A stretch of DNA of 64,000 bases from assembly GCF_037201915.1 (NCBI RefSeq), contig NZ_CP147505.1, positions 1,550,001 to 1,614,000 of the forward strand, written 5' to 3'. Shown one piece after another: positions 1 through 64,000 of this stretch. Position numbers and translations under genes: made by a program. Each line of letters starts with the position of its first letter. The stretch's first letter is position 1. The notes beneath the pieces were generated by a model. That model saw only the letters and a program-made list of their open reading frames with translations, ran no database searches and was not told the origin of the DNA. This DNA is from Haloplanus sp. CK5-1. GTDB lineage: Archaea; Halobacteriota; Halobacteria; Halobacteriales; Haloferacaceae.

Positions 1-38
1 ATCGGAACTTTCGACAGGCCGGGACTCCAGGGGACGGT

Positions 39-305
39 ATGTCAGAGACGGACGGCGACGTCACCGCGCGGTACTACGAGACGGCAGAGGAGCGGGTGCT
101 CGCGTTCGAGCGGGGGGAGCGGACGGCGGCCCTCGCCCAGAACAGCGACGGCTACGCGATGGTGATGGTGCGGCCGAGCGCCGACGGTGACGAACTGGAG
201 CGGTACTACGGCTTCGACATGGCGCTCGACCACGCGGCGGAACGCCTGGGTGTGCGGGTCGGCGACCTGCCGGTGCCCGAGGCGGCGAGCGACATGGGGA
301 TGTAA
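39..305 (+). CDS. Small conserved haloarchaeal protein (DUF7111-like)
   Basis: An 88-residue acidic protein with no signal peptide or membrane segment. The N-terminal half contains a YYETAEERVLAFERG stretch and the middle a DELERYYGFDMALDHAAE helix, both of which I associate with a small haloarchaeal family of unknown function; the family name is from memory and is uncertain. The ATG follows a GGGGACGGT stretch. The gene converges on the phospholipid synthase gene, with stop codons only a couple of bases apart. Function is unknown; it is probably a soluble cytoplasmic protein. Confidence 0.75.
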   Translation: MSETDGDVTARYYETAEERVLAFERGERTAALAQNSDGYAMVMVRPSADGDELERYYGFDMALDHAAERLGVRVGDLPVPEAASDMGM

Positions 306-306
306 C

Positions 307-984
307 CTACGTCCAGTAGAACCGCGGGCCGAGCGTGAGGTACGCCAGGGACAGAAAGAGGAGGGCGAACGCGAACGCCTCGCCCGGGCGTCCCCGGAGA
401 GCGATGGCGAGGACCTGGACCGCCCCCATCACGACGGCGTCCTGTGGGTGGAGGTCGGGATACGTGACCTGTGTCACCATGAGCGCCGCGAGCACGCCGG
501 AGAGCGCGACCAGGAGGGTCGGACCGACGAAGCCGGCGAGGACGCCCGCCGCGAGGATCGTGGCCGCGAGCGTCGATGGCACACCCTTGGTCTCGGACGC
601 GTCGCTGTCGTAGGCGGTGTAGAGTCCGAGGCGGGTCACCGCCATCGCGACGTAGACGGCGGGCAGGAGGAGGCCCAGAACGTACGCGACGGGGTCGTCG
701 GCGAACGTCCAGGCGTCGGCCGCCCGGGAGGCGATCAGGAGGGCGGGGGCGACGCCGAAGGAGGCCACGTCCGCGAGCGAGTCGAGGTACGGGCCGGCGA
801 GCGTCCCGCCACGTTTCCGGGCGACGACACCGTCGAGGCCGTCCGCGACGGCGGCGAGGAGCAGAATCCGGGCGGCCAGACCCGCGTCGCGCGTGGCGAC
901 GAAGGCGGCGACGAAGCCGAGCATCGCGTTGCCGACCGTGACGGCGTCGGCGAGACCGAGTCGCCCCACGAACCGCGGTTGCAT
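307..984 (-). CDS. pssA: CDP-alcohol phosphatidyltransferase, probable archaetidylserine synthase
   Basis: Integral membrane enzyme expected to transfer the archaetidyl group from CDP-archaeol to serine. The family catalytic motif D-x2-D-G-x2-A-R-x8-G-x3-D-x3-D is complete (DGLDGVVARKRG followed by GPYLDSLAD), about residues 45-70. The rest is a series of hydrophobic segments, and the length of about 225 residues fits the archaetidylserine synthase branch. In haloarchaea this enzyme is tied to lipid-linked processing of surface proteins by archaeosortase; no archaeosortase gene is in this window. A longer ORF starts at 1002, but the second ATG at 984 gives the usual family start. Substrate choice (serine versus inositol phosphate or glycerol phosphate) is inferred from the overall resemblance and is less certain than the family. 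Confidence 0.85.
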   Translation of the reverse strand: MQPRFVGRLGLADAVTVGNAMLGFVAAFVATRDAGLAARILLLAAVADGLDGVVARKRGGTLAGPYLDSLADVASFGVAPALLIASRAADAWTFADDPVAYVLGLLLPAVYVAMAVTRLGLYTAYDSDASETKGVPSTLAATILAAGVLAGFVGPTLLVALSGVLAALMVTQVTYPDLHPQDAVVMGAVQVLAIALRGRPGEAFAFALLFLSLAYLTLGPRFYWT

Positions 985-1081
985 ACTCCCTCCGTCCACC
1001 ACCGAGGATTTACGTCTTTATATCGCCCGATTCGACCGCCGAACCACGCCGCATTTATCCGTCGCGGACCGACGTTCGGCT

Positions 1082-1498
1082 ATGCGCAGACGCCGCGTTC
1101 TCGCGACGCTCGGAGCGGGGTTGGCCGCCACGAGCGCTGGCTGTGCCGCCGCCGGGTCGGGCGGTACCACCCAGGGTGACGTGGGGATGACCTCCGAGGC
1201 GTTCGAACCCGCTACGATCACGGTGCGCGTCGGCGACGAGGTGGTCTGGTACAACAACAGCGCGCGCGCTCACTCGGTCACCGCCTACGAGGACGCCATC
1301 CCCGAGGGAGCGGACTACTGGGCGACCGGCGGCTACGACTCCGAAGACGCCGCCCGCGAGGCGTGGAAGGGCCTGAACGGCGCGCTGGAGAGTGGCGAGA
1401 CCTACAGCCACCGGTTCGAGGTCCCCGGCGAGTACGGCTACTTCTGCATCCCCCACGAGCGGGCGGGGATGGTGGGGACCGTCGTCGTCGAGGAGTAG
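1082..1498 (+). CDS. Halocyanin-type blue copper lipoprotein
   Basis: A 138-residue exported electron carrier. The start at 1082 gives a twin-arginine leader (MRRRRVLATL) and a lipobox ending in Cys21, so the mature protein is expected to be lipid-anchored outside the membrane. The rest is one plastocyanin/azurin-like domain with the copper ligands His64, Cys122, His125 and Met130, the last three in the C-x2-H-x4-M arrangement. It may shuttle electrons between membrane complexes, as halocyanin does. A TATA-like ATTTATCC near 1051 lies about 30 bases upstream of the ATG, consistent with a nearly leaderless transcript. The ORF extends upstream to 893, but that part reads through the divergent phospholipid synthase gene and is not credible. 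Confidence 0.93.
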   Translation: MRRRRVLATLGAGLAATSAGCAAAGSGGTTQGDVGMTSEAFEPATITVRVGDEVVWYNNSARAHSVTAYEDAIPEGADYWATGGYDSEDAAREAWKGLNGALESGETYSHRFEVPGEYGYFCIPHERAGMVGTVVVEE

Positions 1499-1567
1499 CC
1501 ACTCGCGCTCGGCACTGTTCGGTCCGGACCGCAGCCAAAAAGTCCGCCAACCGCGGGTGTCGCGTCC

Positions 1568-2212
1568 TCAGTTCTCGTCGACGGCGACGTCCTCTTCGTC
1601 CACGTCGACGGAGGCCTCTTCCTCGGCGGCGACCTCTTCGGGTCGCGCTTCGAGGGTGAGTTTCTGGATCTCGACCCGACGGAGCGGGTAGATCGTCTTG
1701 GCCTCGCCGTAGATGGCCGAGGAGAGTCGGCCCTCGACGGTGCCCTCGACGAAGGAGATGAAGTCGCGTTCGGCGGCGGCCTCCCGGACGAGGTCGATCA
1801 TGACCCGCCGGATGGCCTGCTCCTGACTCCGGTCGGCCTTCTTCGTCGTGAAGGCGACGGGCTGGACGCGGACGCGGTAGTCGTCCGTCGTCAGCACCGT
1901 CACCGTCGCGTCGACCTTCGACGCGCCACGGCGAACGAGGCTCCGCAGGTAGTCCCGCGTGAGTTCGTGCTTGACGAACTCCGTGTAGGCGGAGTCCGAC
2001 CCCACGTCCGTGATCTTGAACGTGAGTTTGGTGTTGTTCGCCCCCGAGTCGCCGGTGAGGTCGCCGAGGGTCGTTTCGATCGTCCGTCCGATGATCTTCT
2101 CCGGTTCGTCGGCAACCGTCTGGCCGAGCTCCGCCCGGTCGTACTGCTCCGGGGCGAAGACGGTGTACCAGCGCTTGCCGCGCTTCTGCTTGGATACTGA
2201 ACGTTCACTCAT
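1568..2212 (-). CDS. rps3ae: 30S ribosomal protein S3Ae (eS1)
   Basis: A 214-residue archaeal/eukaryotic ribosomal protein S3Ae (eS1) of the small subunit platform. The N-terminus has the basic KQKRGKRWYTVFAPE region, the central LTRDYLRSLVRRGASKVD segment is characteristic of the family, and the C-terminus ends in the acidic haloarchaeal tail rich in Glu and Asp. It is the last gene of the operon rps15, RecJ-like, pcc1, rps3ae; its ATG overlaps the end of pcc1 by 8 bases, so translational coupling is likely. Confidence 0.97.
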   Translation of the reverse strand: MSERSVSKQKRGKRWYTVFAPEQYDRAELGQTVADEPEKIIGRTIETTLGDLTGDSGANNTKLTFKITDVGSDSAYTEFVKHELTRDYLRSLVRRGASKVDATVTVLTTDDYRVRVQPVAFTTKKADRSQEQAIRRVMIDLVREAAAERDFISFVEGTVEGRLSSAIYGEAKTIYPLRRVEIQKLTLEARPEEVAAEEEASVDVDEEDVAVDEN

Positions 2213-2441
2213 GGGTGTGTCTGTGTTCGCGTGCCGTTCGTGCGACGGTCTCCGCGACCGTCAGGTTCACCACGTAGTCGTCCACGGTGGACCCCAGACC
2301 GCCCGAGGTCCCGCGGTCGACGGTCGTGCGGACGACGTCGTCCGCCACGCTCGTCGACATCGAGGGCGTGTTGTCCGGCCGGAGTGCGGCCGCGATCGTC
2401 GCCGCGTCGTCGTGTGTCGTCTCGACGCAGGCGTGTCTCAT
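2205..2441 (-). CDS. pcc1: KEOPS complex subunit Pcc1
   Basis: A 78-residue protein matching the archaeal Pcc1 subunit of KEOPS, which assists Kae1 in making the t6A modification at position 37 of tRNAs reading ANN codons. Visible family features are the alternating hydrophobic strands, the central helix with LRPDNTPSM and the VADDVVRTTVDRG strand. Its ATG shares four bases (ATGA) with the stop of the upstream RecJ-like gene, and its 3' end overlaps rps3ae, so the operon is tightly packed. The longer ORF reaching 3008 in this frame is a shadow of the RecJ-like gene. Confidence 0.9.
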   Translation of the reverse strand: MRHACVETTHDDAATIAAALRPDNTPSMSTSVADDVVRTTVDRGTSGGLGSTVDDYVVNLTVAETVARTAREHRHTHE

Positions 2442-3613
2442 AGCGCCTCCCTGAACGCCGTGATCAACCGCGATACTGCCACGTCGTCGTCGAACCGCGC
2501 CGTCGCCCGCAACGCGTCGCCGGCGCTCGTCCCGTCCCCGTCGACCGCCCGCACGGCTTCGGACATCGCGATCCCGATGTCGGCGTCGGCGTCGTCCGTC
2601 CCCGCCGCCGCGGCCGCCCGGTCGGCGACCGCCAGCACGACGGGTTCCGGCGACCGGAAGTCCCGACGGAGACGGGCGACCGTCCCGAGTCGACCGGGGT
2701 CGGTGGTGTCGATCCGCACCGCAAGGACGCCGTCGTATCGACCCGTCGTCGCCTCGGCAGTCGCCGTGTGGACGGCCCGCGCGTGGGTCCGCCACGCGTC
2801 GAGGGCCGCCGCCCGTGTCGCGTCGTCGCCGTCGCGGACGGCGAGGGCGACGCCCGTGCCGGGGCGCTCCCGAGCGACCGCGTCGAGGACGTCGCCGAAG
2901 CCCGCAACCGTCGCGAACCGGTCGTCGGGCGTCGCGTACGGGCGGAGCACCCGTTCGACGGCGTCTACGGCACGGGCAGACGACGCCGTCGCCTCGACGG
3001 CCAGCCACGAGGCCAGCCGCCGGCGGTCGTCGTCGGTCGGGTCAGCCGGCAGGTCGAGCGACGCGAGGGCGGCCCGCGCCGCCTCGGGGTCGCCCGAAAC
3101 CGGCGCGTGGACGAGCGTCGAGTGAGCGAGGCCGTCGGCGAGGTCGGTCGTCGGGACGGCCACGCCGGGGCGACGCTCGACGGCCGTCCGCCGGGACGCC
3201 GAATCGAGCAGCGCCGCCGCGTCGCCGGCGTCGACCGGATGTCCGGCGGCGGCGACCCCCGCGAGTGCGAGGACGGGATCGGGGTCGATCCCGAGTTCGC
3301 GAACCGCGTCCGCGACCGCGAGACTCGCCGGTCGAGCGTCGCCGACGGCGTAGTCGCCGCCAGTCGTCCGGGAGCCGACGCCGAGGACGAGGTCGTCGCC
3401 GTCGGTCGTCGTTGACGCCGGATCGGGAACCGGATCGACACGGACCTGGAACGGGACGGCGATCGACCTGAGCGCCCGCGCGAGGACGCCGCTCGCGGCC
3501 AGCGAGTCGCCGTCCGCGGCCGCGACGACCCGAACGAAGGGGGCGTCGCGGAGTGCGGCGGCGACCTCGCCGGCGTCGGCGGCGGCGTCGGTGGTGGCGG
3601 GCGCGGTGGACAT
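2438..3613 (-). CDS. Degenerate RecJ-like (DHH superfamily) protein in ribosomal operon
   Basis: A 391-residue protein at the position where haloarchaea carry a RecJ-related gene between rps15 and pcc1. The N-terminal VVAAADGDSLAASGVLARAL corresponds to DHH motif I (usually DxDGxTS), but the hallmark Asp-His-His of motif III is absent; the equivalent region reads DDLVLGVGSRTTGG. The protein is very rich in Ala, Asp and Val. I infer a non-catalytic or strongly diverged homologue that may have a structural role in replication or tRNA modification; the family assignment rests partly on gene order. It overlaps pcc1 by an ATGA junction and starts immediately after rps15. Confidence 0.75.
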   Translation of the reverse strand: MSTAPATTDAAADAGEVAAALRDAPFVRVVAAADGDSLAASGVLARALRSIAVPFQVRVDPVPDPASTTTDGDDLVLGVGSRTTGGDYAVGDARPASLAVADAVRELGIDPDPVLALAGVAAAGHPVDAGDAAALLDSASRRTAVERRPGVAVPTTDLADGLAHSTLVHAPVSGDPEAARAALASLDLPADPTDDDRRRLASWLAVEATASSARAVDAVERVLRPYATPDDRFATVAGFGDVLDAVARERPGTGVALAVRDGDDATRAAALDAWRTHARAVHTATAEATTGRYDGVLAVRIDTTDPGRLGTVARLRRDFRSPEPVVLAVADRAAAAAGTDDADADIGIAMSEAVRAVDGDGTSAGDALRATARFDDDVAVSRLITAFREAL

Positions 3614-4081
3614 CTACTCCTCCAGCAGTTCGGCGGCGACTTCGTAGTTGTAGGTGAAGTCCTCGTCGAGGACGTCGCCGCGGTAGTAGTCGACCAGGCG
3701 GCGGATCTTCGACTCGGTGTTCTGGAGCGCGCGCTTGTTCTGGTGGTCCTGGGCGTTCTCCGCCATGTGCTCGCGGAGGCCGATCGCTCGCTGCATCAGG
3801 TTGCGCAGGTCCTCGGGCAGGTCGTGACCGGCGTCGTGGTCGTCGAGGATCTCGGTGATCTTCTTGCCCGTCGCCAGCGTCACGTCAGGGATCGGCGTCC
3901 CCTTCACGCCCTCGTCGCGCAGTTTCATCCCGATGACGCTCGGATCGTGGCCCTGTTCGGCGAGTTCGACCACGCGCGCTTCGATGTCGTCGTCGTCGAC
4001 GTCGCTCCACTCCGGGGGGTCGTCTGCCACCGGCTTGTCCGAACCGGACGAGCCTCGGCGGCGGGTGTGCATTCGTGCCAT
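3614..4081 (-). CDS. rps15: 30S ribosomal protein S15 (uS15)
   Basis: A 155-residue archaeal S15. The start at 4081 gives the conserved archaeal beginning MARMHTRRRGSSGSDKP; the ORF extends 21 codons further but without family similarity. An N-terminal S13/S15 extension with PPEWSDV and VIGMKLRDEGVKGTPIPDV is followed by the S15 core with LRNLMQRAIGLREHM and the RALQNTESKIRRLVDYYRG helix. It heads the operon that continues with the RecJ-like gene, pcc1 and rps3ae, and lies divergent from tRNA-Ala. Confidence 0.97.
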   Translation of the reverse strand: MARMHTRRRGSSGSDKPVADDPPEWSDVDDDDIEARVVELAEQGHDPSVIGMKLRDEGVKGTPIPDVTLATGKKITEILDDHDAGHDLPEDLRNLMQRAIGLREHMAENAQDHQNKRALQNTESKIRRLVDYYRGDVLDEDFTYNYEVAAELLEE

Positions 4082-4284
4082 AGATGATTGGAACCGCACA
4101 GACCGCAGAAGCGAATCCGCGACCGACGGCTGTCGGCCGCGCACTACCGCAATCCCAAGCCCAGACGGGCGAGTCGGATTTGCGGTCGTGCTGTTCCCAT
4201 CGAACGGTTCGCGAATCGGGCACTAAACCGTTTCGAAGCCGCCGAGAGCGGTGTCACCGGCCCACGCGCGGACGAGTCGAAGCC

Positions 4285-4295
4285 CTTATTATTCG
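4285..4295 (+). promoter_or_regulatory. TATA-like element of tRNA-Ala
   Basis: The stretch CTTATTATTCG is the only AT-rich patch in this GC-rich spacer and sits about 30 bases before the first base of the tRNA, the expected distance for an archaeal TATA box. Start point and strength are not known. Confidence 0.5.
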
Positions 4296-4321
4296 GACCG
4301 CGGTACGACTCGGTGCGTCGC

Positions 4322-4393
4322 GGGCTCGTAGATCAGGGGTAGATCACTCCCTTGGCATGGGAGAGGCCCCGGGTTCAAATCCCGGCGAGTCCA
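4322..4393 (+). tRNA. tRNA-Ala (anticodon GGC)
   Basis: A full cloverleaf can be drawn by eye. The acceptor stem GGGCTCG pairs with CGAGTCC, including the G3-U70 wobble that is the identity element for alanine. The anticodon stem CTCCC/GGGAG encloses the loop TTGGCAT with anticodon GGC, and the T arm CCGGG-TTCAAAT-CCCGG is canonical. The discriminator base is A, and CCA is not encoded. There is no intron. The gene is followed by a foldback structure that repeats its 3' end. Confidence 0.96.
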
Positions 4394-4422
4394 CTTCTTC
4401 ACTCACTTCGTTCGTTCAGTCG

Positions 4423-4482
4423 TGGACTCGCCGTAGTCCCACTCGCTCCCTTCGGTCGCTCGCGGGACTCCCGGCGAGTCCA
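4423..4482. repeat. Foldback trailing tRNA-Ala, with inverted and direct copies of its 3' end
   Basis: The stretch 4469-4482 repeats the last 14 bases of tRNA-Ala (TCCCGGCGAGTCCA). An inverted copy of the last 11 bases lies at 4423-4433 and pairs perfectly with 4472-4482. Inside, AGTCCC (4435-4440) pairs with GGGACT (4464-4469), giving a nested stem around a loop containing CGCTCCCTTCGGTCGCTCG. It could be a transcription or processing signal, a cruciform, or a relic of integration at the tRNA. The window's other tRNA has a similar structure. Confidence 0.7.
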
Positions 4483-4673
4483 TCGGAGCGACCGAGTTCC
4501 GCGAAGGACGAGAACGGCGAGCCGAGCGTCCGTTTCGTTCGTTGCCGACGCTTCGCACCAGTTGCCCGAAGGATCCTCAGTCTCTCGCTGCTCGCGGGGT
4601 TCCGGGCAGTCCGTGTCTATCCGTCTCGGTGGCGACGGTAGGTTGATGCTGTTCGAATAGGTTGACTCCTCAC

Positions 4674-5825
4674 ATGCGCACGCCTCCGGAGGGGATCTCT
4701 GTCGGTGACTGCGTCACACAAGAGGACATCGAAGAGGCGTTCGATACGGGCTTTGGATACCGAATCTCCGGCATCAACCCCCGGCGGGACCATCAGGATA
4801 GTCGCTACGTGTTGGTGTTCGCAACAGAGGAGGGCCCCTACGACGATTCCGTAACGCAAGAACGGTTTGAGTACGTCGGGGAAGGGTTGAGTGGAGACCA
4901 GAGCGAAACGTCACCCGGTAACTCTACGCTCATCGATGCTATCGGAGGTGGCATCCCTGTCCACTTCTTTTATCAATCCGCGAGCGTTGACGAGTGGGAG
5001 TACCAGGGAGTAGTCGATGTACTGGAGTACGAAGTCGTCGAGCGAGATGGGCGGGATGTTCTTGTGTTCACGATGGAATATCGGGACGACGAAATGACGC
5101 ACGATTCGGAAGACTGGCTTGATGCTGTGAGAACAGAACTCGGACGGTATCAGGAACGACACGACGAACGAATCGTCCACTTACGAGAACTCTACGACAG
5201 TTCGGAACAACGACTTGCCTCCAAGTTCCCCGAAAACGACCACGTGCGGGCGAAGATCAGACAAACGCTCCAACGGCTTCGTGACAGAGGCGAGATCGTG
5301 TTTCTGGACGAGCAAGGAACGTATCGGATCACCGATTTAGATCTCGAAACCGGCGAGATGCTTTCGACGACGGGGACGGTCACAGCGGAGACGAGTTCTG
5401 ATCCACAACTGACCGAGGACGAAGAACGGTTCACGGAGACACGTCGCCGGGCGCGCGATTCCGAGTTCGCCACAACGGTCAGGGAAGCGTACAACCGAAC
5501 CTGTGCTGTCTGTGGGAGTAGTCGAGAGACACCCGATGGAAGCCCGGAGGTCGAGGCTGCACACATCTATCCGAAATCCGAAGGTGGTGCGGATGATGTA
5601 CGTAACGGCATCACTCTGTGTCGACTCCACCATTGGGCGTTCGATACCGGCTGGCTCGCATTCACTGACGACCACGAAATTCTGGTGAAAGACGTTCCCG
5701 AACGAGAGGGGTACTACGAATTCAAGCAGTTAGAGGGGGACTCCCTGATCCTCCCAACTGACGGCGGTGTCGAACCACATCCGACGTATCTACGAGAGCA
5801 CCGCGATCTACACGGGTTCCGGTGA
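4674..5825 (+). CDS. Modification-dependent restriction endonuclease (SRA-wHTH-HNH)
   Basis: A 383-residue protein with three parts. Residues about 5-135 match the ScoMcrA-type SRA domain (GYRISGINP, then YVGEGLSGDQ and GNS), a fold that reads modified cytosine. Residues about 180-220 form a winged helix like that of the Dam-replacing/DpnI C-terminal domain (VRAKIRQTLQRLRDRGEIVFL). Residues about 275-325 are an HNH nuclease with CxxC zinc ligands (CAVC), AAHIYPKS, NGITLC and HHWAFD, all key residues present. I infer a type IV (modified-DNA-cutting) restriction enzyme; no partner methylase is next to it. Base composition is lower in GC than in neighbours and it sits just beyond the tRNA-Ala foldback, so lateral acquisition is likely. 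A TTG four codons upstream (4662) is an alternative start. Confidence 0.88.
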   Translation: MRTPPEGISVGDCVTQEDIEEAFDTGFGYRISGINPRRDHQDSRYVLVFATEEGPYDDSVTQERFEYVGEGLSGDQSETSPGNSTLIDAIGGGIPVHFFYQSASVDEWEYQGVVDVLEYEVVERDGRDVLVFTMEYRDDEMTHDSEDWLDAVRTELGRYQERHDERIVHLRELYDSSEQRLASKFPENDHVRAKIRQTLQRLRDRGEIVFLDEQGTYRITDLDLETGEMLSTTGTVTAETSSDPQLTEDEERFTETRRRARDSEFATTVREAYNRTCAVCGSSRETPDGSPEVEAAHIYPKSEGGADDVRNGITLCRLHHWAFDTGWLAFTDDHEILVKDVPEREGYYEFKQLEGDSLILPTDGGVEPHPTYLREHRDLHGFR

Positions 5826-5980
5826 CAACTCACCGTCCACGGACTCTCAGAGCGTGACCTCCGTTCGCGTCGTTACGGCTTATACGGGCGGGACCGCGTC
5901 GAACAGTACGTCTAGCACGACGACACCCACTCCGTCGTACGCCTCAATCGCGCCGCACCCGTCGAGTGGGGACGGACCCA

Positions 5981-6295
5981 TCAACTCAGCCGCTCGAACC
6001 GGTGCCGGACGATCTCCGAGTCGTCGTCCCACTCGAAGTTCTCGTGGGCGCGCTCCAGGATCTGCTTGTAGTGCTCGAGGTCGCGAGCACCCTCCGCGCG
6101 GGCGTCGGCGTCGGTCATGTTGCCCAGCGTCCGTTCGTCGACGGCGACGACTTCGAAGGTCGTCCCGTCGATGTCGAAGGTGTCGCCCTCGTCGGCGTAC
6201 TGCTGCCCGCGGTGGATCTGCGTGACCTCGCCGTCGAGAGCCTGCTGGCGCATTCGGTCGTTCGGCAGGAGCGTCCCGGGATCGAGTCGAGCCAT
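5981..6295 (-). CDS. ASCH domain protein
   Basis: A 104-residue protein with the compact beta-barrel pattern of ASCH domains: an N-terminal strand plus RMRQQALDGEVTQIHRG, a Gly-Asp-rich turn (YADEGDTFDIDGTTFEVVAV), and a C-terminal helix HYKQILERAHENFEW ending in a charged strand. ASCH domains are RNA-binding or small-molecule-binding and are related to PUA; the exact role here is not known. It is a single gene convergent with the HNH gene, followed upstream by a short spacer to the divergent cupin gene. Confidence 0.75.
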   Translation of the reverse strand: MARLDPGTLLPNDRMRQQALDGEVTQIHRGQQYADEGDTFDIDGTTFEVVAVDERTLGNMTDADARAEGARDLEHYKQILERAHENFEWDDDSEIVRHRFERLS

Positions 6296-6411
6296 ACCCG
6301 AACGCGGGACTGGAGCGTGAAAACGGTTTGTGGCCGGCGCGCCGCGTGGTGGGCAGTCGAGCGCGTCACCACGAGGCCGGCTTTTTGTCCGTCCCGAACC
6401 AACGGGGAGTC

Positions 6412-6729
6412 ATGTCACACACACTGGTGAACTACGACGACGTGGACGCGGTCGGTGGCGGCCTGCACTTCCTGCGCGACGCCTTGGAGTGTTCGAACCT
6501 CGGCGTGTCGATCCTCGAGTGTGATCCGGATTGGAGCGGCAAACCCCACGACCACGCGGACGACGGGCAGGAAGAGGTGTACGTCCTCGTCGAGGGGGCG
6601 GCGACCGTGACGGTGGACGACGACACGGTGTCGATGTCGGCCGGCGACGCCCTGCGGGTCGTCCCCGAGTCGACCCGGCGGATCGACGCCGACGAAGCGT
6701 GTCTGTTCGTCGTCGCCGGCGCACCCTAA
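6412..6729 (+). CDS. Cupin domain protein
   Basis: A 105-residue single-domain cupin. The first cupin motif is visible as KPHDHADDGQEEVYVLVEG (His-x-His and the downstream Glu as likely metal ligands), followed by AATVTVDDDTVSMSAGDALRVVPESTRRI for the second half of the barrel. The start at 6412 follows an AT-rich TTTTTGTCCG stretch that could include its promoter. The substrate cannot be told; such small cupins bind metals and may be enzymes or sensors. Its stop overlaps the stop of the small convergent ORF by a few bases. Confidence 0.88.
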   Translation: MSHTLVNYDDVDAVGGGLHFLRDALECSNLGVSILECDPDWSGKPHDHADDGQEEVYVLVEGAATVTVDDDTVSMSAGDALRVVPESTRRIDADEACLFVVAGAP

Positions 6730-6905
6730 ACTCGGGCTTCGAGGTCGACGAGAGCCGTCTCGTCGTCGACGTCGACCGGGACGCGGTGGCGGCGACTCAC
6801 CGAACGGGGGCGCTTCGCCCGGCGGCGACCGAGCCACCGCCAGCCCAACTCCCGGAGTTCGCGGCGCTGTTCGTGGTCGAGTCCGGATCGCGTGGTGTCG
6901 GTCAT
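6726..6905 (-). CDS. Small basic hypothetical protein (59 aa)
   Basis: A 59-residue ORF beginning MTDTTRSGLDHEQRRELRELG, with an Arg-rich middle and an acidic C-terminus (VDVDDETALVDLEARV). The charge pattern and the short HEQRRELRELGWRWL helix look protein-like rather than random, and its end meets the cupin gene in a 4-base convergent overlap, which is common for real haloarchaeal genes. I do not recognise a family. It is divergent from the acyl-CoA synthetase gene. Confidence 0.5.
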   Translation of the reverse strand: MTDTTRSGLDHEQRRELRELGWRWLGRRRAKRPRSVSRRHRVPVDVDDETALVDLEARV

Positions 6906-7054
6906 GGGTGTCGTCGGCGTCCGGCGGTCGAATCGCGGACGGCCGACCGTCGTGACGGCATCGACTTCAACCTGTGGATAGGTGTCATACGGCTGTACGG
7001 TCCACGAGGTACATCCACAAAAACAATTATGGATGTTCGCGAACACGTCGAGCC

Positions 7055-8668
7055 ATGCAGAAACCGCTTCTCGTGACCGACTTCCTCGACAGGGCCAGAG
7101 AGTACTACGGCGACCACGAGGCGGTCGTCGCGACGACCGGCGACCGGTACACGTACGACGAACTCGGCGAGCGAGCCGATCGGTTCTCCGCCGCGCTGCA
7201 GGCCCGCGGCGTCGGGAAGGGCGACCGAGTGGCGGTACTCGATCCGAACACGCACTACCACCTAGAGGCGGCCTACGGCAGTATGCAACTCGGCGCGATC
7301 CACACGCCACTCAACTACCGTCTGACGGCCGACGACTTCGAGTACATCCTGACCGACGCCGGCGTGGACGCCATCTACGCCGACGCCGAGTACGCCGGCC
7401 GGATCGAGGCCGTCCGCGATGCCGTCCCGACCGAGACGTTCGTCACGAACGATCCCGAGGCGGTCGACGGCGACTGGGAGGGGTTCGACGCCGTCCTCGA
7501 AGACGCGGGGGCCGACTACGACCGCCCCGAGATGAACGAAAAAGAGGTGATCACCCTCAACTACACGTCGGGGACGACGGGCGATCCGAAGGGTGTGATG
7601 CGCACCCACCGGACGGAGACGCTCCACGCCTACGTCGTGACGATCCACCAGAACATCGCGGACGACGACGTCTACCTCTGGACGCTGCCGATGTTCCACG
7701 TCAACGGCTGGGGACACATCTTCGCGATCACGGGCATGGGGGCGAAACAGGTCTGTACGCGCGGCATCGACGCCGAGTGGATCTTCGACACCGTCGTCGC
7801 GGAGGACGTCTCCTATCTCTGTGCCGCGCCGACGGTGTTGAACATGCTCATCGACCACTACGAGGGAACCGACGTGACGACGGCGGGCGACAACGACGTG
7901 CGCATCGCCACCGCGGGGTCGGCCCCGCCGGAGACGACGATCCGCACCGTCGAGGACGAGTTCGGCTGGTATCTCACTCACGTCTACGGTGCGACTGAGA
8001 CGGGGCCACTCGTCACCACCTCCGACGCCCGGCGGCTGTTCGACGACGGCTCGGACGACCGATTCGCGGTAAAGAAACGCCAGGGACTGGGCTATCTCGG
8101 CACCGAGATCAGGGTCGTCGACGACGACGGCGAGGACGTGCCCCGCGACGACGAGACCATCGGGGAGGTCGTCGTCCGTGGCAACCAGGTGATGGAGGGG
8201 TACTGGGAGAACCCCGAGGCGACCGAGGAGGCCTTCTCCGACCGTGTCGAGGGTTACTACCACATGGGTGACCTCGCGACGGTCGACGAGAACGGCATGA
8301 TCTCGATCCAGGACCGCAAGAAGGACATCATCATCTCCGGCGGGGAGAACATCTCCAGCATCGAACTCGAGGACACGCTGTTCGACCACCCGGACGTGGG
8401 GTCGGTGGCCGTCATTCCCGCGCCCAGCGAGAGGTGGGGCGAGGAACCGAAGGCCTTCGTCGTCCCCGCGAACGGCGACCCCGACGCGCCGGGCGTCGAC
8501 GCCGAGACCCTGATCGAGTTCACGCGGGAGCGACTCGCGGGGTTCAAGACGGTCCGGCGCGTTGAGTTCGTCTCCGAACTGCCGACGACCGCGACGGGGA
8601 AGGTCCAGAAGTACGAACTCAGGTCGAAGGAGTGGGACGACGAGGAGCGGATGGTCGGCGAGGGGTAG
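7055..8668 (+). CDS. AMP-forming acyl-CoA synthetase
   Basis: A 537-residue adenylate-forming enzyme that activates a carboxylic acid with ATP and CoA. The P-loop-like motif YTSGTTGDPKGV (near residue 170), VYGATETG, GYWENPEAT, the YYHMGDLATVD hinge region and the C-terminal catalytic lysine motif PTTATGKVQKYEL are all present. The overall sequence is closest to medium/long-chain fatty acid CoA ligases, but the acid cannot be deduced. The start at 7055 lies about 30 bases after AACAATTATGG, a plausible TATA element; ORF extension to 6974 lacks similarity. Confidence 0.93.
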   Translation: MQKPLLVTDFLDRAREYYGDHEAVVATTGDRYTYDELGERADRFSAALQARGVGKGDRVAVLDPNTHYHLEAAYGSMQLGAIHTPLNYRLTADDFEYILTDAGVDAIYADAEYAGRIEAVRDAVPTETFVTNDPEAVDGDWEGFDAVLEDAGADYDRPEMNEKEVITLNYTSGTTGDPKGVMRTHRTETLHAYVVTIHQNIADDDVYLWTLPMFHVNGWGHIFAITGMGAKQVCTRGIDAEWIFDTVVAEDVSYLCAAPTVLNMLIDHYEGTDVTTAGDNDVRIATAGSAPPETTIRTVEDEFGWYLTHVYGATETGPLVTTSDARRLFDDGSDDRFAVKKRQGLGYLGTEIRVVDDDGEDVPRDDETIGEVVVRGNQVMEGYWENPEATEEAFSDRVEGYYHMGDLATVDENGMISIQDRKKDIIISGGENISSIELEDTLFDHPDVGSVAVIPAPSERWGEEPKAFVVPANGDPDAPGVDAETLIEFTRERLAGFKTVRRVEFVSELPTTATGKVQKYELRSKEWDDEERMVGEG

Positions 8669-8753
8669 TCCGACGGCTCCGTAACCCGGCCGTTGGGTCC
8701 GATATACGACACGTACCGAATACGTTTTCACCCGATCCCGGAACGGAACGTGT

Positions 8754-10862
8754 ATGTCGAGCACTCGGTCGGAAAACAGCCACGTCTTCGGTCACGATAC
8801 CGTGACCGTCCTCTGTGTCGACGACGATCGGGCGCTACTGGAACTGACGGCCGACGCGCTCGAAACCGAGGACGACCGCTTCCGGGTGTTGACCGAGGAG
8901 CGCCCGGCGGCTGGGATCGACCGACTCGAGGCGGAACCGGTCGACTGTGTCGTGAGTGACTACCGGATGCCGAAGATGGACGGCATCGAGTTCCTCACCG
9001 CCGTTCGGGATCGGTTTCCGGATCTGCCGTTCATTCTGTTCACGGGCGAAGGCTCCGAGACGATCGCGAGCGAGGCGATCTCGGCGGGCGCGACCGACTA
9101 CCTCCGGAAGCGGACGGGGGCGGACCAGTACACGTTGTTGGCCAACCGTATCGGCAACGCGGTCGAGAACGCGAGGATGCAACGCCAACGCCAGCGCCAC
9201 TTGGAGGCGATCGAGACCGCGCAGGAGGGGATCAGCATCCTCTCGAACGACGGCTACTTCACCTACGTCAACGAGTCATACGCGGCCCTGTATGGGTACG
9301 AACCGGAATCACTGATCGGCGAACACTGGGAACTGCTCTATCCGGACGGGAAAGCCGAGACCGTCCGGAACGAAATCCTCCCGACGGTCGAAGCGGAAGG
9401 GTACTGGCACGGCTACACCACCGGCATCCGCGCCGACGGCAGCACGTTCACGGAGGATCACGTCCTCTCGACGACCGACGGCGGGGAGCTGGTCTGTACC
9501 GTCCGCGACGTCACGGAACAGCGCCGACGGAGCCGGGAACTGGAGGCGCGGACGGAAGCGATAGAGGCGGCCATAGACGGTGTCGCGGTCCTCGACGAAG
9601 GCGGCGAGTACACCTACGTCAATCAGGCCCACGCCGACGTCTACGGCTACGACACACCCGAGGCGTTCCGAGGCGAGTCGTGGCGGCTGTGCTACGGCGA
9701 CGACGAAATCGACCGGTTCGAAGCGGAGGTGTGGGCCGTCCTCGAGGAGCGCGGATCGTGGCGGGGCGAGGCCGTCGGGAGGCGGCGTGACGGGAGCACG
9801 TTTCCCCAAGAGCTGTCGCTCACTCTCCTCGACGACGGCAGGGTGATCTGTATCGTCCGCGACATCACCGAGCGAAAGCACCGCGAGCGCGAGCGGGTCT
9901 TCTTCGAACGGGCGGTCGAACAGATCGGCACTGGCGTCGCCGCGTACGACGGGACGGGCGAGATACAGTACGTCAACGAGTCCTACGCGGAACTGCTCGG
10001 GACGACTCCGGACCGACTGATCGGATCGCCCGTCTACGCGGCGAACCCCGAGTTCGACCCGGAGCGGTTCGCGGAGTACTGGACGTCGTTCGACCGTGGC
10101 GAGACGCGCGTCCACGAGACGGTCCACGAGCGGTACGATACCGGCGAACGGTTCCCCGTGCGAGCGTCGACGACACGCGTTCGCATCCACGGGATCGAGT
10201 ACCACATCGGCACGGTGAGCGACATCACCGAGCGGAAGGCACGCGAAACCCAACTCGAACGCGAAATCGAGCGACTCGACGAGTTCGCTAGCATCATCTC
10301 CCACGACCTCCGGAACCCGTTGAGCGTCGCTCAGGGGCGACTCGAACTACTGGATATCGACGGCGAGAGCGAGCATCTCCCAGTGATCGAGGACGCACTC
10401 GCGCGGATGGAGGTGATCGTCGACGACACGCTCACGCTCGCTCGGGAGGGGAAGACCGTCGACGAGACGGAACCGATCGCACTCCCCGAGTTCGCCCGGA
10501 CCTGCTGGGACACCGTCGACACCGCCGACGCCGAACTCGTCGTGGTCGACGACGTCTCCCTCCGTGCGGACCCGGAACGTCTGCGGAGTCTGCTGGAGAA
10601 CGTCTTTCGGAACGCGGTCGAACACGGCGGTCCGACGGTGACGGTCCGCGTCGGCCGGCTCGACGACGGCTTCTACGTGGAGGACGACGGCCCTGGTATC
10701 CCCGACGCCGACCGGGACGACGTGTTCGACCACGGGTTCTCGACTGCTCCCGACAGCACGGGACTCGGTCTGGCGTCGGTCGAACAGATCGTGGAGGCCC
10801 ACGGCTGGACGATCGAGCTGGCAGACGCTACCGACGGTGCGCGCTTCGAGATCCGCTGCTGA
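8754..10862 (+). CDS. REC-PAS-PAS-PAS hybrid sensor histidine kinase
   Basis: A 702-residue soluble signalling protein. An N-terminal receiver domain (residues about 15-130) has DDD at 23-25, the phospho-acceptor Asp69 in SDYRMP and Lys119. Three PAS domains follow (about 150-265, 270-385 and 390-500), each ending in a CTVRDVTE- or DITER-type linker. The kinase core has His517 in ISHDLRNPL, an N box ENVFRNAVEHG and a G box DDGPGIPDADRDDVF with GLGLASV. No membrane segment is visible, so it likely senses a cytoplasmic cue such as redox or light. It is monocistronic; a target regulator is not adjacent. Confidence 0.93.
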   Translation: MSSTRSENSHVFGHDTVTVLCVDDDRALLELTADALETEDDRFRVLTEERPAAGIDRLEAEPVDCVVSDYRMPKMDGIEFLTAVRDRFPDLPFILFTGEGSETIASEAISAGATDYLRKRTGADQYTLLANRIGNAVENARMQRQRQRHLEAIETAQEGISILSNDGYFTYVNESYAALYGYEPESLIGEHWELLYPDGKAETVRNEILPTVEAEGYWHGYTTGIRADGSTFTEDHVLSTTDGGELVCTVRDVTEQRRRSRELEARTEAIEAAIDGVAVLDEGGEYTYVNQAHADVYGYDTPEAFRGESWRLCYGDDEIDRFEAEVWAVLEERGSWRGEAVGRRRDGSTFPQELSLTLLDDGRVICIVRDITERKHRERERVFFERAVEQIGTGVAAYDGTGEIQYVNESYAELLGTTPDRLIGSPVYAANPEFDPERFAEYWTSFDRGETRVHETVHERYDTGERFPVRASTTRVRIHGIEYHIGTVSDITERKARETQLEREIERLDEFASIISHDLRNPLSVAQGRLELLDIDGESEHLPVIEDALARMEVIVDDTLTLAREGKTVDETEPIALPEFARTCWDTVDTADAELVVVDDVSLRADPERLRSLLENVFRNAVEHGGPTVTVRVGRLDDGFYVEDDGPGIPDADRDDVFDHGFSTAPDSTGLGLASVEQIVEAHGWTIELADATDGARFEIRC

Positions 10863-10873
10863 GGCGCCCGGGA

Positions 10874-11383
10874 TCAGTCTTCGCCGACGACCTCGGACGT
10901 CTCGGCGTACAATGTCCCCCTGTCGATGTACTCGTCGGCGGCGTACGCACCCATCTCTCCGTCGACCTCCTTGACGACCTCTGCCGGCGTCCCGGCGACC
11001 AGCGTTCCCGGCGGGACCTCCGTTCCCTCGGTGACGACGCTCCCGGCGGCGACGATGGCGCCCTCGCCGACCGTGGCGTCGTCGAGGACGACCGAACCCA
11101 TGCCGATCAGCGCCTCCTCCTCGACTGTCGCCGCGTGGACGATGGCCGTGTGGCCGACGGTGACCCGACGACCGACGACGGCGTCCTCGTGGCAGACGGC
11201 GTTGTCCTGGACGTTCGCCCCTTCGCGGATCACGATCGGTTCCGAGTCGCCGCGGAGGGAGGTGTTGGGCCACACCGACGCGTCCCGTTCGACGGTGACG
11301 TCGCCGACGACGACCGCCGCGTCGTCGACGTACGCCTCGTCGTGAACCGTCGGTTCGACACCGTCGAGTGATCTGAGTACCAT
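10874..11383 (-). CDS. Gamma-class carbonic anhydrase family protein
   Basis: A 169-residue left-handed beta-helix protein built from hexapeptide repeats (for example IREGANVQDNAV, VTVGHTAIVHAATV). The three zinc-ligand histidines typical of gamma carbonic anhydrases are present in CHED, VGHTA and IVHAA. Likely activity is reversible hydration of CO2 or a related transferase/scaffold role; many homologues have not been tested. The real start is the ATG at 11383, since the ORF upstream runs through the opsin gene shadow. The gene is downstream of halorhodopsin on the same strand with a gap of about 70 bases. Confidence 0.88.
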   Translation of the reverse strand: MVLRSLDGVEPTVHDEAYVDDAAVVVGDVTVERDASVWPNTSLRGDSEPIVIREGANVQDNAVCHEDAVVGRRVTVGHTAIVHAATVEEEALIGMGSVVLDDATVGEGAIVAAGSVVTEGTEVPPGTLVAGTPAEVVKEVDGEMGAYAADEYIDRGTLYAETSEVVGED

Positions 11384-11454
11384 GGCACCCCCCACGGACA
11401 CCACGGATAAAATCGCACCGGATGCGCCGCCGGCGTCGGCGACGGGTCGTCCGG

Positions 11455-12291
11455 TCAGTCGTCGCCGGGGACCGGACCGCCGAAGGCGTCGCCGCCGAGG
11501 GTGCGGTCGTTGTTCGCGACCCACCGAAGCAGGAGGAACGCGAACACGTACTTCGCGAGGATGTCGAGGCCGGAGTAGCCCCACGAGGTGACGCCGACGC
11601 TCAGGAGCGCCAGCCCCTCGGAGCCGAGCGCCCAGAGGATCGGGTAGCCGAACCACAGGACGACGGTGAGGTTCCGGAGCGTGCCGAAGATTTCGCCGGT
11701 GCCGGCGGCTGCGGCGTCGGCGGGCCACTCGAACAGCAGGATGTACACCACGGCGAGGAAGAAGGCACAGCTGATCGCGTAGAACAGCCAGCGAAACAGC
11801 ACGGACGAGGTGATCAGCGCGGCCGCGAGTCCCGTGATGCACATCCCGACGTCCATCGTGATCGCGGTGAACAGTTTCGTGAAGTCGGTGCCGGCGAGCA
11901 GGCCGAGTGCGGCCAGGATCGCCGGCGTCGAGAACGTCCACGTGAGATACCGACCCCACGGCGACAGCACCTCCTGGCCGGCGAGGGCGTGGCCGGCGGG
12001 CATCTCGAGGAGTCCGACCGTCAGCCCGGACGCGAGGCTCGTGTAGGAGGAGATGGATACCAGCGGCACCAGCAGCGTCGCGACCCAGATCAGTTTCGCG
12101 CGCTCCCCCTGGACGTTGCGACCCATGTAGACGAACAGCAGGATCGAAAGCCCGGCCAGGGCGATGTTCACCCAGAGCGAACTGTTCAACAGCACGTCGT
12201 TTTGGATTTCGGTCAGGACCTCGCCCTGCGCCTGCAGGGGGGCACCGAACTGTGCACCCGTCGCCGCCTCGGTGAGGAACGTTTCGATCAT
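11455..12291 (-). CDS. hop: Halorhodopsin (light-driven chloride pump)
   Basis: A 278-residue seven-helix retinal protein. The helix C signature reads RYLTWTFSTPAILAALG: Thr117 at the bacteriorhodopsin Asp85 position, Ser121 at Thr89, and Ala128 at Asp96, which is the T-S-A pattern of chloride pumps rather than proton pumps. The retinal lysine is Lys247 in LDILAKYVF. Light would drive Cl- inward and help maintain internal salt and membrane potential. The start at 12291 is chosen because upstream residues are not helix-like. A TATA-like TTAGTTATTGG lies near 12355-12366. No opsin-related brp/blh gene is nearby. Confidence 0.96.
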   Translation of the reverse strand: MIETFLTEAATGAQFGAPLQAQGEVLTEIQNDVLLNSSLWVNIALAGLSILLFVYMGRNVQGERAKLIWVATLLVPLVSISSYTSLASGLTVGLLEMPAGHALAGQEVLSPWGRYLTWTFSTPAILAALGLLAGTDFTKLFTAITMDVGMCITGLAAALITSSVLFRWLFYAISCAFFLAVVYILLFEWPADAAAAGTGEIFGTLRNLTVVLWFGYPILWALGSEGLALLSVGVTSWGYSGLDILAKYVFAFLLLRWVANNDRTLGGDAFGGPVPGDD

Positions 12292-12432
12292 CGTCGTGCT
12301 CCGTCGACCGTCTCGACCGACAGTCGGACGGTCACCACCCCTTGTGATTTGTCGAACCAATAACTAACGGTGGGGTCGAGTGCGGTTCCGTCATCACAAC
12401 CCGACAGAACGTGACAATCCGGCGACGCGAGG

Positions 12433-12927
12433 TCACTCCAGTCGCTCGGCGTACGCGACGTCCCGGTCGGTCGCGGTCGGTCTGTCGCCGTCGAGTTCGA
12501 TCCGCCAGCCCTCGATGGCGGTCGGGTCGTCGAGCGCCGCCCGGAGGGTGGACCGCACGTCCCGGAGGTCGACCCCGTAGTAGTCGTCGGGGACGCCGTG
12601 GAGATACTCCAGAGCCGTCTCGAACAGCGACCGCATCCCGTCGTCGTTCTCGAAGTCGAAGTGCTTGTACGCGCCTGCCGCGACCTGAACCATCCCGTGG
12701 AGGAAGGCGCTCTCGGTCGATCCGCTCCCGTAGTTGTACCACTCGTCCTCGAAACAGTCGTGTGACTCGTGGAACGCACCGGCGTTGTAGAGGCGGACGC
12801 CGTGGACCACCGCCCGCCGGAGGGTCCCGTGTTCCCACCCGTTCGACTCGCCGCGGTTCGCCCGCCAGCCCGTGGGGTCGCCCGATGTCGGCGGGCCGAC
12901 GCCGTGGTCGCGGGTGTGGTCGTCCAT
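12433..12927 (-). CDS. DUF309 family protein
   Basis: A 164-residue alpha-helical protein of the DUF309 family. The conserved block [16 protein letters not shown] matches the family pattern (small-x-EaHxxxExxW), followed by [18 protein letters not shown] and the [10 protein letters not shown] helix. The His/Glu pattern suggests metal binding, but the biochemical role is unknown. It starts at ATG 12927 and is followed upstream by the unrelated 458-residue protein on the same strand, with a gap of about 60 bases. Confidence 0.85.
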
Positions 12928-12990
12928 ACCACACGCAGACGGGCCACAGGCCTAAGCGCTGCGGTGGGGGGACCGACACGCCCACGGCGC

Positions 12991-14367
12991 TCAGGCGTCG
13001 TCGAGGTTCCCGTCCCACCGCAGACCGTCGACGACGTCGGCGAGGTGCCGGCCCGCGCCGTCGATGCGGTCACTGACTGCTCCGAGCGACTCCACGACGG
13101 CCTCGATCGTCTCCGGGTCGTGCAGGTCGCCCTCGGACACGATGGGGGAGGCGGCGTAGCTCTCGATCGGAAGCGGGTGGCCGTCCGTCACCGCGTCCAT
13201 CGCGCGGTCCGTCGCCGCCGGTGTCGCCTCCCGCATCCGTTCGAGAACGAGCAGCATCGAGACGAGGTCGCGATACTGTTCCTGCGCCCACGCCGCGGAG
13301 TCGTGTCGGACGCCGAACGTCCCCTCGACGTGGGCGACGATGTCGTCCACCCGGTGGACGGTCTTCGCCAGCGACTCGCCGTCCGGAATCCGCGGGAGGT
13401 TGTCGACGGTGAAGCCCCGGGTGTACAGTTCGTAGTACACCTCGACGGGCGGCATCGTGCCGGCGCCGTCGTCCCGTGTGTGCTCCAACACCGCGGTTCG
13501 GCTCTCCTCGTCTTGGATCCGGAACCAGTACTGGTCGAAGCTGAACCGCGTGAACGCGGTCGCCCGAAGGTACAGGTCCCCGTCGGATCGGAGCAGGAGC
13601 ACCGTCACCGCGGGGAGAGCCTCGCCCCGGTGGTCCCGACTGGCCGGGACCGTGTAGGGCGGTTCGGTCGGCGGTTCGTCCGCGTGCCACTCGATCATGT
13701 CGATGTCGCGCACCTTCGGCAGGACCGCCGCGCCGTCGACGTCGTACCTCGTCACGATCTCCGCGGCGACCTCGCGGCGTCGGTCGGCGTCGGTGAAGAC
13801 GTCTCCGACGACGCCGAGGCCGAGGTCGTCGAGCGAGAACTCCTCGTCCGGGATCGATATCTGGAGGCCCAATCCGAGAGCGTACGTCTTCAGCAACGCT
13901 GAGAGGGTACTCATCGCCACCTGCACCAACGGGTGGCTGTCGGTGGCGGCGGACGCGAGGGTCGCGTGGAGCGAACACAGATAGTCGAGTTCGTGTGGGC
14001 GGCGTGGGGCTGGCGCAGTCGGGTCGGCGAACCCCGTCCACAGGAGCGCGCGACGGACGTTCACCGGAATCCGCTCGTAGTCGCCGTTCGGCCGGAGTTC
14101 GGTGCGCCGTGGATCGGTGAGTCGGAACACGTACCGATCGGAGTCGTCGGCGTCGGTCGCGTCGACGAGGTGGTGGGTGCAGACGACGTCGGCGCCGGAC
14201 GTGGCGGCCTGGAGTTGGAGGTCGACGGTTCGGGTGTCCGCCCACGTCGACGCGTCGACTGCGTCGCGGTCGGTCGGGGTTGCGAGATGTGCTTCGCCGA
14301 GCAGGTAGTACTCGAGTGGGCCGTCGACGATGGGATACGAGATGGTCGGGAGATCGGTGATGTCCAT
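12991..14367 (-). CDS. Uncharacterised 458-residue acidic protein
   Basis: A 458-residue protein without signal peptide or membrane segment. I do not recognise the family. The N-terminal part (MDITDLPTISYPIVDGPLEYYLLGE) is beta-rich; a central helix LVQVAMSTLSALLKTYALGLG is hydrophobic but probably internal; the C-terminal third is helical with QYRDLVSMLLVLERMREATP. Negative charge and codon use match the chromosome. The start follows TACTAACCGATAGGC by about 20 bases. It runs divergently from the aspartoacylase-like gene, with a spacer of about 100 bases. Confidence 0.7.
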   Translation of the reverse strand: MDITDLPTISYPIVDGPLEYYLLGEAHLATPTDRDAVDASTWADTRTVDLQLQAATSGADVVCTHHLVDATDADDSDRYVFRLTDPRRTELRPNGDYERIPVNVRRALLWTGFADPTAPAPRRPHELDYLCSLHATLASAATDSHPLVQVAMSTLSALLKTYALGLGLQISIPDEEFSLDDLGLGVVGDVFTDADRRREVAAEIVTRYDVDGAAVLPKVRDIDMIEWHADEPPTEPPYTVPASRDHRGEALPAVTVLLLRSDGDLYLRATAFTRFSFDQYWFRIQDEESRTAVLEHTRDDGAGTMPPVEVYYELYTRGFTVDNLPRIPDGESLAKTVHRVDDIVAHVEGTFGVRHDSAAWAQEQYRDLVSMLLVLERMREATPAATDRAMDAVTDGHPLPIESYAASPIVSEGDLHDPETIEAVVESLGAVSDRIDGAGRHLADVVDGLRWDGNLDDA

Positions 14368-14466
14368 GGAAACCGAACGCTCGCCTATCGGTTAGTAGTA
14401 CGTGTAGCCCCGCCCGGATCGAACCGACACGGAACGCACTTCAACGCCGACGACTAGAGACGAACA

Positions 14467-15321
14467 ATGAGGATTCGAGAGTTCGGCGACGACCCGGACG
14501 TGGCGGTCGTCGCGGCGATTCACGGCGACGAACCCTGTGGTCCGCAGGCGGTCGACGCCTTGCTCGCCGACCCACCGGCGTTCCAGCGCCCGGTGAAGTT
14601 CGTCGTCGCCAACGAGCGAGCACTGGATGCCGGGGCACGCTACCTCGACGACGACCTCAACCGCTCGTTTCCCGGCGACGACGTCGCCGAGAGCCACGAA
14701 CGGCGGCTGGCGGCCCGCCTCCTGGCGGAACTGGACGGCTGTACGACGCTCTCGCTACACTCCACGCAGTCGTACGCGAACCCGTTCGCACTGGTCGACA
14801 CCGTCGATCCCGGGATCGCCGCGATCTGTGAATGGCTCCCCGTCGACGCGGTGGTGGAGACGGCGGCCTACGCCGACGGTCGGCTGATCTCCTACCCCGG
14901 GACGGTCGAGGTGGAGTGTGGCCTCCAAGGGTCGGAGTTGGCGGCGGCGAACGCCCGATCGCTCGTCGAGGCGTTCCTCGTCGCGACCGGGGCTCTCGAC
15001 CCGGAAGCCGAGACGGAGGCGGACGGCGACATCCCGGTGTTCCGGCTCACGGACCGGGTGCCGAAGGCACCGGCCGACGACTACGAGGTGTTCGTCGACA
15101 ACTTCGAACGCGTCGCCGCGGGCGTCCCCTTCGCCTCGGCCGACGGCGACGACCACGTGGCCGACGACGCGTTCTATCCGATCTTGATGTCTCCGGAGGG
15201 GTACGAGAACGTGTTCGGCTACGCCGGCGACCGGGTGGGACGGCTAGCCGACGTCGATGACGGTCAGTCCTCACGGGGCGCGAGTTCGACCAGCGTGAGG
15301 TCCCGATCCAGCATACAGTAG
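14467..15321 (+). CDS. Succinylglutamate desuccinylase/aspartoacylase family hydrolase (M14-like)
   Basis: A 284-residue zinc hydrolase. Zinc ligands His19 and Glu22 lie in AIHGDEPCG, the third ligand His98 in LSLHST, and the substrate-binding DDDLNRSFPG is at 61-70. The catalytic Glu is probably in GTVEVECG. The reaction would be removal of an acyl group from an amino acid or a related amide; the substrate is not known. The last about 18 residues (Ser/Arg-rich) overlap the convergent UPF0179 gene by 58 bases and look like a read-through tail rather than a conserved end. Confidence 0.88.
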   Translation: MRIREFGDDPDVAVVAAIHGDEPCGPQAVDALLADPPAFQRPVKFVVANERALDAGARYLDDDLNRSFPGDDVAESHERRLAARLLAELDGCTTLSLHSTQSYANPFALVDTVDPGIAAICEWLPVDAVVETAAYADGRLISYPGTVEVECGLQGSELAAANARSLVEAFLVATGALDPEAETEADGDIPVFRLTDRVPKAPADDYEVFVDNFERVAAGVPFASADGDDHVADDAFYPILMSPEGYENVFGYAGDRVGRLADVDDGQSSRGASSTSVRSRSSIQ

Positions 15322-15713
15322 TCGTGTGGCGGGTCCCCGAGCACCTCGTCGATGCGGTACTCGGCGTCGAAGTCGACACCGTCGGGAACACAGTAGGCGT
15401 GGCTCGGACAGTCGGTGTACGGACAGGCACCGGCGAGCCCCGCCTTGCTCCCGGCGTAGGCGGTCTGTGACGGCACGTTCGCGGGGGTCGGAGCGGGTTC
15501 GACCTCGACGGCTCGCACGCCGGCGTCGTGGACGGCACAGTCGAGCGTCTGGGCGTTCTCTCGGACGTCGGTGATCCGGTAGCGGGATCCGGGGGAGAGG
15601 TCGAGACACTGCCCGCGGTAGGGGCAGCCCTCACACGCGGTCGACTCGCCGCGGAACACGAACTCCCGACCCACCTCCGCGAGCCGCGTCCCGATGAGCG
15701 TGACCTCGGACAT
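15264..15713 (-). CDS. UPF0179 family cysteine-rich protein
   Basis: A 149-residue archaeal protein of family UPF0179. Cysteines are conserved in two clusters, C27/C30/C36 (CEGCPYRGQC) and CPYTDCPSHAYC, which suggests an Fe-S cluster or zinc site. The N-terminus VTLIGTRLAEVGREFVF is typical of the family. The function is not established. It is convergent with the aspartoacylase-like gene, with 58 bases of overlap, and lies just downstream of the DUF5820-like gene on the same strand. Confidence 0.9.
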   Translation of the reverse strand: MSEVTLIGTRLAEVGREFVFRGESTACEGCPYRGQCLDLSPGSRYRITDVRENAQTLDCAVHDAGVRAVEVEPAPTPANVPSQTAYAGSKAGLAGACPYTDCPSHAYCVPDGVDFDAEYRIDEVLGDPPHDYCMLDRDLTLVELAPRED

Positions 15714-15738
15714 GCCGCCACGTTCTGTGCCCGCGCGG

Positions 15739-16119
15739 TTAAGTCTCGCGACCGACGAGGGCGTCGAGCCGGTCGCAGTACGCCTCCCGGGGGACCTGGT
15801 AGACGGCGCGGTAGTCGATCTCTCCCGCGGCGAACGCGCCGGCCAGTTCGACGGCCGCGGCGACCGCTTTTGCCCGGGTGTCTCGGGTCTCTACCCGCGC
15901 GTCCACTTCGGGCTCGAGATAGAGCGTGACGGTCCACTCGTCGGACCCTCGCGCGCCCGGCCGCCGTCGGGGTGATCCGGGAGAGAGGTAGATCGTCGGG
16001 AGACAGGGGGCCGGGAACGCCTCGGTGTCGAACACGTCCGGGCGGTACGCCAACACCGCCCGGCCGTCCGACTCCTCGTGCCAGACCGTCCATCCGTCCG
16101 CGAGGCTGTCGAAACTCAC
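15739..16119 (-). CDS. DUF5820-like haloarchaeal protein
   Basis: A 126-residue protein starting at a GTG (16119) that yields the family-like beginning SFDSLADGWTVWHEESDG. Conserved blocks are VLAYRPDVFDTEAFPAPCLPTIYLS and a C-terminal YQVPREAYCDRLDALVG. There is no membrane segment, and the function is unknown. The ORF extends upstream to 16236, but those residues are Arg-rich and unlike the family. Same strand as UPF0179, with a gap of about 25 bases, so a two-gene unit is plausible. Confidence 0.75.
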   Translation of the reverse strand: MSFDSLADGWTVWHEESDGRAVLAYRPDVFDTEAFPAPCLPTIYLSPGSPRRRPGARGSDEWTVTLYLEPEVDARVETRDTRAKAVAAAVELAGAFAAGEIDYRAVYQVPREAYCDRLDALVGRET

Positions 16120-16487
16120 GTCCTCATCTCGGCAGCCCGGCCTCCAAGTAGCCTTCGCCCGCGGCAGGCGACGCACACGTGAAAGCGCGAGGCGGCGGCA
16201 CTCGAACGCTCGAGCGTCCACTGCCGGCCCCCGCACTCCGCAGGTGTGAGATCAACAGTTCTGGCGGTGCTGGACAAGGCTTATGTATATCAAATACTGA
16301 GAGTGTTTATAGTCTCGGGTACCAGCGGACCGAGTCGCCGTCCGTCGATGCCCCGCTCGCCGGCCTCCGACAGTCGCTCCGCGACGCCACGGTCGTGCTC
16401 GTGGTGTAATGCGTGCTCACACTTCGCGTCATCCCGGCGAGGGGACACGGCGTCGGCGGCGGTCGACCCCGAGACCCAGAATAGACA
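16120..16487 (+). promoter_or_regulatory. Leader/promoter region of the prkA operon
   Basis: A 368-base gap without a convincing gene. It holds two AT-rich patches, TTATGTATATC at 16281-16291 and TTTATAG at 16306-16312, either of which could be the TATA box of the operon. Both lie more than 150 bases before the first ATG, so the mRNA may carry an unusually long 5' leader for a haloarchaeon. Several short GC-rich inverted repeats are possible in the leader, but I could not settle on one structure. Confidence 0.45.
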
Positions 16488-18554
16488 ATGACGAAGGAAA
16501 CCCTCGAAGACCTCAGCCAGCAGTACAAGGAATCGGTACCGGCGGATCTCCGCGAAGCGAAGGGGTTCGATTGGTATCTCGACGAGGTCCACGACCACCC
16601 CCGGATCGCCCGCAACACCCACCAGCGCGTCGCCGACATGTTCGACTACTACGGGACGGAGTACGACGAGGATGCCGGCGTCGTCGAGTACCGGATGGCC
16701 TCGGAGGACCCGCTGTACGACGGGGAGAGCACCTTCTACGGTCGGGAGGTACACGAATCCATCCACGAGTTCGTCAACAAGGTGAAAAGCGGCGCGCGCG
16801 GCCTCGGCCCCGAAAAACGGATCAAACTGTTGCTCGGCCCGGTCGGCTCCGGCAAGTCACACTTCGACTGGATGGTCCGTCGGTACTTCGAGGACTACAC
16901 GATGAGCGACGCGGGGCGGATGTACACGTTCCGGTGGACGAACCTCTGTAACATCGTCCGCGACCAGGACCCGGCGGACGACACCGTCGTCTCGCCGATG
17001 AACCAGGACCCGCTGGTTCTCCTTCCGCAAGAACAGCGCGACCGGGTGCTGGACCGGCTGAACGACGCCCTCGACGCGCCCTACACGATCCGCAACGAGC
17101 AGTCGCTCGATCCGGCGAGCGAGTTCTACATGGATCGGCTGCTGGCCCACTACGACGACGACCTGAAGGCGGTCCTCGACAACCACGTTGAGGTCATCCG
17201 CCTCGTCGCGAGCGAGAACAAACGCCAGTGCATCGAGACGTTCGAACCCAAGGACAAGAAGAATCAAGACGAGACGGAGTTGACGGGGGACGTCAACTAC
17301 TCGAAGATCGCCGTCTACGGTGAGTCCGATCCGAGGGCGTTCGACTACTCCGGGGCGTTCTGTAACGCCAATCGCGGGCTGTTCTCCGGCGAGGAACTGC
17401 TGAAACTCCAGCGGGAGTTCCTCTACGACTTCCTGCACGCCTCCCAAGAGCAGACGATCAAGCCCAAGAACAACCCCCGGATCGACATCGACCAGGTGAT
17501 CGTCGGCCGCACCAACATGCCCGAGTACCGGGACAAGAAGGGCGACGAGAAGATGGAGGCGTTCAACGACCGCACCAAACGGATCGACTTCCCGTACGTC
17601 CTCGAATATTCCGAGGAGGCCGAAATCTACCGCAAGATGCTCCGGAACGCCGACGTGCCGGACATGCATATCGAGCCACACGTCATGGAGATGGCCGGCC
17701 TCTTCGGCGTCCTGACCCGGATCACCGACCCCGACGGCGAGACCGTCACGCTCGTCCAGAAGGCCAAGGCCTACAACGGCGAGATCGACGAGACCGACGA
17801 CGTCGACGTGAAGAAACTCCGCGAGGCGGGCGAGGAGACGGCGGATATCGCCGAGGGGATGGACGGCGTCTCCGCCCGGTTCATCGGCGACGAGATCGCC
17901 GAGGCGATCATGGACGCCACCCACCGCGGCCGGGAGTACCTCTCCCCGCTGTCGGTGTTCAGCCACTTCGAGAAGAACCTCGAGAACCACGGATCGATCC
18001 CCGAGGAGAACGTCGACCGCTACCACCGCTATCTCGAACTCGTCCGCGAGGAGTACAAAGAGCGGGCCATCGAGGACGTCCGCCACGCGCTGGCGTACGA
18101 CGTAGACGAGATCCAACGGCAGGGCGAGAAGTACATGGACCACGTGATGGCGTACATCGACGACGCCACCGTCACCGACGACCTCACGGGCCGGGAGCAG
18201 GAACCGGACGAGACGTTCCTGCGCTCGGTCGAGGAGAAGTTGGAGATTCCCACCGACCGCAAGGACGACTTCCGACAGGAGGTGTCGAACTGGGTGAGCC
18301 GGCGGGCCCGCGAGGGCGAGGGGTTCGACCCGCAGGACAACGACCGCCTCCGCCGCGCCTTGGAGCGCAAACTCTGGGAGGACAAGAAACACAACATCAA
18401 CTTCTCCGCGCTGGTGTCCGCGAACGAACTCGACGACGACGAGCGGAGCGCGTGGATCGACGCGCTGATCGAACAGGGATACTCCCGCGAGGGTGCCACG
18501 GAGGTCTTGGAGTTCGCCGGCGCGGAAGTCGCGAAGAGCGAACTCGAAGGATGA
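16488..18554 (+). CDS. prkA: PrkA-type serine protein kinase (AAA domain)
   Basis: A 688-residue protein of the PrkA/YeaG family. An N-terminal AAA module carries Walker A GPVGSGKS at 117-124 and is followed by the family blocks NRGLFSGEELLKLQREFLYDFLHASQEQTIK and VIVGRTNMPEYRD; the C-terminal part is the kinase-like PrkA region. In bacteria PrkA phosphorylates substrates in nutrient stress and works with YeaH and SpoVR homologues. Here the same partners follow directly: the next gene overlaps by ATGA. The start is the first ATG after the leader. Substrates in archaea are not known. Confidence 0.94.
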   Translation: MTKETLEDLSQQYKESVPADLREAKGFDWYLDEVHDHPRIARNTHQRVADMFDYYGTEYDEDAGVVEYRMASEDPLYDGESTFYGREVHESIHEFVNKVKSGARGLGPEKRIKLLLGPVGSGKSHFDWMVRRYFEDYTMSDAGRMYTFRWTNLCNIVRDQDPADDTVVSPMNQDPLVLLPQEQRDRVLDRLNDALDAPYTIRNEQSLDPASEFYMDRLLAHYDDDLKAVLDNHVEVIRLVASENKRQCIETFEPKDKKNQDETELTGDVNYSKIAVYGESDPRAFDYSGAFCNANRGLFSGEELLKLQREFLYDFLHASQEQTIKPKNNPRIDIDQVIVGRTNMPEYRDKKGDEKMEAFNDRTKRIDFPYVLEYSEEAEIYRKMLRNADVPDMHIEPHVMEMAGLFGVLTRITDPDGETVTLVQKAKAYNGEIDETDDVDVKKLREAGEETADIAEGMDGVSARFIGDEIAEAIMDATHRGREYLSPLSVFSHFEKNLENHGSIPEENVDRYHRYLELVREEYKERAIEDVRHALAYDVDEIQRQGEKYMDHVMAYIDDATVTDDLTGREQEPDETFLRSVEEKLEIPTDRKDDFRQEVSNWVSRRAREGEGFDPQDNDRLRRALERKLWEDKKHNINFSALVSANELDDDERSAWIDALIEQGYSREGATEVLEFAGAEVAKSELEG

Positions 18555-20803
18555 CTGACTACATCGCGGCCGCCGACGCGGAACTCTCGGGGGCGTACGA
18601 GGAGCCGATGAGCCTCGACGCGTACGTCGAGGCGGCGATGGAACGGCCCTCTATCGCCTCCCACGCGCCGAAGTACCTGCTCGAAGCCATCGAGTCGATG
18701 GGAACGCGGACGGTGATCGAGGAGGGCGAGACGCGCGATCGCTACCGATTCTTCGACGACCCCGCCAACGGCGGCGAACACGCCGTCCTCGGCAACACCG
18801 AGACGCTCAACGGCTTCGTCGACGACCTCCGGACCATCGCGGCGGACCGGGGGAAACGCGAGAAGATCATCTGGTTCGACGGTCCGACCGCGACGGGGAA
18901 ATCCGAACTCAAGCGCTGTCTGATCAACGGCCTCCGGGAGTACTCGAAGACCGATGCGGGGCGGCGTTACACCGTGGAGTGGAACGTCACCAACGCGTCC
19001 GAGGACCGCGGCCTGAGCTACGGCGACGGGGGCGACCGCGAGGACGACTGGTACGAGAGCCCGGTCCAGTCCCACCCGCTGTCGGTGTTTCCGGCCGGCG
19101 TCCGGGCCTCGATCCTTTCCGACCTCAACGAGGGCGACCACATCCCGACGCGGGTCGAAGCCGACCTCGATCCGTTCTGTCGGGAGGCGTACGACGTCCT
19201 CGAGGAGCGGTACCGGCGGGCAGGCGGGCGGAACCTCTTTTCGTCGATCACCGACCCGCGCCACCTCCGGGTGAAAAACTACGTCGTCGACGTGGGACGA
19301 GGGATCGGCGTCCTCCACTCCGAGGACGACGGCACACCCAAGGAGCGACTGGTCGGGTCGTGGATGCCGGGGATGCTCCGGGAACTCGACTCGCGGGGGC
19401 GAAAGAACCCGCAGGCGTTCTCCTACGACGGCGTTCTCTCGCAGGGCAACGGCCTGTTGACCGTCGTCGAGGACGCCGCCCAACACGCCGACCTGCTCCG
19501 AAAACTGTTGAACGTCCCCGACGAGGGCCGGGTAAAGTTGGACAAGGGGATCGGGATGGATATCGATACGCAGTTGCTCATCATCTCGAACCCGGACCTC
19601 GACGTGGAACTCGACCAGTACGCCGACCGCAACGGACGGGATCCGCTGAAGGCGCTCAAGCGCCGCCTCGACAAACGTCGCTTTGGCTACCTCACCAACC
19701 TCTCGCTGGAGGCGGAACTGCTCCGGCGGGAACTGACGAGTGAGACGGCCGTCTGGGAGGCCGAGGGCTACGCCGACCTCGAATCACGCGTCCGAGAGGG
19801 GCTGTCGCTGTCGGTTCGCGACGACGACACCGGGGTCGTTGAACGGGAACTCGCACCCCACGCCGTCGAAGCGGCGGCGCTGTACAGCGTCGTCACGCGG
19901 CTGGACGGCGAGGACGTCCCCGGCAATCGGAGCCTCGTCGAGAAGGCCCTGCTGTTCGACCAAGGCTACCTGCAGGAGGGCGACGAACGGATCGAGGCCG
20001 ACGCGTTCGCCTTCGACGGTGACGACGGCAGCCACGGGATTCCCGTCACCTACACGCGGGACGTGATCGCCGGCCTCCTCCAGTCGGACGCCGACCGCGA
20101 ACATCCGGATCTGCCGGTCGAACGGGTCGTCATGCCGGACGACGTCTTGGACGCGATGGCCGACGGGGTAGCCGACGCCCCCGTCTTCTCGCGGGCCGAG
20201 GCCGCCGAGTACGAGAACCGCTTGGCCGTCGTGAAGAGTCACGTCTTCGACCGCCAAGAGGCGGACGTCCTCGACGCCCTCCTCGCCGACAAGGGGGTCG
20301 AAGAGGCGACCGTCGCGGAGTACGTCGAACACGTCTTCGCGTGGGCGAACGACGAACGGGTGTCGACCGATCGGGGCCCGGCCGACCCCGATCCGTTGCT
20401 GATGAAGGTGTTCGAGACCGAACACCTCGGGCGGTTCGGCGAGGGTGCGTACGACGGCGCGGAGCCGACCGAACGTGTCGCCGAGTTCCGCAACGAGAAG
20501 GTCGTCACCGCGATCAACCGGTACGCGTGGGAGAACCGAGACGAGGACTTCGCCATCGAGGACGTGGACGTCTCCGAGATCCCGGTCATCCGGGCGGTGC
20601 TCGACAGCCACGACTGGGGCGACGTGGCCCGCCTGTTCGAGGGGTTCGATCCGGTCCAGTGGGCCGACCCACCCTCCGGAACCGAGACGGCGCGGCGCAA
20701 GGCGGACGCGCTCGATCACCTCCGGGAGATGGGCTACTCGCCCGCCTCGGCGGAGTTGACGAGCCGAAAGGTGATGCGGGAGGTGAGTTACCGATGGGAC
20801 TGA
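18551..20803 (+). CDS. Second PrkA-family AAA protein
   Basis: A 750-residue paralogue of the upstream PrkA. Walker A reads [12 protein letters not shown] (P-loop at 111-118). Blocks parallel to PrkA are [22 protein letters not shown] and [13 protein letters not shown], and the C-terminal half is long and helical. It is diverged from the first copy, so it probably has a distinct role, perhaps forming a hetero-complex. The start at 18551 shares ATGA with the previous stop. The C-terminus overlaps the YeaH gene by 10 bases. Two PrkA genes in tandem are typical of haloarchaeal versions of this operon, in contrast to one in most bacteria. Confidence 0.9.
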
Positions 20804-22116
20804 GGGAGGACCTCGACCGGTTCCGCGAGGTCGGCGAACGCCGACGGAACGACCTGACTGAGTTCATCCGCTACGGCGACCTCGGCGGGAGCGACGCCGA
20901 CAACATCCGGGTGCCGATCAAGGTGATCGACCTCCCGGAGTTCGCCTACGACCCCCGCGACCGCGGCGGCGTCGGGCAGGGCGACGGCGAGACGCCGGAC
21001 GTGGGCCAACCGGTCGGCGAGCCCCAGCCGGCCGACGGCGACCCCGGCGACGAGGACGGCGACCCCGGCGACGGTCCGGGCGACCACGAGTACTACGAGA
21101 TGGACCCCGAGGAGTTCGCCGAGGAACTCGACGAGGAACTCGGCCTCGACCTCGAGCCGAAGGGCAAGGAGGTAATCGAGGAAGTCGAGGGCGACTTCAC
21201 CGAACTTGCGCGTGCCGGACCGGACAGCACCCTCGACTTCGAGCGCCTGTTCAAGAAGGGCCTGAAACGGAAACTGGCGACCGACTTCGACGAGGCGTTC
21301 GTCCGCGAGGCAATGCGGGTCGAGGGGGCGACCCCCGATTCGGTGTTCCGGTGGTGTCGCGGGGAGAACGTCCTCGTCTCGCGGGCGTGGATCGACGACG
21401 AGTGGGACTCGATCCCCGACGAGGAGCGGGGCCGGTGGGGGAGTTTCGAGGAGATGAGCGAGTCGGCCGAGCGGACGACGGCGGCCGAACGCATCCGTCG
21501 GGACGGGATCGAACAGGTTCCGTTCCGGCGGGAGGACGAGCGCTACCGTCACCCCGAGGTGGTTGAGGAGACGGAGAAGAACGTAGTCGTGGTGAACATC
21601 CGCGACGTGTCGGGGAGCATGCGCGAGGGGAAGCGGGAACTCGTCGAGCGGACGTTCACGCCGCTGGACTGGTATCTCACCGGCAAGTACGACCGTGCGG
21701 AGTTCGTCTACATCGCCCACGACGCCGAGGCGTGGGAGGTCGACCGCGACGACTTCTTCGGCATCCGCTCGGGCGGCGGGACGCGCATCTCCTCGGCGTA
21801 CGAACTCGCCGCGGAGGTCCTCGAGGAGCGCTACCCGTGGGCGGAGTGGAACCGCTACGTCTTCGCCGCCGGCGACTCGGAGAACTCCAGCAACGACACC
21901 ACCGAGAACGTCGTCCCGCTGATGGAGTCGATCCCGGCGAACCGCCACGCCTACGTGGAGACCCAACCGGGCGGGACGGCGATCAACGCCACCCACGCCG
22001 AGGAGGTCGAACGCGCGTTCGAAGACGAGACGGGCGTCGTCGTCACGTACGTCGCCGACCCCGCGGACGTGACCGACGCCATCTACGAGGTCCTGAGCAC
22101 GGAGGACACGAAATGA
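20794..22116 (+). CDS. YeaH/YhbH family VWA protein (DUF444)
   Basis: A 440-residue protein of the DUF444 family, the conserved partner of PrkA. The N-terminal region [23 protein letters not shown] is typical; an acidic low-complexity linker rich in Gly-Asp-Pro follows (residues about 55-105). The C-terminal von Willebrand A domain has a metal-ion-dependent adhesion site, DVSGSM (Asp271, Ser273, Ser275), and [14 protein letters not shown]. It likely assembles with PrkA in a stress-signalling complex. It overlaps the second PrkA by 10 bases and SpoVR by ATGA. Confidence 0.93.
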
Positions 22117-24119
22117 GGGACGACCGCGTCGACGCACGGAGGGAAGCGACCCGCCTCACCGAACCGGTCGAGGAGGCGGCGAATCTGGCACGGAAGTTGG
22201 GGCTCGACCCGTATCCGGTCAACTACTGGATCGTCGACCACGACGAGATGAACGAACTCATCGCCTACGGCGGGTTCCAGGAGCGGTACCCCCACTGGCG
22301 GTGGGGGATGGCTTACGACCGCCAGCGAAAACAGGACCAGTTCGGTATGGGCAAGGCGTTCGAAATCGTCAACAACGACAATCCCGCCCACGCCTTCCTG
22401 CAGGAGTCGAACTCGCTGGCCGACCAGAAGGCGGTCATCACCCACGTCGAGGCCCACGCCGACTTCTTTGCCAACAACGAGTGGTTCGGGCTGTTCGGCG
22501 ACGGGGAGGGTGACGATCGGTCGGACTTGGACGCGGCGGCGATGCTCGAACGCCACGGCGAGACCATCAGGGGATACGTCGAGGACCCCGACATCGACCG
22601 CGACGAAGTCGAACGGTTCATCGACGCCGTGCTCTGTCTGGAGGACACCATCGACCAACACCGGGCGTTCGCGCGGGCCGACGAGCGACGCGAGAGCGAC
22701 GCGCCGCCCGACCTCCGGGAGCGGTTGGACGACCTGGACGTCTCCGAGGACGTGCGCAGGCAAGCCTTCGACGAGGAGTGGCTGGACGACCTCGCGGAGT
22801 CCGAGCGAGCGGCCGCCCGACTCGAAGAGCCCCACGCCGACGTGCTCGCCTTCCTCCGGGAACACGGCCGACAGTTCGACGAGGAGACGGGGAAGGCCGA
22901 GGCGTTCGAGCCGTGGCAAAAGGAAGTTCTCGACATCCTACGCACGGAGGCATACTACTTCGCGGGACAGAAGATGACGAAGGTGCTCAACGAGGGATGG
23001 GCCTCCTTTTGGGAGTCGCTCATGATGGGCGACGAGAACTTCGCCGGCGACGACGAGTTCGTCACCTACGCCGACCACATGGCCCGGGTACTCGGCTCGC
23101 CGGGGCTCAATCCGTACAAACTCGGGATGGAGCTCTGGGAGTACGTCGAGAACGTGACCAACCGGCGCGAGGTGGCCGATCACCTCCTCCGGGTCGAGGG
23201 CGTCAGTTGGCGGAACTTCCACGACGTGATCGACTTCGAGGCGGTGGCCGATCTGCTCGCTCCCGACCCGGAGATCGCGTCGATCACCCCGGCGACGCTC
23301 GCCGACCTCGATCCGTCGGACCCGCGCGTCGACGCCGACGCCTTGGAACGGGCGCGGGCCGGCGACGTCGACGTGGAACGGTACCCCTGGAAGGTGCTCA
23401 CGACGGCGGGACTCGCGGAGCGACACTTCTCGCTGTGCCGGCCACAGAACCGCGGCTTCCTCCGTCGCATCCGGCGGTCGGAACTCGAACGGCTGGCGCG
23501 GTACATGTTTGACGACGCGAAGTACGACACCGTGGCCGACGCCGTCGCGGCCGTCGACTACACCGTCGGCTGGGAGCGGATGCGGGAACTCCGCGAGAGC
23601 CACAACGACGTCACCTTCATCGACGCCTTCCTCTCCGAGGAGTTCGTCACGGAGAACGACTACTTCACCTACGAGTACTCCGAGACGACCGGCGACTTCC
23701 GGGTCGCCTCCACCGACCCGGAGGACGTGAAAAAGAAGCTCCTGTTGCAGTTCACCAACTTCGGGAAACCGACGGTCGCGGTGTACGACGGCAACTTCGG
23801 GAATCGCAACGAGCTGTTGTTGGGCCACCAGTACAACGGAATCGACCTCGACGTCGACCAAGCGAAACAGGTGCTGGAACGCAGCTACGATCTGTGGGGG
23901 CGGCCGGTCAACCTGATGACAGTCGTCACCGAGTACGACGAACACGAACTGGAGATCGCCCGACGCCGTAACCGCGAACCGACACCGACGGAGGTCGGTA
24001 AGCGGATCAGGTACGACGGCGAGGGGTTCGAAACGCACGAACTCGATCCCGAACTCGAAGAGCGGATCGCCGCAGCCGACATCGACTACGACACGAAGCC
24101 CGACGAGTGGCTGAGCTGA
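22113..24119 (+). CDS. spoVR: SpoVR family protein
   Basis: A 668-residue member of the SpoVR/YcgB family. Characteristic blocks are [28 protein letters not shown]-like [33 protein letters not shown] and [11 protein letters not shown] near the N-terminus, and the later [12 protein letters not shown]. The family occurs with PrkA and YeaH throughout bacteria and archaea; the molecular role is unknown. It is the last gene of this four-gene operon, with an ATGA overlap to the VWA gene. A divergent or convergent spacer of only six bases separates it from the DUF7344 gene on the other strand. Confidence 0.93.
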
Positions 24120-24125
24120 CGGCGG

Positions 24126-24710
24126 TCACTCCACGTCGGCGTCGGTTCCAGTGCCGAGGACGACACGAATCCCGTCCGAATGCGACAGCCACGCGTGAGC
24201 GGCCCCAGAGAAGCCGAAGACGACGACGACCGCCGCCGCGAGAGCGAGGTCCGGGACCGCGGTGAACGGAAACACGTCGAGCCACGCCCCGACGAGGAAC
24301 CCGAGACACAGTGCGGACAGCCCGAGGTAGCGACGACTCCACTGCCGTCCTCCGTCGTCGACAGCGGACAGGTAGGCGTCGATGTCGGACACCCCCGCCG
24401 CGGCGACGACCGTGCTTCGGTCGTGATCGTAGTCGACGACCCCCGCGTCGTCGAGTTTCGGCAGGTGCGTCTGGTGGAGCGAGGTGTAGACCCGCTTGCG
24501 CTGGTCGTACTCCAGGTCGGCGACATCGATCCCGTTCTCCCACGCGGCGATCCGCTCCGCGAGGTCGCTCAACTCCGCGTCCCGCTCGATCCGGTCCAGA
24601 TAGTAGAGGACGTAGCGTCGCCGCTCGTTGCTCAGGATCGAGAAGAGCGTGTCCTCGGACAGCCCATCGGATCGGGAGTGGTCACGGAGGCGTGGGTCGG
24701 TGGAAGACAT
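24126..24710 (-). CDS. DUF7344 HTH membrane protein
   Basis: A 194-residue haloarchaeal protein. The N-terminal winged-helix segment LFSILSNERRRYVLYYLDRI with HQTHLPKLDDAGVVDYD is the DUF7344 pattern; the C-terminal part has two hydrophobic segments (YLGLSALCLGFLVGAWL and LALAAAVVVVFGFSG). It may be a membrane-bound regulator. A TATA-like AATTTATC near 24792-24799 could drive it with a leader of about 55 bases. It converges with spoVR. Confidence 0.85.
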   Translation of the reverse strand: MSSTDPRLRDHSRSDGLSEDTLFSILSNERRRYVLYYLDRIERDAELSDLAERIAAWENGIDVADLEYDQRKRVYTSLHQTHLPKLDDAGVVDYDHDRSTVVAAAGVSDIDAYLSAVDDGGRQWSRRYLGLSALCLGFLVGAWLDVFPFTAVPDLALAAAVVVVFGFSGAAHAWLSHSDGIRVVLGTGTDADVE

Positions 24711-24952
24711 GGGTTGGCTTCGGTGTCGGACGACGGCGGTCGGGATCCGGAGCCGCTCCGACTAAGATACGTGTTCAGTACCGTCCGTTCGTTGATAAAT
24801 TCATCCCCCGATCAGGTTTCGGGGGCGGTGAGAGAGCGGTGGGCGGCGGCGGAGACGACTTCGGTCGCCACGCCGCGGGGAGACCCTCCGTCGGGCCGAC
24901 CCACGGGAACCGATCGCTCGCGCTCGTGGTGTCTAATACTCCGTCTCCGCCT

Positions 24953-24957
24953 ACGAT
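24953..24957. repeat. Target-site duplication (left) of the ISH3-type element
   Basis: ACGAT immediately left of the terminal repeat; the same five bases occur immediately right of the other terminal repeat at 26469-26473. Five bases is a duplication length known for ISH3-type elements. Confidence 0.8.
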
Positions 24958-26468
24958 CGCTAGTTGTCCACTCTGGCTCAAGAGACCAGTTGCTGACACG
25001 TAGTGATCAGAATGACGCGACTGAATCAGTCGCCTGATTCAGCCGCCGTCCGGATGGATGCGTGATGAGGCTACCAAAACTCAAACGCATCCTCACAGAT
25101 CCGGACGAGTACATTTCGAACAGCCAGTTGAAGTCTCTTAGCATGGAGTTGCTTGAGCTGATACCGATGGAAGGAATCGAGGGCTCTGGCCTCGATTCCG
25201 AGGAGATCATGGAAGTCGTCTTACGAGCTGCTGTTGACACAACCTCAGTCAACGGCGTCACAACGAATACTGAGGACACGCCAAACCGCGAGCCAGTGAT
25301 GGACTGGTTGCACACCCTGGAGAAAGAGCCGATGCTCGATGCTGTCAACGATATCCTCGCACTGGTGGCAATGACGGTTCTCGACCGCGGCGGGTCGAGA
25401 ACCATCTGTCTGGACTTCATGGACAATCCGTTCCACGGTCATCCAGACGACGAGGACGAGTTCAGGAGAATGGAAGCACGGGACGGAACCACGAAGTGTC
25501 ACCGGTACTGTACTGCGTTCGTCATCGCGCAGGGAAAGCCACTAACACTGGCAGTTGAACCAGTTGATGGCGAGGACAGCAAGGCCGACGCGGTCGAGCG
25601 CGTGCTCGCCCGCGTCGAGACATATCCATTCGAGACCGACCAGATCCTCATGGACAGAGACGCCTTCGTCGGGGAGTTAATCGGTGTTCTTCGGGAGACA
25701 GCACCGCCAGTCTTTCCGGTCATAACCCGGAAAGACTCGCTCCGGGAGAAACTTGCTGTCACTGCTTCGCATATGACAGAAGAGACGGTCTGTGAAGACA
25801 AAGAGTACGAACAGACGTATCCGCTGGCAGTGAACGTCACCTACCAGAACGGTGATCGTGGAAAATCAGGGCTCAAACAAACGGGCTACGCGGCGTACGG
25901 TCTGGAAGACCGCACGCCGCAGCAAGTGGCGCAGGTCTACAACCATCGGTCACGGATCGAGAAGAGCTATGAGAAGTTCCGCGAAGCGCGTGCTTTGACA
26001 ACGACGCCATCGACGATAATTCGGCTCTTCTACGTGGGTGTCGGGTTCCTGTTGGAGCAGTTGTGGCTCGTGTTGCAATGGGCAGTGCTCGCCCGGCCAC
26101 GGCGTGGCGGGCGAGCACTCCCGACAGATTTCACGTTCAGTGATGGGTTTCTCCACGGGATCGAGCAGGTGTTAGACGATGAGCTCGGCTGGAAGCAAAA
26201 GCATCGGACAAACAGTGAAGGGTTACCACCAGGATACGAGCACGGACTCGGCTGAGCCGCCTCGCTTCGGCTGAAGCGAGGCTGGCGAACAGCGACAGCT
26301 ATCTTTTGACGGTCGTCGAAATAACTGCCACAGCGGACAACAGCCAAGTATTTGATATTTTTCTAACTCGGTGCAGCGTCAGGAGTGGAATTCGTCTCGT
26401 TTCGGCCTTCTTATCGTGTTAAACCGGACTCTTGCCACCGGCGCTATCGATAGAGTGGACAACTAGCG
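24958..26468 (+). mobile_element. Complete ISH3-family insertion sequence (1511 bp)
   Basis: The ends are perfect 17-base inverted repeats, CGCTAGTTGTCCACTCT at 24958-24974 and its reverse complement at 26452-26468, flanked by a 5-base direct repeat ACGAT on both sides. One transposase gene lies inside with all three catalytic acidic residues. The element is therefore intact and may still be active. It inserted at the outer edge of the tRNA-Glu trailing repeat. Confidence 0.93.
25065..26255 (+). CDS. ISH3-family transposase (DDE)
   Basis: A 396-residue DDE transposase. Candidate catalytic residues are the Asp in ICLDFMDNPFHG (near 117-120), the Asp in QILMDRDAF (near 197-199) and the Glu in RSRIEKSYEKFREA (near 299), the last in the Y-x-R-x-x-IE context of the IS4-like superfamily. 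A hydrophobic stretch near 330-345 (LFYVGVGFLLEQLWLVLQWAVLA written here in two parts as LFYVGVGFLL and EQLWLVLQW) is usual for the family. GTG at 25062 is an equally possible start. Codon use is less GC-rich than in the surrounding core. Confidence 0.92.
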   Translation: MRLPKLKRILTDPDEYISNSQLKSLSMELLELIPMEGIEGSGLDSEEIMEVVLRAAVDTTSVNGVTTNTEDTPNREPVMDWLHTLEKEPMLDAVNDILALVAMTVLDRGGSRTICLDFMDNPFHGHPDDEDEFRRMEARDGTTKCHRYCTAFVIAQGKPLTLAVEPVDGEDSKADAVERVLARVETYPFETDQILMDRDAFVGELIGVLRETAPPVFPVITRKDSLREKLAVTASHMTEETVCEDKEYEQTYPLAVNVTYQNGDRGKSGLKQTGYAAYGLEDRTPQQVAQVYNHRSRIEKSYEKFREARALTTTPSTIIRLFYVGVGFLLEQLWLVLQWAVLARPRRGGRALPTDFTFSDGFLHGIEQVLDDELGWKQKHRTNSEGLPPGYEHGLG

Positions 26469-26473
26469 ACGAT
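26452..26473. repeat. Right terminal inverted repeat and target duplication of the ISH3-type element
   Basis: AGAGTGGACAACTAGCG (26452-26468) is the exact reverse complement of the left end, and is followed by ACGAT (26469-26473), the duplicated target. Confidence 0.85.
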
Positions 26474-26552
26474 GCTCGGTCAGGGATTTGAACCACGGTC
26501 ACGGCGAAGCCGTTCCCCGATTCAAATCCCCTCCGTGCGCGTCTCACTTCGA
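26470..26552. repeat. Foldback trailing tRNA-Glu, with direct and inverted copies of its 3' end
   Basis: A 25-base perfect direct repeat links 26470-26494 with 26550-26574; the second copy covers the 3' end of tRNA-Glu and three bases beyond. Between them TTCAAATCCC (26521-26530) is the inverted copy of GGGATTTGAA (26483-26492), and ACGGC/GCCGT (26501-26505 and 26509-26513) forms an inner hairpin. The arrangement matches the one after tRNA-Ala. The ISH3-type element sits exactly at its distal edge. Confidence 0.75.
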
Positions 26553-26627
26553 TGCTCGGTCAGGGATTTGAACCCTGGTCGTCGGCTCGAAAGGCCAACA
26601 TGATTGGCCGGACTACACCAACCGAGC
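26553..26627 (-). tRNA. tRNA-Glu (anticodon TTC)
   Basis: Read on the minus strand, the acceptor GCTCGGT pairs with ACCGAGC, the anticodon stem TTGGC/GCCGA (one G-T pair) encloses CTTTCGA with anticodon TTC, and the T arm is CAGGG-TTCAAAT-CCCTG. The D arm GTGTAGTCCGGCCAATCAT is the usual archaeal tRNA-Glu form. Discriminator A; CCA not encoded; no intron. Confidence 0.94.
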
Positions 26628-26697
26628 GGTGTCGCAGTTCCGCGATTCTCACGATGGGAGCGCTACTGATAAATCCGTCTTTTTCGCTCGCACTCGC

Positions 26698-27612
26698 TCA
26701 CACGACGCCCTCGAACTCGAATCGCGCGCCGCCACCGTCGGCTTCCGTGACCGTCATCGCCCAGCCGTGGGCCTCGGCGATGTCCTCGACGACGCTCAGG
26801 CCGACGCCGGTTCCGTCGTCGGCCGTCGAGTATCCGAATTCGAGGACCCGGTCGCGCTCCTCGGCCGGGATGCCGACGCCGTCGTCTTCGACGTAGAACC
26901 CCTCACCGTCCGGGAGCGCTCCGACGGTGACAGAGAGGTCGAGTGGGGTGTCGGCCTCGCCGGGAGCGACATGTTCCACACAGTTCCGAAAGGCGTTCTC
27001 GAACAACCGTTGGAGGCGGGTCGGATCGCCCTGCACCGTCAGGCCGGTGTCGATATCGACGGCCGCGCCGAGCGTCGGCACCTGTGCCCAGGCGTCGGTC
27101 GCCACCGCGTCGAGGCCGACCGGATCGTCGACGTCCTGGCCCGCGCGGGCGAGCGCCAACACGGCGTCGATGATCGACTCCATCCGGTCGTGTGAGGAGC
27201 CGATCTTGTCGATGGCCTCCGAATCGTACTCCTCGCGAGCGATATCTAGCCACCCGTTGGCGACGACGCTCCGTGACGTCCCTGAAACAGACCGTCAGTC
27301 CGGTCTCGGAGGGGTGGGGGTGACTTCGATCCACGCGTCGAGGGGACCGTAGCGCGCGTCGAACGAGACGGACTCCTGCGTGCGCACCGCTTCGCGATAC
27401 TTCGTCTCGAAGACCGAGTCGCGCGCTTGTGGCAGCAGGTCCCAGATGTTCCGGCCGACGAGTTCGTCGGCGGTGAACTCCTCGCTGACGGCGTCGTGGA
27501 CGGTCGATCGGGAACGGTCGTTCAGGTACGTGAACTCCCAGGACGTGTCGAGACCGAAGACACCGTCCATGATGCGGTCGAGCAGTCGCTCAGCGCAGTC
27601 GGCGTCCGGCAC
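26698..27612 (-). pseudogene. Decayed PAS-histidine kinase
   Basis: Three reading frames must be joined to recover a kinase. Residues from 27612 give a PAS domain (DGVFGLDTSWEFTYLND to AWIEVTPTP). A one-base shift near 27310 is needed to continue into ETGLTVCFRDVTERRR. Then the segment expected to hold the phospho-acceptor His (SHDLRNP block) is missing, and a further shift near 27257 leads to WLDIAREEYDSEAIDK, RMESIIDAVLALAR and an intact ATPase domain with ENAFRNCVEHV, DDGVGIPAEERD and GVGLSVV. The loss of the H box plus two frameshifts indicates a dead gene; the HATPase ORF (to 27183) could still be translated but could not work as a kinase. Confidence 0.8.
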
Positions 27613-27720
27613 GAACTGGTCTCCCGATCGACTCCGTCCGTCGTGTGTCTCCAGTCGTCATTCGTCCACGAGGAGGCGGACCACGATCAAAAAAACCAAG
27701 CCGGCGGTGGAACCGTCGAC

Positions 27721-28281
27721 TCACCCGGACGTGAGTTCGAACGATACCGACATCTGGTCGGAGGTACGGTGTAACTGGAGTTCGCCGATGGCGACGCTCG
27801 CGGTCAGTTCGCCGAGTGGCCAGTCGTCCGTTCGGAGGGTGACGGCGTCCTCCCAGGTGTAGAGCCCCGCCGAGTCGACGGTCCGGTCTCGCTCTCGGTT
27901 GCGGCGGACAACCAGTCCATCGGCGTTCGAGATGTCGATCCCTTCCTTGAGGTTGATCGTCCCCTCGGGGACGCGGAGGCGGTAGCGAAAGGCGACGACG
28001 GCGGGCTGGCCGCGGCGAACGGCGTCGACGCGGTTCGCCTCCAGGTCGCCGGGGGCGGCCCACTCGGAGACGAGGGCGACGTCGAGCAACTGTGGCTGGT
28101 ACCGCCGTTTCGGGGGTGTGACCGTCGGCTCGGGTGTCTCGGTCGACGCCGCCGTCGCCGTCGCCGCCGGTGTGTCGGTGGCCGGCGTCGAGGTCGGTTC
28201 GTCCGAGGGCCCCGCCGAGCCACATCCCGAGAGTCCGGCGAGACCGGCACCCGCGGCCGCCAGAAGCGTCCGTCGATCCAT
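27721..28281 (-). CDS. Tat lipoprotein of unknown function
   Basis: A 186-residue exported protein. The N-terminus MDRRTLLAAAGAGLAGLSGC has a twin-arginine-like start and a lipobox ending in Cys20, followed by a Thr/Ala/Pro-rich linker (to about residue 58) typical of haloarchaeal surface lipoproteins. The globular part is beta-rich (LLDVALVSEW, VVAFRYRLRVPEG, SVAIGELQLHRTS). I do not recognise the fold. The ATG at 28281 is chosen over the longer ORF because it gives the leader directly. Confidence 0.82.
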   Translation of the reverse strand: MDRRTLLAAAGAGLAGLSGCGSAGPSDEPTSTPATDTPAATATAASTETPEPTVTPPKRRYQPQLLDVALVSEWAAPGDLEANRVDAVRRGQPAVVAFRYRLRVPEGTINLKEGIDISNADGLVVRRNRERDRTVDSAGLYTWEDAVTLRTDDWPLGELTASVAIGELQLHRTSDQMSVSFELTSG

Positions 28282-28356
28282 GTGGTGTCGGCTCCGTGAG
28301 TGAGGCTCATAAGGTCGTCGCACGGTGTCAGGTCACGAACGAGACCCGTCGAGCGA

Positions 28357-28968
28357 TCAGCGGCGGGCCTCGGCGGTCGCGACTACCCGCTCACAGGCGC
28401 GCTCGGCGTCCCGTTCCACCGCCGCGGCGCGCCGGACCATCCCGTCAGCGAAGGCGGGGTCGGCCGAACGGTCGGCGTTGTGTCGGACGGTGAACGCAGT
28501 CGCCCGGACGGCCGCCCGAGCGAGGAACGCGCCGGTGACCGCGTCGGGGACGGCGACCGGGGTTCCGACCTCGGTCACGGTCGCCGCGTGGTCGAGGACG
28601 GCCGAACACGCCTCGGCGATCGCGAGGGGGACGCCCGTTGCTCGCTTGGCCTCGGGAGTCGCACCCGCACAGTCGGTGGGCTGGGCCGCAAGCAGCGTCG
28701 CGACCGCGTCGGCGTCGGAGTCGGCGAGCGCCAACAGTCGCCCCCGATACCACCGGAGGTCGTCGCGAATCGAGGGCAGGTCGGCCTCGGTCGTACCGTC
28801 TCGGGGTTCGCCGTTCCCGTGCGCGTCGAGGGTGTGGAGACAGACCATCTCACAGAGTGCCGCGCCGGTCGCGCCGACGACGGCCGCCGTCGTCCCGCCA
28901 GCGGGGGTAACGGACTCCGAGGCGACGGCCGACAGGAAGTCGTCGATCGAGTCGTCGGCGTAGGTCAC
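28357..28968 (-). CDS. Cyclodeaminase/cyclohydrolase (FTCD_C) family protein
   Basis: A 203-residue all-helical protein of the formiminotransferase-cyclodeaminase C-terminal family. Conserved features are the beginning IDDFLSAVASESVTPAGGTTAAVVGATGAAL (in two parts: SIDDFLSAVAS and PAGGTTAAVVG), the helix RDDLRWYRGRLLALADSDADAV, and PLAIAEACSAVLDHA. In folate metabolism this domain converts 5-formimino- or 5,10-methenyl-tetrahydrofolate; standalone forms act as methenyl-THF cyclohydrolases. FolD is also encoded in the window (48.6 kb), so a one-carbon role is plausible. Confidence 0.87.
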   Translation of the reverse strand: MTYADDSIDDFLSAVASESVTPAGGTTAAVVGATGAALCEMVCLHTLDAHGNGEPRDGTTEADLPSIRDDLRWYRGRLLALADSDADAVATLLAAQPTDCAGATPEAKRATGVPLAIAEACSAVLDHAATVTEVGTPVAVPDAVTGAFLARAAVRATAFTVRHNADRSADPAFADGMVRRAAAVERDAERACERVVATAEARR

Positions 28969-29073
28969 GGTAACGGGACGTGGACGCGTGTGCGTACAAA
29001 CCCTTTGCGCACCAGGAGGGTCGGTCGGCGGTGGACGGGAGTCGCTCCCGCCGTCGGATCGGTACCGGACGGC

Positions 29074-29574
29074 TCAGTCGATGCGGGAGAGCGCCAGCGA
29101 CTCGGCGGTGTCCGCCGTCGTCGGTTCCCGCTCCAGCAGTTCGATTTCGGAGACCCACTTGACGCTCTCCCAGCAGTCCCCGCCGTCGCCGGTCGGAACC
29201 AGCCGTGCTGGGCCGCCGTGGGCGGCCGGCAGCGGTTCGCCGTCGAGTTCGACCGCGAGGAGGGCATCGTGGAGGCGGTCGACGGGAAACGAACACGCGT
29301 AGTCGCCGTCCATGGCCCGGACGAGTCCGTACGCCGTATCCTCGGTGGGTGTGGCCCGGTCGAGGAGCACCCCGACCCGGATGCCACGCCACGCGAGGCC
29401 CTCGGCCGTCCAGCCGGCCTCGCAGTCGAAGTCCTCGTGGAACGGGTCGAGGGAGTACGTCGAGAGGTCGTCTCGCGTGAGCGTGAGCGGTCGGTCGACT
29501 GACCCGGTGACGTCGAGCGTCCACGCCTCGGGGTCGACGTCCGCCGGGATCGGATGGCGTTCGAGGTCGGTCAC
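29074..29574 (-). CDS. Sulfite-oxidase-fold molybdopterin oxidoreductase
   Basis: A 166-residue protein with the molybdopterin-binding fold of the sulfite oxidase/YedY family. The Mo-ligating cysteine is Cys51 in DFDCEAGW; other family blocks are WTLDVTGSVDRPLTLT, WRGIRVGVLLDRA, and AHGGPARLVP. I choose the GTG at 29574 as start, since GTTTTTACC (29593-29601 region, minus strand) is a TATA-like element about 25 bases upstream, giving a leaderless transcript; an ATG at 29640 is the alternative. There is no Tat leader, so it would be cytoplasmic. The substrate is not known. Confidence 0.85.
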   Translation of the reverse strand: MTDLERHPIPADVDPEAWTLDVTGSVDRPLTLTRDDLSTYSLDPFHEDFDCEAGWTAEGLAWRGIRVGVLLDRATPTEDTAYGLVRAMDGDYACSFPVDRLHDALLAVELDGEPLPAAHGGPARLVPTGDGGDCWESVKWVSEIELLEREPTTADTAESLALSRID

Positions 29575-29708
29575 GGTCGTCGTTCGGCACCGAGGGTAAA
29601 AACGGTTGAGACGAACCCGTTCCGGCGACCGGTCGCTCATACGGATTATTGTAAGTCATTACCGGTGAGTCGCCAAGGCAGTCCGGCGAACAGTTACAAC
29701 AAACCGTA

Positions 29709-30302
29709 TCAGATCGCCGTCGGGTCGACCCGCCGGCCGACCAGGACGAGACTCCCGACCAGTAACACGACGGCGGCGGGCAGGAGAAACTGGAACGCGG
29801 TCACGACGATGCCCGACGCCTGAACTCCCAGCGCGAAGAGGACGACGGGGCCACAGCAGGCCGTCCCCGAGAGGACCGCCGGAATCCCCGCGAGAACGCC
29901 CGACGAGGAGGTGCCGACCCCACAGGTCGAGGGCTGTCGCCACGCGAGATACGTCGTCCCGAGGTTCAGGCCGACGAGGGCGGCGACGCCGGTTCCCAAC
30001 ACGGTGTTGAGCGAGAAGAGGTAGGTTATCGGACCGACCGACACGCGGGCGACCGGCCTAAAGGAGAGCGGACCGAGCGCCGGACGGAAGAACGTCGCGA
30101 ACGCGTCGGAGACGACGGTCACGTCCACACCGCCGATTCCCGGCGCGAGGTGGCCGAGCGCGTACAGGTAGACCAGGAGGTAGCCAAGTCCCGTCGCGGC
30201 GGCGACGGCCGACGCGTCGCGACGGCGGAGGACGACCCTCGTGACCGTGAGCGTCCGAGAGACGGCGGCACCGACCCGGCTCCGACCGTCACGCGTAGAC
30301 AT
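29709..30302 (-). CDS. Multi-pass membrane protein with GTACCGP motif
   Basis: A 197-residue protein with about five hydrophobic segments (AAATGLGYLLVYLYAL, PITYLFSLNTVLG, VAALVGLNLGTTYLA, VLAGIPAVLSGTACCGPVVLF, FLLPAAVVLLVGSLVLVG). The central segment carries a vicinal Cys pair in TACCGP and an earlier single Cys in STCGVG. The SCCGP-like pattern recalls metal permeases and thiol-redox membrane proteins, but homology is not established. Its start overlaps the end of the DUF3179 lipoprotein gene by 14 bases, so the two are probably co-transcribed. Confidence 0.75.
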   Translation of the reverse strand: MSTRDGRSRVGAAVSRTLTVTRVVLRRRDASAVAAATGLGYLLVYLYALGHLAPGIGGVDVTVVSDAFATFFRPALGPLSFRPVARVSVGPITYLFSLNTVLGTGVAALVGLNLGTTYLAWRQPSTCGVGTSSSGVLAGIPAVLSGTACCGPVVLFALGVQASGIVVTAFQFLLPAAVVLLVGSLVLVGRRVDPTAI

Positions 30303-31395
30303 CGGTCTCCGGGTAGTAGCCGTGCCAGGCGAACCACATCGCGTCGAAGGTGTGGACCCTCGCGAGGGGGAGGTCGGCGGGGTCGTGCGACGACCCGTCG
30401 ACCGACACCCGTTCGCCGTCGCTCGCGACGGGTCGCCCGTCGGGGTTCAGGTAGACGTAGCCGGTGTCCAGATCGGAGTCGGCGACGGCGACGACGGGCG
30501 TCCCGCCAAGTTCGCCCGTCATCACTCCCCGTTCGAGGAGCGGTGCCTTGTCGAACGCCACGGCCCCGTCCGGGATCCGGGCACCGAGGACGACGTGCTT
30601 CCGGTCGAACCGGTCGTCCTCCGTCAACGTCCCGAACAGCGTCGTCCCGTTCTCGTAGTAGCCACGGGTAGGGTTGTACGAGCCGTACGGATCCCGGCCG
30701 TAGTTCTGCGCCGACCCGGTGTCCGTCGAGAGGACCGTCGTGTCGGGGTGTCGCTCCCGCCACAGACGCCAGGTCGTCCACACGAGGCCGAACTCCCGCA
30801 GCGAGTGGGTGCCGGGGGTCTCGTTCCACGGGCCGGGTATCGAGGTGGCGAGGATCTGTGGCCACCAGGTCTCCGTGGCGCGGTCGTACATCACGAGGTT
30901 GTTGTTGATCAGGCGACCGGAGACGCCGAAGGTCGTCTCGCCGCGTTCGAACCCCTGGACAGTCCCGGTGAGCGGACAGTACGTCACCGCGACCGGGCGG
31001 TCGCCGAGGTGGTCGTTGACTATCTCGTGACGGACCAAGATCTTCTGGGGGTAGGCTTTCACCACGTCGCCGTGGACGACGCCGAAGACGGGATCACCCG
31101 GGTTCAGGAAGTCGGCGTTGGCGCTCCCGACGAAGGTCGGGTCGTCGATCGAGGGGATGCCGTCCTTGGGCGGGCCTCCCGAGACGGCGTGGGCTCGGAG
31201 GTCGTCCCGGGCCATCGGCAACGGGAGCGTCCGATCCGCGGTCGGCACCACGTCCTCGACGGGGATCGACTCCTCGACGCCCGACCCGGTCGACGTCGAC
31301 GACGTGCCCCCGGCCCCGGGATCGGCGCTTCCCGTACACCCGGCGACGGCGCCGAGACCGGCCGCAGCGACGAACCGGCGTCGAGTGACTCTCAT
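30289..31395 (-). CDS. DUF3179 Tat lipoprotein
   Basis: A 368-residue exported protein. MRVTRRRFVAAAGLGAVAGC is a twin-arginine leader with lipobox Cys20. The mature part matches DUF3179: NPGDPVFGVVHG, AVTYCPLTGT, NNLVMYDRATETWWPQ, and C-terminal AMWFAWHGYYP. The Cys in YCPLTGT and the Trp-rich region are hallmarks; the family's activity is not established. It overlaps the downstream membrane protein gene by 14 bases. Confidence 0.9.
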   Translation of the reverse strand: MRVTRRRFVAAAGLGAVAGCTGSADPGAGGTSSTSTGSGVEESIPVEDVVPTADRTLPLPMARDDLRAHAVSGGPPKDGIPSIDDPTFVGSANADFLNPGDPVFGVVHGDVVKAYPQKILVRHEIVNDHLGDRPVAVTYCPLTGTVQGFERGETTFGVSGRLINNNLVMYDRATETWWPQILATSIPGPWNETPGTHSLREFGLVWTTWRLWRERHPDTTVLSTDTGSAQNYGRDPYGSYNPTRGYYENGTTLFGTLTEDDRFDRKHVVLGARIPDGAVAFDKAPLLERGVMTGELGGTPVVAVADSDLDTGYVYLNPDGRPVASDGERVSVDGSSHDPADLPLARVHTFDAMWFAWHGYYPETDVYA

Positions 31396-31523
31396 ACGTG
31401 AACTGCCGTGTCGGGGTGGATTAACCCTTGACCGGTCGTGTGGCGTTCACACACATACACACACCACACGGCGTGGCCGCCCTCGCGAGCGCGCTACGCC
31501 GAGTCGGGTCGTGGGCCGGGGGA

Positions 31524-32798
31524 TCAGAGCCGGTGGCCACACGCACAGTTGCCGATGCAGTACGTCGTCTCGGCCGATTCGGTCAGGCCGAGGCGGGCCA
31601 TCGCGAGCGAGATGTCGGACGCGGGGTCGCTCCGCGGTCGGACCCCCGCCGCCGTCGCCCCGTACGGTCTGGGGCCGACGTCGATCCGGTCGACGACCGC
31701 CCCACGTTCGTGGTCGATCACCGCTACCTCGTCGTTCGTCTGGATCGGGACGTACAGGGACGTCCGCGACGGTCCCCACGTCCCGACGAAGGCCGATCCG
31801 TCGAGGTCGAGTCGGTCGGCGACGGTCCCGGCTTCGAAGTCGACGACGGTGACGTCGTTCGATCCCGGCGTGAAGACGTACCCCCGGTCGGAGTTCGGGC
31901 CGATCTCGCTCGTCAGCGGTCGCTCACCGAGGCCGTCGGCGGCCGTCAGGCGAGCCGTCTCCTCGGGGACCGCCGGATCGCCGAGGTCCCAGAGGCTCTC
32001 GGTTCCGGCGTCACCCTCGTCGTGTTCGACGAGCAACGTCCGACCGTCCGGCGAGACGGTCGCCATCCACGGGCGTGCAGGTCCGTCCCCGACCGGTCCC
32101 ACGTCGATCTGTGTCTCGATTTCGAACGGGTCGATCCGGAGGACCGTCAGCGTGTCGCCGAAGATGTCGGGGACGTACGCGTACTCGCCGTCCGGGTGGA
32201 TCGTGACGTCACAGGGGCCGGGACCGTCCCGGTCCCCGTTGCCGCCCTCGGCCGCTCGGTCGAGTTCGGCGGTCACCTCGCCGAACCCGTCCGACGACGG
32301 ATCGGCGTCGATCCGGAACTGCGCGTGGGTCGGCTCTCTGGCGCTGACGACGACGTGAGCCCCGTCCGGCGTCCGTTCGAGCCAGTTGGCTCCCGACTCC
32401 GTCTCGACTGCCGCCGTCTCCGAGAGTGATCCGGCCGAGAGGCCGCGGACGCCCCGACCGACGTTGAGCCACAGCGACTCCTCGTGCGTGTCGACCAACT
32501 CCGGGGTGTACTGGTTCGACGGGAACGACGAGGAGAGGTCGACCGCCCGCGTGCCGACGAGTTCGTCGCGCTCCGGATCGATCAGGCTTACCGTCCCGTC
32601 ACCGGTGTTGAACACGAACACGGTCGCTCGGCGCGTCCGGGCGTCGGTACCGTCGTTCCCGCCGCCGGCACAGCCAGCGGTCGCCGCGGTGCCCGCGACG
32701 GCACCGGTCGCGAGCACTCGACGGCGAGATACGCCGCCGGGCGCGTCCGTGTCGTCGTCGGCGTTTGGGTAGAGCATCGAAGCCCTGTCCTGGCCCAT
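31524..32798 (-). CDS. Tat-exported YVTN-type beta-propeller lipoprotein
   Basis: A 424-residue surface protein. SRRRVLATGAVAGTAATAGC (residues about 24-43) is a twin-arginine lipoprotein leader preceded by a short acidic N-terminus. The mature protein has repeated beta-propeller blades: VFNTGDGTVSLIDPERDELVG, CDVTIHPDGEYAYVPDIFGDTLTVL, WMATVSPDGRTLLVEHD, DRGYVFTPGSNDVTVVD, TSLYVPIQTNDEVAVIDHE. It ends in YCIGNCACGHRL, a compact Cys/His tail. A surface binding or redox-linked role is possible; the function is unknown. The ATG at 32798 is preferred because upstream residues are unlike a leader; 32777 is also possible. Confidence 0.82.
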   Translation of the reverse strand: MGQDRASMLYPNADDDTDAPGGVSRRRVLATGAVAGTAATAGCAGGGNDGTDARTRRATVFVFNTGDGTVSLIDPERDELVGTRAVDLSSSFPSNQYTPELVDTHEESLWLNVGRGVRGLSAGSLSETAAVETESGANWLERTPDGAHVVVSAREPTHAQFRIDADPSSDGFGEVTAELDRAAEGGNGDRDGPGPCDVTIHPDGEYAYVPDIFGDTLTVLRIDPFEIETQIDVGPVGDGPARPWMATVSPDGRTLLVEHDEGDAGTESLWDLGDPAVPEETARLTAADGLGERPLTSEIGPNSDRGYVFTPGSNDVTVVDFEAGTVADRLDLDGSAFVGTWGPSRTSLYVPIQTNDEVAVIDHERGAVVDRIDVGPRPYGATAAGVRPRSDPASDISLAMARLGLTESAETTYCIGNCACGHRL

Positions 32799-33026
32799 GG
32801 TGGGTAGCCGTTCGACCCCACAGTAGTAAGTGTCACCGGCGTGGCGGTCACCGGGCGTCGACGGGTCGTCCCGCCACGTCAGTCGCGGGGGTGAAACCAC
32901 CGGACTGCTCGGCGACGAGGCACCTATCCGGGATCGCGTCGTACCGAACGACAGGGCTATCCGGGACGGGAGTCGGCGGTGTGGTACGCTTCCTGACCAC
33001 CCGTCCTCCGGACTCGGTCGTCTGTT

Positions 33027-33467
33027 TCACCGGTCACTACCGGTTGCGTCGACTGCCCCGCCGTGACCGCGTCGTTCGGCTACCCAGCCACCGAAGCGCC
33101 CGGCGATCGAACCGAAGACAGCCAACGCGACCAACATGACGCCACCGACCGAGAGCACCATCACGCCTCCGACGATTCGGAACCACAGGGGGTTCGGGAC
33201 GGTCGGGACCGCCCAGAGGAGTTCGTGTAGCCCCCAGAGGGCCGGGAATCCACCGACGAGGCCGGCTCGGAGTCCGGTCGCAGTGCTCTTCCCGCCGCGT
33301 CGCTTGACCAAGTAGCCGGCGACCACGCTCCCCACGACGACCATTCCGAGTGTCATATCCTCCGGGGACCGCCACGCTTCGAGTGCGGTGAACGGCAGTG
33401 CGAGTACCCCTCCCACGAGGGCGTACTTCCACATCACGGTCGTTTGGAGGGGGCCGATTCGGACCAT
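33027..33467 (-). CDS. DUF5518-like membrane protein
   Basis: A 146-residue protein with about four hydrophobic segments (YALVGGVLALPFTALEAW, LGMVVVGSVVAGYLV, GLVGGFPALWGLHELLW, MVLSVGGVMLVALAVFGSI). The KRRGGKSTATGLRAGLVGG loop resembles haloarchaeal DUF5518 proteins. Function unknown. The start at 33467 (MVRIGPLQT) is chosen; ATG 33503 or 33605 would add a non-conserved extension. Confidence 0.65.
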   Translation of the reverse strand: MVRIGPLQTTVMWKYALVGGVLALPFTALEAWRSPEDMTLGMVVVGSVVAGYLVKRRGGKSTATGLRAGLVGGFPALWGLHELLWAVPTVPNPLWFRIVGGVMVLSVGGVMLVALAVFGSIAGRFGGWVAERRGHGGAVDATGSDR

Positions 33468-33564
33468 GGCCGACGCGTCCGCTCCCCTCGTGAAAAAGCC
33501 CATCACAGTGTTGCTGGATCGGATACGCACGTTCGTCTCGTCGTCTCGGTGGGGTGGTGCTACA

Positions 33565-33819
33565 CTACTCCCGGTAGAGAAGATAGAGGAGGTACAGACT
33601 CGCACCCGTTACGACCGTACCCGCGAGGGCGAACCCCACTGCTGCGGTGATCGGAACCGCGTACAGTGCAACCTGGATCAGTTGGAGACCGACCAACACG
33701 GCACATATCGAGAGCACCGTCCAGACGACGGTTCCCAGTAGCGTCCGGGTCGTTTCGGCGATCTCCTCGCGTACGATCGATCGGACCTTTCGTTCGTCGA
33801 GTTCGTCGGAGGGCGGCAT
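33565..33819 (-). CDS. Small two-helix membrane protein
   Basis: An 84-residue protein: a charged N-terminal helix (ELDERKVRSIVREEIAET) followed by two hydrophobic segments (TVVWTVLSICAVLVGLQLIQV and AAVGFALAGTVVTGASLYLL). The pattern, charged helix then membrane hairpin, is common among small haloarchaeal membrane proteins. The ORF running to 34467 is a shadow upstream of this ATG. Function unknown. Confidence 0.6.
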   Translation of the reverse strand: MPPSDELDERKVRSIVREEIAETTRTLLGTVVWTVLSICAVLVGLQLIQVALYAVPITAAVGFALAGTVVTGASLYLLYLLYRE

Positions 33820-34098
33820 ACCGGTACGTGTCGTCGCCGTGGACGAAAATAACCTGTCGACCGGCGGCGTCACCGCGTTAGCGAACACGTCTTCGGCGTG
33901 GTGCTTGATCCCATCTCCGCCGCCGAGACGGATCGAGGCAGACGGCCGATCGAGGTGCGTCTCGTCCCGCCCCTGCACCGACCGTCCTACCGACAGGTAG
34001 CCGGAACGATCGACCGGCCGCAGGTGCAACCGTGCCCGGTATCGGGGCCGATCGGGTGACGGGAACACTATTGATCGTGGGGACACTCCGGTTGGCCA

Positions 34099-34569
34099 AT
34101 GGCTCGAATCTGGGTGACTATCGGCACCCCTACCATGCCCGCGATTTTGAACCCGCTGACAGCGGCGTGTGACCGCGGATACGTCCCGGACGAGGTACTG
34201 GTTCTGTCGAATCCGGGGGTCGCCGAGTCGGTCGCGGATGCGACCGACCGGTTCGAGGTGATCGTCGATGCGTACGGGAACGACGCCGCTATCGCTACGC
34301 ACGATCTGGAAAACGAGACCGCTTTTCGGAAGATCATCGAGTTCTACCGGTCGACGATCGAGGCTGCACGGGAGGCTGACGACACGATCGCCGTCGACGT
34401 CACCCCCGGTCGGAAGTTCATGTCCGCCATCGCGTTCCAAGCAGGATTCAAATTCGACGCCGATCACGTCTTCTATTTTTACCGCAAATCTGGGGGCTAT
34501 TACGGACAGTTCTTCGCCGAGATCCCCCGAACGGCGACGGAACTGATCGATTTCAAGGAGGTGCTGTAA
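34099..34569 (+). CDS. CARF-like Rossmann-fold protein
   Basis: A 156-residue protein with an alternating strand/helix pattern. The first strand ARIWVTIGTP leads into a helix; the second strand is DEVLVLSNPG; a strand EVIVDAYG follows; and the last conserved block is IAVDVTPGRKFMSAIAFQAG (99-116), which resembles the D-x-T-x-G-x-K-x-M-S core of CARF domains that bind cyclic oligoadenylate. No other domain is attached. Its stop and the start of the PIN-like gene share one base (TAATG), so the two are coupled. I infer a sensor subunit for the nuclease next door. Alternatives are a general nucleotide-binding Rossmann protein without cyclic-nucleotide sensing. Confidence 0.65.
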   Translation: MARIWVTIGTPTMPAILNPLTAACDRGYVPDEVLVLSNPGVAESVADATDRFEVIVDAYGNDAAIATHDLENETAFRKIIEFYRSTIEAAREADDTIAVDVTPGRKFMSAIAFQAGFKFDADHVFYFYRKSGGYYGQFFAEIPRTATELIDFKEVL

Positions 34570-35606
34570 TGCACCTAGAGCGCAGTCGGCTGGTGGTGCT
34601 GTTGAACGCGCTGTACGATCACGGCGTCGACTCGATTCCCGTCAAACACCCCTGTGGGGCGATAGGCGAACTCGTGCGGATCGATCTGGAGGACGACGGG
34701 CGGGCCACGATCCGGTGTACACAGGGGACGATGACGTATCAGGACAACCGCGAAACGATCCCTGCAAAGTACGGCGAACCCGCCTACAACGACCTTCCGG
34801 ATGCCGAAACGTACACCCGTGCGATGGTCGCGAGCGGCCACGTCGCGCTCGACAACCGAGACGAGGTCCACGAGTTCGTTCGCCGACACGGGTACGCCGA
34901 CCTCGAAGCGGGACACGACCCCGTCGTTCTCGGACTCGATGCGAACATCGTCGCGTGGCGGCTCCCGGACGTGTTGGGTATCGATGCCGAAACCGGGGAG
35001 ACCGACGACCGCGGACGACGGCCGATCAACGGGTACGCGCTGGCGACGGGTGTCAAAGAAGAGTTGGACTGGCACTACAAGCAGTACAACACCGCGGAGT
35101 TGACCGCGGCCTTCGGCGACGAGTTCGCTCGCCTCGACGACCAGCCGGCCGGAGCCAACCGGGAGGGGCTCCTCGCCCTGTACGAGTACCGCCGCCTTCG
35201 GGCCAACCGGACCGTCGATATCCTCGACTGCGAAACCGGGGACGAAGCCATCGTCGCGGCCTACGAAGCGTTCAATCGGAACAGTCGCAAGCAGGCGGTG
35301 GTGCTCAGCAACGATTACGGATTCGTCGATCGGAGCGTCGACGTCGGCGTTCCCGCACAACACGTCGATTTCCCGGTGGACGTTCCCCGAACGGCGGCTG
35401 GCTCGTGGACACAAGCCGCGGAACTACTCTACTACCTCGCAGTCCTGTTCGGTGTCGTTCGACTGCCGAAGGTGACGCTCTATGGCGTCTGGAACGGGAA
35501 AGACGGCCGTCACTGGCAGCACGAACGGATCGATATCGACTGTTGCAGTCCGAAGATAGCACCACAGTTGGAGAGGGACCTCACTATCCTCGGGGTAACG
35601 GAGTAA
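34569..35606 (+). CDS. PIN-like nuclease paired with the CARF-like protein
   Basis: A 345-residue protein. Residues 1-115 form an N-terminal domain I do not recognise. From residue 118 the pattern fits a PIN nuclease: Asp124 in VVLGLDANIVAW, Glu164/Glu165 in GVKEELDWH, Asp225 in GDEAIVAAY, and Asp249/Asp254 in VVLSNDYGFVDRS, followed by GVPAQHVDF. These acidic residues are at the places of PIN metal ligands. A C-terminal hydrophobic segment AELLYYLAVLFGVV may be buried. With the CARF-like partner, it is plausibly a ligand-controlled RNA or DNA cutter. No cas genes or arrays are nearby. Confidence 0.68.
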   Translation: MHLERSRLVVLLNALYDHGVDSIPVKHPCGAIGELVRIDLEDDGRATIRCTQGTMTYQDNRETIPAKYGEPAYNDLPDAETYTRAMVASGHVALDNRDEVHEFVRRHGYADLEAGHDPVVLGLDANIVAWRLPDVLGIDAETGETDDRGRRPINGYALATGVKEELDWHYKQYNTAELTAAFGDEFARLDDQPAGANREGLLALYEYRRLRANRTVDILDCETGDEAIVAAYEAFNRNSRKQAVVLSNDYGFVDRSVDVGVPAQHVDFPVDVPRTAAGSWTQAAELLYYLAVLFGVVRLPKVTLYGVWNGKDGRHWQHERIDIDCCSPKIAPQLERDLTILGVTE

Positions 35607-35676
35607 CACCTGTCGCCACGCGGTGTGACGGCACAGTCAAGTGGTTCCCCACTATACTCTGCCGAGAGACCAACTA

Positions 35677-36099
35677 ATGGAGATTCCCGAACGGCTCGAA
35701 TGTCTGTTTTCGGCCTCGATCGAGGAACGGGACGACTCGTACGTGATCACCGTTCCGGAGCGTGAACTACAGATGGGTTCCCTCCAGCGAGGGGAGACGT
35801 ACCGTATCGCGGTGGTCCCCGCACACGAACCGGGCGAACCGGAGCGGAGCGAACGCGAGGACGTGGAGTCCGGGCGGGAGCGCGAAGCGCCGGAGCCACC
35901 GGTCGCGCAGGGTGATACGCGGGACGTCGAGATCGAGGACATCGGCGAACAGGGCGACGGGATCACCCGGGTCGAACGGGGCTTCGTCGTGATCGTCCCC
36001 GAGACGGAGGAGGGCGAGCGGGTCAAAATCGAGATCACGGACGTACGGCAGAACGTCGCGTTCGCCGACGTCGTCGAACGGTCGGGTCACTACGAGTAG
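35677..36099 (+). CDS. TRAM domain protein
   Basis: A 140-residue haloarchaeal TRAM protein. The N-terminus MEIPERLECLFSASIEER is the family start; a charged Glu/Arg-rich linker follows (about 50-75); the C-terminal TRAM domain is clear (DVEIEDIGEQGDGITRVERG and VVIVPETEEGERVKIEITDV). TRAM domains bind RNA and small versions act as RNA chaperones or translation regulators in archaea. An AT-rich CCACTATACTC near 35648 may include the TATA box. It lies downstream of the CARF-like/PIN-like pair on the same strand but with its own likely promoter. Confidence 0.88.
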   Translation: MEIPERLECLFSASIEERDDSYVITVPERELQMGSLQRGETYRIAVVPAHEPGEPERSEREDVESGREREAPEPPVAQGDTRDVEIEDIGEQGDGITRVERGFVVIVPETEEGERVKIEITDVRQNVAFADVVERSGHYE

Positions 36100-36400
36100 G
36101 TGGCCAGGCCGTGTCAGGAGAGCGGCGAGGGTGTTCGGACTGGGCACGTATCGCGTGTCTCGGTGCGCTGACCGTCTGACGCGGGGCGACCACCCGGACG
36201 TGCAGCAACGATATTAGCGTCGGTCCGCGAAATCCGAACCCTCCGTCGCTACCGACTGCGTACGGAACTGTTGGAACCGTTTCAGGCGACACTGCCTCGC
36301 GATTCGCCGTGGTGGGTCGCGAGTGGAATCGATCCGGGTATCCGACCGGTGCGATCTTTATACATCTGTAGGTACAACGTATATACAAGAGGCGATCGGT
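36100..36400. other. Intergenic region before the toxin-antitoxin pair
   Basis: About 300 bases with no convincing gene in either strand. The first two-thirds are GC-rich without clear structure; the last 45 bases hold the promoter/operator of the ribbon-helix-helix gene. Confidence 0.5.
36357..36386 (+). promoter_or_regulatory. Promoter and probable operator of the RHH/PIN module
   Basis: A TATA-like TTTATAC (36357-36363) is followed by the near-palindrome TGTAGGTACA (36367-36376) and the palindrome GTATATAC (36379-36386), all within 45 bases of the GTG start. Ribbon-helix-helix antitoxins usually repress their own promoter at such short palindromes. Confidence 0.55.
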
Positions 36401-36700
36401 GTGACACGAAAAGTCAACTTCAGACTCCCGGACGAACTCGTCGAGAAGGCCGACGTAGCCGCCGAAGTCTCCCACAAGAATCGGACCGAAATCATCAAAG
36501 AGGCGCTCCAGCAGTACCTCCAGGAAGTTGAGGACGACGAGAAGTTCAAGGAAGCAGTCGTCGAACTCTACCTCGACAACGAAATCGGATTCGAGACACT
36601 GAAGCAGTTTATCGGGCGGCAAGACGCCGAAAGCGTTCGAGCCTCCAAAGCACTCCTCAAACAAGGCGAGGATCTGGCCGACGAACTCGCCGAACTATAG
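36401..36700 (+). CDS. Ribbon-helix-helix antitoxin (UPF0175-like C-terminus)
   Basis: A 99-residue protein starting at GTG 36401. The strand RKVNFRLPDELVEKAD and helix NRTEIIKEALQQYLQEV form a ribbon-helix-helix DNA-binding unit; the C-terminal AVVELYLDNEIGFETLKQFIGR with ASKALLKQG resembles UPF0175 proteins, which pair with DUF3368 PIN toxins. The partner PIN gene begins 11 bases after its stop. The longer ORF to 36323 crosses the promoter and is unlikely. Base composition is lower in GC than in core genes. Confidence 0.85.
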   Translation: MTRKVNFRLPDELVEKADVAAEVSHKNRTEIIKEALQQYLQEVEDDEKFKEAVVELYLDNEIGFETLKQFIGRQDAESVRASKALLKQGEDLADELAEL

Positions 36701-36711
36701 AGGCGGTGTGA

Positions 36712-37203
36712 ATGATCGTCGCTGACACCTCCGCACTAATCTCACTCACAGCGGCCGATACACTTGACCTACTTCTCGAAGAGTTCGATGTCCACACCAC
36801 TGAAACTGTCGTCGAAGAACTCGAAGATCTAGCCAGATACCAGGACTACACTGCTGAGTATGCCGACATAGTACTCAGTCAAAAAGAACGGATCACAGTC
36901 CACAGCGTCGACACACCGGAATACCAGTCCTCCCGAGTCGACGAAGGAGAAGGTAGCTGCATACAACTAACCCGAAACCAGGATAAGGACTTCCTCATCA
37001 CCGACGATCTCCGCGCACTCCCCGAACTACAGACACTCACCGAAACAAGGATCGCCATCTCACCCATCGTCCTCAAAGCACTCGTCAACCGCGGAGTACT
37101 CGACAAACAAGAAGCACTGGAACGACTGGAAAAAACAGCCGAGGAGCGGGACTGGCTGGAAGCACCGATCTACCGCAGAGCAAGGGGATTGTTTGACGAG
37201 TAG
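36712..37203 (+). CDS. PIN domain toxin (DUF3368-like, VapC-type)
   Basis: A 163-residue PIN nuclease. Catalytic acids are Asp5 (VADTSALISL), Glu35/Glu36 (VVEELEDL), Glu79/Glu80 (VDEGEGSCI) and Asp98/Asp99 (FLITDDLRAL). The DEGE and TDDLRAL patterns fit the DUF3368 group rather than classic VapC. It would cleave RNA when freed from the upstream RHH antitoxin. The reading frame is intact. The convergent IS6-type copy begins about 30 bases after its stop. Confidence 0.87.
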   Translation: MIVADTSALISLTAADTLDLLLEEFDVHTTETVVEELEDLARYQDYTAEYADIVLSQKERITVHSVDTPEYQSSRVDEGEGSCIQLTRNQDKDFLITDDLRALPELQTLTETRIAISPIVLKALVNRGVLDKQEALERLEKTAEERDWLEAPIYRRARGLFDE

Positions 37204-37232
37204 ATGGCGGGGTTGTATAGGAGATAGTACGG

Positions 37233-37923
37233 GGTCGCGTTAACTTTGGCGTGAGTTGTGCCGGACGGCGAGGGCTTTGAGCCACGATTCTGCTGTCTGC
37301 GGTTCGACATGTCTGAAACTAGTTGCGAACGATGAGGTTCGTTGTTCTATCTCCCAAAAGACACGTTCGATGGCATTCCGATTCCCGTGTGAAATCATCT
37401 GGAATCGGTACCCATCTTCGTCGAGGACGTTCACTAGATAATCGGCGTCATCGACGAGAAATTCGACGCCATCTAGCCGATATTGCCGATGCAGCTCGGT
37501 CAGAAACCATCGCGTCGTCTGTTTCGTCGTCGCTGGAAACAGCCTGAACTGCAGGATTTCGTTCGTTTGGGGATCGACGGCACCGTACAGCCAGTAGTCG
37601 TCGCCGTTGATGCGGATCACTTTCTCGTCGACCGCGAGTTGATCCGCACTCACCGTCGAAATTTGCTGTAGATCGGCCTTGTGCACCCAGTTGTGAACCG
37701 CGACGTGACTACGTTTGACTCCCAACTCATCGAGAAACTGACTGGCATCCCTTGTTGACATACCTGCGAGATGACACCGGATACCCACTTGAATCGCCCA
37801 CTCGGGAGTCCGCTTTCGCTCCACAAACGACAAGTCGATCCACTCGATACACTTGCTGAGGCGTTCGGATTCTGCCATAGACACTCAGAAATCGAACGCC
37901 TCATCCTCTAACTTAACGCGACC
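37233..37923 (-). mobile_element. IS6-type insertion sequence, copy A (691 bp)
   Basis: Bounded by 11-base inverted repeats: GGTCGCGTTAA at 37233-37243 and TTAACGCGACC at 37913-37923. It has the same length, ends and orientation as the copy at 39379-40069. No 8-base target duplication flanks it, which for IS6 elements suggests cointegrate formation or later recombination. Confidence 0.9.
37240..37878 (-). CDS. IS6-family transposase, copy A
   Basis: A 212-residue DDE transposase of the short IS6 type. An N-terminal helix-turn-helix region (STRDASQFLDELGVKRSHVAVHNW) precedes the catalytic residues: Asp in LAVDEKVI, Asp in FLVDDADYLV and Glu in AIERVFWEIEQ. The ATG at 37878 is used; a GTG two codons upstream is possible. 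It differs from copy B at 12 of 212 residues by my count, most of them at the N-terminus. Confidence 0.93.
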   Translation of the reverse strand: MAESERLSKCIEWIDLSFVERKRTPEWAIQVGIRCHLAGMSTRDASQFLDELGVKRSHVAVHNWVHKADLQQISTVSADQLAVDEKVIRINGDDYWLYGAVDPQTNEILQFRLFPATTKQTTRWFLTELHRQYRLDGVEFLVDDADYLVNVLDEDGYRFQMISHGNRNAIERVFWEIEQRTSSFATSFRHVEPQTAESWLKALAVRHNSRQS

Positions 37924-38009
37924 TATAAACACCTAGCACAGCTTATCAGGAGTGGATCTTCTGACATATTTCTGAATTATGTGGAGCCCACGGGTCTTCA
38001 GTTCCTGGC

Positions 38010-39005
38010 TCAATTATCGTCATTAGAGGTTCTCTCTGTGATGCCGCCTGCCTCTTCTATATCTCTCAAACCTATCTCTTCCCCATCCATCGTAGCCCCC
38101 TCTAAATCGGCCGCTCTAAAATCGGCCTCCGAAAGGTCAGCATGAGTGAAATTGGCGTCGGAAAGATCAGCTCCAGACAAATCAGCTCCTGAAAGGTCAG
38201 CATTGGTGAGGTCGGCGTTAGAGAGATCTTTCCCGGAAAGATCGGCTTCAGACAGGCTAGCCTTATAGAGGTTGACACCCTTGAGATCTACCGCTTCAGA
38301 AAACAAGATCTCAGTTGCTGTGGAGTAACCCTTGTGTGAACGAGCCTTTACACAGTCCGCAGCAATGCGAAACGCATCCATGCTTAAGCTCTCTTCGAGT
38401 TGTAGCACCTCTACGAAGTCATCACCTGCTTTTGATACTATGTTATTCAGTATCTCTTCATCCGCATTCTCACCCAACCCTACAGCAAAAAAGAATTTAG
38501 AATGGTCACAAAAACCTTCTCCGATCGCCTTCTGTGCTTCCTGCCAGATCTCACCACTAGACTGATCCGGTCGGCCGTCTGTGATAAGCCAAATCAGGGG
38601 AAGTCTGTAGGCGAGTTCTGTTCCGTGCAGATAGTGCTCATATTCTTCTAATTTTTTAATCCCTTTAATTATCGCTTTACACATTGGGGTACTTCCTCTT
38701 GCAGAGAATGTTGGCGGGCTTGACTCTATCCACGTCTCTTTAATTGGTCGGAAATCCTGTTCTGTTTTCACCCTGCCACCGAAAGTCACTAGTGACACGT
38801 CCACACTTTCGTGTGCTAAAAGGTCTTCAGACACCTGCTCAGTGAATATTTCTAATCCTTCGTTCAATAAATCTATCACTCGTCGTCTATTGCCATCCTC
38901 TGTTTCAATTCTTCGTCTTTTTGCTCCAGACACGTCTATCAAGAACAAAACCGGTACGCGTGCGACCTGACGGTTGACTGTGTCTAATTCATTTTCTTCA
39001 GTCAT
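38010..39005 (-). CDS. VWA domain protein with C-terminal pentapeptide repeats
   Basis: A 331-residue protein. Residues about 17-215 form a von Willebrand A domain: VLFLIDVSGA gives Asp24-x-Ser26-x-Ala28, with the third metal-site residue (normally Ser) replaced by Ala; Thr106 in GSTPM and Asp143 in ITDGRPD are present. Residues 239-306 are about 13 pentapeptide repeats (ADLSG, ADLTN, ANFTH), which fold as a right-handed beta-helix. The VWA part resembles TerY-type proteins of stress/conflict systems. The gene is AT-rich compared with the rest of the window and is bracketed by two IS6-type copies. The ATG at 39005 is chosen; the ORF's first codon upstream is TTG. Confidence 0.85.
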   Translation of the reverse strand: MTEENELDTVNRQVARVPVLFLIDVSGAKRRRIETEDGNRRRVIDLLNEGLEIFTEQVSEDLLAHESVDVSLVTFGGRVKTEQDFRPIKETWIESSPPTFSARGSTPMCKAIIKGIKKLEEYEHYLHGTELAYRLPLIWLITDGRPDQSSGEIWQEAQKAIGEGFCDHSKFFFAVGLGENADEEILNNIVSKAGDDFVEVLQLEESLSMDAFRIAADCVKARSHKGYSTATEILFSEAVDLKGVNLYKASLSEADLSGKDLSNADLTNADLSGADLSGADLSDANFTHADLSEADFRAADLEGATMDGEEIGLRDIEEAGGITERTSNDDN

Positions 39006-39059
39006 TTTTACTTGGTCCAATTTGATGGATTGATCTCTTGATTGCTTGCTACTGGTTTA

Positions 39060-39378
39060 CTAGATTTGTCGAAGAGAAGCTTCGACAGGGCTGGACAATC
39101 CTTCCCCTTGGGTATGTTCTATTGTAACGTTCGAAATTATATGGAATAGTTCTCTTATATTCCCATATCGATGTCTGAAGACCGCTACAGTCTCGTCATC
39201 TGCTTCTGTGACTAGTTTGTTAAGGCCTTCCATTGCAGCACCCCTGTGAGAGCCCCCCAATCCAACTGCAAAAAAGAACACATCACGCTCCTCGGTCCCC
39301 TTTTTAATAGCTCTCTGCGCTATTTCCCACTCCTCCTCGGAGCCAGTTAGCGGTTCACTCTCATGCAGAAGCCAAACC
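39060..39378 (-). pseudogene. VWA protein truncated by IS6 copy B
   Basis: The C-terminal half of a VWA domain (ESEPLTGSEEEWEIAQRAIKKG, FFFAVGLGG, ELFHIISNV) that lines up with residues about 138-220 of the neighbouring VWA protein. The N-terminal half, with the first metal-site motifs, is missing; the break is exactly at the end of IS6 copy B. The frame continues into the IS, where an outward ORF (from 39431) would add an 18-residue leader (MAQSPRRPAQLTPKLTRP) and produce a hybrid. It has no pentapeptide repeats. Confidence 0.8.
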
Positions 39379-40069
39379 GGTCGCGTTAACTTTGGCGTGA
39401 GTTGTGCCGGACGGCGAGGGCTTTGAGCCACGATTCTGCTGTCTGCGGTTCGACATGGCTGAAACTAGTTGCGAACGATGAGGTTCGTCGTTCTATCTCC
39501 CAAAAGACACGTTCGATGGCATTCCGATTCCCGTGTGAAATCATCTGGAATCGGTACCCGTCTTCGTCGAGGACGTTCACTAGATAATCGGCGTCATCGA
39601 CGAGAAATTCGACGCCATCTAGCCGATATCGTCGATGAAGCTCGGTCAGAAACCATCGCGTCGTCTGTTTCGTCGTCGCTGGAAACAGCCTGAAATGCAG
39701 GATTTCGTTCGTTTGGGGATCGACGGCACCGTACAGCCAGTAGTCGTCACCGTTGATGCGGATCACTTTCTCGTCGACCGCGAGTTGATCCGCACTCACC
39801 GTCGAAACCGGCTGTAGCTCGGCCTTGTGCACCCAGTTGTGAACCGCGACGTGACTACGTTTGACTCCCAACTCATCGAGAAACTGACTGGCATCCCTTG
39901 TTGACATACCTGCGAGATGACACCGGATACCCACTTGAATCGCCCACTCGGGAGTCCGCTTTCGCTCCACAAACGACAAGTCGATCCACTCGATACATCC
40001 GTTGAGGCGGTCGAATTCTGGCATAAGCACTCAGAACTCGTCCGCCTCATCCTCTAACTTAACGCGACC
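39379..40069 (-). mobile_element. IS6-type insertion sequence, copy B (691 bp)
   Basis: Ends GGTCGCGTTAA (39379-39389) and TTAACGCGACC (40059-40069), identical to copy A. Its low-coordinate end interrupts a VWA gene; its other end lies 48 bases before the DHH phosphoesterase gene. No 8-base target duplication is visible. Confidence 0.9.
39386..40024 (-). CDS. IS6-family transposase, copy B
   Basis: A 212-residue DDE transposase with the same catalytic residues as copy A (LAVDEKVI, FLVDDADYLV, AIERVFWEIE). Both copies are full-length, so either could supply activity. The N-terminal residues (PEFDRLNGCIEW versus AESERLSKCIEW) hold half of the differences, which suggests that the two copies arrived separately or have diverged by recombination rather than arising from a very recent duplication. 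Confidence 0.93.
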   Translation of the reverse strand: MPEFDRLNGCIEWIDLSFVERKRTPEWAIQVGIRCHLAGMSTRDASQFLDELGVKRSHVAVHNWVHKAELQPVSTVSADQLAVDEKVIRINGDDYWLYGAVDPQTNEILHFRLFPATTKQTTRWFLTELHRRYRLDGVEFLVDDADYLVNVLDEDGYRFQMISHGNRNAIERVFWEIERRTSSFATSFSHVEPQTAESWLKALAVRHNSRQS

Positions 40070-40117
40070 GCAACGACGTGCCACAGGTTTTTCTCCCGGT
40101 GGATCGAGTGCCCGTCT

Positions 40118-41095
40118 ATGCCCACCCCTGAAGACGTCTCGGAGGCGTTCGACGAGTGCGCCACGTCCCTGATCGTCGCTCACGCGCAGGCCGATCTGGA
40201 CGCACTCGGTTCGGCCGTCGGACTGGGAGAGTCACTCGACGGCGACACTCGGATCGTGGTCCCGAATGGGGTGGGGACGCGGGCACGGCGACTCGAACGC
40301 GGGTTCGACGTGGAACTGGAGGAACCAAGCGACGTGGACCCCTCGGCGGCGGACCGTATCGTCGTGGTCGATACGTCGTCGTCCGATCGCATCGACCCGC
40401 TCTCGCTGGAGGGAGTCACCGGAACGGTGGTGGTCGTCGACCACCACCACCCAGGTGATCTCTTGGACGGTGCGACGGCGACGTACGTCGACACGGACGC
40501 GGGAGCCACTGCGGCGTTGGTCGCCCGGATCATCGCGGCCTCGGACGCCGACCCGACGCCGACCGCAGCCGTCGCGCTCGCTGCGGGTCTGATCGACGAC
40601 ACGGACTCCCTCACCACGGCGACACCCGCGGAGTTTGCCCTGCTAGGGGAGTTGCTGGAGGTCGCAGGGGACCGTGCGAAAGCGCTCCCGAAGCTACTGC
40701 GACGCGAGCCGTCGTTCGGGGAGCGCGTCGCCAAGGCGAAAGCCGTCGTTCGGTCGACCGGGTACCGTGCCGACGAGACGCTCGTACTGCTCACGGAGGT
40801 CGGTGGTGAGCAATCGGCAGCCGCTCGGACACTGCGGGACGCGGGGGCGGACGTCGCACTCGTCGTCTCGGACCGTGGCTCGCGGGTCTGGCTCATCGGA
40901 CGGGCGGAACCGGACGCGGTCCACCTTCCGGAGCACGTCTTCGACCCACTCGTCGAACGGTTCGGCGGTCACGGCGGCGGCCACGCGGAGGCCGGTGTCG
41001 CGAAGTTCGACACTGGGACACCATCGGAGATCAGAGCGGCGACGCTGTCACGCCTCGAAACGGTGCTCGGGAGTCGGTTGTCGGAGCTCTCCTGA
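40118..41095 (+). CDS. DHH/DHHA1 phosphoesterase (NrnA-like)
   Basis: A 325-residue phosphoesterase with an intact active site: HAQADLDALGS (His22, Asp26, Asp28), VVDTSSSD (Asp85) and VVDHHHPG (Asp108-His109-His110), plus the DHHA1 substrate motif GGHGGGHAEAG near residue 285. Such enzymes remove nucleotides from short oligoribonucleotides, cyclic-dinucleotide products or phosphoadenosine phosphate. Unlike the degenerate RecJ-like protein at 3 kb, all metal ligands are present. The substrate is not known. It is the first gene after the transposon-like unit and is chromosomal in base composition. Confidence 0.9.
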   Translation: MPTPEDVSEAFDECATSLIVAHAQADLDALGSAVGLGESLDGDTRIVVPNGVGTRARRLERGFDVELEEPSDVDPSAADRIVVVDTSSSDRIDPLSLEGVTGTVVVVDHHHPGDLLDGATATYVDTDAGATAALVARIIAASDADPTPTAAVALAAGLIDDTDSLTTATPAEFALLGELLEVAGDRAKALPKLLRREPSFGERVAKAKAVVRSTGYRADETLVLLTEVGGEQSAAARTLRDAGADVALVVSDRGSRVWLIGRAEPDAVHLPEHVFDPLVERFGGHGGGHAEAGVAKFDTGTPSEIRAATLSRLETVLGSRLSELS

Positions 41096-41493
41096 CCGGA
41101 GCGACCGTCCGGTCCTCACGCCGTCGTTTCGCGGCGCCTCCAGCAGGTGGCCGCGGGTGCCGGGGCGGGCGGGTCGTTCGCGTCGACACAGTGGGGCGAC
41201 CGGACACAGGACGGACGCCCTCCGCAGTCACGAGCGTCGATCGTCCGGGCGAGCAGCGGTCCGATGCGCTCGTATCCACCTCGCGCGAGGCCGTCGCCTG
41301 GCTCCGGTCCCGGGGTCGGTGTCGGAGACGCGCGCGCCGGCCCGCGACGAGTCCACGCTCGTCATCCGGACGACGCGGATACGCCAGTCGCGGCCCCCTA
41401 CCGTTTTGGGGTCGACAGCCGACCAGTCCGCATGGACCGACCGGCCGTCAGCCCCGTGACCGCCCGCCCACCACGCTCCGCAGACCCGATCCG
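41096..41493. other. Gene-poor spacer before the DUF123 gene
   Basis: About 400 bases, very GC-rich, with several overlapping open frames but none with protein-like composition in my reading (they are Arg/Ser/Pro-rich shadows). A short ORF from ATG 41432 (21 codons) is not credible. A CCTACCGTTTTGG stretch near 41398 may be a weak promoter for the downstream gene. Confidence 0.4.
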
Positions 41494-41904
41494 ATGACCG
41501 GTGGCACGTACACGCTGTGTCTCGAACTGTCCCGCGCGGTCGACATCGAGGTCGGGGCCCTGGGCGTCCACCGGTTCCCCCCGGGTGCGTACGCCTACAC
41601 CGGGAGCGCCCTCGGGAGCGGCGGCTTCGCCCGCGTCGACCGCCACCGTCGGATCGCGACCGGCGAGGACGACACCCGCCACTGGCACGTCGACTACCTC
41701 ACCGGCCACCCCGAAACCGACTTCGTCACCGTCGTCACGTCCGACGGCGTCGACGCCGAGTGTCGGATCGCACGGCGACTGCCGGACGGGCCGGTTCCGG
41801 GCTTCGGCGCGTCGGACTGCGACTGTCGGTCACACCTCGCGGCGGCCGACCGGGTCGCGACGCTGCTCGACGCCGTCGAGTCGGCACACGCGGCGGAGAA
41901 CTGA
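41494..41904 (+). CDS. DUF123 (GIY-YIG-like) family protein
   Basis: A 136-residue protein. Family pattern: TYTLCLELSRAVDIEVGALG, the GxYAYTGSALG block (FPPGAYAYTGSALGSGG), RVDRHRR, HWHVDYL and a Cys-rich end GASDCDCRSHL. DUF123 is related to GIY-YIG nucleases and in other archaea is sometimes fused to endonuclease III; the activity of the standalone form is not established. Start at ATG 41494; the upstream open frame is not conserved. Confidence 0.87.
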   Translation: MTGGTYTLCLELSRAVDIEVGALGVHRFPPGAYAYTGSALGSGGFARVDRHRRIATGEDDTRHWHVDYLTGHPETDFVTVVTSDGVDAECRIARRLPDGPVPGFGASDCDCRSHLAAADRVATLLDAVESAHAAEN

Positions 41905-42088
41905 GCGGGTCGTCGTAACCGGGAACACCCGACACCCGCCAAGCGACGAGCGTCGGGCATCGGACTCCGTGGCGGCCCCGGGTACGCCGCCACGATACCG
42001 TGTTGTCAGAGGCACCCCGGCAGCACCGTCCACGCAACCCACCAATTTGATGTTACCTGCCGTGCAATTCCTCACCGATTGAGAAATG

Positions 42089-42099
42089 ATATATAAAAG
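42089..42099 (+). promoter_or_regulatory. TATA box of the HTH regulator gene
   Basis: ATATATAAAAG is a near-consensus haloarchaeal TATA box in an AT-rich stretch, 55-65 bases before the ATG at 42154. Confidence 0.65.
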
Positions 42100-42153
42100 C
42101 GTCGGTGAACGTGGTCTGAACCGCTCGGAGCGTTGGCGAACGACCGACGACGG

Positions 42154-42915
42154 ATGACGGACGACGGCCCGGCGGCGGTCGTCGACCGCCGGATCGACAC
42201 CCTCCGAGTTCTCGCCGACGGCCCGGCCTCGACGCCGACGCTCGTCGACCGGGTAGACGTTTCCCGCTCGACGGTCGACCGGGCGATCCACGAACTGGGG
42301 GCGCTGGGATTCGTGGCTTCGGCGCCGGGCGACAATCGCATCACGACGCTCGGACGGGTGGCGCTCGCCGCACACGACCGTCGGTCCCGACGGCTCGACA
42401 CCCTCGCCGACGCCGCACCGCTTTTCGACGACGTCGCCCTCGACGTCGATCCCGCTGTCTTCGACGACGCGACGCTGGTGCTTGCAGGGCCACGGGCCCC
42501 CCACCGCCCCGTCGACCGCGTCGCCACGCTCGTCGCGGACGCGACCCACGTGTCGGTGTACACCGCGCGATTCCTCGGTCGCCACGCCCGTCTCTACCAC
42601 GACCGAGTCGTCGACGCGGGGATGACCGGATCCTTCGTCGCCACGGATCGGGTGATCGAGCAGGTGGCCGCGGCGCGTCCGGACGACCTGCGCGACGTGA
42701 TCGACCTCGGGCGCGTCGCACTCCGGCGGACGGGGCGGGACGATCCCGTGACGCTCGTCCTCGCGGAGACGCCGACCGGCCCGGAGATGGGGCTGGTGGT
42801 CTATCGCGACGGCGTCCCCCGGGGCTTCCTCGACAACGACCACCCCGCGGCGACCCGGTGGGCGCGCGCCGTCCACGAACGCCTGTGGACGGCGGCGGCG
42901 CCGGTCGACCTCTAA
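42154..42915 (+). CDS. HTH transcriptional regulator (haloarchaeal type)
   Basis: A 253-residue protein. Residues about 10-75 form a winged helix (RIDTLRVLADGPASTPTLVDRVDVSRSTVDRAIHELGALGFV, shown here by its recognition part SRSTVDRAIHELGALG). The C-terminal region (LVADATHVSVYTARFLGRHARLY, VTLVLAETPTGPEMGLVVYRDG) is the effector part of the common haloarchaeal regulator family formerly DUF1724-like. It ends in a 4-base overlap with the convergent lactate dehydrogenase gene, so it may regulate lactate use, but this is only positional. ATG 42154 is preferred over an upstream TTG at 42133. Confidence 0.85.
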   Translation: MTDDGPAAVVDRRIDTLRVLADGPASTPTLVDRVDVSRSTVDRAIHELGALGFVASAPGDNRITTLGRVALAAHDRRSRRLDTLADAAPLFDDVALDVDPAVFDDATLVLAGPRAPHRPVDRVATLVADATHVSVYTARFLGRHARLYHDRVVDAGMTGSFVATDRVIEQVAAARPDDLRDVIDLGRVALRRTGRDDPVTLVLAETPTGPEMGLVVYRDGVPRGFLDNDHPAATRWARAVHERLWTAAAPVDL

Positions 42916-45900
42916 AGCGCGTCGGCGAGGGCGTCGACGGGCGTGGGAGGTTTCTCGTCGTACTCGTCGCCCAGTTGGGTGCGGCAGGACGCGCCGGGCG
43001 CGACGAGTCGGTCGCCCGTACTCTCCTCGACCTGGTCGAAGAGGATCGACCCGATGGCTTGGCTCATCGAGAAGTGTTCGGCCTCGTAACCGAACGAGCC
43101 CGCCATCCCACAACAGCCCGAGTCCAGCGCGTCGACCTCGTAGCCGGCACGGCGCAACACACCCACCGCGTGGTGGTCCTTCCGCGTCGACTTCTGGTGG
43201 CAGTGACCGTGGTAGGTGAGCGTCTCGTCGGGCGCGTCCGCGGAGAGGGTCTCGTCCAGCCGGAAGGTGTCGAGGTACTCCATGACGCCGTAGGTGTTGT
43301 TCGCCACTGCGTTCACGTCGTCGCCCGACAACAGGTCGAGGTAGTCGGACTGGAACATCACGGCGTCCGAGGGCTCGACGACGACTACGTCCCACCCCTC
43401 GCGAACGCGGGGGGCCAGCGCGTCGACGTTCGTCGCCGCCTGCTCGCGGGCCTTGTCGAGGAAGCCCTTCGAGAACGGCGGCCGGCCGCTGCCGGTCACG
43501 TCGTCCGGAATCTCGACGTGGACGTTCGCCGCCTCCAAGACCTCCACGGCCGCCTCGCCCGCCGCCGGCGCGTTGTAGTTGGTGTAGGAGTCGGGGAAGA
43601 GGAGGACGCGACGGTCGGCCTCGCTCTCGGGCACCCCCGCCCCGCCGCGGGCCTCGAACCGATCGACGAGCGTCTGGCGGTGGAACTCGGGGAGCGAGCG
43701 GTCCTCGGCGATGCCGAGGGTCTTCTCCATGACCGTCCGGGCGCCCGGCACCTTCGCCGCCCAGTTCGAGAGCGGGGCCAACGCCGATCCCAGCGCGTTC
43801 AGCCGGTCGATGTTCGCGAAGAGTTTGTCCCGCAGGGACGAGCCGTGGCGCTGGTGGTGTTCGTGGGTCACCTCCGCTTTCATCTTCGCGAGGTCGACCT
43901 CGCTGGGGCAGTCCTTCGAACAGCCCTTGCAGCCGATACAGAGGTCCAGCACCTCGTGCATGAACTCCACGTCGGTGGCGTCCCCGTCGAGGTCACCGCT
44001 CATCGCCTGTCGGAGCATGTTCGCCCGGCCCCGGGTGGCGGTGATCTCCTCCTGGCTGGCGCGGTAGGTCGGACACATCACGCCCCCAGTCGTCTCCTGT
44101 GGGCCGCGACAGCCGCCACAGCCGTGACAGAGCTCGACCATCCCCTGGAAGCCGTTCTCGTTGTCCCAGTCGAGTTCGGCGTCGAACCCGGCGTCGAACT
44201 CGTAGTCGGGGCCGAACCGGAGGTTCTCGGTCATGTCCACGTCGCCACAGATGTTCCCCGGATTCAGCAGCCAGTCGGGATCGAACGCGCTCTTCAGGTC
44301 GCGGAACGACTCCCAGAGCCGGTCGCCGTACAGTTTCCGGTTCCACTGGGTGCGCGCACGCCCGTCGCCGTGTTCGCCCGAGACGGAGCCGTCGTACTTC
44401 ACGACGAGGTCGGTGGCGGCGTCCGCGATGGACTCCATCTCCGCGACGCCCTCGACGGTCTTGGTGTTGACCAGCGGTCGGATGTGGAGGACCCCGGGCC
44501 CGGCGTGGGCGTAGTAACTCGCGAACGTGTCGTGGTCGTCGAGGATCGCCTGGAAGTCGGCCACGTAGTCGGGGAGGTTCTCCGCCGGGACGGCGGTGTC
44601 CTCGATGTACGCGATGTGTTTCTCGTCGCTGGTCCGGCCGAGCAGGATCGGGAGCCCGGACTTGCGCATCTTCCAGAACTTCTCCCGGGTCTCGGCGTCG
44701 TGGGCCTCCATCACGTCGCGTGCCAACCGGGGAGCCTCGGTCCGATCGGCCGCCCCGTCCCGGGGGTCGGCCTCCGTCGCCGCGTCGCCCACCCGGTCGG
44801 CGACGAGGTCGGCGACCTTCCGCCGGCCGTCGTCGTCGCTCTCGGCGTAGAACTCGACGAGAAGCACCGAGTTGGTCCCTTCCGGGAGCAGGCCGACCAC
44901 GTCGGCGAATTCGGCGGTGTCGCGGGCCAGATCGAGCAACACGTCGTCCATCACCTCGACTGCGGCGGGGTCGTGATCGAGGATCGGTGCGACGTCCTCC
45001 ATCGCGTCGAGCAGGTCGTCGTAGGTCAACATCGCGACCGCCTTCGTCTCCGGGAGAGGTTCGAGCGAGACGGTCGCCTCGGTGACGATGGCGAGCGTCC
45101 CCTCGCTCCCGGCGAGCAGTCGGGCGAGGTTGACCGACCCCGTCTCGGCCTCCTCTACCAGTACGTCGAAGTTGTACCCCGAGACGTTGCGCTTGAGGTC
45201 GGGATACCGGTCCCGGATCTCGTCGGTGTCCTCGTCGACGATCCGGGCCACTTCGGCGTAGATGCGCTCCTCGAGCGTCCCGTCGGGGTCGCCCGCCGCC
45301 CGCAGGTCGTCGACGTCGACCTCGCCGAACGTCGTCACCGTGCCGTCCGCGAGGACGGCCTCGACCTCCTCGACGTAGGCGTCCGTCTTGCCGTACTTCA
45401 GGGAGTGTGCACCCGTGGAGTTGTTTCCGATCGCCCCGCCGAGCGCGCTCTTGTCGCCCCACGCGGGGTCGGGCGCGAACTTCAGCCCGTGGGGTTCGAG
45501 GACACCGTCGAGGTCACCCAGATACACGCCGGCCTCCGCACGGGCGCGCTCGGCGTCCGGGTCGGCCTCCAACACGTCGGTCATGTGTCTGGTGAAATCG
45601 AGGACGACCGCCTCGTTGACGGTCTGGCCGGCGAGGCTCGTCCCTCCGCCGCGGGGGAGAACGGGTATCCCGCGGTCGGCGCAGTACTCGACGACCGCGG
45701 AGACGTCCGCCGTCGAAGTGGGGAAGACGACGCCGATCGGCGTCATCTCGTAGGCGCTGGCGTCGGTGGCGTACAGCTGTCGGGAGTAGTCGTCGAACCG
45801 CACGTCGCCGTCGACCAGGTCCTCTAGGTCGTCGACCATCCCCGGCCGGTCGACTCCCTCGCTTCGGTAGTCGTAATCGCCAGCCGACGCGGGATCGTCC

Positions 45901-45923
45901 GCGGAGTCGCCTGTCGTTGCCAT
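42912..45923 (-). CDS. FAD/Fe-S D-lactate (or glycolate-type) dehydrogenase, fused
   Basis: A 1003-residue membrane-associated flavoprotein. Residues about 50-480 are the FAD-binding and FAD-oxidase C-terminal domains (PRGGGTSLAGQTVN near 95, GAIGNNSTGAHSLKYGK). The second half has 4Fe-4S clusters (LCHGCGGCRG, CIGCKGCSKDCPSE) and a C-terminal CCG domain with YHGHCHQKS and CCGMAGSFGYE. It corresponds to a GlcD-GlcF fusion as in archaeal D-lactate dehydrogenases. The divergent neighbour is a lactate permease, supporting lactate oxidation. Electron transfer to quinone is likely. Confidence 0.92.
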   Translation of the reverse strand: MATTGDSADDPASAGDYDYRSEGVDRPGMVDDLEDLVDGDVRFDDYSRQLYATDASAYEMTPIGVVFPTSTADVSAVVEYCADRGIPVLPRGGGTSLAGQTVNEAVVLDFTRHMTDVLEADPDAERARAEAGVYLGDLDGVLEPHGLKFAPDPAWGDKSALGGAIGNNSTGAHSLKYGKTDAYVEEVEAVLADGTVTTFGEVDVDDLRAAGDPDGTLEERIYAEVARIVDEDTDEIRDRYPDLKRNVSGYNFDVLVEEAETGSVNLARLLAGSEGTLAIVTEATVSLEPLPETKAVAMLTYDDLLDAMEDVAPILDHDPAAVEVMDDVLLDLARDTAEFADVVGLLPEGTNSVLLVEFYAESDDDGRRKVADLVADRVGDAATEADPRDGAADRTEAPRLARDVMEAHDAETREKFWKMRKSGLPILLGRTSDEKHIAYIEDTAVPAENLPDYVADFQAILDDHDTFASYYAHAGPGVLHIRPLVNTKTVEGVAEMESIADAATDLVVKYDGSVSGEHGDGRARTQWNRKLYGDRLWESFRDLKSAFDPDWLLNPGNICGDVDMTENLRFGPDYEFDAGFDAELDWDNENGFQGMVELCHGCGGCRGPQETTGGVMCPTYRASQEEITATRGRANMLRQAMSGDLDGDATDVEFMHEVLDLCIGCKGCSKDCPSEVDLAKMKAEVTHEHHQRHGSSLRDKLFANIDRLNALGSALAPLSNWAAKVPGARTVMEKTLGIAEDRSLPEFHRQTLVDRFEARGGAGVPESEADRRVLLFPDSYTNYNAPAAGEAAVEVLEAANVHVEIPDDVTGSGRPPFSKGFLDKAREQAATNVDALAPRVREGWDVVVVEPSDAVMFQSDYLDLLSGDDVNAVANNTYGVMEYLDTFRLDETLSADAPDETLTYHGHCHQKSTRKDHHAVGVLRRAGYEVDALDSGCCGMAGSFGYEAEHFSMSQAIGSILFDQVEESTGDRLVAPGASCRTQLGDEYDEKPPTPVDALADAL

Positions 45924-45944
45924 CGGCCGCTACTTGGTGTATAG

Positions 45945-45960
45945 CCGCATAAAAATGCGG
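45945..45960 (-). promoter_or_regulatory. Palindrome overlapping the dehydrogenase TATA element
   Basis: CCGCATAAAAATGCGG is a perfect 6-base inverted repeat around AAAA; on the minus strand it contains TTTTTATG, a TATA-like element about 25-30 bases before the start codon at 45923. A regulator bound here would block the promoter. Confidence 0.55.
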
Positions 45961-46100
45961 GTACTCGACGGTCGCTCCCCGCCGTCCCTTCGGCGGGCCA
46001 CTCGCTGCTCGTGAGGCCGGATACCGACGACGATGTGTCCGGGTCGAGTCCAAATATTCATGAAAAACTCGATAAATATCATGGTTGTCTGTCCCTATAA

Positions 46101-46188
46101 TTTATATCGAATGGATCAGATGGGCCGCATGGACTATGCACACGCTGGTTCGACCGACTGTTCGATCGTTGACTATAACGGAGTATAG
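46101..46188 (+). promoter_or_regulatory. Lactate permease upstream region
   Basis: A TATA-like TTTATATCG at 46101-46109 and, closer to the gene, the inverted repeat CTATA (46173-46177) / TATAG (46184-46188). The second lies 15-30 bases before the ATG and could be an operator or an alternative promoter element. Confidence 0.4.
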
Positions 46189-46203
46189 CCAGGTGAGTCG
46201 CGG

Positions 46204-47928
46204 ATGGTAACCGCGGTGAATACTGCGTTGGCAGCGCTCCCGCTCGTGCTTGCGGGTGTTCTACTCGTCGGGTTCCTCTGGCCCGCGACGCGGGCGATGC
46301 CCCTCGCGTGGATCACGGCGCTCGCCGTCGGCTACGTGGCTTGGGACATGCCGACCAACTGGCTCGCGGCCGGGTCCATCTCGGGTGTGATGACCGCGGT
46401 CGAGATCCTCTGGATCGTCTTCGGCGCGCTGTTGCTCCTGTACACGCTGATGGAGGCCGGCGCGTTCGACCGCATCAACAAGGGGTTCGCGGCGGTCAGC
46501 GACGACCGCCGGGTCCAGATCGTCCTGATCGGCTTCTTCCTCGCGACGTTCATCGAGGGCGCGGCCGGCTTCGGGACGCCCGCGGCCGTCGTCGCACCGC
46601 TGATGCTGGGGCTTGGCTTCCCGGCGCTTGCGGCGGTCGTCGCCGCGATCATCGGCCACATCATCGCCGTCACGTACGGCGCGGTCGGCACGCCGATCGT
46701 CGTCGGAATCCGTGATCCGCTGTCCACGGCCGGCTTCGGCGAAGCCATCCGAGCCGGTGGGTTCACCGTCACGGAGTACTCCAACCAGGTCGCGGCGTGG
46801 GCGGCGACCTACCACGCGCTGGTCGGATTCGTCATGCCGCTTTTCGCAGTCGGGATGGTCGTCTACTTCTTCGGCGGCGAGGATCGCTCGCTGAAACCCG
46901 CCTGGGAGGTCGCACCGCTGTGTCTGTTCTCGGGCATCGCCTTCGCGGTGCCCTACTGGATCTCCGCGTGGTACATCACCGCCGAGTTCCCCAGCCTCAT
47001 CGGTTCGATGGTCGGCGGGGCCATCGTCGTGAGCGTCCTCAGGGCCGGCTACCTGCTCCCCGACTCGGAGTGGGACTTCCCGCCCCGCGAGGAGTGGCCC
47101 GACCACTGGGTCGGCACGATCGAACCCGGACAGAACGGCGGGAGCGCCGACCCCGTCCCCGACGGCGGCACCGTCAACTCCGAGATGTCGCTACTGAAGG
47201 CGTGGTCGCCGTACGTGATCCTCGTCGTCCTGCTCGTGATCACGCGCGCGGTCGGCCCCATCTCCTCGTTCATCAACAGTTCGTGGTTCGTGATCTCGTG
47301 GAACGAGATCCTCGGCACCTCGATCTCCAGTAGCATCGCGTGGATGAACGTGCCGGGGTTCTGGCTGATCGTCAGCGCCGTCCTCGCCATCCCCATCTTC
47401 GGTATGTCCGGCGAGGAAGTGTCCGAAGCGTGGAAGGAGACCGCCAGAAAGATCGTCGCCCCCTTCATCGCGCTGATCTTCGTCATCGCGATGGTGCAGG
47501 TGATGCTCAACTCCGGTGCACACCCCGGTGCCCCGGAAGCGGGGAGCATGATCGTCGTCCTCGCGACGCTCACCGCCGACATCCTCGGGCCGGTCTACCC
47601 GTTCTTCGCCGCGCTCATCGGCGCCCTCGGTGCCGCGATGGCCGGGTCGAACACCGTCTCGAACATCACCTTCAGCGGGTTCCAGTTCGAGGCCGCACAG
47701 CAACTCGGACTCCCGACACAGATCATCGTCGGCGCACAGGCCGTCGGTGGCGCCATCGGGAACCTCGTCGCCGTCCACAACGTCGTCGCCGCCGTGGCGA
47801 CCGTCGGCCTGGTCGGTGAGGAGGGACGCGTGATGCGGTTCAACCTCATCCCTCTGCTCTACTACGCGCTCGGGGTCGGGACGCTCGCGATGCTGTTCAG
47901 TTACGTCCTCTTCCCGACGCTGTTCTGA
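46204..47928 (+). CDS. lctP: L-lactate permease family transporter
   Basis: A 574-residue membrane protein with about 12-14 hydrophobic segments and the family motifs FIEGAAGFGTPAAVVAPLMLGLGFP (shown by its part EGAAGFGTPAAVVAPLM), TYGAVGTPIVVGI and GSNTVSNITFSGFQ. LctP carriers move lactate or glycolate with protons. It lies divergent from the lactate dehydrogenase, so the pair forms an uptake-and-oxidation module. Both D- and L-lactate may be transported. The start at 46204 follows GTGAGTCGCGG. Confidence 0.93.
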   Translation: MVTAVNTALAALPLVLAGVLLVGFLWPATRAMPLAWITALAVGYVAWDMPTNWLAAGSISGVMTAVEILWIVFGALLLLYTLMEAGAFDRINKGFAAVSDDRRVQIVLIGFFLATFIEGAAGFGTPAAVVAPLMLGLGFPALAAVVAAIIGHIIAVTYGAVGTPIVVGIRDPLSTAGFGEAIRAGGFTVTEYSNQVAAWAATYHALVGFVMPLFAVGMVVYFFGGEDRSLKPAWEVAPLCLFSGIAFAVPYWISAWYITAEFPSLIGSMVGGAIVVSVLRAGYLLPDSEWDFPPREEWPDHWVGTIEPGQNGGSADPVPDGGTVNSEMSLLKAWSPYVILVVLLVITRAVGPISSFINSSWFVISWNEILGTSISSSIAWMNVPGFWLIVSAVLAIPIFGMSGEEVSEAWKETARKIVAPFIALIFVIAMVQVMLNSGAHPGAPEAGSMIVVLATLTADILGPVYPFFAALIGALGAAMAGSNTVSNITFSGFQFEAAQQLGLPTQIIVGAQAVGGAIGNLVAVHNVVAAVATVGLVGEEGRVMRFNLIPLLYYALGVGTLAMLFSYVLFPTLF

Positions 47929-48057
47929 CGGCACCCGGCGGACGCGGTTTTTTTCGAACGGGCCGACTCTCGCGTGTGCAGTCGCGAGGGACCACACCGG
48001 CCCCACGGACCGGGAAGGGTCGTCGTCGACACACCGGCCTCGGGGTCGCCGGGATGG

Positions 48058-48504
48058 CTACTCGACCTCCGTCTTGACCACCGTCACGGGCGTCTCCGAC
48101 AAGCGAACGACGCGGTCGGTGACGCTCCCGAGGAGGCTCCGGTACTCCTCGGGGTGGCGGCGCGTCCCGAGGACGGCCAGATCCGCGTCGTTCTCGGTGG
48201 CGTAGTCGACGATCACCTCGTGTGGCCGGCCGTGTCGGAGCGCCTCGACCACCTCGACGCCGCGGTCGGCCGCCTGCGTCCGCACCGCCGCGAGTGCGTC
48301 CTCACCGACCTCTTCCAGTCCGTGTTCCGGCCCCTCCCGCTCGTCGACGTACTCGTCGCCGCTGTACGCCGAGTAGACGTCCTCGTCGACGACGAAGAGG
48401 GCGTGAACCACGGCGTCGTGGAGCGACGCCAGTCGGATGGCGTGTGTCGTCGCGTTCTTGGAGCCGATTTCGCCGTCGGTAGCGAGCAGGATGTCGTCGT
48501 ACAT
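48058..48504 (-). CDS. Universal stress protein (UspA family)
   Basis: A 148-residue ATP-binding-type USP. The N-terminus MYDDILLATDGEIGSKNA contains the first strand and Asp; the C-terminal G-x2-x9-G-S motif is LGTRRHPEEYRSLLGSVTDRV. Ends with the usual PVTVVKTEVE strand. A TTTTTCACC stretch near 48529-48537 (minus strand AATTTTTCACC) may be its promoter. It is divergent from folD. Confidence 0.93.
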   Translation of the reverse strand: MYDDILLATDGEIGSKNATTHAIRLASLHDAVVHALFVVDEDVYSAYSGDEYVDEREGPEHGLEEVGEDALAAVRTQAADRGVEVVEALRHGRPHEVIVDYATENDADLAVLGTRRHPEEYRSLLGSVTDRVVRLSETPVTVVKTEVE

Positions 48505-48609
48505 GTTTCGACGTTCGACACGATCGGTGAAAAATTCACCCGGTGACTCCCGGACGCCGATACTGCGCCAAGCGGAGCGTTGAAGACGGTCGGCCGCGCC
48601 TGTCGGGAC

Positions 48610-49497
48610 ATGACTCAGGTTATCGACGGCGACGCGGTCGCGAGCGACGTCCGCGACGGACTCGGTGACGCCATCGCGACGCTCGACGACGCGGGCGTCA
48701 CGCCGACGCTCGCCACCGTACTGATGAGCGACGACCCCGCGAGCGAGACGTACGTCTCGATGAAACAGCAGGACTGCGAGGAGGTGGGTATCGAGGCGCT
48801 GGACGTGGAACTGGACCCCGAGGCACCCGCGGAGGAACTGTTCGACACCGTCGAGGACCTGAACGCCGATCCGGACGTCAACGGCATCCTCGTCCAGATG
48901 CCCGTCCCGGACCACGTCTCCGACCGCGACGTGATCCGGGCTATCGACCCCGAGAAGGACGTCGACGGCTTCCACCCCGAGAACGTCGGCCGACTGGTCG
49001 CGGGCGACCCCGTGTTCAAGCCGTGTACGCCCCACGGCGTCCTGAAACTCCTCGACGCGGCCGACGTGGAGACCGAGGGCGCGGACGTGGCCGTCGTCGG
49101 GCGGTCGAACATCGTCGGCAAGCCCCTCGCCAACCTCCTGATCCAGAAGGCCGACTACGGCAACGCGACGGTGACCGTCTGTCACTCCCGGACCGACGAC
49201 CTGGCCGAGAAGACCCGACGGGCGGACGTAGTCGTCGCCGCCGTCGGCGTGCCCGAACTCGTCGACGGGTCGATGCTCACCGAGGGGACCGTCGTCATCG
49301 ACGTGGGCGTCAACCGGGTCGAACGCGACGGCGAGTCGACGCTCGTCGGCGACGTGGACTTCGAGAGCGCGAAAGAGGTGGCGAGCGCCATCACGCCCGT
49401 CCCCGGCGGTGTCGGACCGATGACCCGCGCGATGCTCCTGTACAACACGGTGACGGCTGCGAGTCGGCAGGCGGACGTGGCCGTCGACCTGCCGTAG
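48610..49497 (+). CDS. folD: Methylenetetrahydrofolate dehydrogenase/methenyl-THF cyclohydrolase
   Basis: A 295-residue bifunctional folate enzyme using NADP. Family blocks: YVSMKQQDCEEVGI with the catalytic Lys, GILVQMPVPDHV, PEKDVDGFHPENVGRL, FKPCTPHGVLKLL, VVGRSNIVGKPLANLL and PGGVGPMTRAML. Complete length. The ATG at 48610 is chosen. It supplies one-carbon units as in other haloarchaea that use folate. The FTCD_C-type cyclohydrolase at 28.4-29.0 kb may work on the same pool. Confidence 0.96.
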   Translation: MTQVIDGDAVASDVRDGLGDAIATLDDAGVTPTLATVLMSDDPASETYVSMKQQDCEEVGIEALDVELDPEAPAEELFDTVEDLNADPDVNGILVQMPVPDHVSDRDVIRAIDPEKDVDGFHPENVGRLVAGDPVFKPCTPHGVLKLLDAADVETEGADVAVVGRSNIVGKPLANLLIQKADYGNATVTVCHSRTDDLAEKTRRADVVVAAVGVPELVDGSMLTEGTVVIDVGVNRVERDGESTLVGDVDFESAKEVASAITPVPGGVGPMTRAMLLYNTVTAASRQADVAVDLP

Positions 49498-49501
49498 CCG
49501 G

Positions 49502-50203
49502 TCACCGAAGCCGCTCGCGGGCGGCCGACAGCGACGACTCGTCGCCGTCGATCAGGTACGTGCCGACCTCCCGGGCCGCCCGAACCAGCGACTCGGCGTC
49601 GGCCGGCGACACGTCACCCTCGAGGGCGCGCACCCGCTTGATGCGTTCGTGGATCGAGCCGAGCGTGTGGCGGGCGGCCTCGTCGGGGTGTTCGTCCAAC
49701 CAGTCGAGGACGTCACGGCGGTAGTCGGCGACGGCGTTGGCGTACGCCAGCCCGCGGGCCGGAGCCAGCGTCTCGGAGACGGCGTCCGGCGGCGGTCGCT
49801 CCCCGTCGTCGGCCCCGCGGAGCAGGGCGAGCAGGTAGCGCCGGTCGGCGTCGCTCGGATCACGTTCCCGGTGGAAGGCGTCGATCACCTGCAGGAGTTC
49901 GTTCGCCGCCAGGACGGTGTCGTCGAGCGGTTGGAGTTCGCCGGCGTCGACGAAGCCGCGGCGCCGGACGTACGCCCGCAGGTCGCGCTTGCAGTCGTCG
50001 ACGACGTCGGACAGCGACCCCTCGTGTTCGGCGGTGCGATACGGCGTCAGATCGAGCGTCGCGGACGCGTCGGTGTGGAGGGTGCGGTCGTCGACGCCGA
50101 CGCTCCGGAGGCTCTCACAGTCCGGACACGCCACGCTTCCGGTCTCGTAGTACGACCACCGGCAGCCACACGCCTGACACTCCCGCCGGCCGCGGACCTT
50201 CAT
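49502..50203 (-). CDS. TFIIB-type zinc-ribbon haloarchaeal protein (DUF7117-like)
   Basis: A 233-residue protein. The N-terminus MKVRGRRECQACGCRWSYYETGSVACPDCESLRSVGV has two CxxC pairs (zinc ribbon); the rest is helical (VVDDCKRDLRAYVRRRGF, LAANELLQVIDAFHRERD, AVADYRRDVLDWLDEHPDEA). The family name is from memory. It converges on folD with 4 bases between stops. Function unknown; a nucleic-acid or protein-binding role is plausible. Confidence 0.8.
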   Translation of the reverse strand: MKVRGRRECQACGCRWSYYETGSVACPDCESLRSVGVDDRTLHTDASATLDLTPYRTAEHEGSLSDVVDDCKRDLRAYVRRRGFVDAGELQPLDDTVLAANELLQVIDAFHRERDPSDADRRYLLALLRGADDGERPPPDAVSETLAPARGLAYANAVADYRRDVLDWLDEHPDEAARHTLGSIHERIKRVRALEGDVSPADAESLVRAAREVGTYLIDGDESSLSAARERLR

Positions 50204-50804
50204 GCTCGCCGTTCGCCCGGGGCGGACAAAAACGCGGCGGACCCTCACGCACGACCGACGTGCGCTCGGATGTTGGACTGGAGACACGTCTGACCGGGAG
50301 GCGGTAGTTTTATGATTCGATACCACTCAGAACCATGTGACGCTTCGTCTGGAGGGCCGAAGCGTCAGCGGGGACCAATCAGGGCGGCAACGTCACGCGA
50401 TTTTCGCGTGGCTTGCTTTCCTTTTCCCGACGACTCGCACCGCGGAGCCACGCGTATCGGTGCCGTACGCGTCGCCATCCGGCGAGTAGGGCGACGGGGA
50501 TCCGGGCGCAGTAGTGTCGATTCGTCGCGTGTACTCGCATAGAACCGTCCGGGCCGATGCGGAGACGTGCGGTCCGGGGAGTCCAGCGCGAGTTGCGGGA
50601 CGCCGTCGCGGGACTCGGCGATCCGCACGAACCCGCGATCGACGCGGAGTTGCCGACCGACAGCGGGAGACACGGCGAGCGGCCGGGACCGACCCTCGAC
50701 ACGCTGGTCCCGCACTGGACGAGCGCTCGTTCGACGACCGAACGGACAGACGGGAACTCGCGGCGCGGCGAGACTGGGAGCGCCGGCAGGTCGGAGGCCG
50801 AGCC
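50204..50804. other. 600-base region without a protein gene
   Basis: The first part holds the small-RNA candidate (50337-50420). The stretch 50560-50800 contains overlapping open frames with traces of protein-like composition (LDERSFDDRTDRRELAARR on one frame, VQRELRDAVAGLGDPHEPAID on another), which may be a decayed gene, but I cannot identify an ancestor. Confidence 0.4.
50337..50420 (+). ncRNA. Candidate small RNA with two hairpins and T-run
   Basis: A TATA-like GTTTTATG (50307-50314) is followed, 23-30 bases later, by a perfect 10-base-pair hairpin (TGACGCTTCG at 50338-50347 with CGAAGCGTCA at 50358-50367). After a 26-base linker comes a second hairpin (CACGCGA 50394-50400 / TCGCGTG 50404-50410) and then a T-rich stretch (GCTTGCTTTCCTTTTCCC). 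The order promoter, hairpin, hairpin, T-run resembles a short non-coding transcript. No known family is recognised. Confidence 0.35.
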
Positions 50805-51974
50805 CTACTTCGTCCCCTCGGCCGTGGCGTCCTCGGCGGCCACGTCGTCGACGCCGTCCGAGGGGTCGAGGGTCCCGGGGTCGACGGCGAACGGCTGGAT
50901 GGGTTCGGGAGCCATGAGTTCCGGGAGGACGATCCGTGAGAAGTGGATGATCGTCACGAGGAACATCGGGGCGAGGAAGATGCCGTACCAACCGAAGAGC
51001 AGCGGTCCGAGCGTGTACGCGATCATCAGGCTCCCGACGTGGAGGCTCCGACCGGAGACGTACGGTCGCAGGAGGAGGTCGGGGATGGTGTCGACGACGA
51101 CGAAGGAGACGACGGCGAAGGTGCCGGCGAACCAGAGCGTGTTCGGGTCGGTCAGGAGACTCAGGACGGCGAGATAGGCGGCCACCGGGACGTATACGAG
51201 TTTCATCCCGACCATGGGGACCAGGCTCGCAACGCCGGCGAGGAGACCGACGAGGGCGGCGGCGGGAATCGCGACGCCGGCCGGCGCGTAGACGTTCAAC
51301 ACGGAGTAGACGAGAACGCCGATGGTCCCCGTGAACACCGCGTTGAGGATGTTCCCGAAGAAGATGGCCTTGAAGTCGCGGTCGACCGCCTTGCCGTACG
51401 ACTGCAGGAGTCCGCGGTCGTCGCCGAACCTGTTGATCGACCACCGCGAGAGCCGACCGCCGTCACGGAGCAAGTAGAACGCGAGCGCGAACATCACGAA
51501 CAGGTGGACCGCGCCGACGCCGAGAAACGCGACCGTGTCGACCGCCGAACCGAGCGACGCGAGCGCCGACGCGATGCCCTCGCCGGTGAGATACTCCTGT
51601 GGGTCGAGTTCGAGGAGCGTGGCGGGATCCGCGACGTTCTCGATCAACTCGGAGTCGACGAACGGTAGGGTCGACAGGAGGCCCATCCCGTCGTCGGCGT
51701 ATCGCTGAAGCTGGTTCAGCGCGATACTCAGGGCGTAGACCACGAGCAGGAGTGCGGGGAGGGTGAGCGCGAACAGCGAGACGGCGGCCGCGAGGGTCGG
51801 CTGCCGGATCACCCGCCGGATCCGGCGGTAGATCGGTCGGGTGGCGTAGTAGATGAACACGCCGAAGACGAAGGTCCCGATAAACGAGTACACGACGTAC
51901 ATCAGTGCGGCCCCCAGCGCGACTCCGAACCCCCACCAGCCGAATCGATAGCGAGCGATCTCGAGGACCGACAT
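50805..51974 (-). CDS. AI-2E family transporter (PerM-like)
   Basis: A 389-residue membrane protein of the AI-2E/PerM family with about eight hydrophobic segments in the usual order: an N-terminal pair (FGVALGAALMYVVYSFIGTF, VSLFALTLPALLLVVYAL), the long extracellular loop (residues about 110-190), then VHLFVMFALAFYLLRDGG and the C-terminal helices including PAAALVGLLAGVASLVPMVG. The substrate is unknown; some homologues act as Na+(Li+)/H+ antiporters. The start at 51974 is used; the ORF extends through unrelated Arg-rich residues. Confidence 0.9.
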   Translation of the reverse strand: MSVLEIARYRFGWWGFGVALGAALMYVVYSFIGTFVFGVFIYYATRPIYRRIRRVIRQPTLAAAVSLFALTLPALLLVVYALSIALNQLQRYADDGMGLLSTLPFVDSELIENVADPATLLELDPQEYLTGEGIASALASLGSAVDTVAFLGVGAVHLFVMFALAFYLLRDGGRLSRWSINRFGDDRGLLQSYGKAVDRDFKAIFFGNILNAVFTGTIGVLVYSVLNVYAPAGVAIPAAALVGLLAGVASLVPMVGMKLVYVPVAAYLAVLSLLTDPNTLWFAGTFAVVSFVVVDTIPDLLLRPYVSGRSLHVGSLMIAYTLGPLLFGWYGIFLAPMFLVTIIHFSRIVLPELMAPEPIQPFAVDPGTLDPSDGVDDVAAEDATAEGTK

Positions 51975-52033
51975 GTGACTGACACGAACGAGCAGGGGGA
52001 AAAGTCTGCCGCGCGACGGGACCGGACGGGCCG

Positions 52034-53014
52034 TCAGGTCCAGCGGTCTAGCCCGGTCTGGACCAGCGCCGACTCGATGCGGTCGAAGCCGCGGGCAACC
52101 TCGTCGGCGTCGACGTCCCACTCCTCGGTCACGTAGGTTCGGGCGGCCGCCACGTCGGGGTCGAGGTCGGTGTCGAGGGCGTAGTCGTCGGTCACCGGCG
52201 GATCACGAAACAGGTCGCGCACCCGGTCGGCGTTCGCCACCCGCCAGCCCTCGGCGTCGAGGGCACCCCACAGGTCGCCGTGGGCCTCGACGGCCCGGAG
52301 TGCCGTCTTCGGGCCGACGCCGTCGACGCCAGGGTTGAAGTCGGTGCCACAGAGGATCGCTACGTCGATCAACTGTTCGAGGATGATCCCGTGGCGGTCG
52401 AGCGTCGCGCCGAGGTCCATCAGTTCCGGCTTCCCTTTGCTCGTCAACTGACGGAGTGTCAGCGGCGCGCCAAAGAGCAGGGTGTCGTAGTCCTCGCTCC
52501 CGGCGTAGTCGACGTCGCCGCGGCGGGCCATGTACGCCGCTTGTGCCTCACCCTCCGCGGGCGCGTCGACGACCGGCACGTCGAGGAGGGAGAGCAGGTC
52601 CCGGGTCGTCTCCAGGATCACGTCGGTGAGCCGCTGGGTGCGCGCATCGAGGCGGGCGGCCTCAACGGCGTCACCCCGCTGTTCGGCGTCGGCCAGTCGC
52701 TCCTCGGCACGCTCACGCTGTTCGCGGCGCTCGGCCACCTCGTCGTCTTTCAGGTCCGTGACGCCGCCGTCGAAGACGAACACGGGCGTCAGGTCGTGAT
52801 CGAAGAACTTGGGGAGGCCCTGGACGACACCCACGAGGTTCGCCACCTCCTCGCCCGCCTCGGTGGTGTACACCTCGTCGTTCGTCCACTTGACCGTCGT
52901 CGTGAGATAGCGGTACAGCCAGTTGTGCGCGTCGACGGCGACGACGCTTCCCGCCACCTCCTCCCACGCCACCTCGGAGAGGGCGGCGAGTTGCCGCAGG
53001 TCTGCGTTACCCAT
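52034..53014 (-). CDS. fen: Flap endonuclease FEN1
   Basis: A 326-residue structure-specific nuclease of replication and repair. Key acidic motifs are [38 protein letters not shown] and [17 protein letters not shown], which includes the helix-two-turn-helix that grips DNA. The C-terminal QTGLDRWT is a PCNA-binding peptide. The start is [11 protein letters not shown], the usual archaeal beginning; an additional ATG one codon earlier exists. It is downstream of the GNAT acetyltransferase gene on the same strand, with a spacer of about 25 bases. Confidence 0.96.
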
Positions 53015-53041
53015 CACCCCTCTGTACGGCGGCGTTCGATT

Positions 53042-53689
53042 TCAACGTCCGGGTTCGTCGCCGGGCGGGTCGACGACGGGCGGAGGGCCGGCGGCCCGCG
53101 CCTCGTCCAGTCGAGCGAGCGTCTCGTCGTCCAAGTCGCGCTCGCGGTAGCGGGCCAGGCCGTCTCGGTAGCCGTCGACGTCACGGGACGCGGGCCGGGG
53201 GGCGGGTCGCTCACAGACGAGTTCCGCCAGCCCCGTCTCCGTGCCGGTGAACGCGAACCCGGCGCGGTAGGCGGCGCGGTAGGCGGCGGGGTTGTTGACG
53301 GCGATGCGGACGCGGTCGTACCCCCGTTCGTCGGCGCGGGCGGCGACGAAGGCGAGGAGTCGGGAGCCGAGTCCCTCGCCGCGGCGGTCGGTCCGGACGG
53401 TGACGTAGCGGACACACAGGCGGCCGGGATCGGTGCGGTCGGCGCTGAACGACGCGGCCGCGAGGACGTCGTCGTAGTCGGTGTCGACGGCCGCCTTCGG
53501 GATGGGGTCCGAACCGGTGGAGTCCCCGTCGGCGTCGCGGGTGTCGCCTCCGTTCCGGTCGGCCGTCGCCGCTCGCACGACCGCCTTCCCGGTCGATCCG
53601 ACGACGAACTTCCCGGCGTAGGCGAACCGTCGGTAGTCGAGGCGGAGCGTGGGTGCGTCGGGCGGCCAGCCGAGCAGGGCGAACCCCAT
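53042..53689 (-). CDS. GNAT family acetyltransferase
   Basis: A 215-residue protein with the N-acetyltransferase core: CVRYVTVRTDRRGEGLGSRLLAFVAARA has the acetyl-CoA loop RRGEGLGS, followed by YDRVRIAVNNPAAYRAAYRAGF. A haloarchaeal N-terminal extension (residues 1-75) with a Gly/Asp-rich insert and a C-terminal Arg/Pro-rich tail are present. The substrate is unknown. It is upstream of fen and divergent from a methyltransferase gene. Confidence 0.85.
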   Translation of the reverse strand: MGFALLGWPPDAPTLRLDYRRFAYAGKFVVGSTGKAVVRAATADRNGGDTRDADGDSTGSDPIPKAAVDTDYDDVLAAASFSADRTDPGRLCVRYVTVRTDRRGEGLGSRLLAFVAARADERGYDRVRIAVNNPAAYRAAYRAGFAFTGTETGLAELVCERPAPRPASRDVDGYRDGLARYRERDLDDETLARLDEARAAGPPPVVDPPGDEPGR

Positions 53690-53746
53690 GCGCGACCCAA
53701 GAGGTCGGCCCCGAAACCTTTGGCGCTCGGCCGCCCACGTCCACCC

Positions 53747-54343
53747 ATGCACGGTCCCGGTGACGTGCGGTTCTTCGACGGTGTCGCGGCGCTCTACGAC
53801 CGCTTCGCGCCCGCGACCGATCCGGAGCCGATCTGGACCGGTCTCGCCCGCGCCGATCGGCCGGTCGACCGGGTCGTCGACCTCGCGGGTGGGACCGGGC
53901 GGGCCGCACGCGCGGTGACGGCCGCCGCCGACTCGTCGCCCTCGGCCGTCGTCGTCGACGCCTCGGACGCCATGCTCCGGCGCGCCGCCGACCGCGGGAC
54001 GCCGGCGATCCGCGGGGACGCCGGCCGCCTCCCGCTCCGGGACGGCTCCGTGGACGCCGTCGTCGTCCTCGACGCGCTCCACCACCTGCCTGCGCCCGGA
54101 GCCGCGCTGTCCGAAGCCGGCCGGGTTCTGCGGCCCGGGGGCGTGGTCGTGATTCGGGAGTTCGACCCCGACACGCTCCGCGGACGGGTGCTGGCGGCCA
54201 GCGAGCGCGCGATGGGCTTCGATTCCACGTTCCGCGGGCCGGACGCGACGGCCGACGCCGTCGCCGCCGCCGGGTTGGACGCGACGGTCCTCGACCGCGG
54301 CTTCGCCTTCACGGTCCTCGGAACGAAGCGAGGGAGCCATTAA
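53747..54343 (+). CDS. Class I SAM-dependent methyltransferase
   Basis: A 198-residue enzyme. Motif I VVDLAGGTGRAARAV, the acidic end of the second strand VVVDASDAML, GDAGRLPLRDGSVDAVVVLDALHHL (in parts: GDAGRLPLRDG and VVVLDALHHL) and GRVLRPGGVVVIREF are typical of class I SAM methyltransferases of the UbiE/COQ5-like kind. The substrate is unknown. It starts 57 bases from the divergent GNAT gene and is followed by the DUF3054 gene. Confidence 0.92.
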   Translation: MHGPGDVRFFDGVAALYDRFAPATDPEPIWTGLARADRPVDRVVDLAGGTGRAARAVTAAADSSPSAVVVDASDAMLRRAADRGTPAIRGDAGRLPLRDGSVDAVVVLDALHHLPAPGAALSEAGRVLRPGGVVVIREFDPDTLRGRVLAASERAMGFDSTFRGPDATADAVAAAGLDATVLDRGFAFTVLGTKRGSH

Positions 54344-54365
54344 GGGGCCGTCCGAACGCGGGCAT

Positions 54366-54785
54366 ATGGCAAACGCAGTCGCTGACTTCTTCGACCGTCG
54401 GCTGGACGGCCGGGCCGTCCCGATGGCGGTGGGTGACCTGCTCGTCATCGCCGCGCTGTTCGGCGCGGGGACCGTCTACCACAACGGAGTGGCCTTCGTC
54501 GCCTCGAACCCCGGCTACCTCGCCGGTACCATCGGTCCGTTCCTCGTGGGGTGGATCGTCGCCGCCCCCCTGCTCGGCGCGTACGCGCCCGGCGCGGCCG
54601 AGTCGTCGAAGGCAGCCGTCCCGCTGGCGATCCGGTCGTGGCTCCTCGCCGACGCCATCGCGATGGGGCTTCGGGCGACGCCGTTCGTCCGTGGCGGGGT
54701 CCAGTTGTCGTTCGTCCTCGTCTCGCTGGGTGTCGGCATCGTCGGCCTGGCACTCTGGCGGACGCTCCTGTTCAAACTTCGGTAG
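54366..54785 (+). CDS. DUF3054 membrane protein
   Basis: A 139-residue membrane protein with four hydrophobic segments (VGDLLVIAALFGAGTVYH, AGTIGPFLVGWIVAAPLLGAY, AIRSWLLADAIAMGLRATPF, LSFVLVSLGVGIVGLALWRTL). The family is DUF3054 and has no known function. It ends with a 14-base overlap with the convergent MFS gene. Confidence 0.87.
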   Translation: MANAVADFFDRRLDGRAVPMAVGDLLVIAALFGAGTVYHNGVAFVASNPGYLAGTIGPFLVGWIVAAPLLGAYAPGAAESSKAAVPLAIRSWLLADAIAMGLRATPFVRGGVQLSFVLVSLGVGIVGLALWRTLLFKLR

Positions 54786-56070
54786 CGCGCGCGCCGTCCG
54801 GACCCCGGACGAGGAAGAGCGTCAGGCCGACCCCGCCGACCGCGATGGCGGCGAGGACGGCAAACAGCGCGTCGGCGTCGGCGTACGTGAGGACGGCACC
54901 CGCGATGGCCCCGCCGGCCGCACCGATCCCGAACACGCCGAGATACGTGTAGCCGTACGAGAGCCCACGCGTCCCGGCGGGGGTGTAGTCGGCGACGGTC
55001 GCCTGGTACATCGGCTGGGCGGCGAACAGCGTGATCCCCAACAACGCCCCGACGACGAACAGCGGACCGAGTCCCGCGTCGGCGACCGAGAGGAACGTCG
55101 CGGCGAGAACTGCGAGCGCCGTGAAGACGGCCACGAGACCGTACTCCGGCCGGAGACGGTCGGTGAGTTTGCCGCCGGCATACTGGCCGACGACGCCGAC
55201 GAGCAAGAGTCCGGCGTAGAAGTATCGCTCGGGGTTGAGGGTGCGGTCGCCGCCGGCCACGACTCCCGGCAGGAGCGCCGAGAGTGGGATCGGCTCGAAG
55301 CCCGGGAGGTCGGCAAGGAGGTTCGGGAGGAACGTTAGCACACCGCGGTAGTAGAGCCCGGAACACATCACGACCGCGAAGACGACGACGAACGCACCGG
55401 CGAACAGGGTCCGTGACGCCGACCGGAACTCGGCGAGGGAGGCGACGCCGGTGTCGCCGCGAGCGTCGGCGTCGGCGTCGGCGGCAGCCGTCTCGTCGAA
55501 CTCGGCACGGACGGCGTACACCCCGGCGAGGACGGCGGGGACCGCCAGCGCCGCGGCCACGGTCGACCAGCCGAGAACGAGCAACAGGAGTGCGGTCGCG
55601 AGCGGCCCGAACCCGATCCCGAGGTTACCGGCGATACCGTGGTACGCGAATCCGGTGCCGCGCTCCTCGACGCCGTTGCTGATGAGCGTCAGCCCCGCCG
55701 GGTGGTAGACGCTCGCCGCCGCCCCCCACACCAACAGGGCGAGCGTCACGGTCACCAGTCCCGGAGCGACGGCGAGGAGGAGGAACGATCCACTCATGCC
55801 GAACAGACAGGCACCGATGAGCGGTCGCGACCCGACACGGTCGGCGAGTACCCCGCCGGGGAGTGCACCGAGGCCGAACAGCCCGTACCCCGCGGTGACG
55901 ATCAGGCCGAGCGTCGCCCCCGTGACGCCCACCTCCAGCCCGACCAGTCGAATCACGTCGAACTCGACCAGCCAGATCGAGACGAAGATCGGGATCGACA
56001 GCTCGTAGGTGTGGACCAACCCGTGTGCCAGCATCGTCAGGCCGACGATGGACCGGTCGTTCCCGTTCAC
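54772..56070 (-). CDS. Major facilitator superfamily transporter
   Basis: A 432-residue transporter with 12 membrane segments. The loop motif between helices 2 and 3 is GGVLADRVGSRPLIG, typical of MFS. Between helices 6 and 7 is an acidic loop (EFDETAAADADADARGD). Substrate unknown. I choose the GTG at 56070 as start, giving the usual NGNDRSIVGLTMLAHGLVHTYE; ATG 56109 would lie within the probable promoter (AATATTAT near 56110). Confidence 0.88.
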   Translation of the reverse strand: MNGNDRSIVGLTMLAHGLVHTYELSIPIFVSIWLVEFDVIRLVGLEVGVTGATLGLIVTAGYGLFGLGALPGGVLADRVGSRPLIGACLFGMSGSFLLLAVAPGLVTVTLALLVWGAAASVYHPAGLTLISNGVEERGTGFAYHGIAGNLGIGFGPLATALLLLVLGWSTVAAALAVPAVLAGVYAVRAEFDETAAADADADARGDTGVASLAEFRSASRTLFAGAFVVVFAVVMCSGLYYRGVLTFLPNLLADLPGFEPIPLSALLPGVVAGGDRTLNPERYFYAGLLLVGVVGQYAGGKLTDRLRPEYGLVAVFTALAVLAATFLSVADAGLGPLFVVGALLGITLFAAQPMYQATVADYTPAGTRGLSYGYTYLGVFGIGAAGGAIAGAVLTYADADALFAVLAAIAVGGVGLTLFLVRGPDGARATEV

Positions 56071-56265
56071 ACCCGCACGACGCCGTCGTGGGGCCTTAAT
56101 TCCTGTCAAATAATATTAAAAATATAATGACAGTCGGTTGGGGTCCGTGGTCGATAGTGAGTCATAAGTTATAGACTGGTTTCGAGTACAATATTTAGAA
56201 ACTCTACCGTGGCTACACGAAAATATTATATCGCCACGAAGTATAACAGGGAAATAGAGCCAACC

Positions 56266-56493
56266 ATGACCGGATACTACGACTACGTCCTCGGAGCGAT
56301 TCCCGGAGGGCTCGTCGGAGTCACCGCCCTCCTCGTCGTCGCCGGTGTGGACCTCTCGGTCGCGATGCCGGTCGGGGCCACCGTGGCGGCCCTCGTCGCC
56401 GGCCACGCGGTGTTCGTCAACGGTCCGGTGAAGGGGGACGCCGGAGCGACGACGGGGTCGACGCCGGACGGCTCCCCGGTGAACGCCGACTGA
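56266..56493 (+). CDS. Small membrane protein, two hydrophobic segments
   Basis: A 75-residue protein: MTGYYDYVLGAIPGGLVGVTALLVVAGVDLSVAMPVGATVAALVAGHAVFVNG (in two hydrophobic parts, GLVGVTALLVVAG and VGATVAALVAGHAVF) and a polar tail. A TATA-like AAATATTATAT at about 56219-56229 lies about 40 bases upstream of the ATG. The composition resembles other small haloarchaeal membrane proteins. Function unknown; an upstream ATG at 56209 would cross the promoter. Confidence 0.65.
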   Translation: MTGYYDYVLGAIPGGLVGVTALLVVAGVDLSVAMPVGATVAALVAGHAVFVNGPVKGDAGATTGSTPDGSPVNAD

Positions 56494-56536
56494 GACGGTG
56501 CAATAGTATAACTGCCCGCCGCCCGCAGTCGGAGAC

Positions 56537-57538
56537 ATGACGGACACGCTGTTCCTGACGAGCGAGGACGTGGCGGGGCTGGCGACGCCGGCGGAGTACG
56601 TCGACGCCGTCCGCGAGGGGTACCGTCAGCGCGGCGAGGGCGCGCCCGCCGAGCCACGGACGGCGCTCTACAACGAGGAGCCGCCGGGCCTGTTCACCTC
56701 GTATACGGCCGTCCTCCCCGACGACGGGGTGATGGGCGGGTACGTGTACAGCGCGGGGTTCGGCGAGGGCGACGCGTGGTTCGTGGCGCCGCTGTACGAC
56801 GCCGAGTCGGGCGAGCCGCTCGCACTCGTGGACGGCGCGAGCATGAACCCGTTCAAGACGGGGGCGACCGGCGCCGTCGGCGTCGACGCCCTCGCCCGGC
56901 CGGACGCGTCGGCCGTCGCCGTCGTCGGGTCGGGCGCACAGGCCCGCGGCCAACTCCGGGCCGTCGCGGCGGTTCGGGACGTGGAGACGGTCTGGGTGTA
57001 CTCGCCGACGAAAGACCACCGCGAGTCCTTCGCGGGCGAGATGGACCGCCGCCTCGACGCCAGCGTCGCCGCCGTCTCCTCGTCCGACGCCGCCGTGGAG
57101 GGAGCGGACGTCGTCGTCACGGCGACGAACGCCTCGGAGCCGGTGTTCGACGGCGACCTGCTCGACCCCGGCACGCACGTGACGGCCATGGGACAGTACC
57201 ACCCCGAGAAGCGTGAACTCGACGACACGACCGTCGCCCGGTCGACGTACGTGATCGACCTCCGGGGGCGACTCGAACGGGACGCGGGGTCGTTCATACA
57301 CGCCGTCGACTCGGGGGCGGTCGACGCCGACCACTGCCACGCCGAACTCGGCGAGGTGGTCGCCGGCGAGGCGCCGGGACGAACCGACGACGACGAGATC
57401 ACCGTCTTCGACAGCGGCGGGACGGGCATCGAGACGGTCGCCGCCGCCGCGATGCTCTACGAGCGGGCTCGGGAGGCCGGGCTGGGCGAGTCCATCGCGT
57501 TCGCGCCCGCGAGCGAGGCGCTGACCGGCCGGGAGTGA
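56537..57538 (+). CDS. Ornithine cyclodeaminase/mu-crystallin family protein
   Basis: A 333-residue NAD(P)-dependent enzyme. The Rossmann motif is AVVGSGAQARGQLRAVAAV; VWVYSPTK marks the second strand; GASMNPFKTGATGAVG is the conserved active-site block with Lys. The family includes alanine dehydrogenase (archaeal), ornithine cyclodeaminase and pyrroline-carboxylate reductases; which one cannot be decided. It is followed by the convergent 57-residue ORF and pelota. Confidence 0.92.
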   Translation: MTDTLFLTSEDVAGLATPAEYVDAVREGYRQRGEGAPAEPRTALYNEEPPGLFTSYTAVLPDDGVMGGYVYSAGFGEGDAWFVAPLYDAESGEPLALVDGASMNPFKTGATGAVGVDALARPDASAVAVVGSGAQARGQLRAVAAVRDVETVWVYSPTKDHRESFAGEMDRRLDASVAAVSSSDAAVEGADVVVTATNASEPVFDGDLLDPGTHVTAMGQYHPEKRELDDTTVARSTYVIDLRGRLERDAGSFIHAVDSGAVDADHCHAELGEVVAGEAPGRTDDDEITVFDSGGTGIETVAAAAMLYERAREAGLGESIAFAPASEALTGRE

Positions 57539-57539
57539 A

Positions 57540-57713
57540 TCACCGCAGGAGGACCCCGCCGGCGACGACACAGCACACTGCGGCCCCGACGACCGGGAGC
57601 GACGCGCCGACGACGACGACGCCCGTCGCCGTCCCGACCGCCGCGGTGAGAAAGAGGACGGTGGCGACGGCGAGCAACGTCTGCCCGGCGAGGCGGGTCG
57701 GTCGCACGCTCAC
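57540..57713 (-). CDS. 57-residue membrane protein downstream of pelota
   Basis: A short gene starting at GTG 57713, whose first bases overlap the pelota stop (GTGA). The protein is [20 protein letters not shown] then hydrophobic residues through [12 protein letters not shown] to [14 protein letters not shown]: two membrane segments joined by a short loop, with a vicinal Cys pair in the second. The coupling to pelota and the uninterrupted hydrophobic pattern make it credible; I do not recognise a family. It ends within a few bases of the convergent cyclodeaminase-family gene. Confidence 0.55.
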
Positions 57714-58777
57714 TCCAGTCGGTAGCGCAACAGGGCAGCGATCCCGCCCAGATTCTTCAGGCGCTGTCCGGGTTCGAACTCGCCGGAGAAGACGACCACG
57801 TCGCCGCCCTGTCGCTCGACGGAGGTGACGACCTCGTCGGCGTCGACGTCCCAGTCGCCCCGCCCCTGGCGCTCCTCGCGGAGGCGGTCGTCGAGCACCA
57901 AGAGCGTCTCGACGGCACCGTACTCGGCGGCCTCGGCCACCGCCTCGATACCGTAGGTGGCCTTCTCGCCCGTCGCTATCTCCTCGGTCAGGTCGTCGAT
58001 GAGTTCTGCCTCCCGTGCGATGCGCGTCTCGGTCTGGACCTCGTCGAGTGCCCCCCGCTTGAGCACCTCGTGGACACCCCGGTCGCCGACGCCGGACGTG
58101 TCGACGGTGGTGGTCTTCTCGGCGACATCGGCGTAATCGTCTTCGAGGTGATCTAGGGCGTCCCCTTTGGTGAAACCCGGCCCGGCGAGGATCACCGCGT
58201 CGGGGTCGAGGTGGGCGAGCGCCTCGCCCAGTTCGGCGAACAGTTCGGATCGGGGACGGGCGTACTCCCCCTTCCCCGTCGGGCGGGTGAAGGAGGCGTA
58301 CTCCTCGGTGCCGTACTGGGCGACGGTGTGGACGTGGGCCTCCCCCTCCTCGACGGTGGCGATGGCCACGTCGGGGTTCTCGGCCGCGGCCTCGGCCTCC
58401 TCGATGCGCGCCATCTGATCCGGCTTGAAGTGTTTGATCACCGTCAGTTCGTCGTGTTCCTCGACGTTGAGAGTGTGGTGGTGGCCGAGTTGGTCCTCGC
58501 GGGAACAGCCGACGATGACGCCGCTCACGCGCAGGCGGTTGGCGAAGCGGGCGAACTCCACCTCCTCCACCTCCAGGGTGACGTGGAGGTGTTCGCGCTC
58601 CCCCCCGGTGTCGCGCATCTTGTCGTCGTCGCGCTGGATCCGGCGGCTCGTGTCCCCCTCAACGTCGTCGCCGGGTTCCAGGACGTACGAGAGGTGCCAG
58701 AGGTCGTCGACGTTCTCCGGGACGACCGTCAGCCGAGTGCGTCCCTCCTCGCCGCGACCACGGCTCTGGATTCGCAT
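57710..58777 (-). CDS. pelA: mRNA surveillance protein pelota
   Basis: A 355-residue archaeal Dom34/pelota. The N-terminal domain ([33 protein letters not shown], shown by [15 protein letters not shown]) and ELTVIKHF are typical; the central domain carries [11 protein letters not shown], and the C-terminal domain [11 protein letters not shown]. It recognises ribosomes stalled without a stop codon and works with aEF1A or ABCE1. The C-terminus has the family's [12 protein letters not shown]. Its neighbour upstream is RqcH, so two parts of ribosome rescue are adjacent. Confidence 0.96.
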
Positions 58778-58843
58778 ACGCCCACCTCGCCGTCCAGCGA
58801 CTCATGCCTTGCCATTCCGCGTGGATCGACGGGACCGGTCGCG

Positions 58844-60946
58844 TCAGTCGTCGACGATGTCGCTTCGGCCGGCCGGCAGGAACTCCTGAATCCGGTCCGG
58901 ACTCGCCACCTTGCGGACGAACGAGTCGTCCGCGAACCGCTCCTTGAACCGGCGGTAACACCGCTTCGCGGCGTCGTTCTGTGCGAACTTGCCGGGTTCG
59001 AGGCGGAGGGAGGCGGCCGCGCGGGGTTCGACGGCGCTCGCCGGGCCGCCGATCACCCGCGTCTCCGGTTCGCACTGGATACCGACGGCGACGCTCGCGC
59101 TCACGTCCCGGAAGTAGGTCCGGTCACCGCGGATGACGAACCCCCCTTTCTCGATGTACTCGCCGCTCTCGGGCGTCTTCGACACCTGATCGGGGTCGAC
59201 CATGTACGCGTCGCCGGCGAAGCGGCCGTCCTTCCAGACCGACGAGTAGGAGACGGCGAACTGCGCCGCTTCGCGGAGGCTCGAGTCGGGGAACTCGACC
59301 TCGCGGGCGGACTCGCTCGGCCCAGTCGCCTTCAGCAGCGTCACTGGGCCGCCGTGGGCCTGCGCGTGGAAGAAGCGGTCGTTGCTCTCCATGTACTTCT
59401 TGACTATGGCCTCGTTCTCGTCGGCGTTCCGGCCGCCGATGACGAGAAAGCCGTCGCTCGTGTGGAACCAGCGGAACTCCTCGTACCACTGCTCGGGCTG
59501 TTTGATCGGGACCGACGACCGCGAGAGCCAGTCGACGTCCTCGAACGCGTCGTCCGCGTCGTCGTCGTCGTCGTCGGCCTCGTCGTCGGCCTCCCACTCG
59601 TCGCGGCGGCGCTCGACCGCCGCCAGTTCCTCGCGGGTGTTCTCGATGGCTTCGAGTGCGCCCTCCTTCTTGCCCTCGATGCGTTTCGCCTCGGTGTAGA
59701 GGCGATCCGCGTTCTTCTCGACGCCCGTCGAGGGGTCGACCGTGACGCGGGTCCCGTCGAGGTCTATCGTCACGGTCCCCTCCGCGGCGTCGACGTCGAC
59801 GACGGCCTCGGCGGCCGGGATGCCCCGGTCGGCCCCCTCCGCAAGCGTCCCCTCGATGTCGTCCCAGGGGACGCTCTCCTCGCGAGCGGCCCGGACGGTC
59901 GAGATGACCTCGTCGACCAGGTCGTAGTTGGCGTACAGCGCCTCGGCGCGGTCGCGTTCGGCCTGGGCCTGCTCCTCGAACCCCTCGATGGCGCTCTCCT
60001 GCTGTTCGATGATGCGCTGCTGTTTGGCTATTTCGGCCTCGAAGTCCGGCCGGTCGGTCCCCGTCGTCTCCTCCTCCGGGTCGCGCTGCAGTCGGTGGAA
60101 GTAGTCGTCGAGGGCGGCGTTGAACGAGTCGAATCCGTCCGCGGACAGGTCGGCGCGCTCCTCCAAGGGGAACGGCGTCACGTCGACGACGCGGTCGTCC
60201 GCTACGTACACCCGCGGGTCGAAGTCGCCCGCCTCCAGACGGTCGGCGATCCGACCGATAGCGTCGTAGAGCGCCTCGTACTCGTCCTCGCCGGCGTCGG
60301 CGATGTCGAGCGTCTTCTCGACGCCCGCGCGAGTGCACACCTCCTCGCCGTAGAGGCCGCCGAAGTTGAGTTGGGTCGCGAGGGTCCGCACCACGTCGGT
60401 GTCCGACTCGTCCATCCGGCGGACGAAGGCGTCGTAGCCGATGCTCAGGGGGTGAACCCGGGAGTCGGGGAAGCCGTACTGCGACCCGGGGGCGACGGTC
60501 CTCGATTTCAGGCGAACCGTCTCCAGACTCCGGACCACCTCGCCGCTCTCGTCGAGGACGGCGACGTTGCCCTGGCCGAACAGTTCGGCCACGATGGTGG
60601 TGTCCTCGTCGTCGCGCTCGAACTCGAACTCAAGGATGCGGTCGAACTCGTACTGGGAGACGCCGGCGAAGTCGGCCCCGGAGAGCCGGTTCCGGAGCAT
60701 CATCGCGAAGTTGGGCGGGCGTTCGGGCGCGTCGGCCACGCGGTCCGGGTCGGCGACGTGGGCCCGCTTCACGTCACCCACCTCGATCAGCAGTTCGATG
60801 CGGCCGCGGTCGAAATCGCGCATCCGGAACCGCAGGAGGTCGTCGTCGTAGAGGTAGACCTTGTCGACTTTCGCCCCCTCGTACCGGCCGAGTTCGGTGA
60901 CGAGGGCCGCGAGGTCGACGCTGGTCAGTTCCCGCTTCGCGTCCAT
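58844..60946 (-). CDS. rqcH: Ribosome quality control protein RqcH (NFACT family)
   Basis: A 700-residue NFACT protein. NFACT-N (residues about 1-190) begins KRELTSVDLAALVTEL and has the DPDRVADAPERPPNFAMMLRNRL block, here quoted by PPNFAMMLRNRL. A coiled-coil middle region (Gln/Glu/Arg-rich, about 295-330 and 410-440) is followed by the NFACT-R domain WYEEFRWFHTSDGFLVIGGRNADENE (shown by EEFRWFHTSDGFLVIGGRNA) and HAQAHGG. It binds 50S subunits with stalled peptides and recruits tRNA to add residues. An acidic insert (DDEADDDDDDADD) is haloarchaeal. It lies upstream of pelota with a 66-base spacer. Confidence 0.95.
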   Translation of the reverse strand: MDAKRELTSVDLAALVTELGRYEGAKVDKVYLYDDDLLRFRMRDFDRGRIELLIEVGDVKRAHVADPDRVADAPERPPNFAMMLRNRLSGADFAGVSQYEFDRILEFEFERDDEDTTIVAELFGQGNVAVLDESGEVVRSLETVRLKSRTVAPGSQYGFPDSRVHPLSIGYDAFVRRMDESDTDVVRTLATQLNFGGLYGEEVCTRAGVEKTLDIADAGEDEYEALYDAIGRIADRLEAGDFDPRVYVADDRVVDVTPFPLEERADLSADGFDSFNAALDDYFHRLQRDPEEETTGTDRPDFEAEIAKQQRIIEQQESAIEGFEEQAQAERDRAEALYANYDLVDEVISTVRAAREESVPWDDIEGTLAEGADRGIPAAEAVVDVDAAEGTVTIDLDGTRVTVDPSTGVEKNADRLYTEAKRIEGKKEGALEAIENTREELAAVERRRDEWEADDEADDDDDDADDAFEDVDWLSRSSVPIKQPEQWYEEFRWFHTSDGFLVIGGRNADENEAIVKKYMESNDRFFHAQAHGGPVTLLKATGPSESAREVEFPDSSLREAAQFAVSYSSVWKDGRFAGDAYMVDPDQVSKTPESGEYIEKGGFVIRGDRTYFRDVSASVAVGIQCEPETRVIGGPASAVEPRAAASLRLEPGKFAQNDAAKRCYRRFKERFADDSFVRKVASPDRIQEFLPAGRSDIVDD

Positions 60947-61027
60947 ACCACGTCTTCTGGGGCGGGCGGAAAAGACGTGTCGTTGTGGCGGCGGTGAAAT
61001 CGCGCCGGACAGCGCGACGCTACCCGC

Positions 61028-63310
61028 TCAGTCGTCGCTCAACACGCCCTCCGCGACCGCCATGTCGTCGACGTCGGGGTCGTCCTCGGAGGCCCGGAGG
61101 ACGAACCGTTTCCTGATCAGGTCGGCGGCGTAGATGGCCGTCCCGAGGATGATGAGCGTGTCACCCGGGAGCCGCGCCCAGAACAGGCTCTGGACGATCG
61201 GTTGGTTGTAGAAGGCGAGGCTCCGACCGGCGGCGTAACTCCCGGTGAAGATGGCCTCCAACTGCAGGAAGCCGACCGGGAGGACGGAGACGAACACCAT
61301 CAGCGCCAGGCCGACGTTCCAACACCAGAACGACGCGCGGAGCCACGACCCGTCCCAGCGCTCCGGCTTGATGGACAGTTGGAGCATGTACGCCACCATC
61401 CCGAGCGCGAGGAAGCCGAAGGCGCCGAACATGGCGGCGTGGGCGTGGCCGACGGTGAGGTAGGTGCCGTGCTCGTAGTAGTTGATCAACGGGAGGTTGA
61501 TGAAGAAGCCGAGGACGCCGGCCCCGACGAAGTTCCAGACCCCGCTGGCGACGATGAACATGAACGGGATCTTGTAGGGGAAGTCGCCGGTCTCGGACAT
61601 CGCTTGGTACTGCCCCAGCGCCTCGTAGAGGATGAACACCAGCGGGATGAGTTCGAGCGTCGAGAAGACGCTCCCGATGGGCACCCACATGTCGGGCATA
61701 CCGACCCACCAGTAGTGGTGGGAGACGCCGATGACGCCCGTGCTCATCACCAGCAACGCCTGTAGCATGACCGCCTTCTCGGCGCTCCGGCGCTTCAGCA
61801 GGTTCATCGACACCAGCGTCAGGCCGACGATGGCGACGATGAAGAACTCGAAGGCCCCCTCGACCCACATGTGGACGACCCACCAGCGCCAGAACTCCGT
61901 GACCGCGATGTTGGTCTCGGGGGTGAACAGGAAGCCCGCGGTAAAGAGGAGGGCGATGGAGCCACCGGCGTAGAGGATCATGTGCGCGAGCCCGTACACC
62001 GGTTCGCGGTCGAGCAGGGGTTTCAGCCCCCGGACCGCCAGGACTGCCCACATGCCGAAGCCGGCCAGCAGGCCGAACTGCCAGACCTTACCGACTTCGA
62101 GGTACTCCAGCCCCTCGTTGCCGAGGAGCCACCAGAGGTCGCCGAGGTAGCCGTTCGCGCCGAGCCAGATGCCCCCCATACCGCCGACGGTGACCACGAC
62201 CACCGCGGCCAGCAGGACGTCGATGTACGTCGACTGGTTCTTCGGTTCGTGTCCGGTCAGCAGCGGCGGCAGATACAGGCCCGCCCCGAGCCAAGTGGCG
62301 GCGATCCAGAGGATCCCGAGGTCGATGTGCCACGTCTTCGCGATGGAGAACGGAAGTATCTGGAGGATGTGGACGCCGAACACCTCCTCGATGCCGAAGA
62401 AGCCGGCCCGCTCGATGTAGAAGTGTGCGAGCAGGCCACCGAGCAACACCTGTGCGAGAAAGAGGCCGGCGGCGACCGGCACGAACCGCAGCGCCGATCG
62501 CTGGCTGGGGAAGACGCTCACGTCACCCGGTTCGGGAACGGAAATCCCCTCGGCGGACGGCTCCGGGAGCCGGACCGAGCGGTACAGCCAGATGCCGAAG
62601 CCCGCGCCCGCGACCAGCAACACCATGGCGATGACGCTCCAAGTCATCGCGGCGCCGGTCGCGTCGTTACCCGCACCGGGCGCGTACGGCCACTCGTTGG
62701 TGTACGAGTGGTCGCCACCCGGCCGGTCGGTGTGGGAGAACCACGCCGTCCACATCGCGAAGTCGGCGAACTGGCGGGCGTCCGCCTCGCTGTCGATCAT
62801 CCCCTCGGGGATGCCACGCACGTGACTCCCCTCGTGGTAGCGCTCGACGTACTCCTCGCGGACCTGTCCGTGAGCGTACATTTCTGCCGCCGAGTACTCG
62901 ATGTTACCGCCCGTGTACTCGTCGTCGAGGTCCTCCTTGACGACCTGATCGACCGCCGCCTGCTCACCGGTCGACAGCGAGTCGTAACTCGCCCCGTACC
63001 GCTCCTCCGCGTAGTACGTTCGCATGTGCTGGGTCTTCAACTCCAGGGCGTCGGCGGTGTAGTCCTCGCCGTAGTACGCGCCGTTGCCGAGGATCGACCC
63101 GTGGTTCATCAGTCCGTGCTTCTGGAACGCCTTCTTGCCGTCCCTGATCTCCTGGTCGGTGACCACCGTCTCGCCGTCGGGACCGACCACCTGGTCGGGT
63201 ATCGGCGGTGCCTCCTGGTACGCGAACCACGCACCGCCGCCCATGACGACGAGATTGAACACGAACGCCACGGCGATCACTTTCGCGATGGTCTTGCGGG
63301 TGAGCTCCAT
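61028..63310 (-). CDS. norB: Quinol-type nitric oxide reductase large subunit
   Basis: A 760-residue membrane enzyme that reduces NO to N2O. The extended N-terminal domain (residues about 30-210, with KAFQKHGLMNHGSILGNGAYYGEDY) is characteristic of single-subunit quinol NOR (qNorB). The catalytic part has about 12 helices with heme/iron ligand histidines in WVVHMWVEGAFEFF, SHHYWWVG, and HAHAAMFGAFGFLALG. The start ATG 63310 is used; upstream residues are not membrane-like. Role: denitrification or NO detoxification. No regulator or nitrite reductase is within the window. Confidence 0.94.
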   Translation of the reverse strand: MELTRKTIAKVIAVAFVFNLVVMGGGAWFAYQEAPPIPDQVVGPDGETVVTDQEIRDGKKAFQKHGLMNHGSILGNGAYYGEDYTADALELKTQHMRTYYAEERYGASYDSLSTGEQAAVDQVVKEDLDDEYTGGNIEYSAAEMYAHGQVREEYVERYHEGSHVRGIPEGMIDSEADARQFADFAMWTAWFSHTDRPGGDHSYTNEWPYAPGAGNDATGAAMTWSVIAMVLLVAGAGFGIWLYRSVRLPEPSAEGISVPEPGDVSVFPSQRSALRFVPVAAGLFLAQVLLGGLLAHFYIERAGFFGIEEVFGVHILQILPFSIAKTWHIDLGILWIAATWLGAGLYLPPLLTGHEPKNQSTYIDVLLAAVVVVTVGGMGGIWLGANGYLGDLWWLLGNEGLEYLEVGKVWQFGLLAGFGMWAVLAVRGLKPLLDREPVYGLAHMILYAGGSIALLFTAGFLFTPETNIAVTEFWRWWVVHMWVEGAFEFFIVAIVGLTLVSMNLLKRRSAEKAVMLQALLVMSTGVIGVSHHYWWVGMPDMWVPIGSVFSTLELIPLVFILYEALGQYQAMSETGDFPYKIPFMFIVASGVWNFVGAGVLGFFINLPLINYYEHGTYLTVGHAHAAMFGAFGFLALGMVAYMLQLSIKPERWDGSWLRASFWCWNVGLALMVFVSVLPVGFLQLEAIFTGSYAAGRSLAFYNQPIVQSLFWARLPGDTLIILGTAIYAADLIRKRFVLRASEDDPDVDDMAVAEGVLSDD

Positions 63311-63409
63311 GTCCGGAGCGTCGACCCTCGGATCCTTGAACCGATATCCGATTCTCACCGGGCGGGCGGGCGGTCGAACATGTTCGGGGCATCGGGGGGC
63401 GTCGGCCAC

Positions 63410-63490
63410 GTCCGACGGTCGCCGGAAACCAGTGAACTACCCCACCCTACTCAGCCGCTAGCGCGGCTTCCTTGAGGGTGGGGCTTCCTG
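63410..63490 (-). ncRNA. Possible tnpB-derived guide RNA region (omega/sotRNA type)
   Basis: The last codons of tnpB and the bases beyond form a nested stem: CCCCACCCT (63440-63448) with AGGGTGGGG (63475-63483), and AGCCGC (63453-63458) with GCGGCT (63463-63468). On the minus strand GTAGTTCAC follows at 63439-63431, a sequence resembling the ends of haloarchaeal IS1341-type elements; bases below 63431 would be the guide. The boundary is inferred, not proven. Confidence 0.4.
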
Positions 63491-64000
63491 TTTCCACGAC
63501 GCGCTGTACATCCACAATATCGGACGATTCCGATGAGGTGAACATAGGGAGCGCAGTCTCCACAGGCGTTGTGCCTTCGGACTGTCCCAGTCCTAGCTTC
63601 TCGAAACCGCGAGACAAAATGTTGAGCGCAGCGTTCGCATCTCTATCCGTCTCAAACCCACAAGCAGGACACGAGTGTTCTCGAACCCACAACGGTTTGT
63701 CTGACCTGACACCACACGACGCGCATTCTTTGGTCGTGCCTGCTGGGTCAACCTCAACGAAATGCGTGCCTTCGCGCTTGCACTTGTATTCGAGCAGTGT
63801 GGTGAACGTATCCCACGCTGCCGAAGCCGTGTTCTGACTGTTGCCAGCCGACTCTAGCATTGGCTTCACATCCAAATCCTCAACAGCCACCAAGTCGTAC
63901 TCCGTGGCGTAGTAATTAGAGAGTTTATGCAGGAAGTCGTGGCGCTTCCGCCTGACTCGCTGGTGACACTCAGCCACCCTCAACCGTTGTTTCTCCCAGT
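63447..64000 (-). CDS. TnpB (IS605-family OrfB), 5' end outside the window
   Basis: The C-terminal part of a TnpB RNA-guided nuclease; it enters from the right edge. RuvC residues are visible: Glu in VAVEDLDVKPM and Asp in DRDANAALNI. Between them is the zinc finger CASCGVR...CPACG. The tail SPTLKEAALAAE is followed by the stem-loop. Its upstream parts are not in the window, so integrity is not known. It is convergent in context with nothing and lies upstream of the NO reductase gene. Confidence 0.92.
   Translation of the reverse strand, partial: WEKQRLRVAECHQRVRRKRHDFLHKLSNYYATEYDLVAVEDLDVKPMLESAGNSQNTASAAWDTFTTLLEYKCKREGTHFVEVDPAGTTKECASCGVRSDKPLWVREHSCPACGFETDRDANAALNILSRGFEKLGLGQSEGTTPVETALPMFTSSESSDIVDVQRVVETGSPTLKEAALAAE

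Follow-up and report, generated by a model that had tools for sequence, protein, structure and literature searches.

Within the 64,000-nucleotide window of the Haloplanus sp. CK5-1 genome, which consists of one 3.24 Mb contig, two co-directional genes that we call P1 and P2 overlap by a single base at the junction TAATG, with the start of P2 inside the stop codon of P1 (Table 1). The original prediction for this locus had described two genes joined in this manner, and the two open reading frames are exactly those that it named. A second such pair is found in the same genome (G000:C1:2612798-2614278) and is 42-44% identical to the pair in the window.

Table 1. Features of the P1-P2 locus and its downstream neighbourhood (positions in the window)
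Feature	Position	Strand	Description	Evidence or remark
P1	34099..34569	+	156 aa, single-domain CARF protein, predicted sensor (CARF_m1)	family match, AlphaFold2, Foldseek
Predicted CARF ligand-binding motif of P1, D100-V-T-P-G-R-K-F-M-S109	34396..34425	+	codons of residues 100-109	conservation
P2	34569..35606	+	345 aa, predicted PIN-nuclease effector	PADLOC, profile, AlphaFold2, Foldseek
D124 codon	34938..34940	+	predicted PIN catalytic acid 1	invariant, 58/58 haloarchaeal, 19/19 phylum-wide
E165 codon	35061..35063	+	predicted PIN catalytic acid 2	invariant, 58/58 haloarchaeal, 19/19 phylum-wide
D225 codon	35241..35243	+	predicted PIN catalytic acid 3	invariant, 58/58 haloarchaeal, 19/19 phylum-wide
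D249 codon	35313..35315	+	predicted PIN catalytic acid 4	invariant, 58/58 haloarchaeal, 19/19 phylum-wide
TRAM-domain gene	35641-36099	same as P2	directly after P2	not recurrent at other pairs
Ribbon-helix-helix gene, then small PIN-like protein	36323-37203		VapBC-like pair	PIN-like protein matches PADLOC candidate PDC-S70
IS240/IS6-type transposase copies	37233-37923, 39379-40069	same orientation	691 bases each	96.5% identical
vWA plus pentapeptide-repeat gene	38010-39020		between the two IS240/IS6-type copies	

P1 is a member of the CARF superfamily by both family match and predicted fold. It matches the PADLOC CARF_m1 CARF model (PDLC01972) with an E value of 6.8e-64, the high score across the full profile (positions 1-145 of 145) that marks CARF_m1; many CARF families come next, and the score against Pfam Cas_NE0113 is just over the cut-off. 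Single-sequence searches of the PDB with P1 and P2 returned no useful match, such that profiles and folds were required; the TAL-effector matches of the P1 profile are repeat artefacts. The AlphaFold2 model of P1 (33 sequences) has a pLDDT of 93.6, with its strands and helices following one another in a Rossmann-like order, and in a Foldseek search of the PDB the top match is SiRe_0806, with further matches to Csm6, Cad1, Cam1, Sso2081, Sis0455, Can2 and Csa3, a collection of CARF effectors and ring nucleases. Thus, the earlier view of the first gene as CARF-like is borne out by the predicted fold and its CARF top matches. Likewise, the VDVTPGRKFMSA block, read previously as a CARF-type core, is indeed the conserved core of the family: among 56 haloarchaeal homologues G104 is invariant and more than 90% retain D100, T102, R105, F107 and S109, and the DVTPGRKFMS block is conserved across haloarchaeal, methanogen and Cas10-linked members. 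P1 therefore has the two features that define the superfamily, the Rossmann-like CARF fold and a core motif of the D-x-T-x-G-[RK]-K type. By analogy to the structural relative solved with cA4, P1 may bind a cyclic oligoadenylate or a related nucleotide, and since the ligand motif is conserved, we argue that a ligand would still be bound.

We considered whether P1 could be a ring nuclease that breaks down cyclic oligoadenylates, with P2 accompanying P1 but not gated by it. The predicted structure of P1 resembles Sso2081 and Sis0455, and P1 homologues (L158 and L159 in our numbering of loci) carry the automatic NCBI product name ‘CRISPR-associated ring nuclease’; this name may mislead, since no cyclic oligoadenylate system was found in the L158 and L159 genomes. 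Against the NCBIfam ring-nuclease model Crn1, however, P1 scores 13 bits where the cut-off is 125, yet it scores very high as CARF_m1. Given also the constant coupling or fusion of P1 to a PIN nuclease and the lack of any cyclic oligoadenylate source in our searches, both described below, we regard this explanation as highly improbable. Self-limiting cleavage of the ring by a CARF that gates a nuclease would be compatible with the reading that we prefer as well.

P2 is composed of an N-terminal domain of ∼115 residues followed by a PIN domain. Single-sequence searches were nearly silent apart from the fused PADLOC model CARF_m1 CARF_PIN (PDLC01973, E 3.6e-21), which covers P2 residues 3-324, but a phylum-wide P2 profile matches the solved PIN domains 1o4w (E 7e-5) and 9jxw, and Rrp44 weakly. 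The AlphaFold2 model has a pLDDT of 93.7, and its first five Foldseek matches in the PDB are all chains of SiRe_0806; next come 3ix7 and 3i8o, domains of proteins of unknown function that we take to be PIN folds. The acidic residues listed in the original prediction stand in part: D124, E165, D225 and D249 are invariant, but E164 and D254 are not conserved in either the 58 haloarchaeal or the 19 phylum-wide sequences and are thus ruled out as catalytic residues, lying outside the site. With four conserved acids on a PIN fold, found by both profile and fold matches, P2 has the hallmarks of a PIN nuclease and is predicted to act as a metal-dependent RNase. No Pfam family matched the N-terminal 115 residues, which are present phylum-wide (N13 and P77 are invariant) and are included in the fused PADLOC model. 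The P2 in the window alone deviates at three near-invariant sites (G203 to A, L245 to V and R326 to C), with the predicted catalytic acids intact.

The closest structural counterpart of both proteins is SiRe_0806 of Sulfolobus islandicus, deposited in the PDB as apo protein (9jxw) and with cA4 (9jxx). SiRe_0806 combines CARF and PIN and is the top structural match for the P1 and P2 models, with sequence-profile matches that are weak but significant; it differs in that a single chain of 429 residues takes the place of the two genes, and identity is only about 12-19%. A literature search for a publication on SiRe_0806 found none among the papers that it covered. The other CARF-gated effectors among the structural neighbours of P1 (Csm6, Can2, Cam1 and Cad1) carry other effector domains, and they are activated by cyclic oligoadenylate made by Cas10. 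In PADLOC, P1 belongs firmly to PDLC01972, P1 matches the N-terminal half of PDLC01973 (CARF_PIN) and P2 the C-terminal half, and there is no separate model for P2; the PADLOC output states no function for either entry. Two CARF families with PIN had been noted in 2014 (PMC4012209). The family is therefore one that was catalogued earlier and of which a relative has been solved; beyond what PADLOC and PMC4012209 record, we find that the split form occurs widely in haloarchaea, that its two genes are strictly paired and maintained by selection, and that it does not depend on type III CRISPR. We consider it fairly probable that the pair represents a two-gene version of CARF-PIN effectors such as SiRe_0806 and CARF_m1, is uncoupled from type III, and acts as a defence switch that is gated by a ligand and probably cleaves RNA.

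The two genes are strictly paired across haloarchaea. Among 391 haloarchaeal genomes, P2 has a match in 63 and P1 in 58, and near-full-length P2 is present at 58 loci in 53 of the 391 genomes, about one in seven. At 57 of these 58 loci P1 is either directly upstream of P2 or fused to it, and at the remaining one (L069) P1 is found across the origin of an evidently circular plasmid; this pairing is far beyond chance. At most junctions the two genes share one or four bases, and at two haloarchaeal loci a single fused CARF-PIN gene of ∼515 codons takes their place. Both genes are under purifying selection, with dN/dS of 0.03-0.11 across the six closest orthologues (NG86, synonymous sites being near saturation). 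The distribution is patchy, on chromosomes as well as plasmids, and includes several Haloferax species; viral or phage copies of the pair were searched for and none were found. One pair on a contig binned as Candidatus Sumerlaeota (L106) is 52% identical to haloarchaeal pairs and is probably wrongly binned haloarchaeal DNA. The checks proposed with the original prediction, structure prediction for both proteins and a survey of homologous gene pairs, thus gave a CARF fold for P1, a P2 model that matches SiRe_0806 and PIN domains, and two genes that co-occur and are adjacent. On the three points chosen beforehand as able to overturn that prediction, namely the fold of P1, the acids of P2 and the co-occurrence of the genes, nothing was found to refute it, and its interpretation is largely correct.

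Two small overlapping genes, one with an RNase-type toxin fold, that are patchily distributed and partly plasmid-borne would also suit a toxin-antitoxin-like arrangement, in which P1 is a proteinaceous inhibitor of the P2 RNase that is lost or degraded under stress and the ligand pocket is disused. However, the ligand motif of P1 remains conserved, the one-gene fusions would be unable to release an antitoxin, and the pair of the relatives discussed below is linked to type III CRISPR. Moreover, the DNA-binding antitoxin partner of VapBC systems has no counterpart here, as the family matches of P1 are to CARF and not to any DNA-binding family. We therefore judge this arrangement to be distinctly unlikely.

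The adjacent P1-P2 pair is also present in many other genomes of the phylum, and in seven relatives outside Halobacteria Cas10 is found ∼5-6 kb from the pair on the same contig. In the type III-D-like operons L155 and L156, the same two genes occur in the same order, adjacent or overlapping, straight after the RAMP genes; the full order in L156 is array, cas6, cas10 (GGDD), RAMPs including Csx10, CARF, P2, a 489-aa gene, cas1, cas2, array. Both operons have cas6, cas10 (GGDD) and RAMPs, whereas the haloarchaeal loci have none of these, and the cas1, cas2 and arrays of L156 are likewise missing from the haloarchaeal loci. Thus, the Cas10 complex expected alongside an ancillary effector of type III is present in the seven relatives but in none of the 54 haloarchaeal genomes with the pair. 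The original description of the pair as standalone is accurate for haloarchaea, whose pair genomes have no type III markers, but this state is not universal, since relatives outside Halobacteria reside in type III operons. In a tree of P2, the 19 haloarchaeal rows group together without exception (99/94), and under a midpoint root this group adjoins five of the six Cas10-linked rows, although the branches are long and this neighbour relation is unsure. The simplest story is that the haloarchaeal line lost the type III link, although the change may have run in the reverse direction.

Of the 391 haloarchaeal genomes, only 2 have a match to the Cas10 palm model, and both of these lack the pair; the absence of Cas10 from pair genomes is defined by one Cas10 model plus the RAMPs, which a very diverged synthase would escape. 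Type III RAMPs are found in none of the 54 pair genomes but in both of the Cas10-bearing control genomes. Similarly, mCpol, the minimal Cas10-like polymerase of mCpol-CARF systems, is found in 0/54 pair genomes, with a weak control (1/14 genomes, below cut-off). Cas10 and mCpol are thus ruled out as resident ligand sources (0/54 pair genomes each). CD-NTase is above the cut-off in 8 of the 54 pair genomes, though not in that of the window, so that some of the pair genomes do have a source of cyclic nucleotides, which counts against our preferred reading; the linked CD-NTase of CBASS is not found with the pair, and the typed recurrent neighbour families include no nucleotidyltransferase. Dependence on other CRISPR types is ruled out, since Cas1 is equally frequent in genomes with the pair (11/40) and others (12/40). 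Finally, a simple repeat scan, positive on a control, found no CRISPR-like arrays in the window or at any haloarchaeal pair locus, and the genome of the window has neither Cas10 nor Cas1, in agreement with the earlier statement that cas genes and arrays are lacking here.

These searches bear directly on whether the pair is still an effector of cyclic oligoadenylate, whose Cas10 or CD-NTase source is transient (on a plasmid or in a neighbouring strain) or too diverged to detect. Such a role is consistent with the relatives in type III operons, the unchanged CARF motif of P1, the binding of cA4 by SiRe_0806 (according to the title of PDB 9jxx) and the CD-NTases in eight pair genomes. Nevertheless, the two Cas10-bearing genomes do not have the pair, RAMPs and mCpol are in no pair genome, the genome of the window has no CD-NTase, and the pair is under purifying selection with no resident source, leading us to consider this explanation unlikely.

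Genes of known or potential defence function are found around the pair, but vary between loci. Some pairs are near DISARM-type, Dpd-type, helicase-nuclease and other defence-type genes, which counts in favour of our preferred reading. The immediate neighbours in the window include no known defence system except the toxin-antitoxin-like (VapBC-like) pair 0.7 kb downstream, which counts against a defence switch. Further downstream, the two IS240/IS6-type copies with the enclosed vWA/pentapeptide gene resemble a composite transposon. Upstream of the pair at L033, L034, L068, L087, L158 and others there is a cassette of AAA ATPase (DUF4143), vWA, HEAT-repeat and ADP-ribosylglycohydrolase genes, at least one member of which is found at 31/59 loci and which is present on several haloarchaeal plasmids; it is possibly a separate defence system. 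At 26/59 loci by raw count (L070, L040, L048, L049 and others), including the second pair in the genome of the window, a UvrD helicase with a PD-(D/E)XK nuclease is encoded no more than 10 kb from the pair, often accompanied by a second PD-(D/E)XK protein. At L037 and L067, a Csa3-type CARF-HTH gene adjoins the pair upstream, beside a DpdH-like gene. We do not count the UvrD/PD-(D/E)XK, ADP-ribosylglycohydrolase, vWA, AAA or HEAT neighbours as parts of the system, because each is present at a minority of loci, in variable order and strand, and none is a synthase.

In CARF effectors, binding of the ligand to the CARF dimer turns the effector domain on. Given this logic and the cA4-bound structural relative, gating of P2 by P1 is the best reading, in which P1 would sense the ligand through its CARF domain and P2 would be the nuclease that it controls. 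On the model of CARF effectors and cA4-bound SiRe_0806, the PIN site would stay inactive in a complex of P2 with a P1 dimer, until the DVTPGRKFMS pocket is filled by a nucleotide or oligonucleotide born of infection; RNA would then be cleaved by the D124/E165/D225/D249 tetrad with a divalent metal, resulting in dormancy or abortive infection. As our searches found neither Cas10 nor mCpol nor a linked synthase, some other source would have to supply the ligand. The ligand may be made up of RNA fragments with cyclic ends or be a messenger made by an unlinked synthase. There is precedent for the former, in that RtcR employs a CARF domain outside CRISPR to recognise RNA fragments that end in a cyclic phosphate (PMC7790460), although this sigma-54 activator, whose CARF is divergent, is not a nuclease as P1-P2 is predicted to be. 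RNA of this kind has also been proposed as the ligand of CARFs in CoCoNuT systems (PMC11090510).

The pair persists without a detectable maker of an alarm signal and probably has another trigger. We find the evidence evenly balanced on the stronger proposal that this is a CRISPR-independent CARF-PIN immune switch, a former type III effector that is now an abortive-infection system and senses a signal not made by Cas10, such as RNA fragments or a new archaeal messenger. CARF proteins are mostly seen as receivers of the Cas10 signal. If the pair is selected in genomes with no signal maker, then either archaea would have a second signalling route, or CARF effectors may work without cyclic oligoadenylate.
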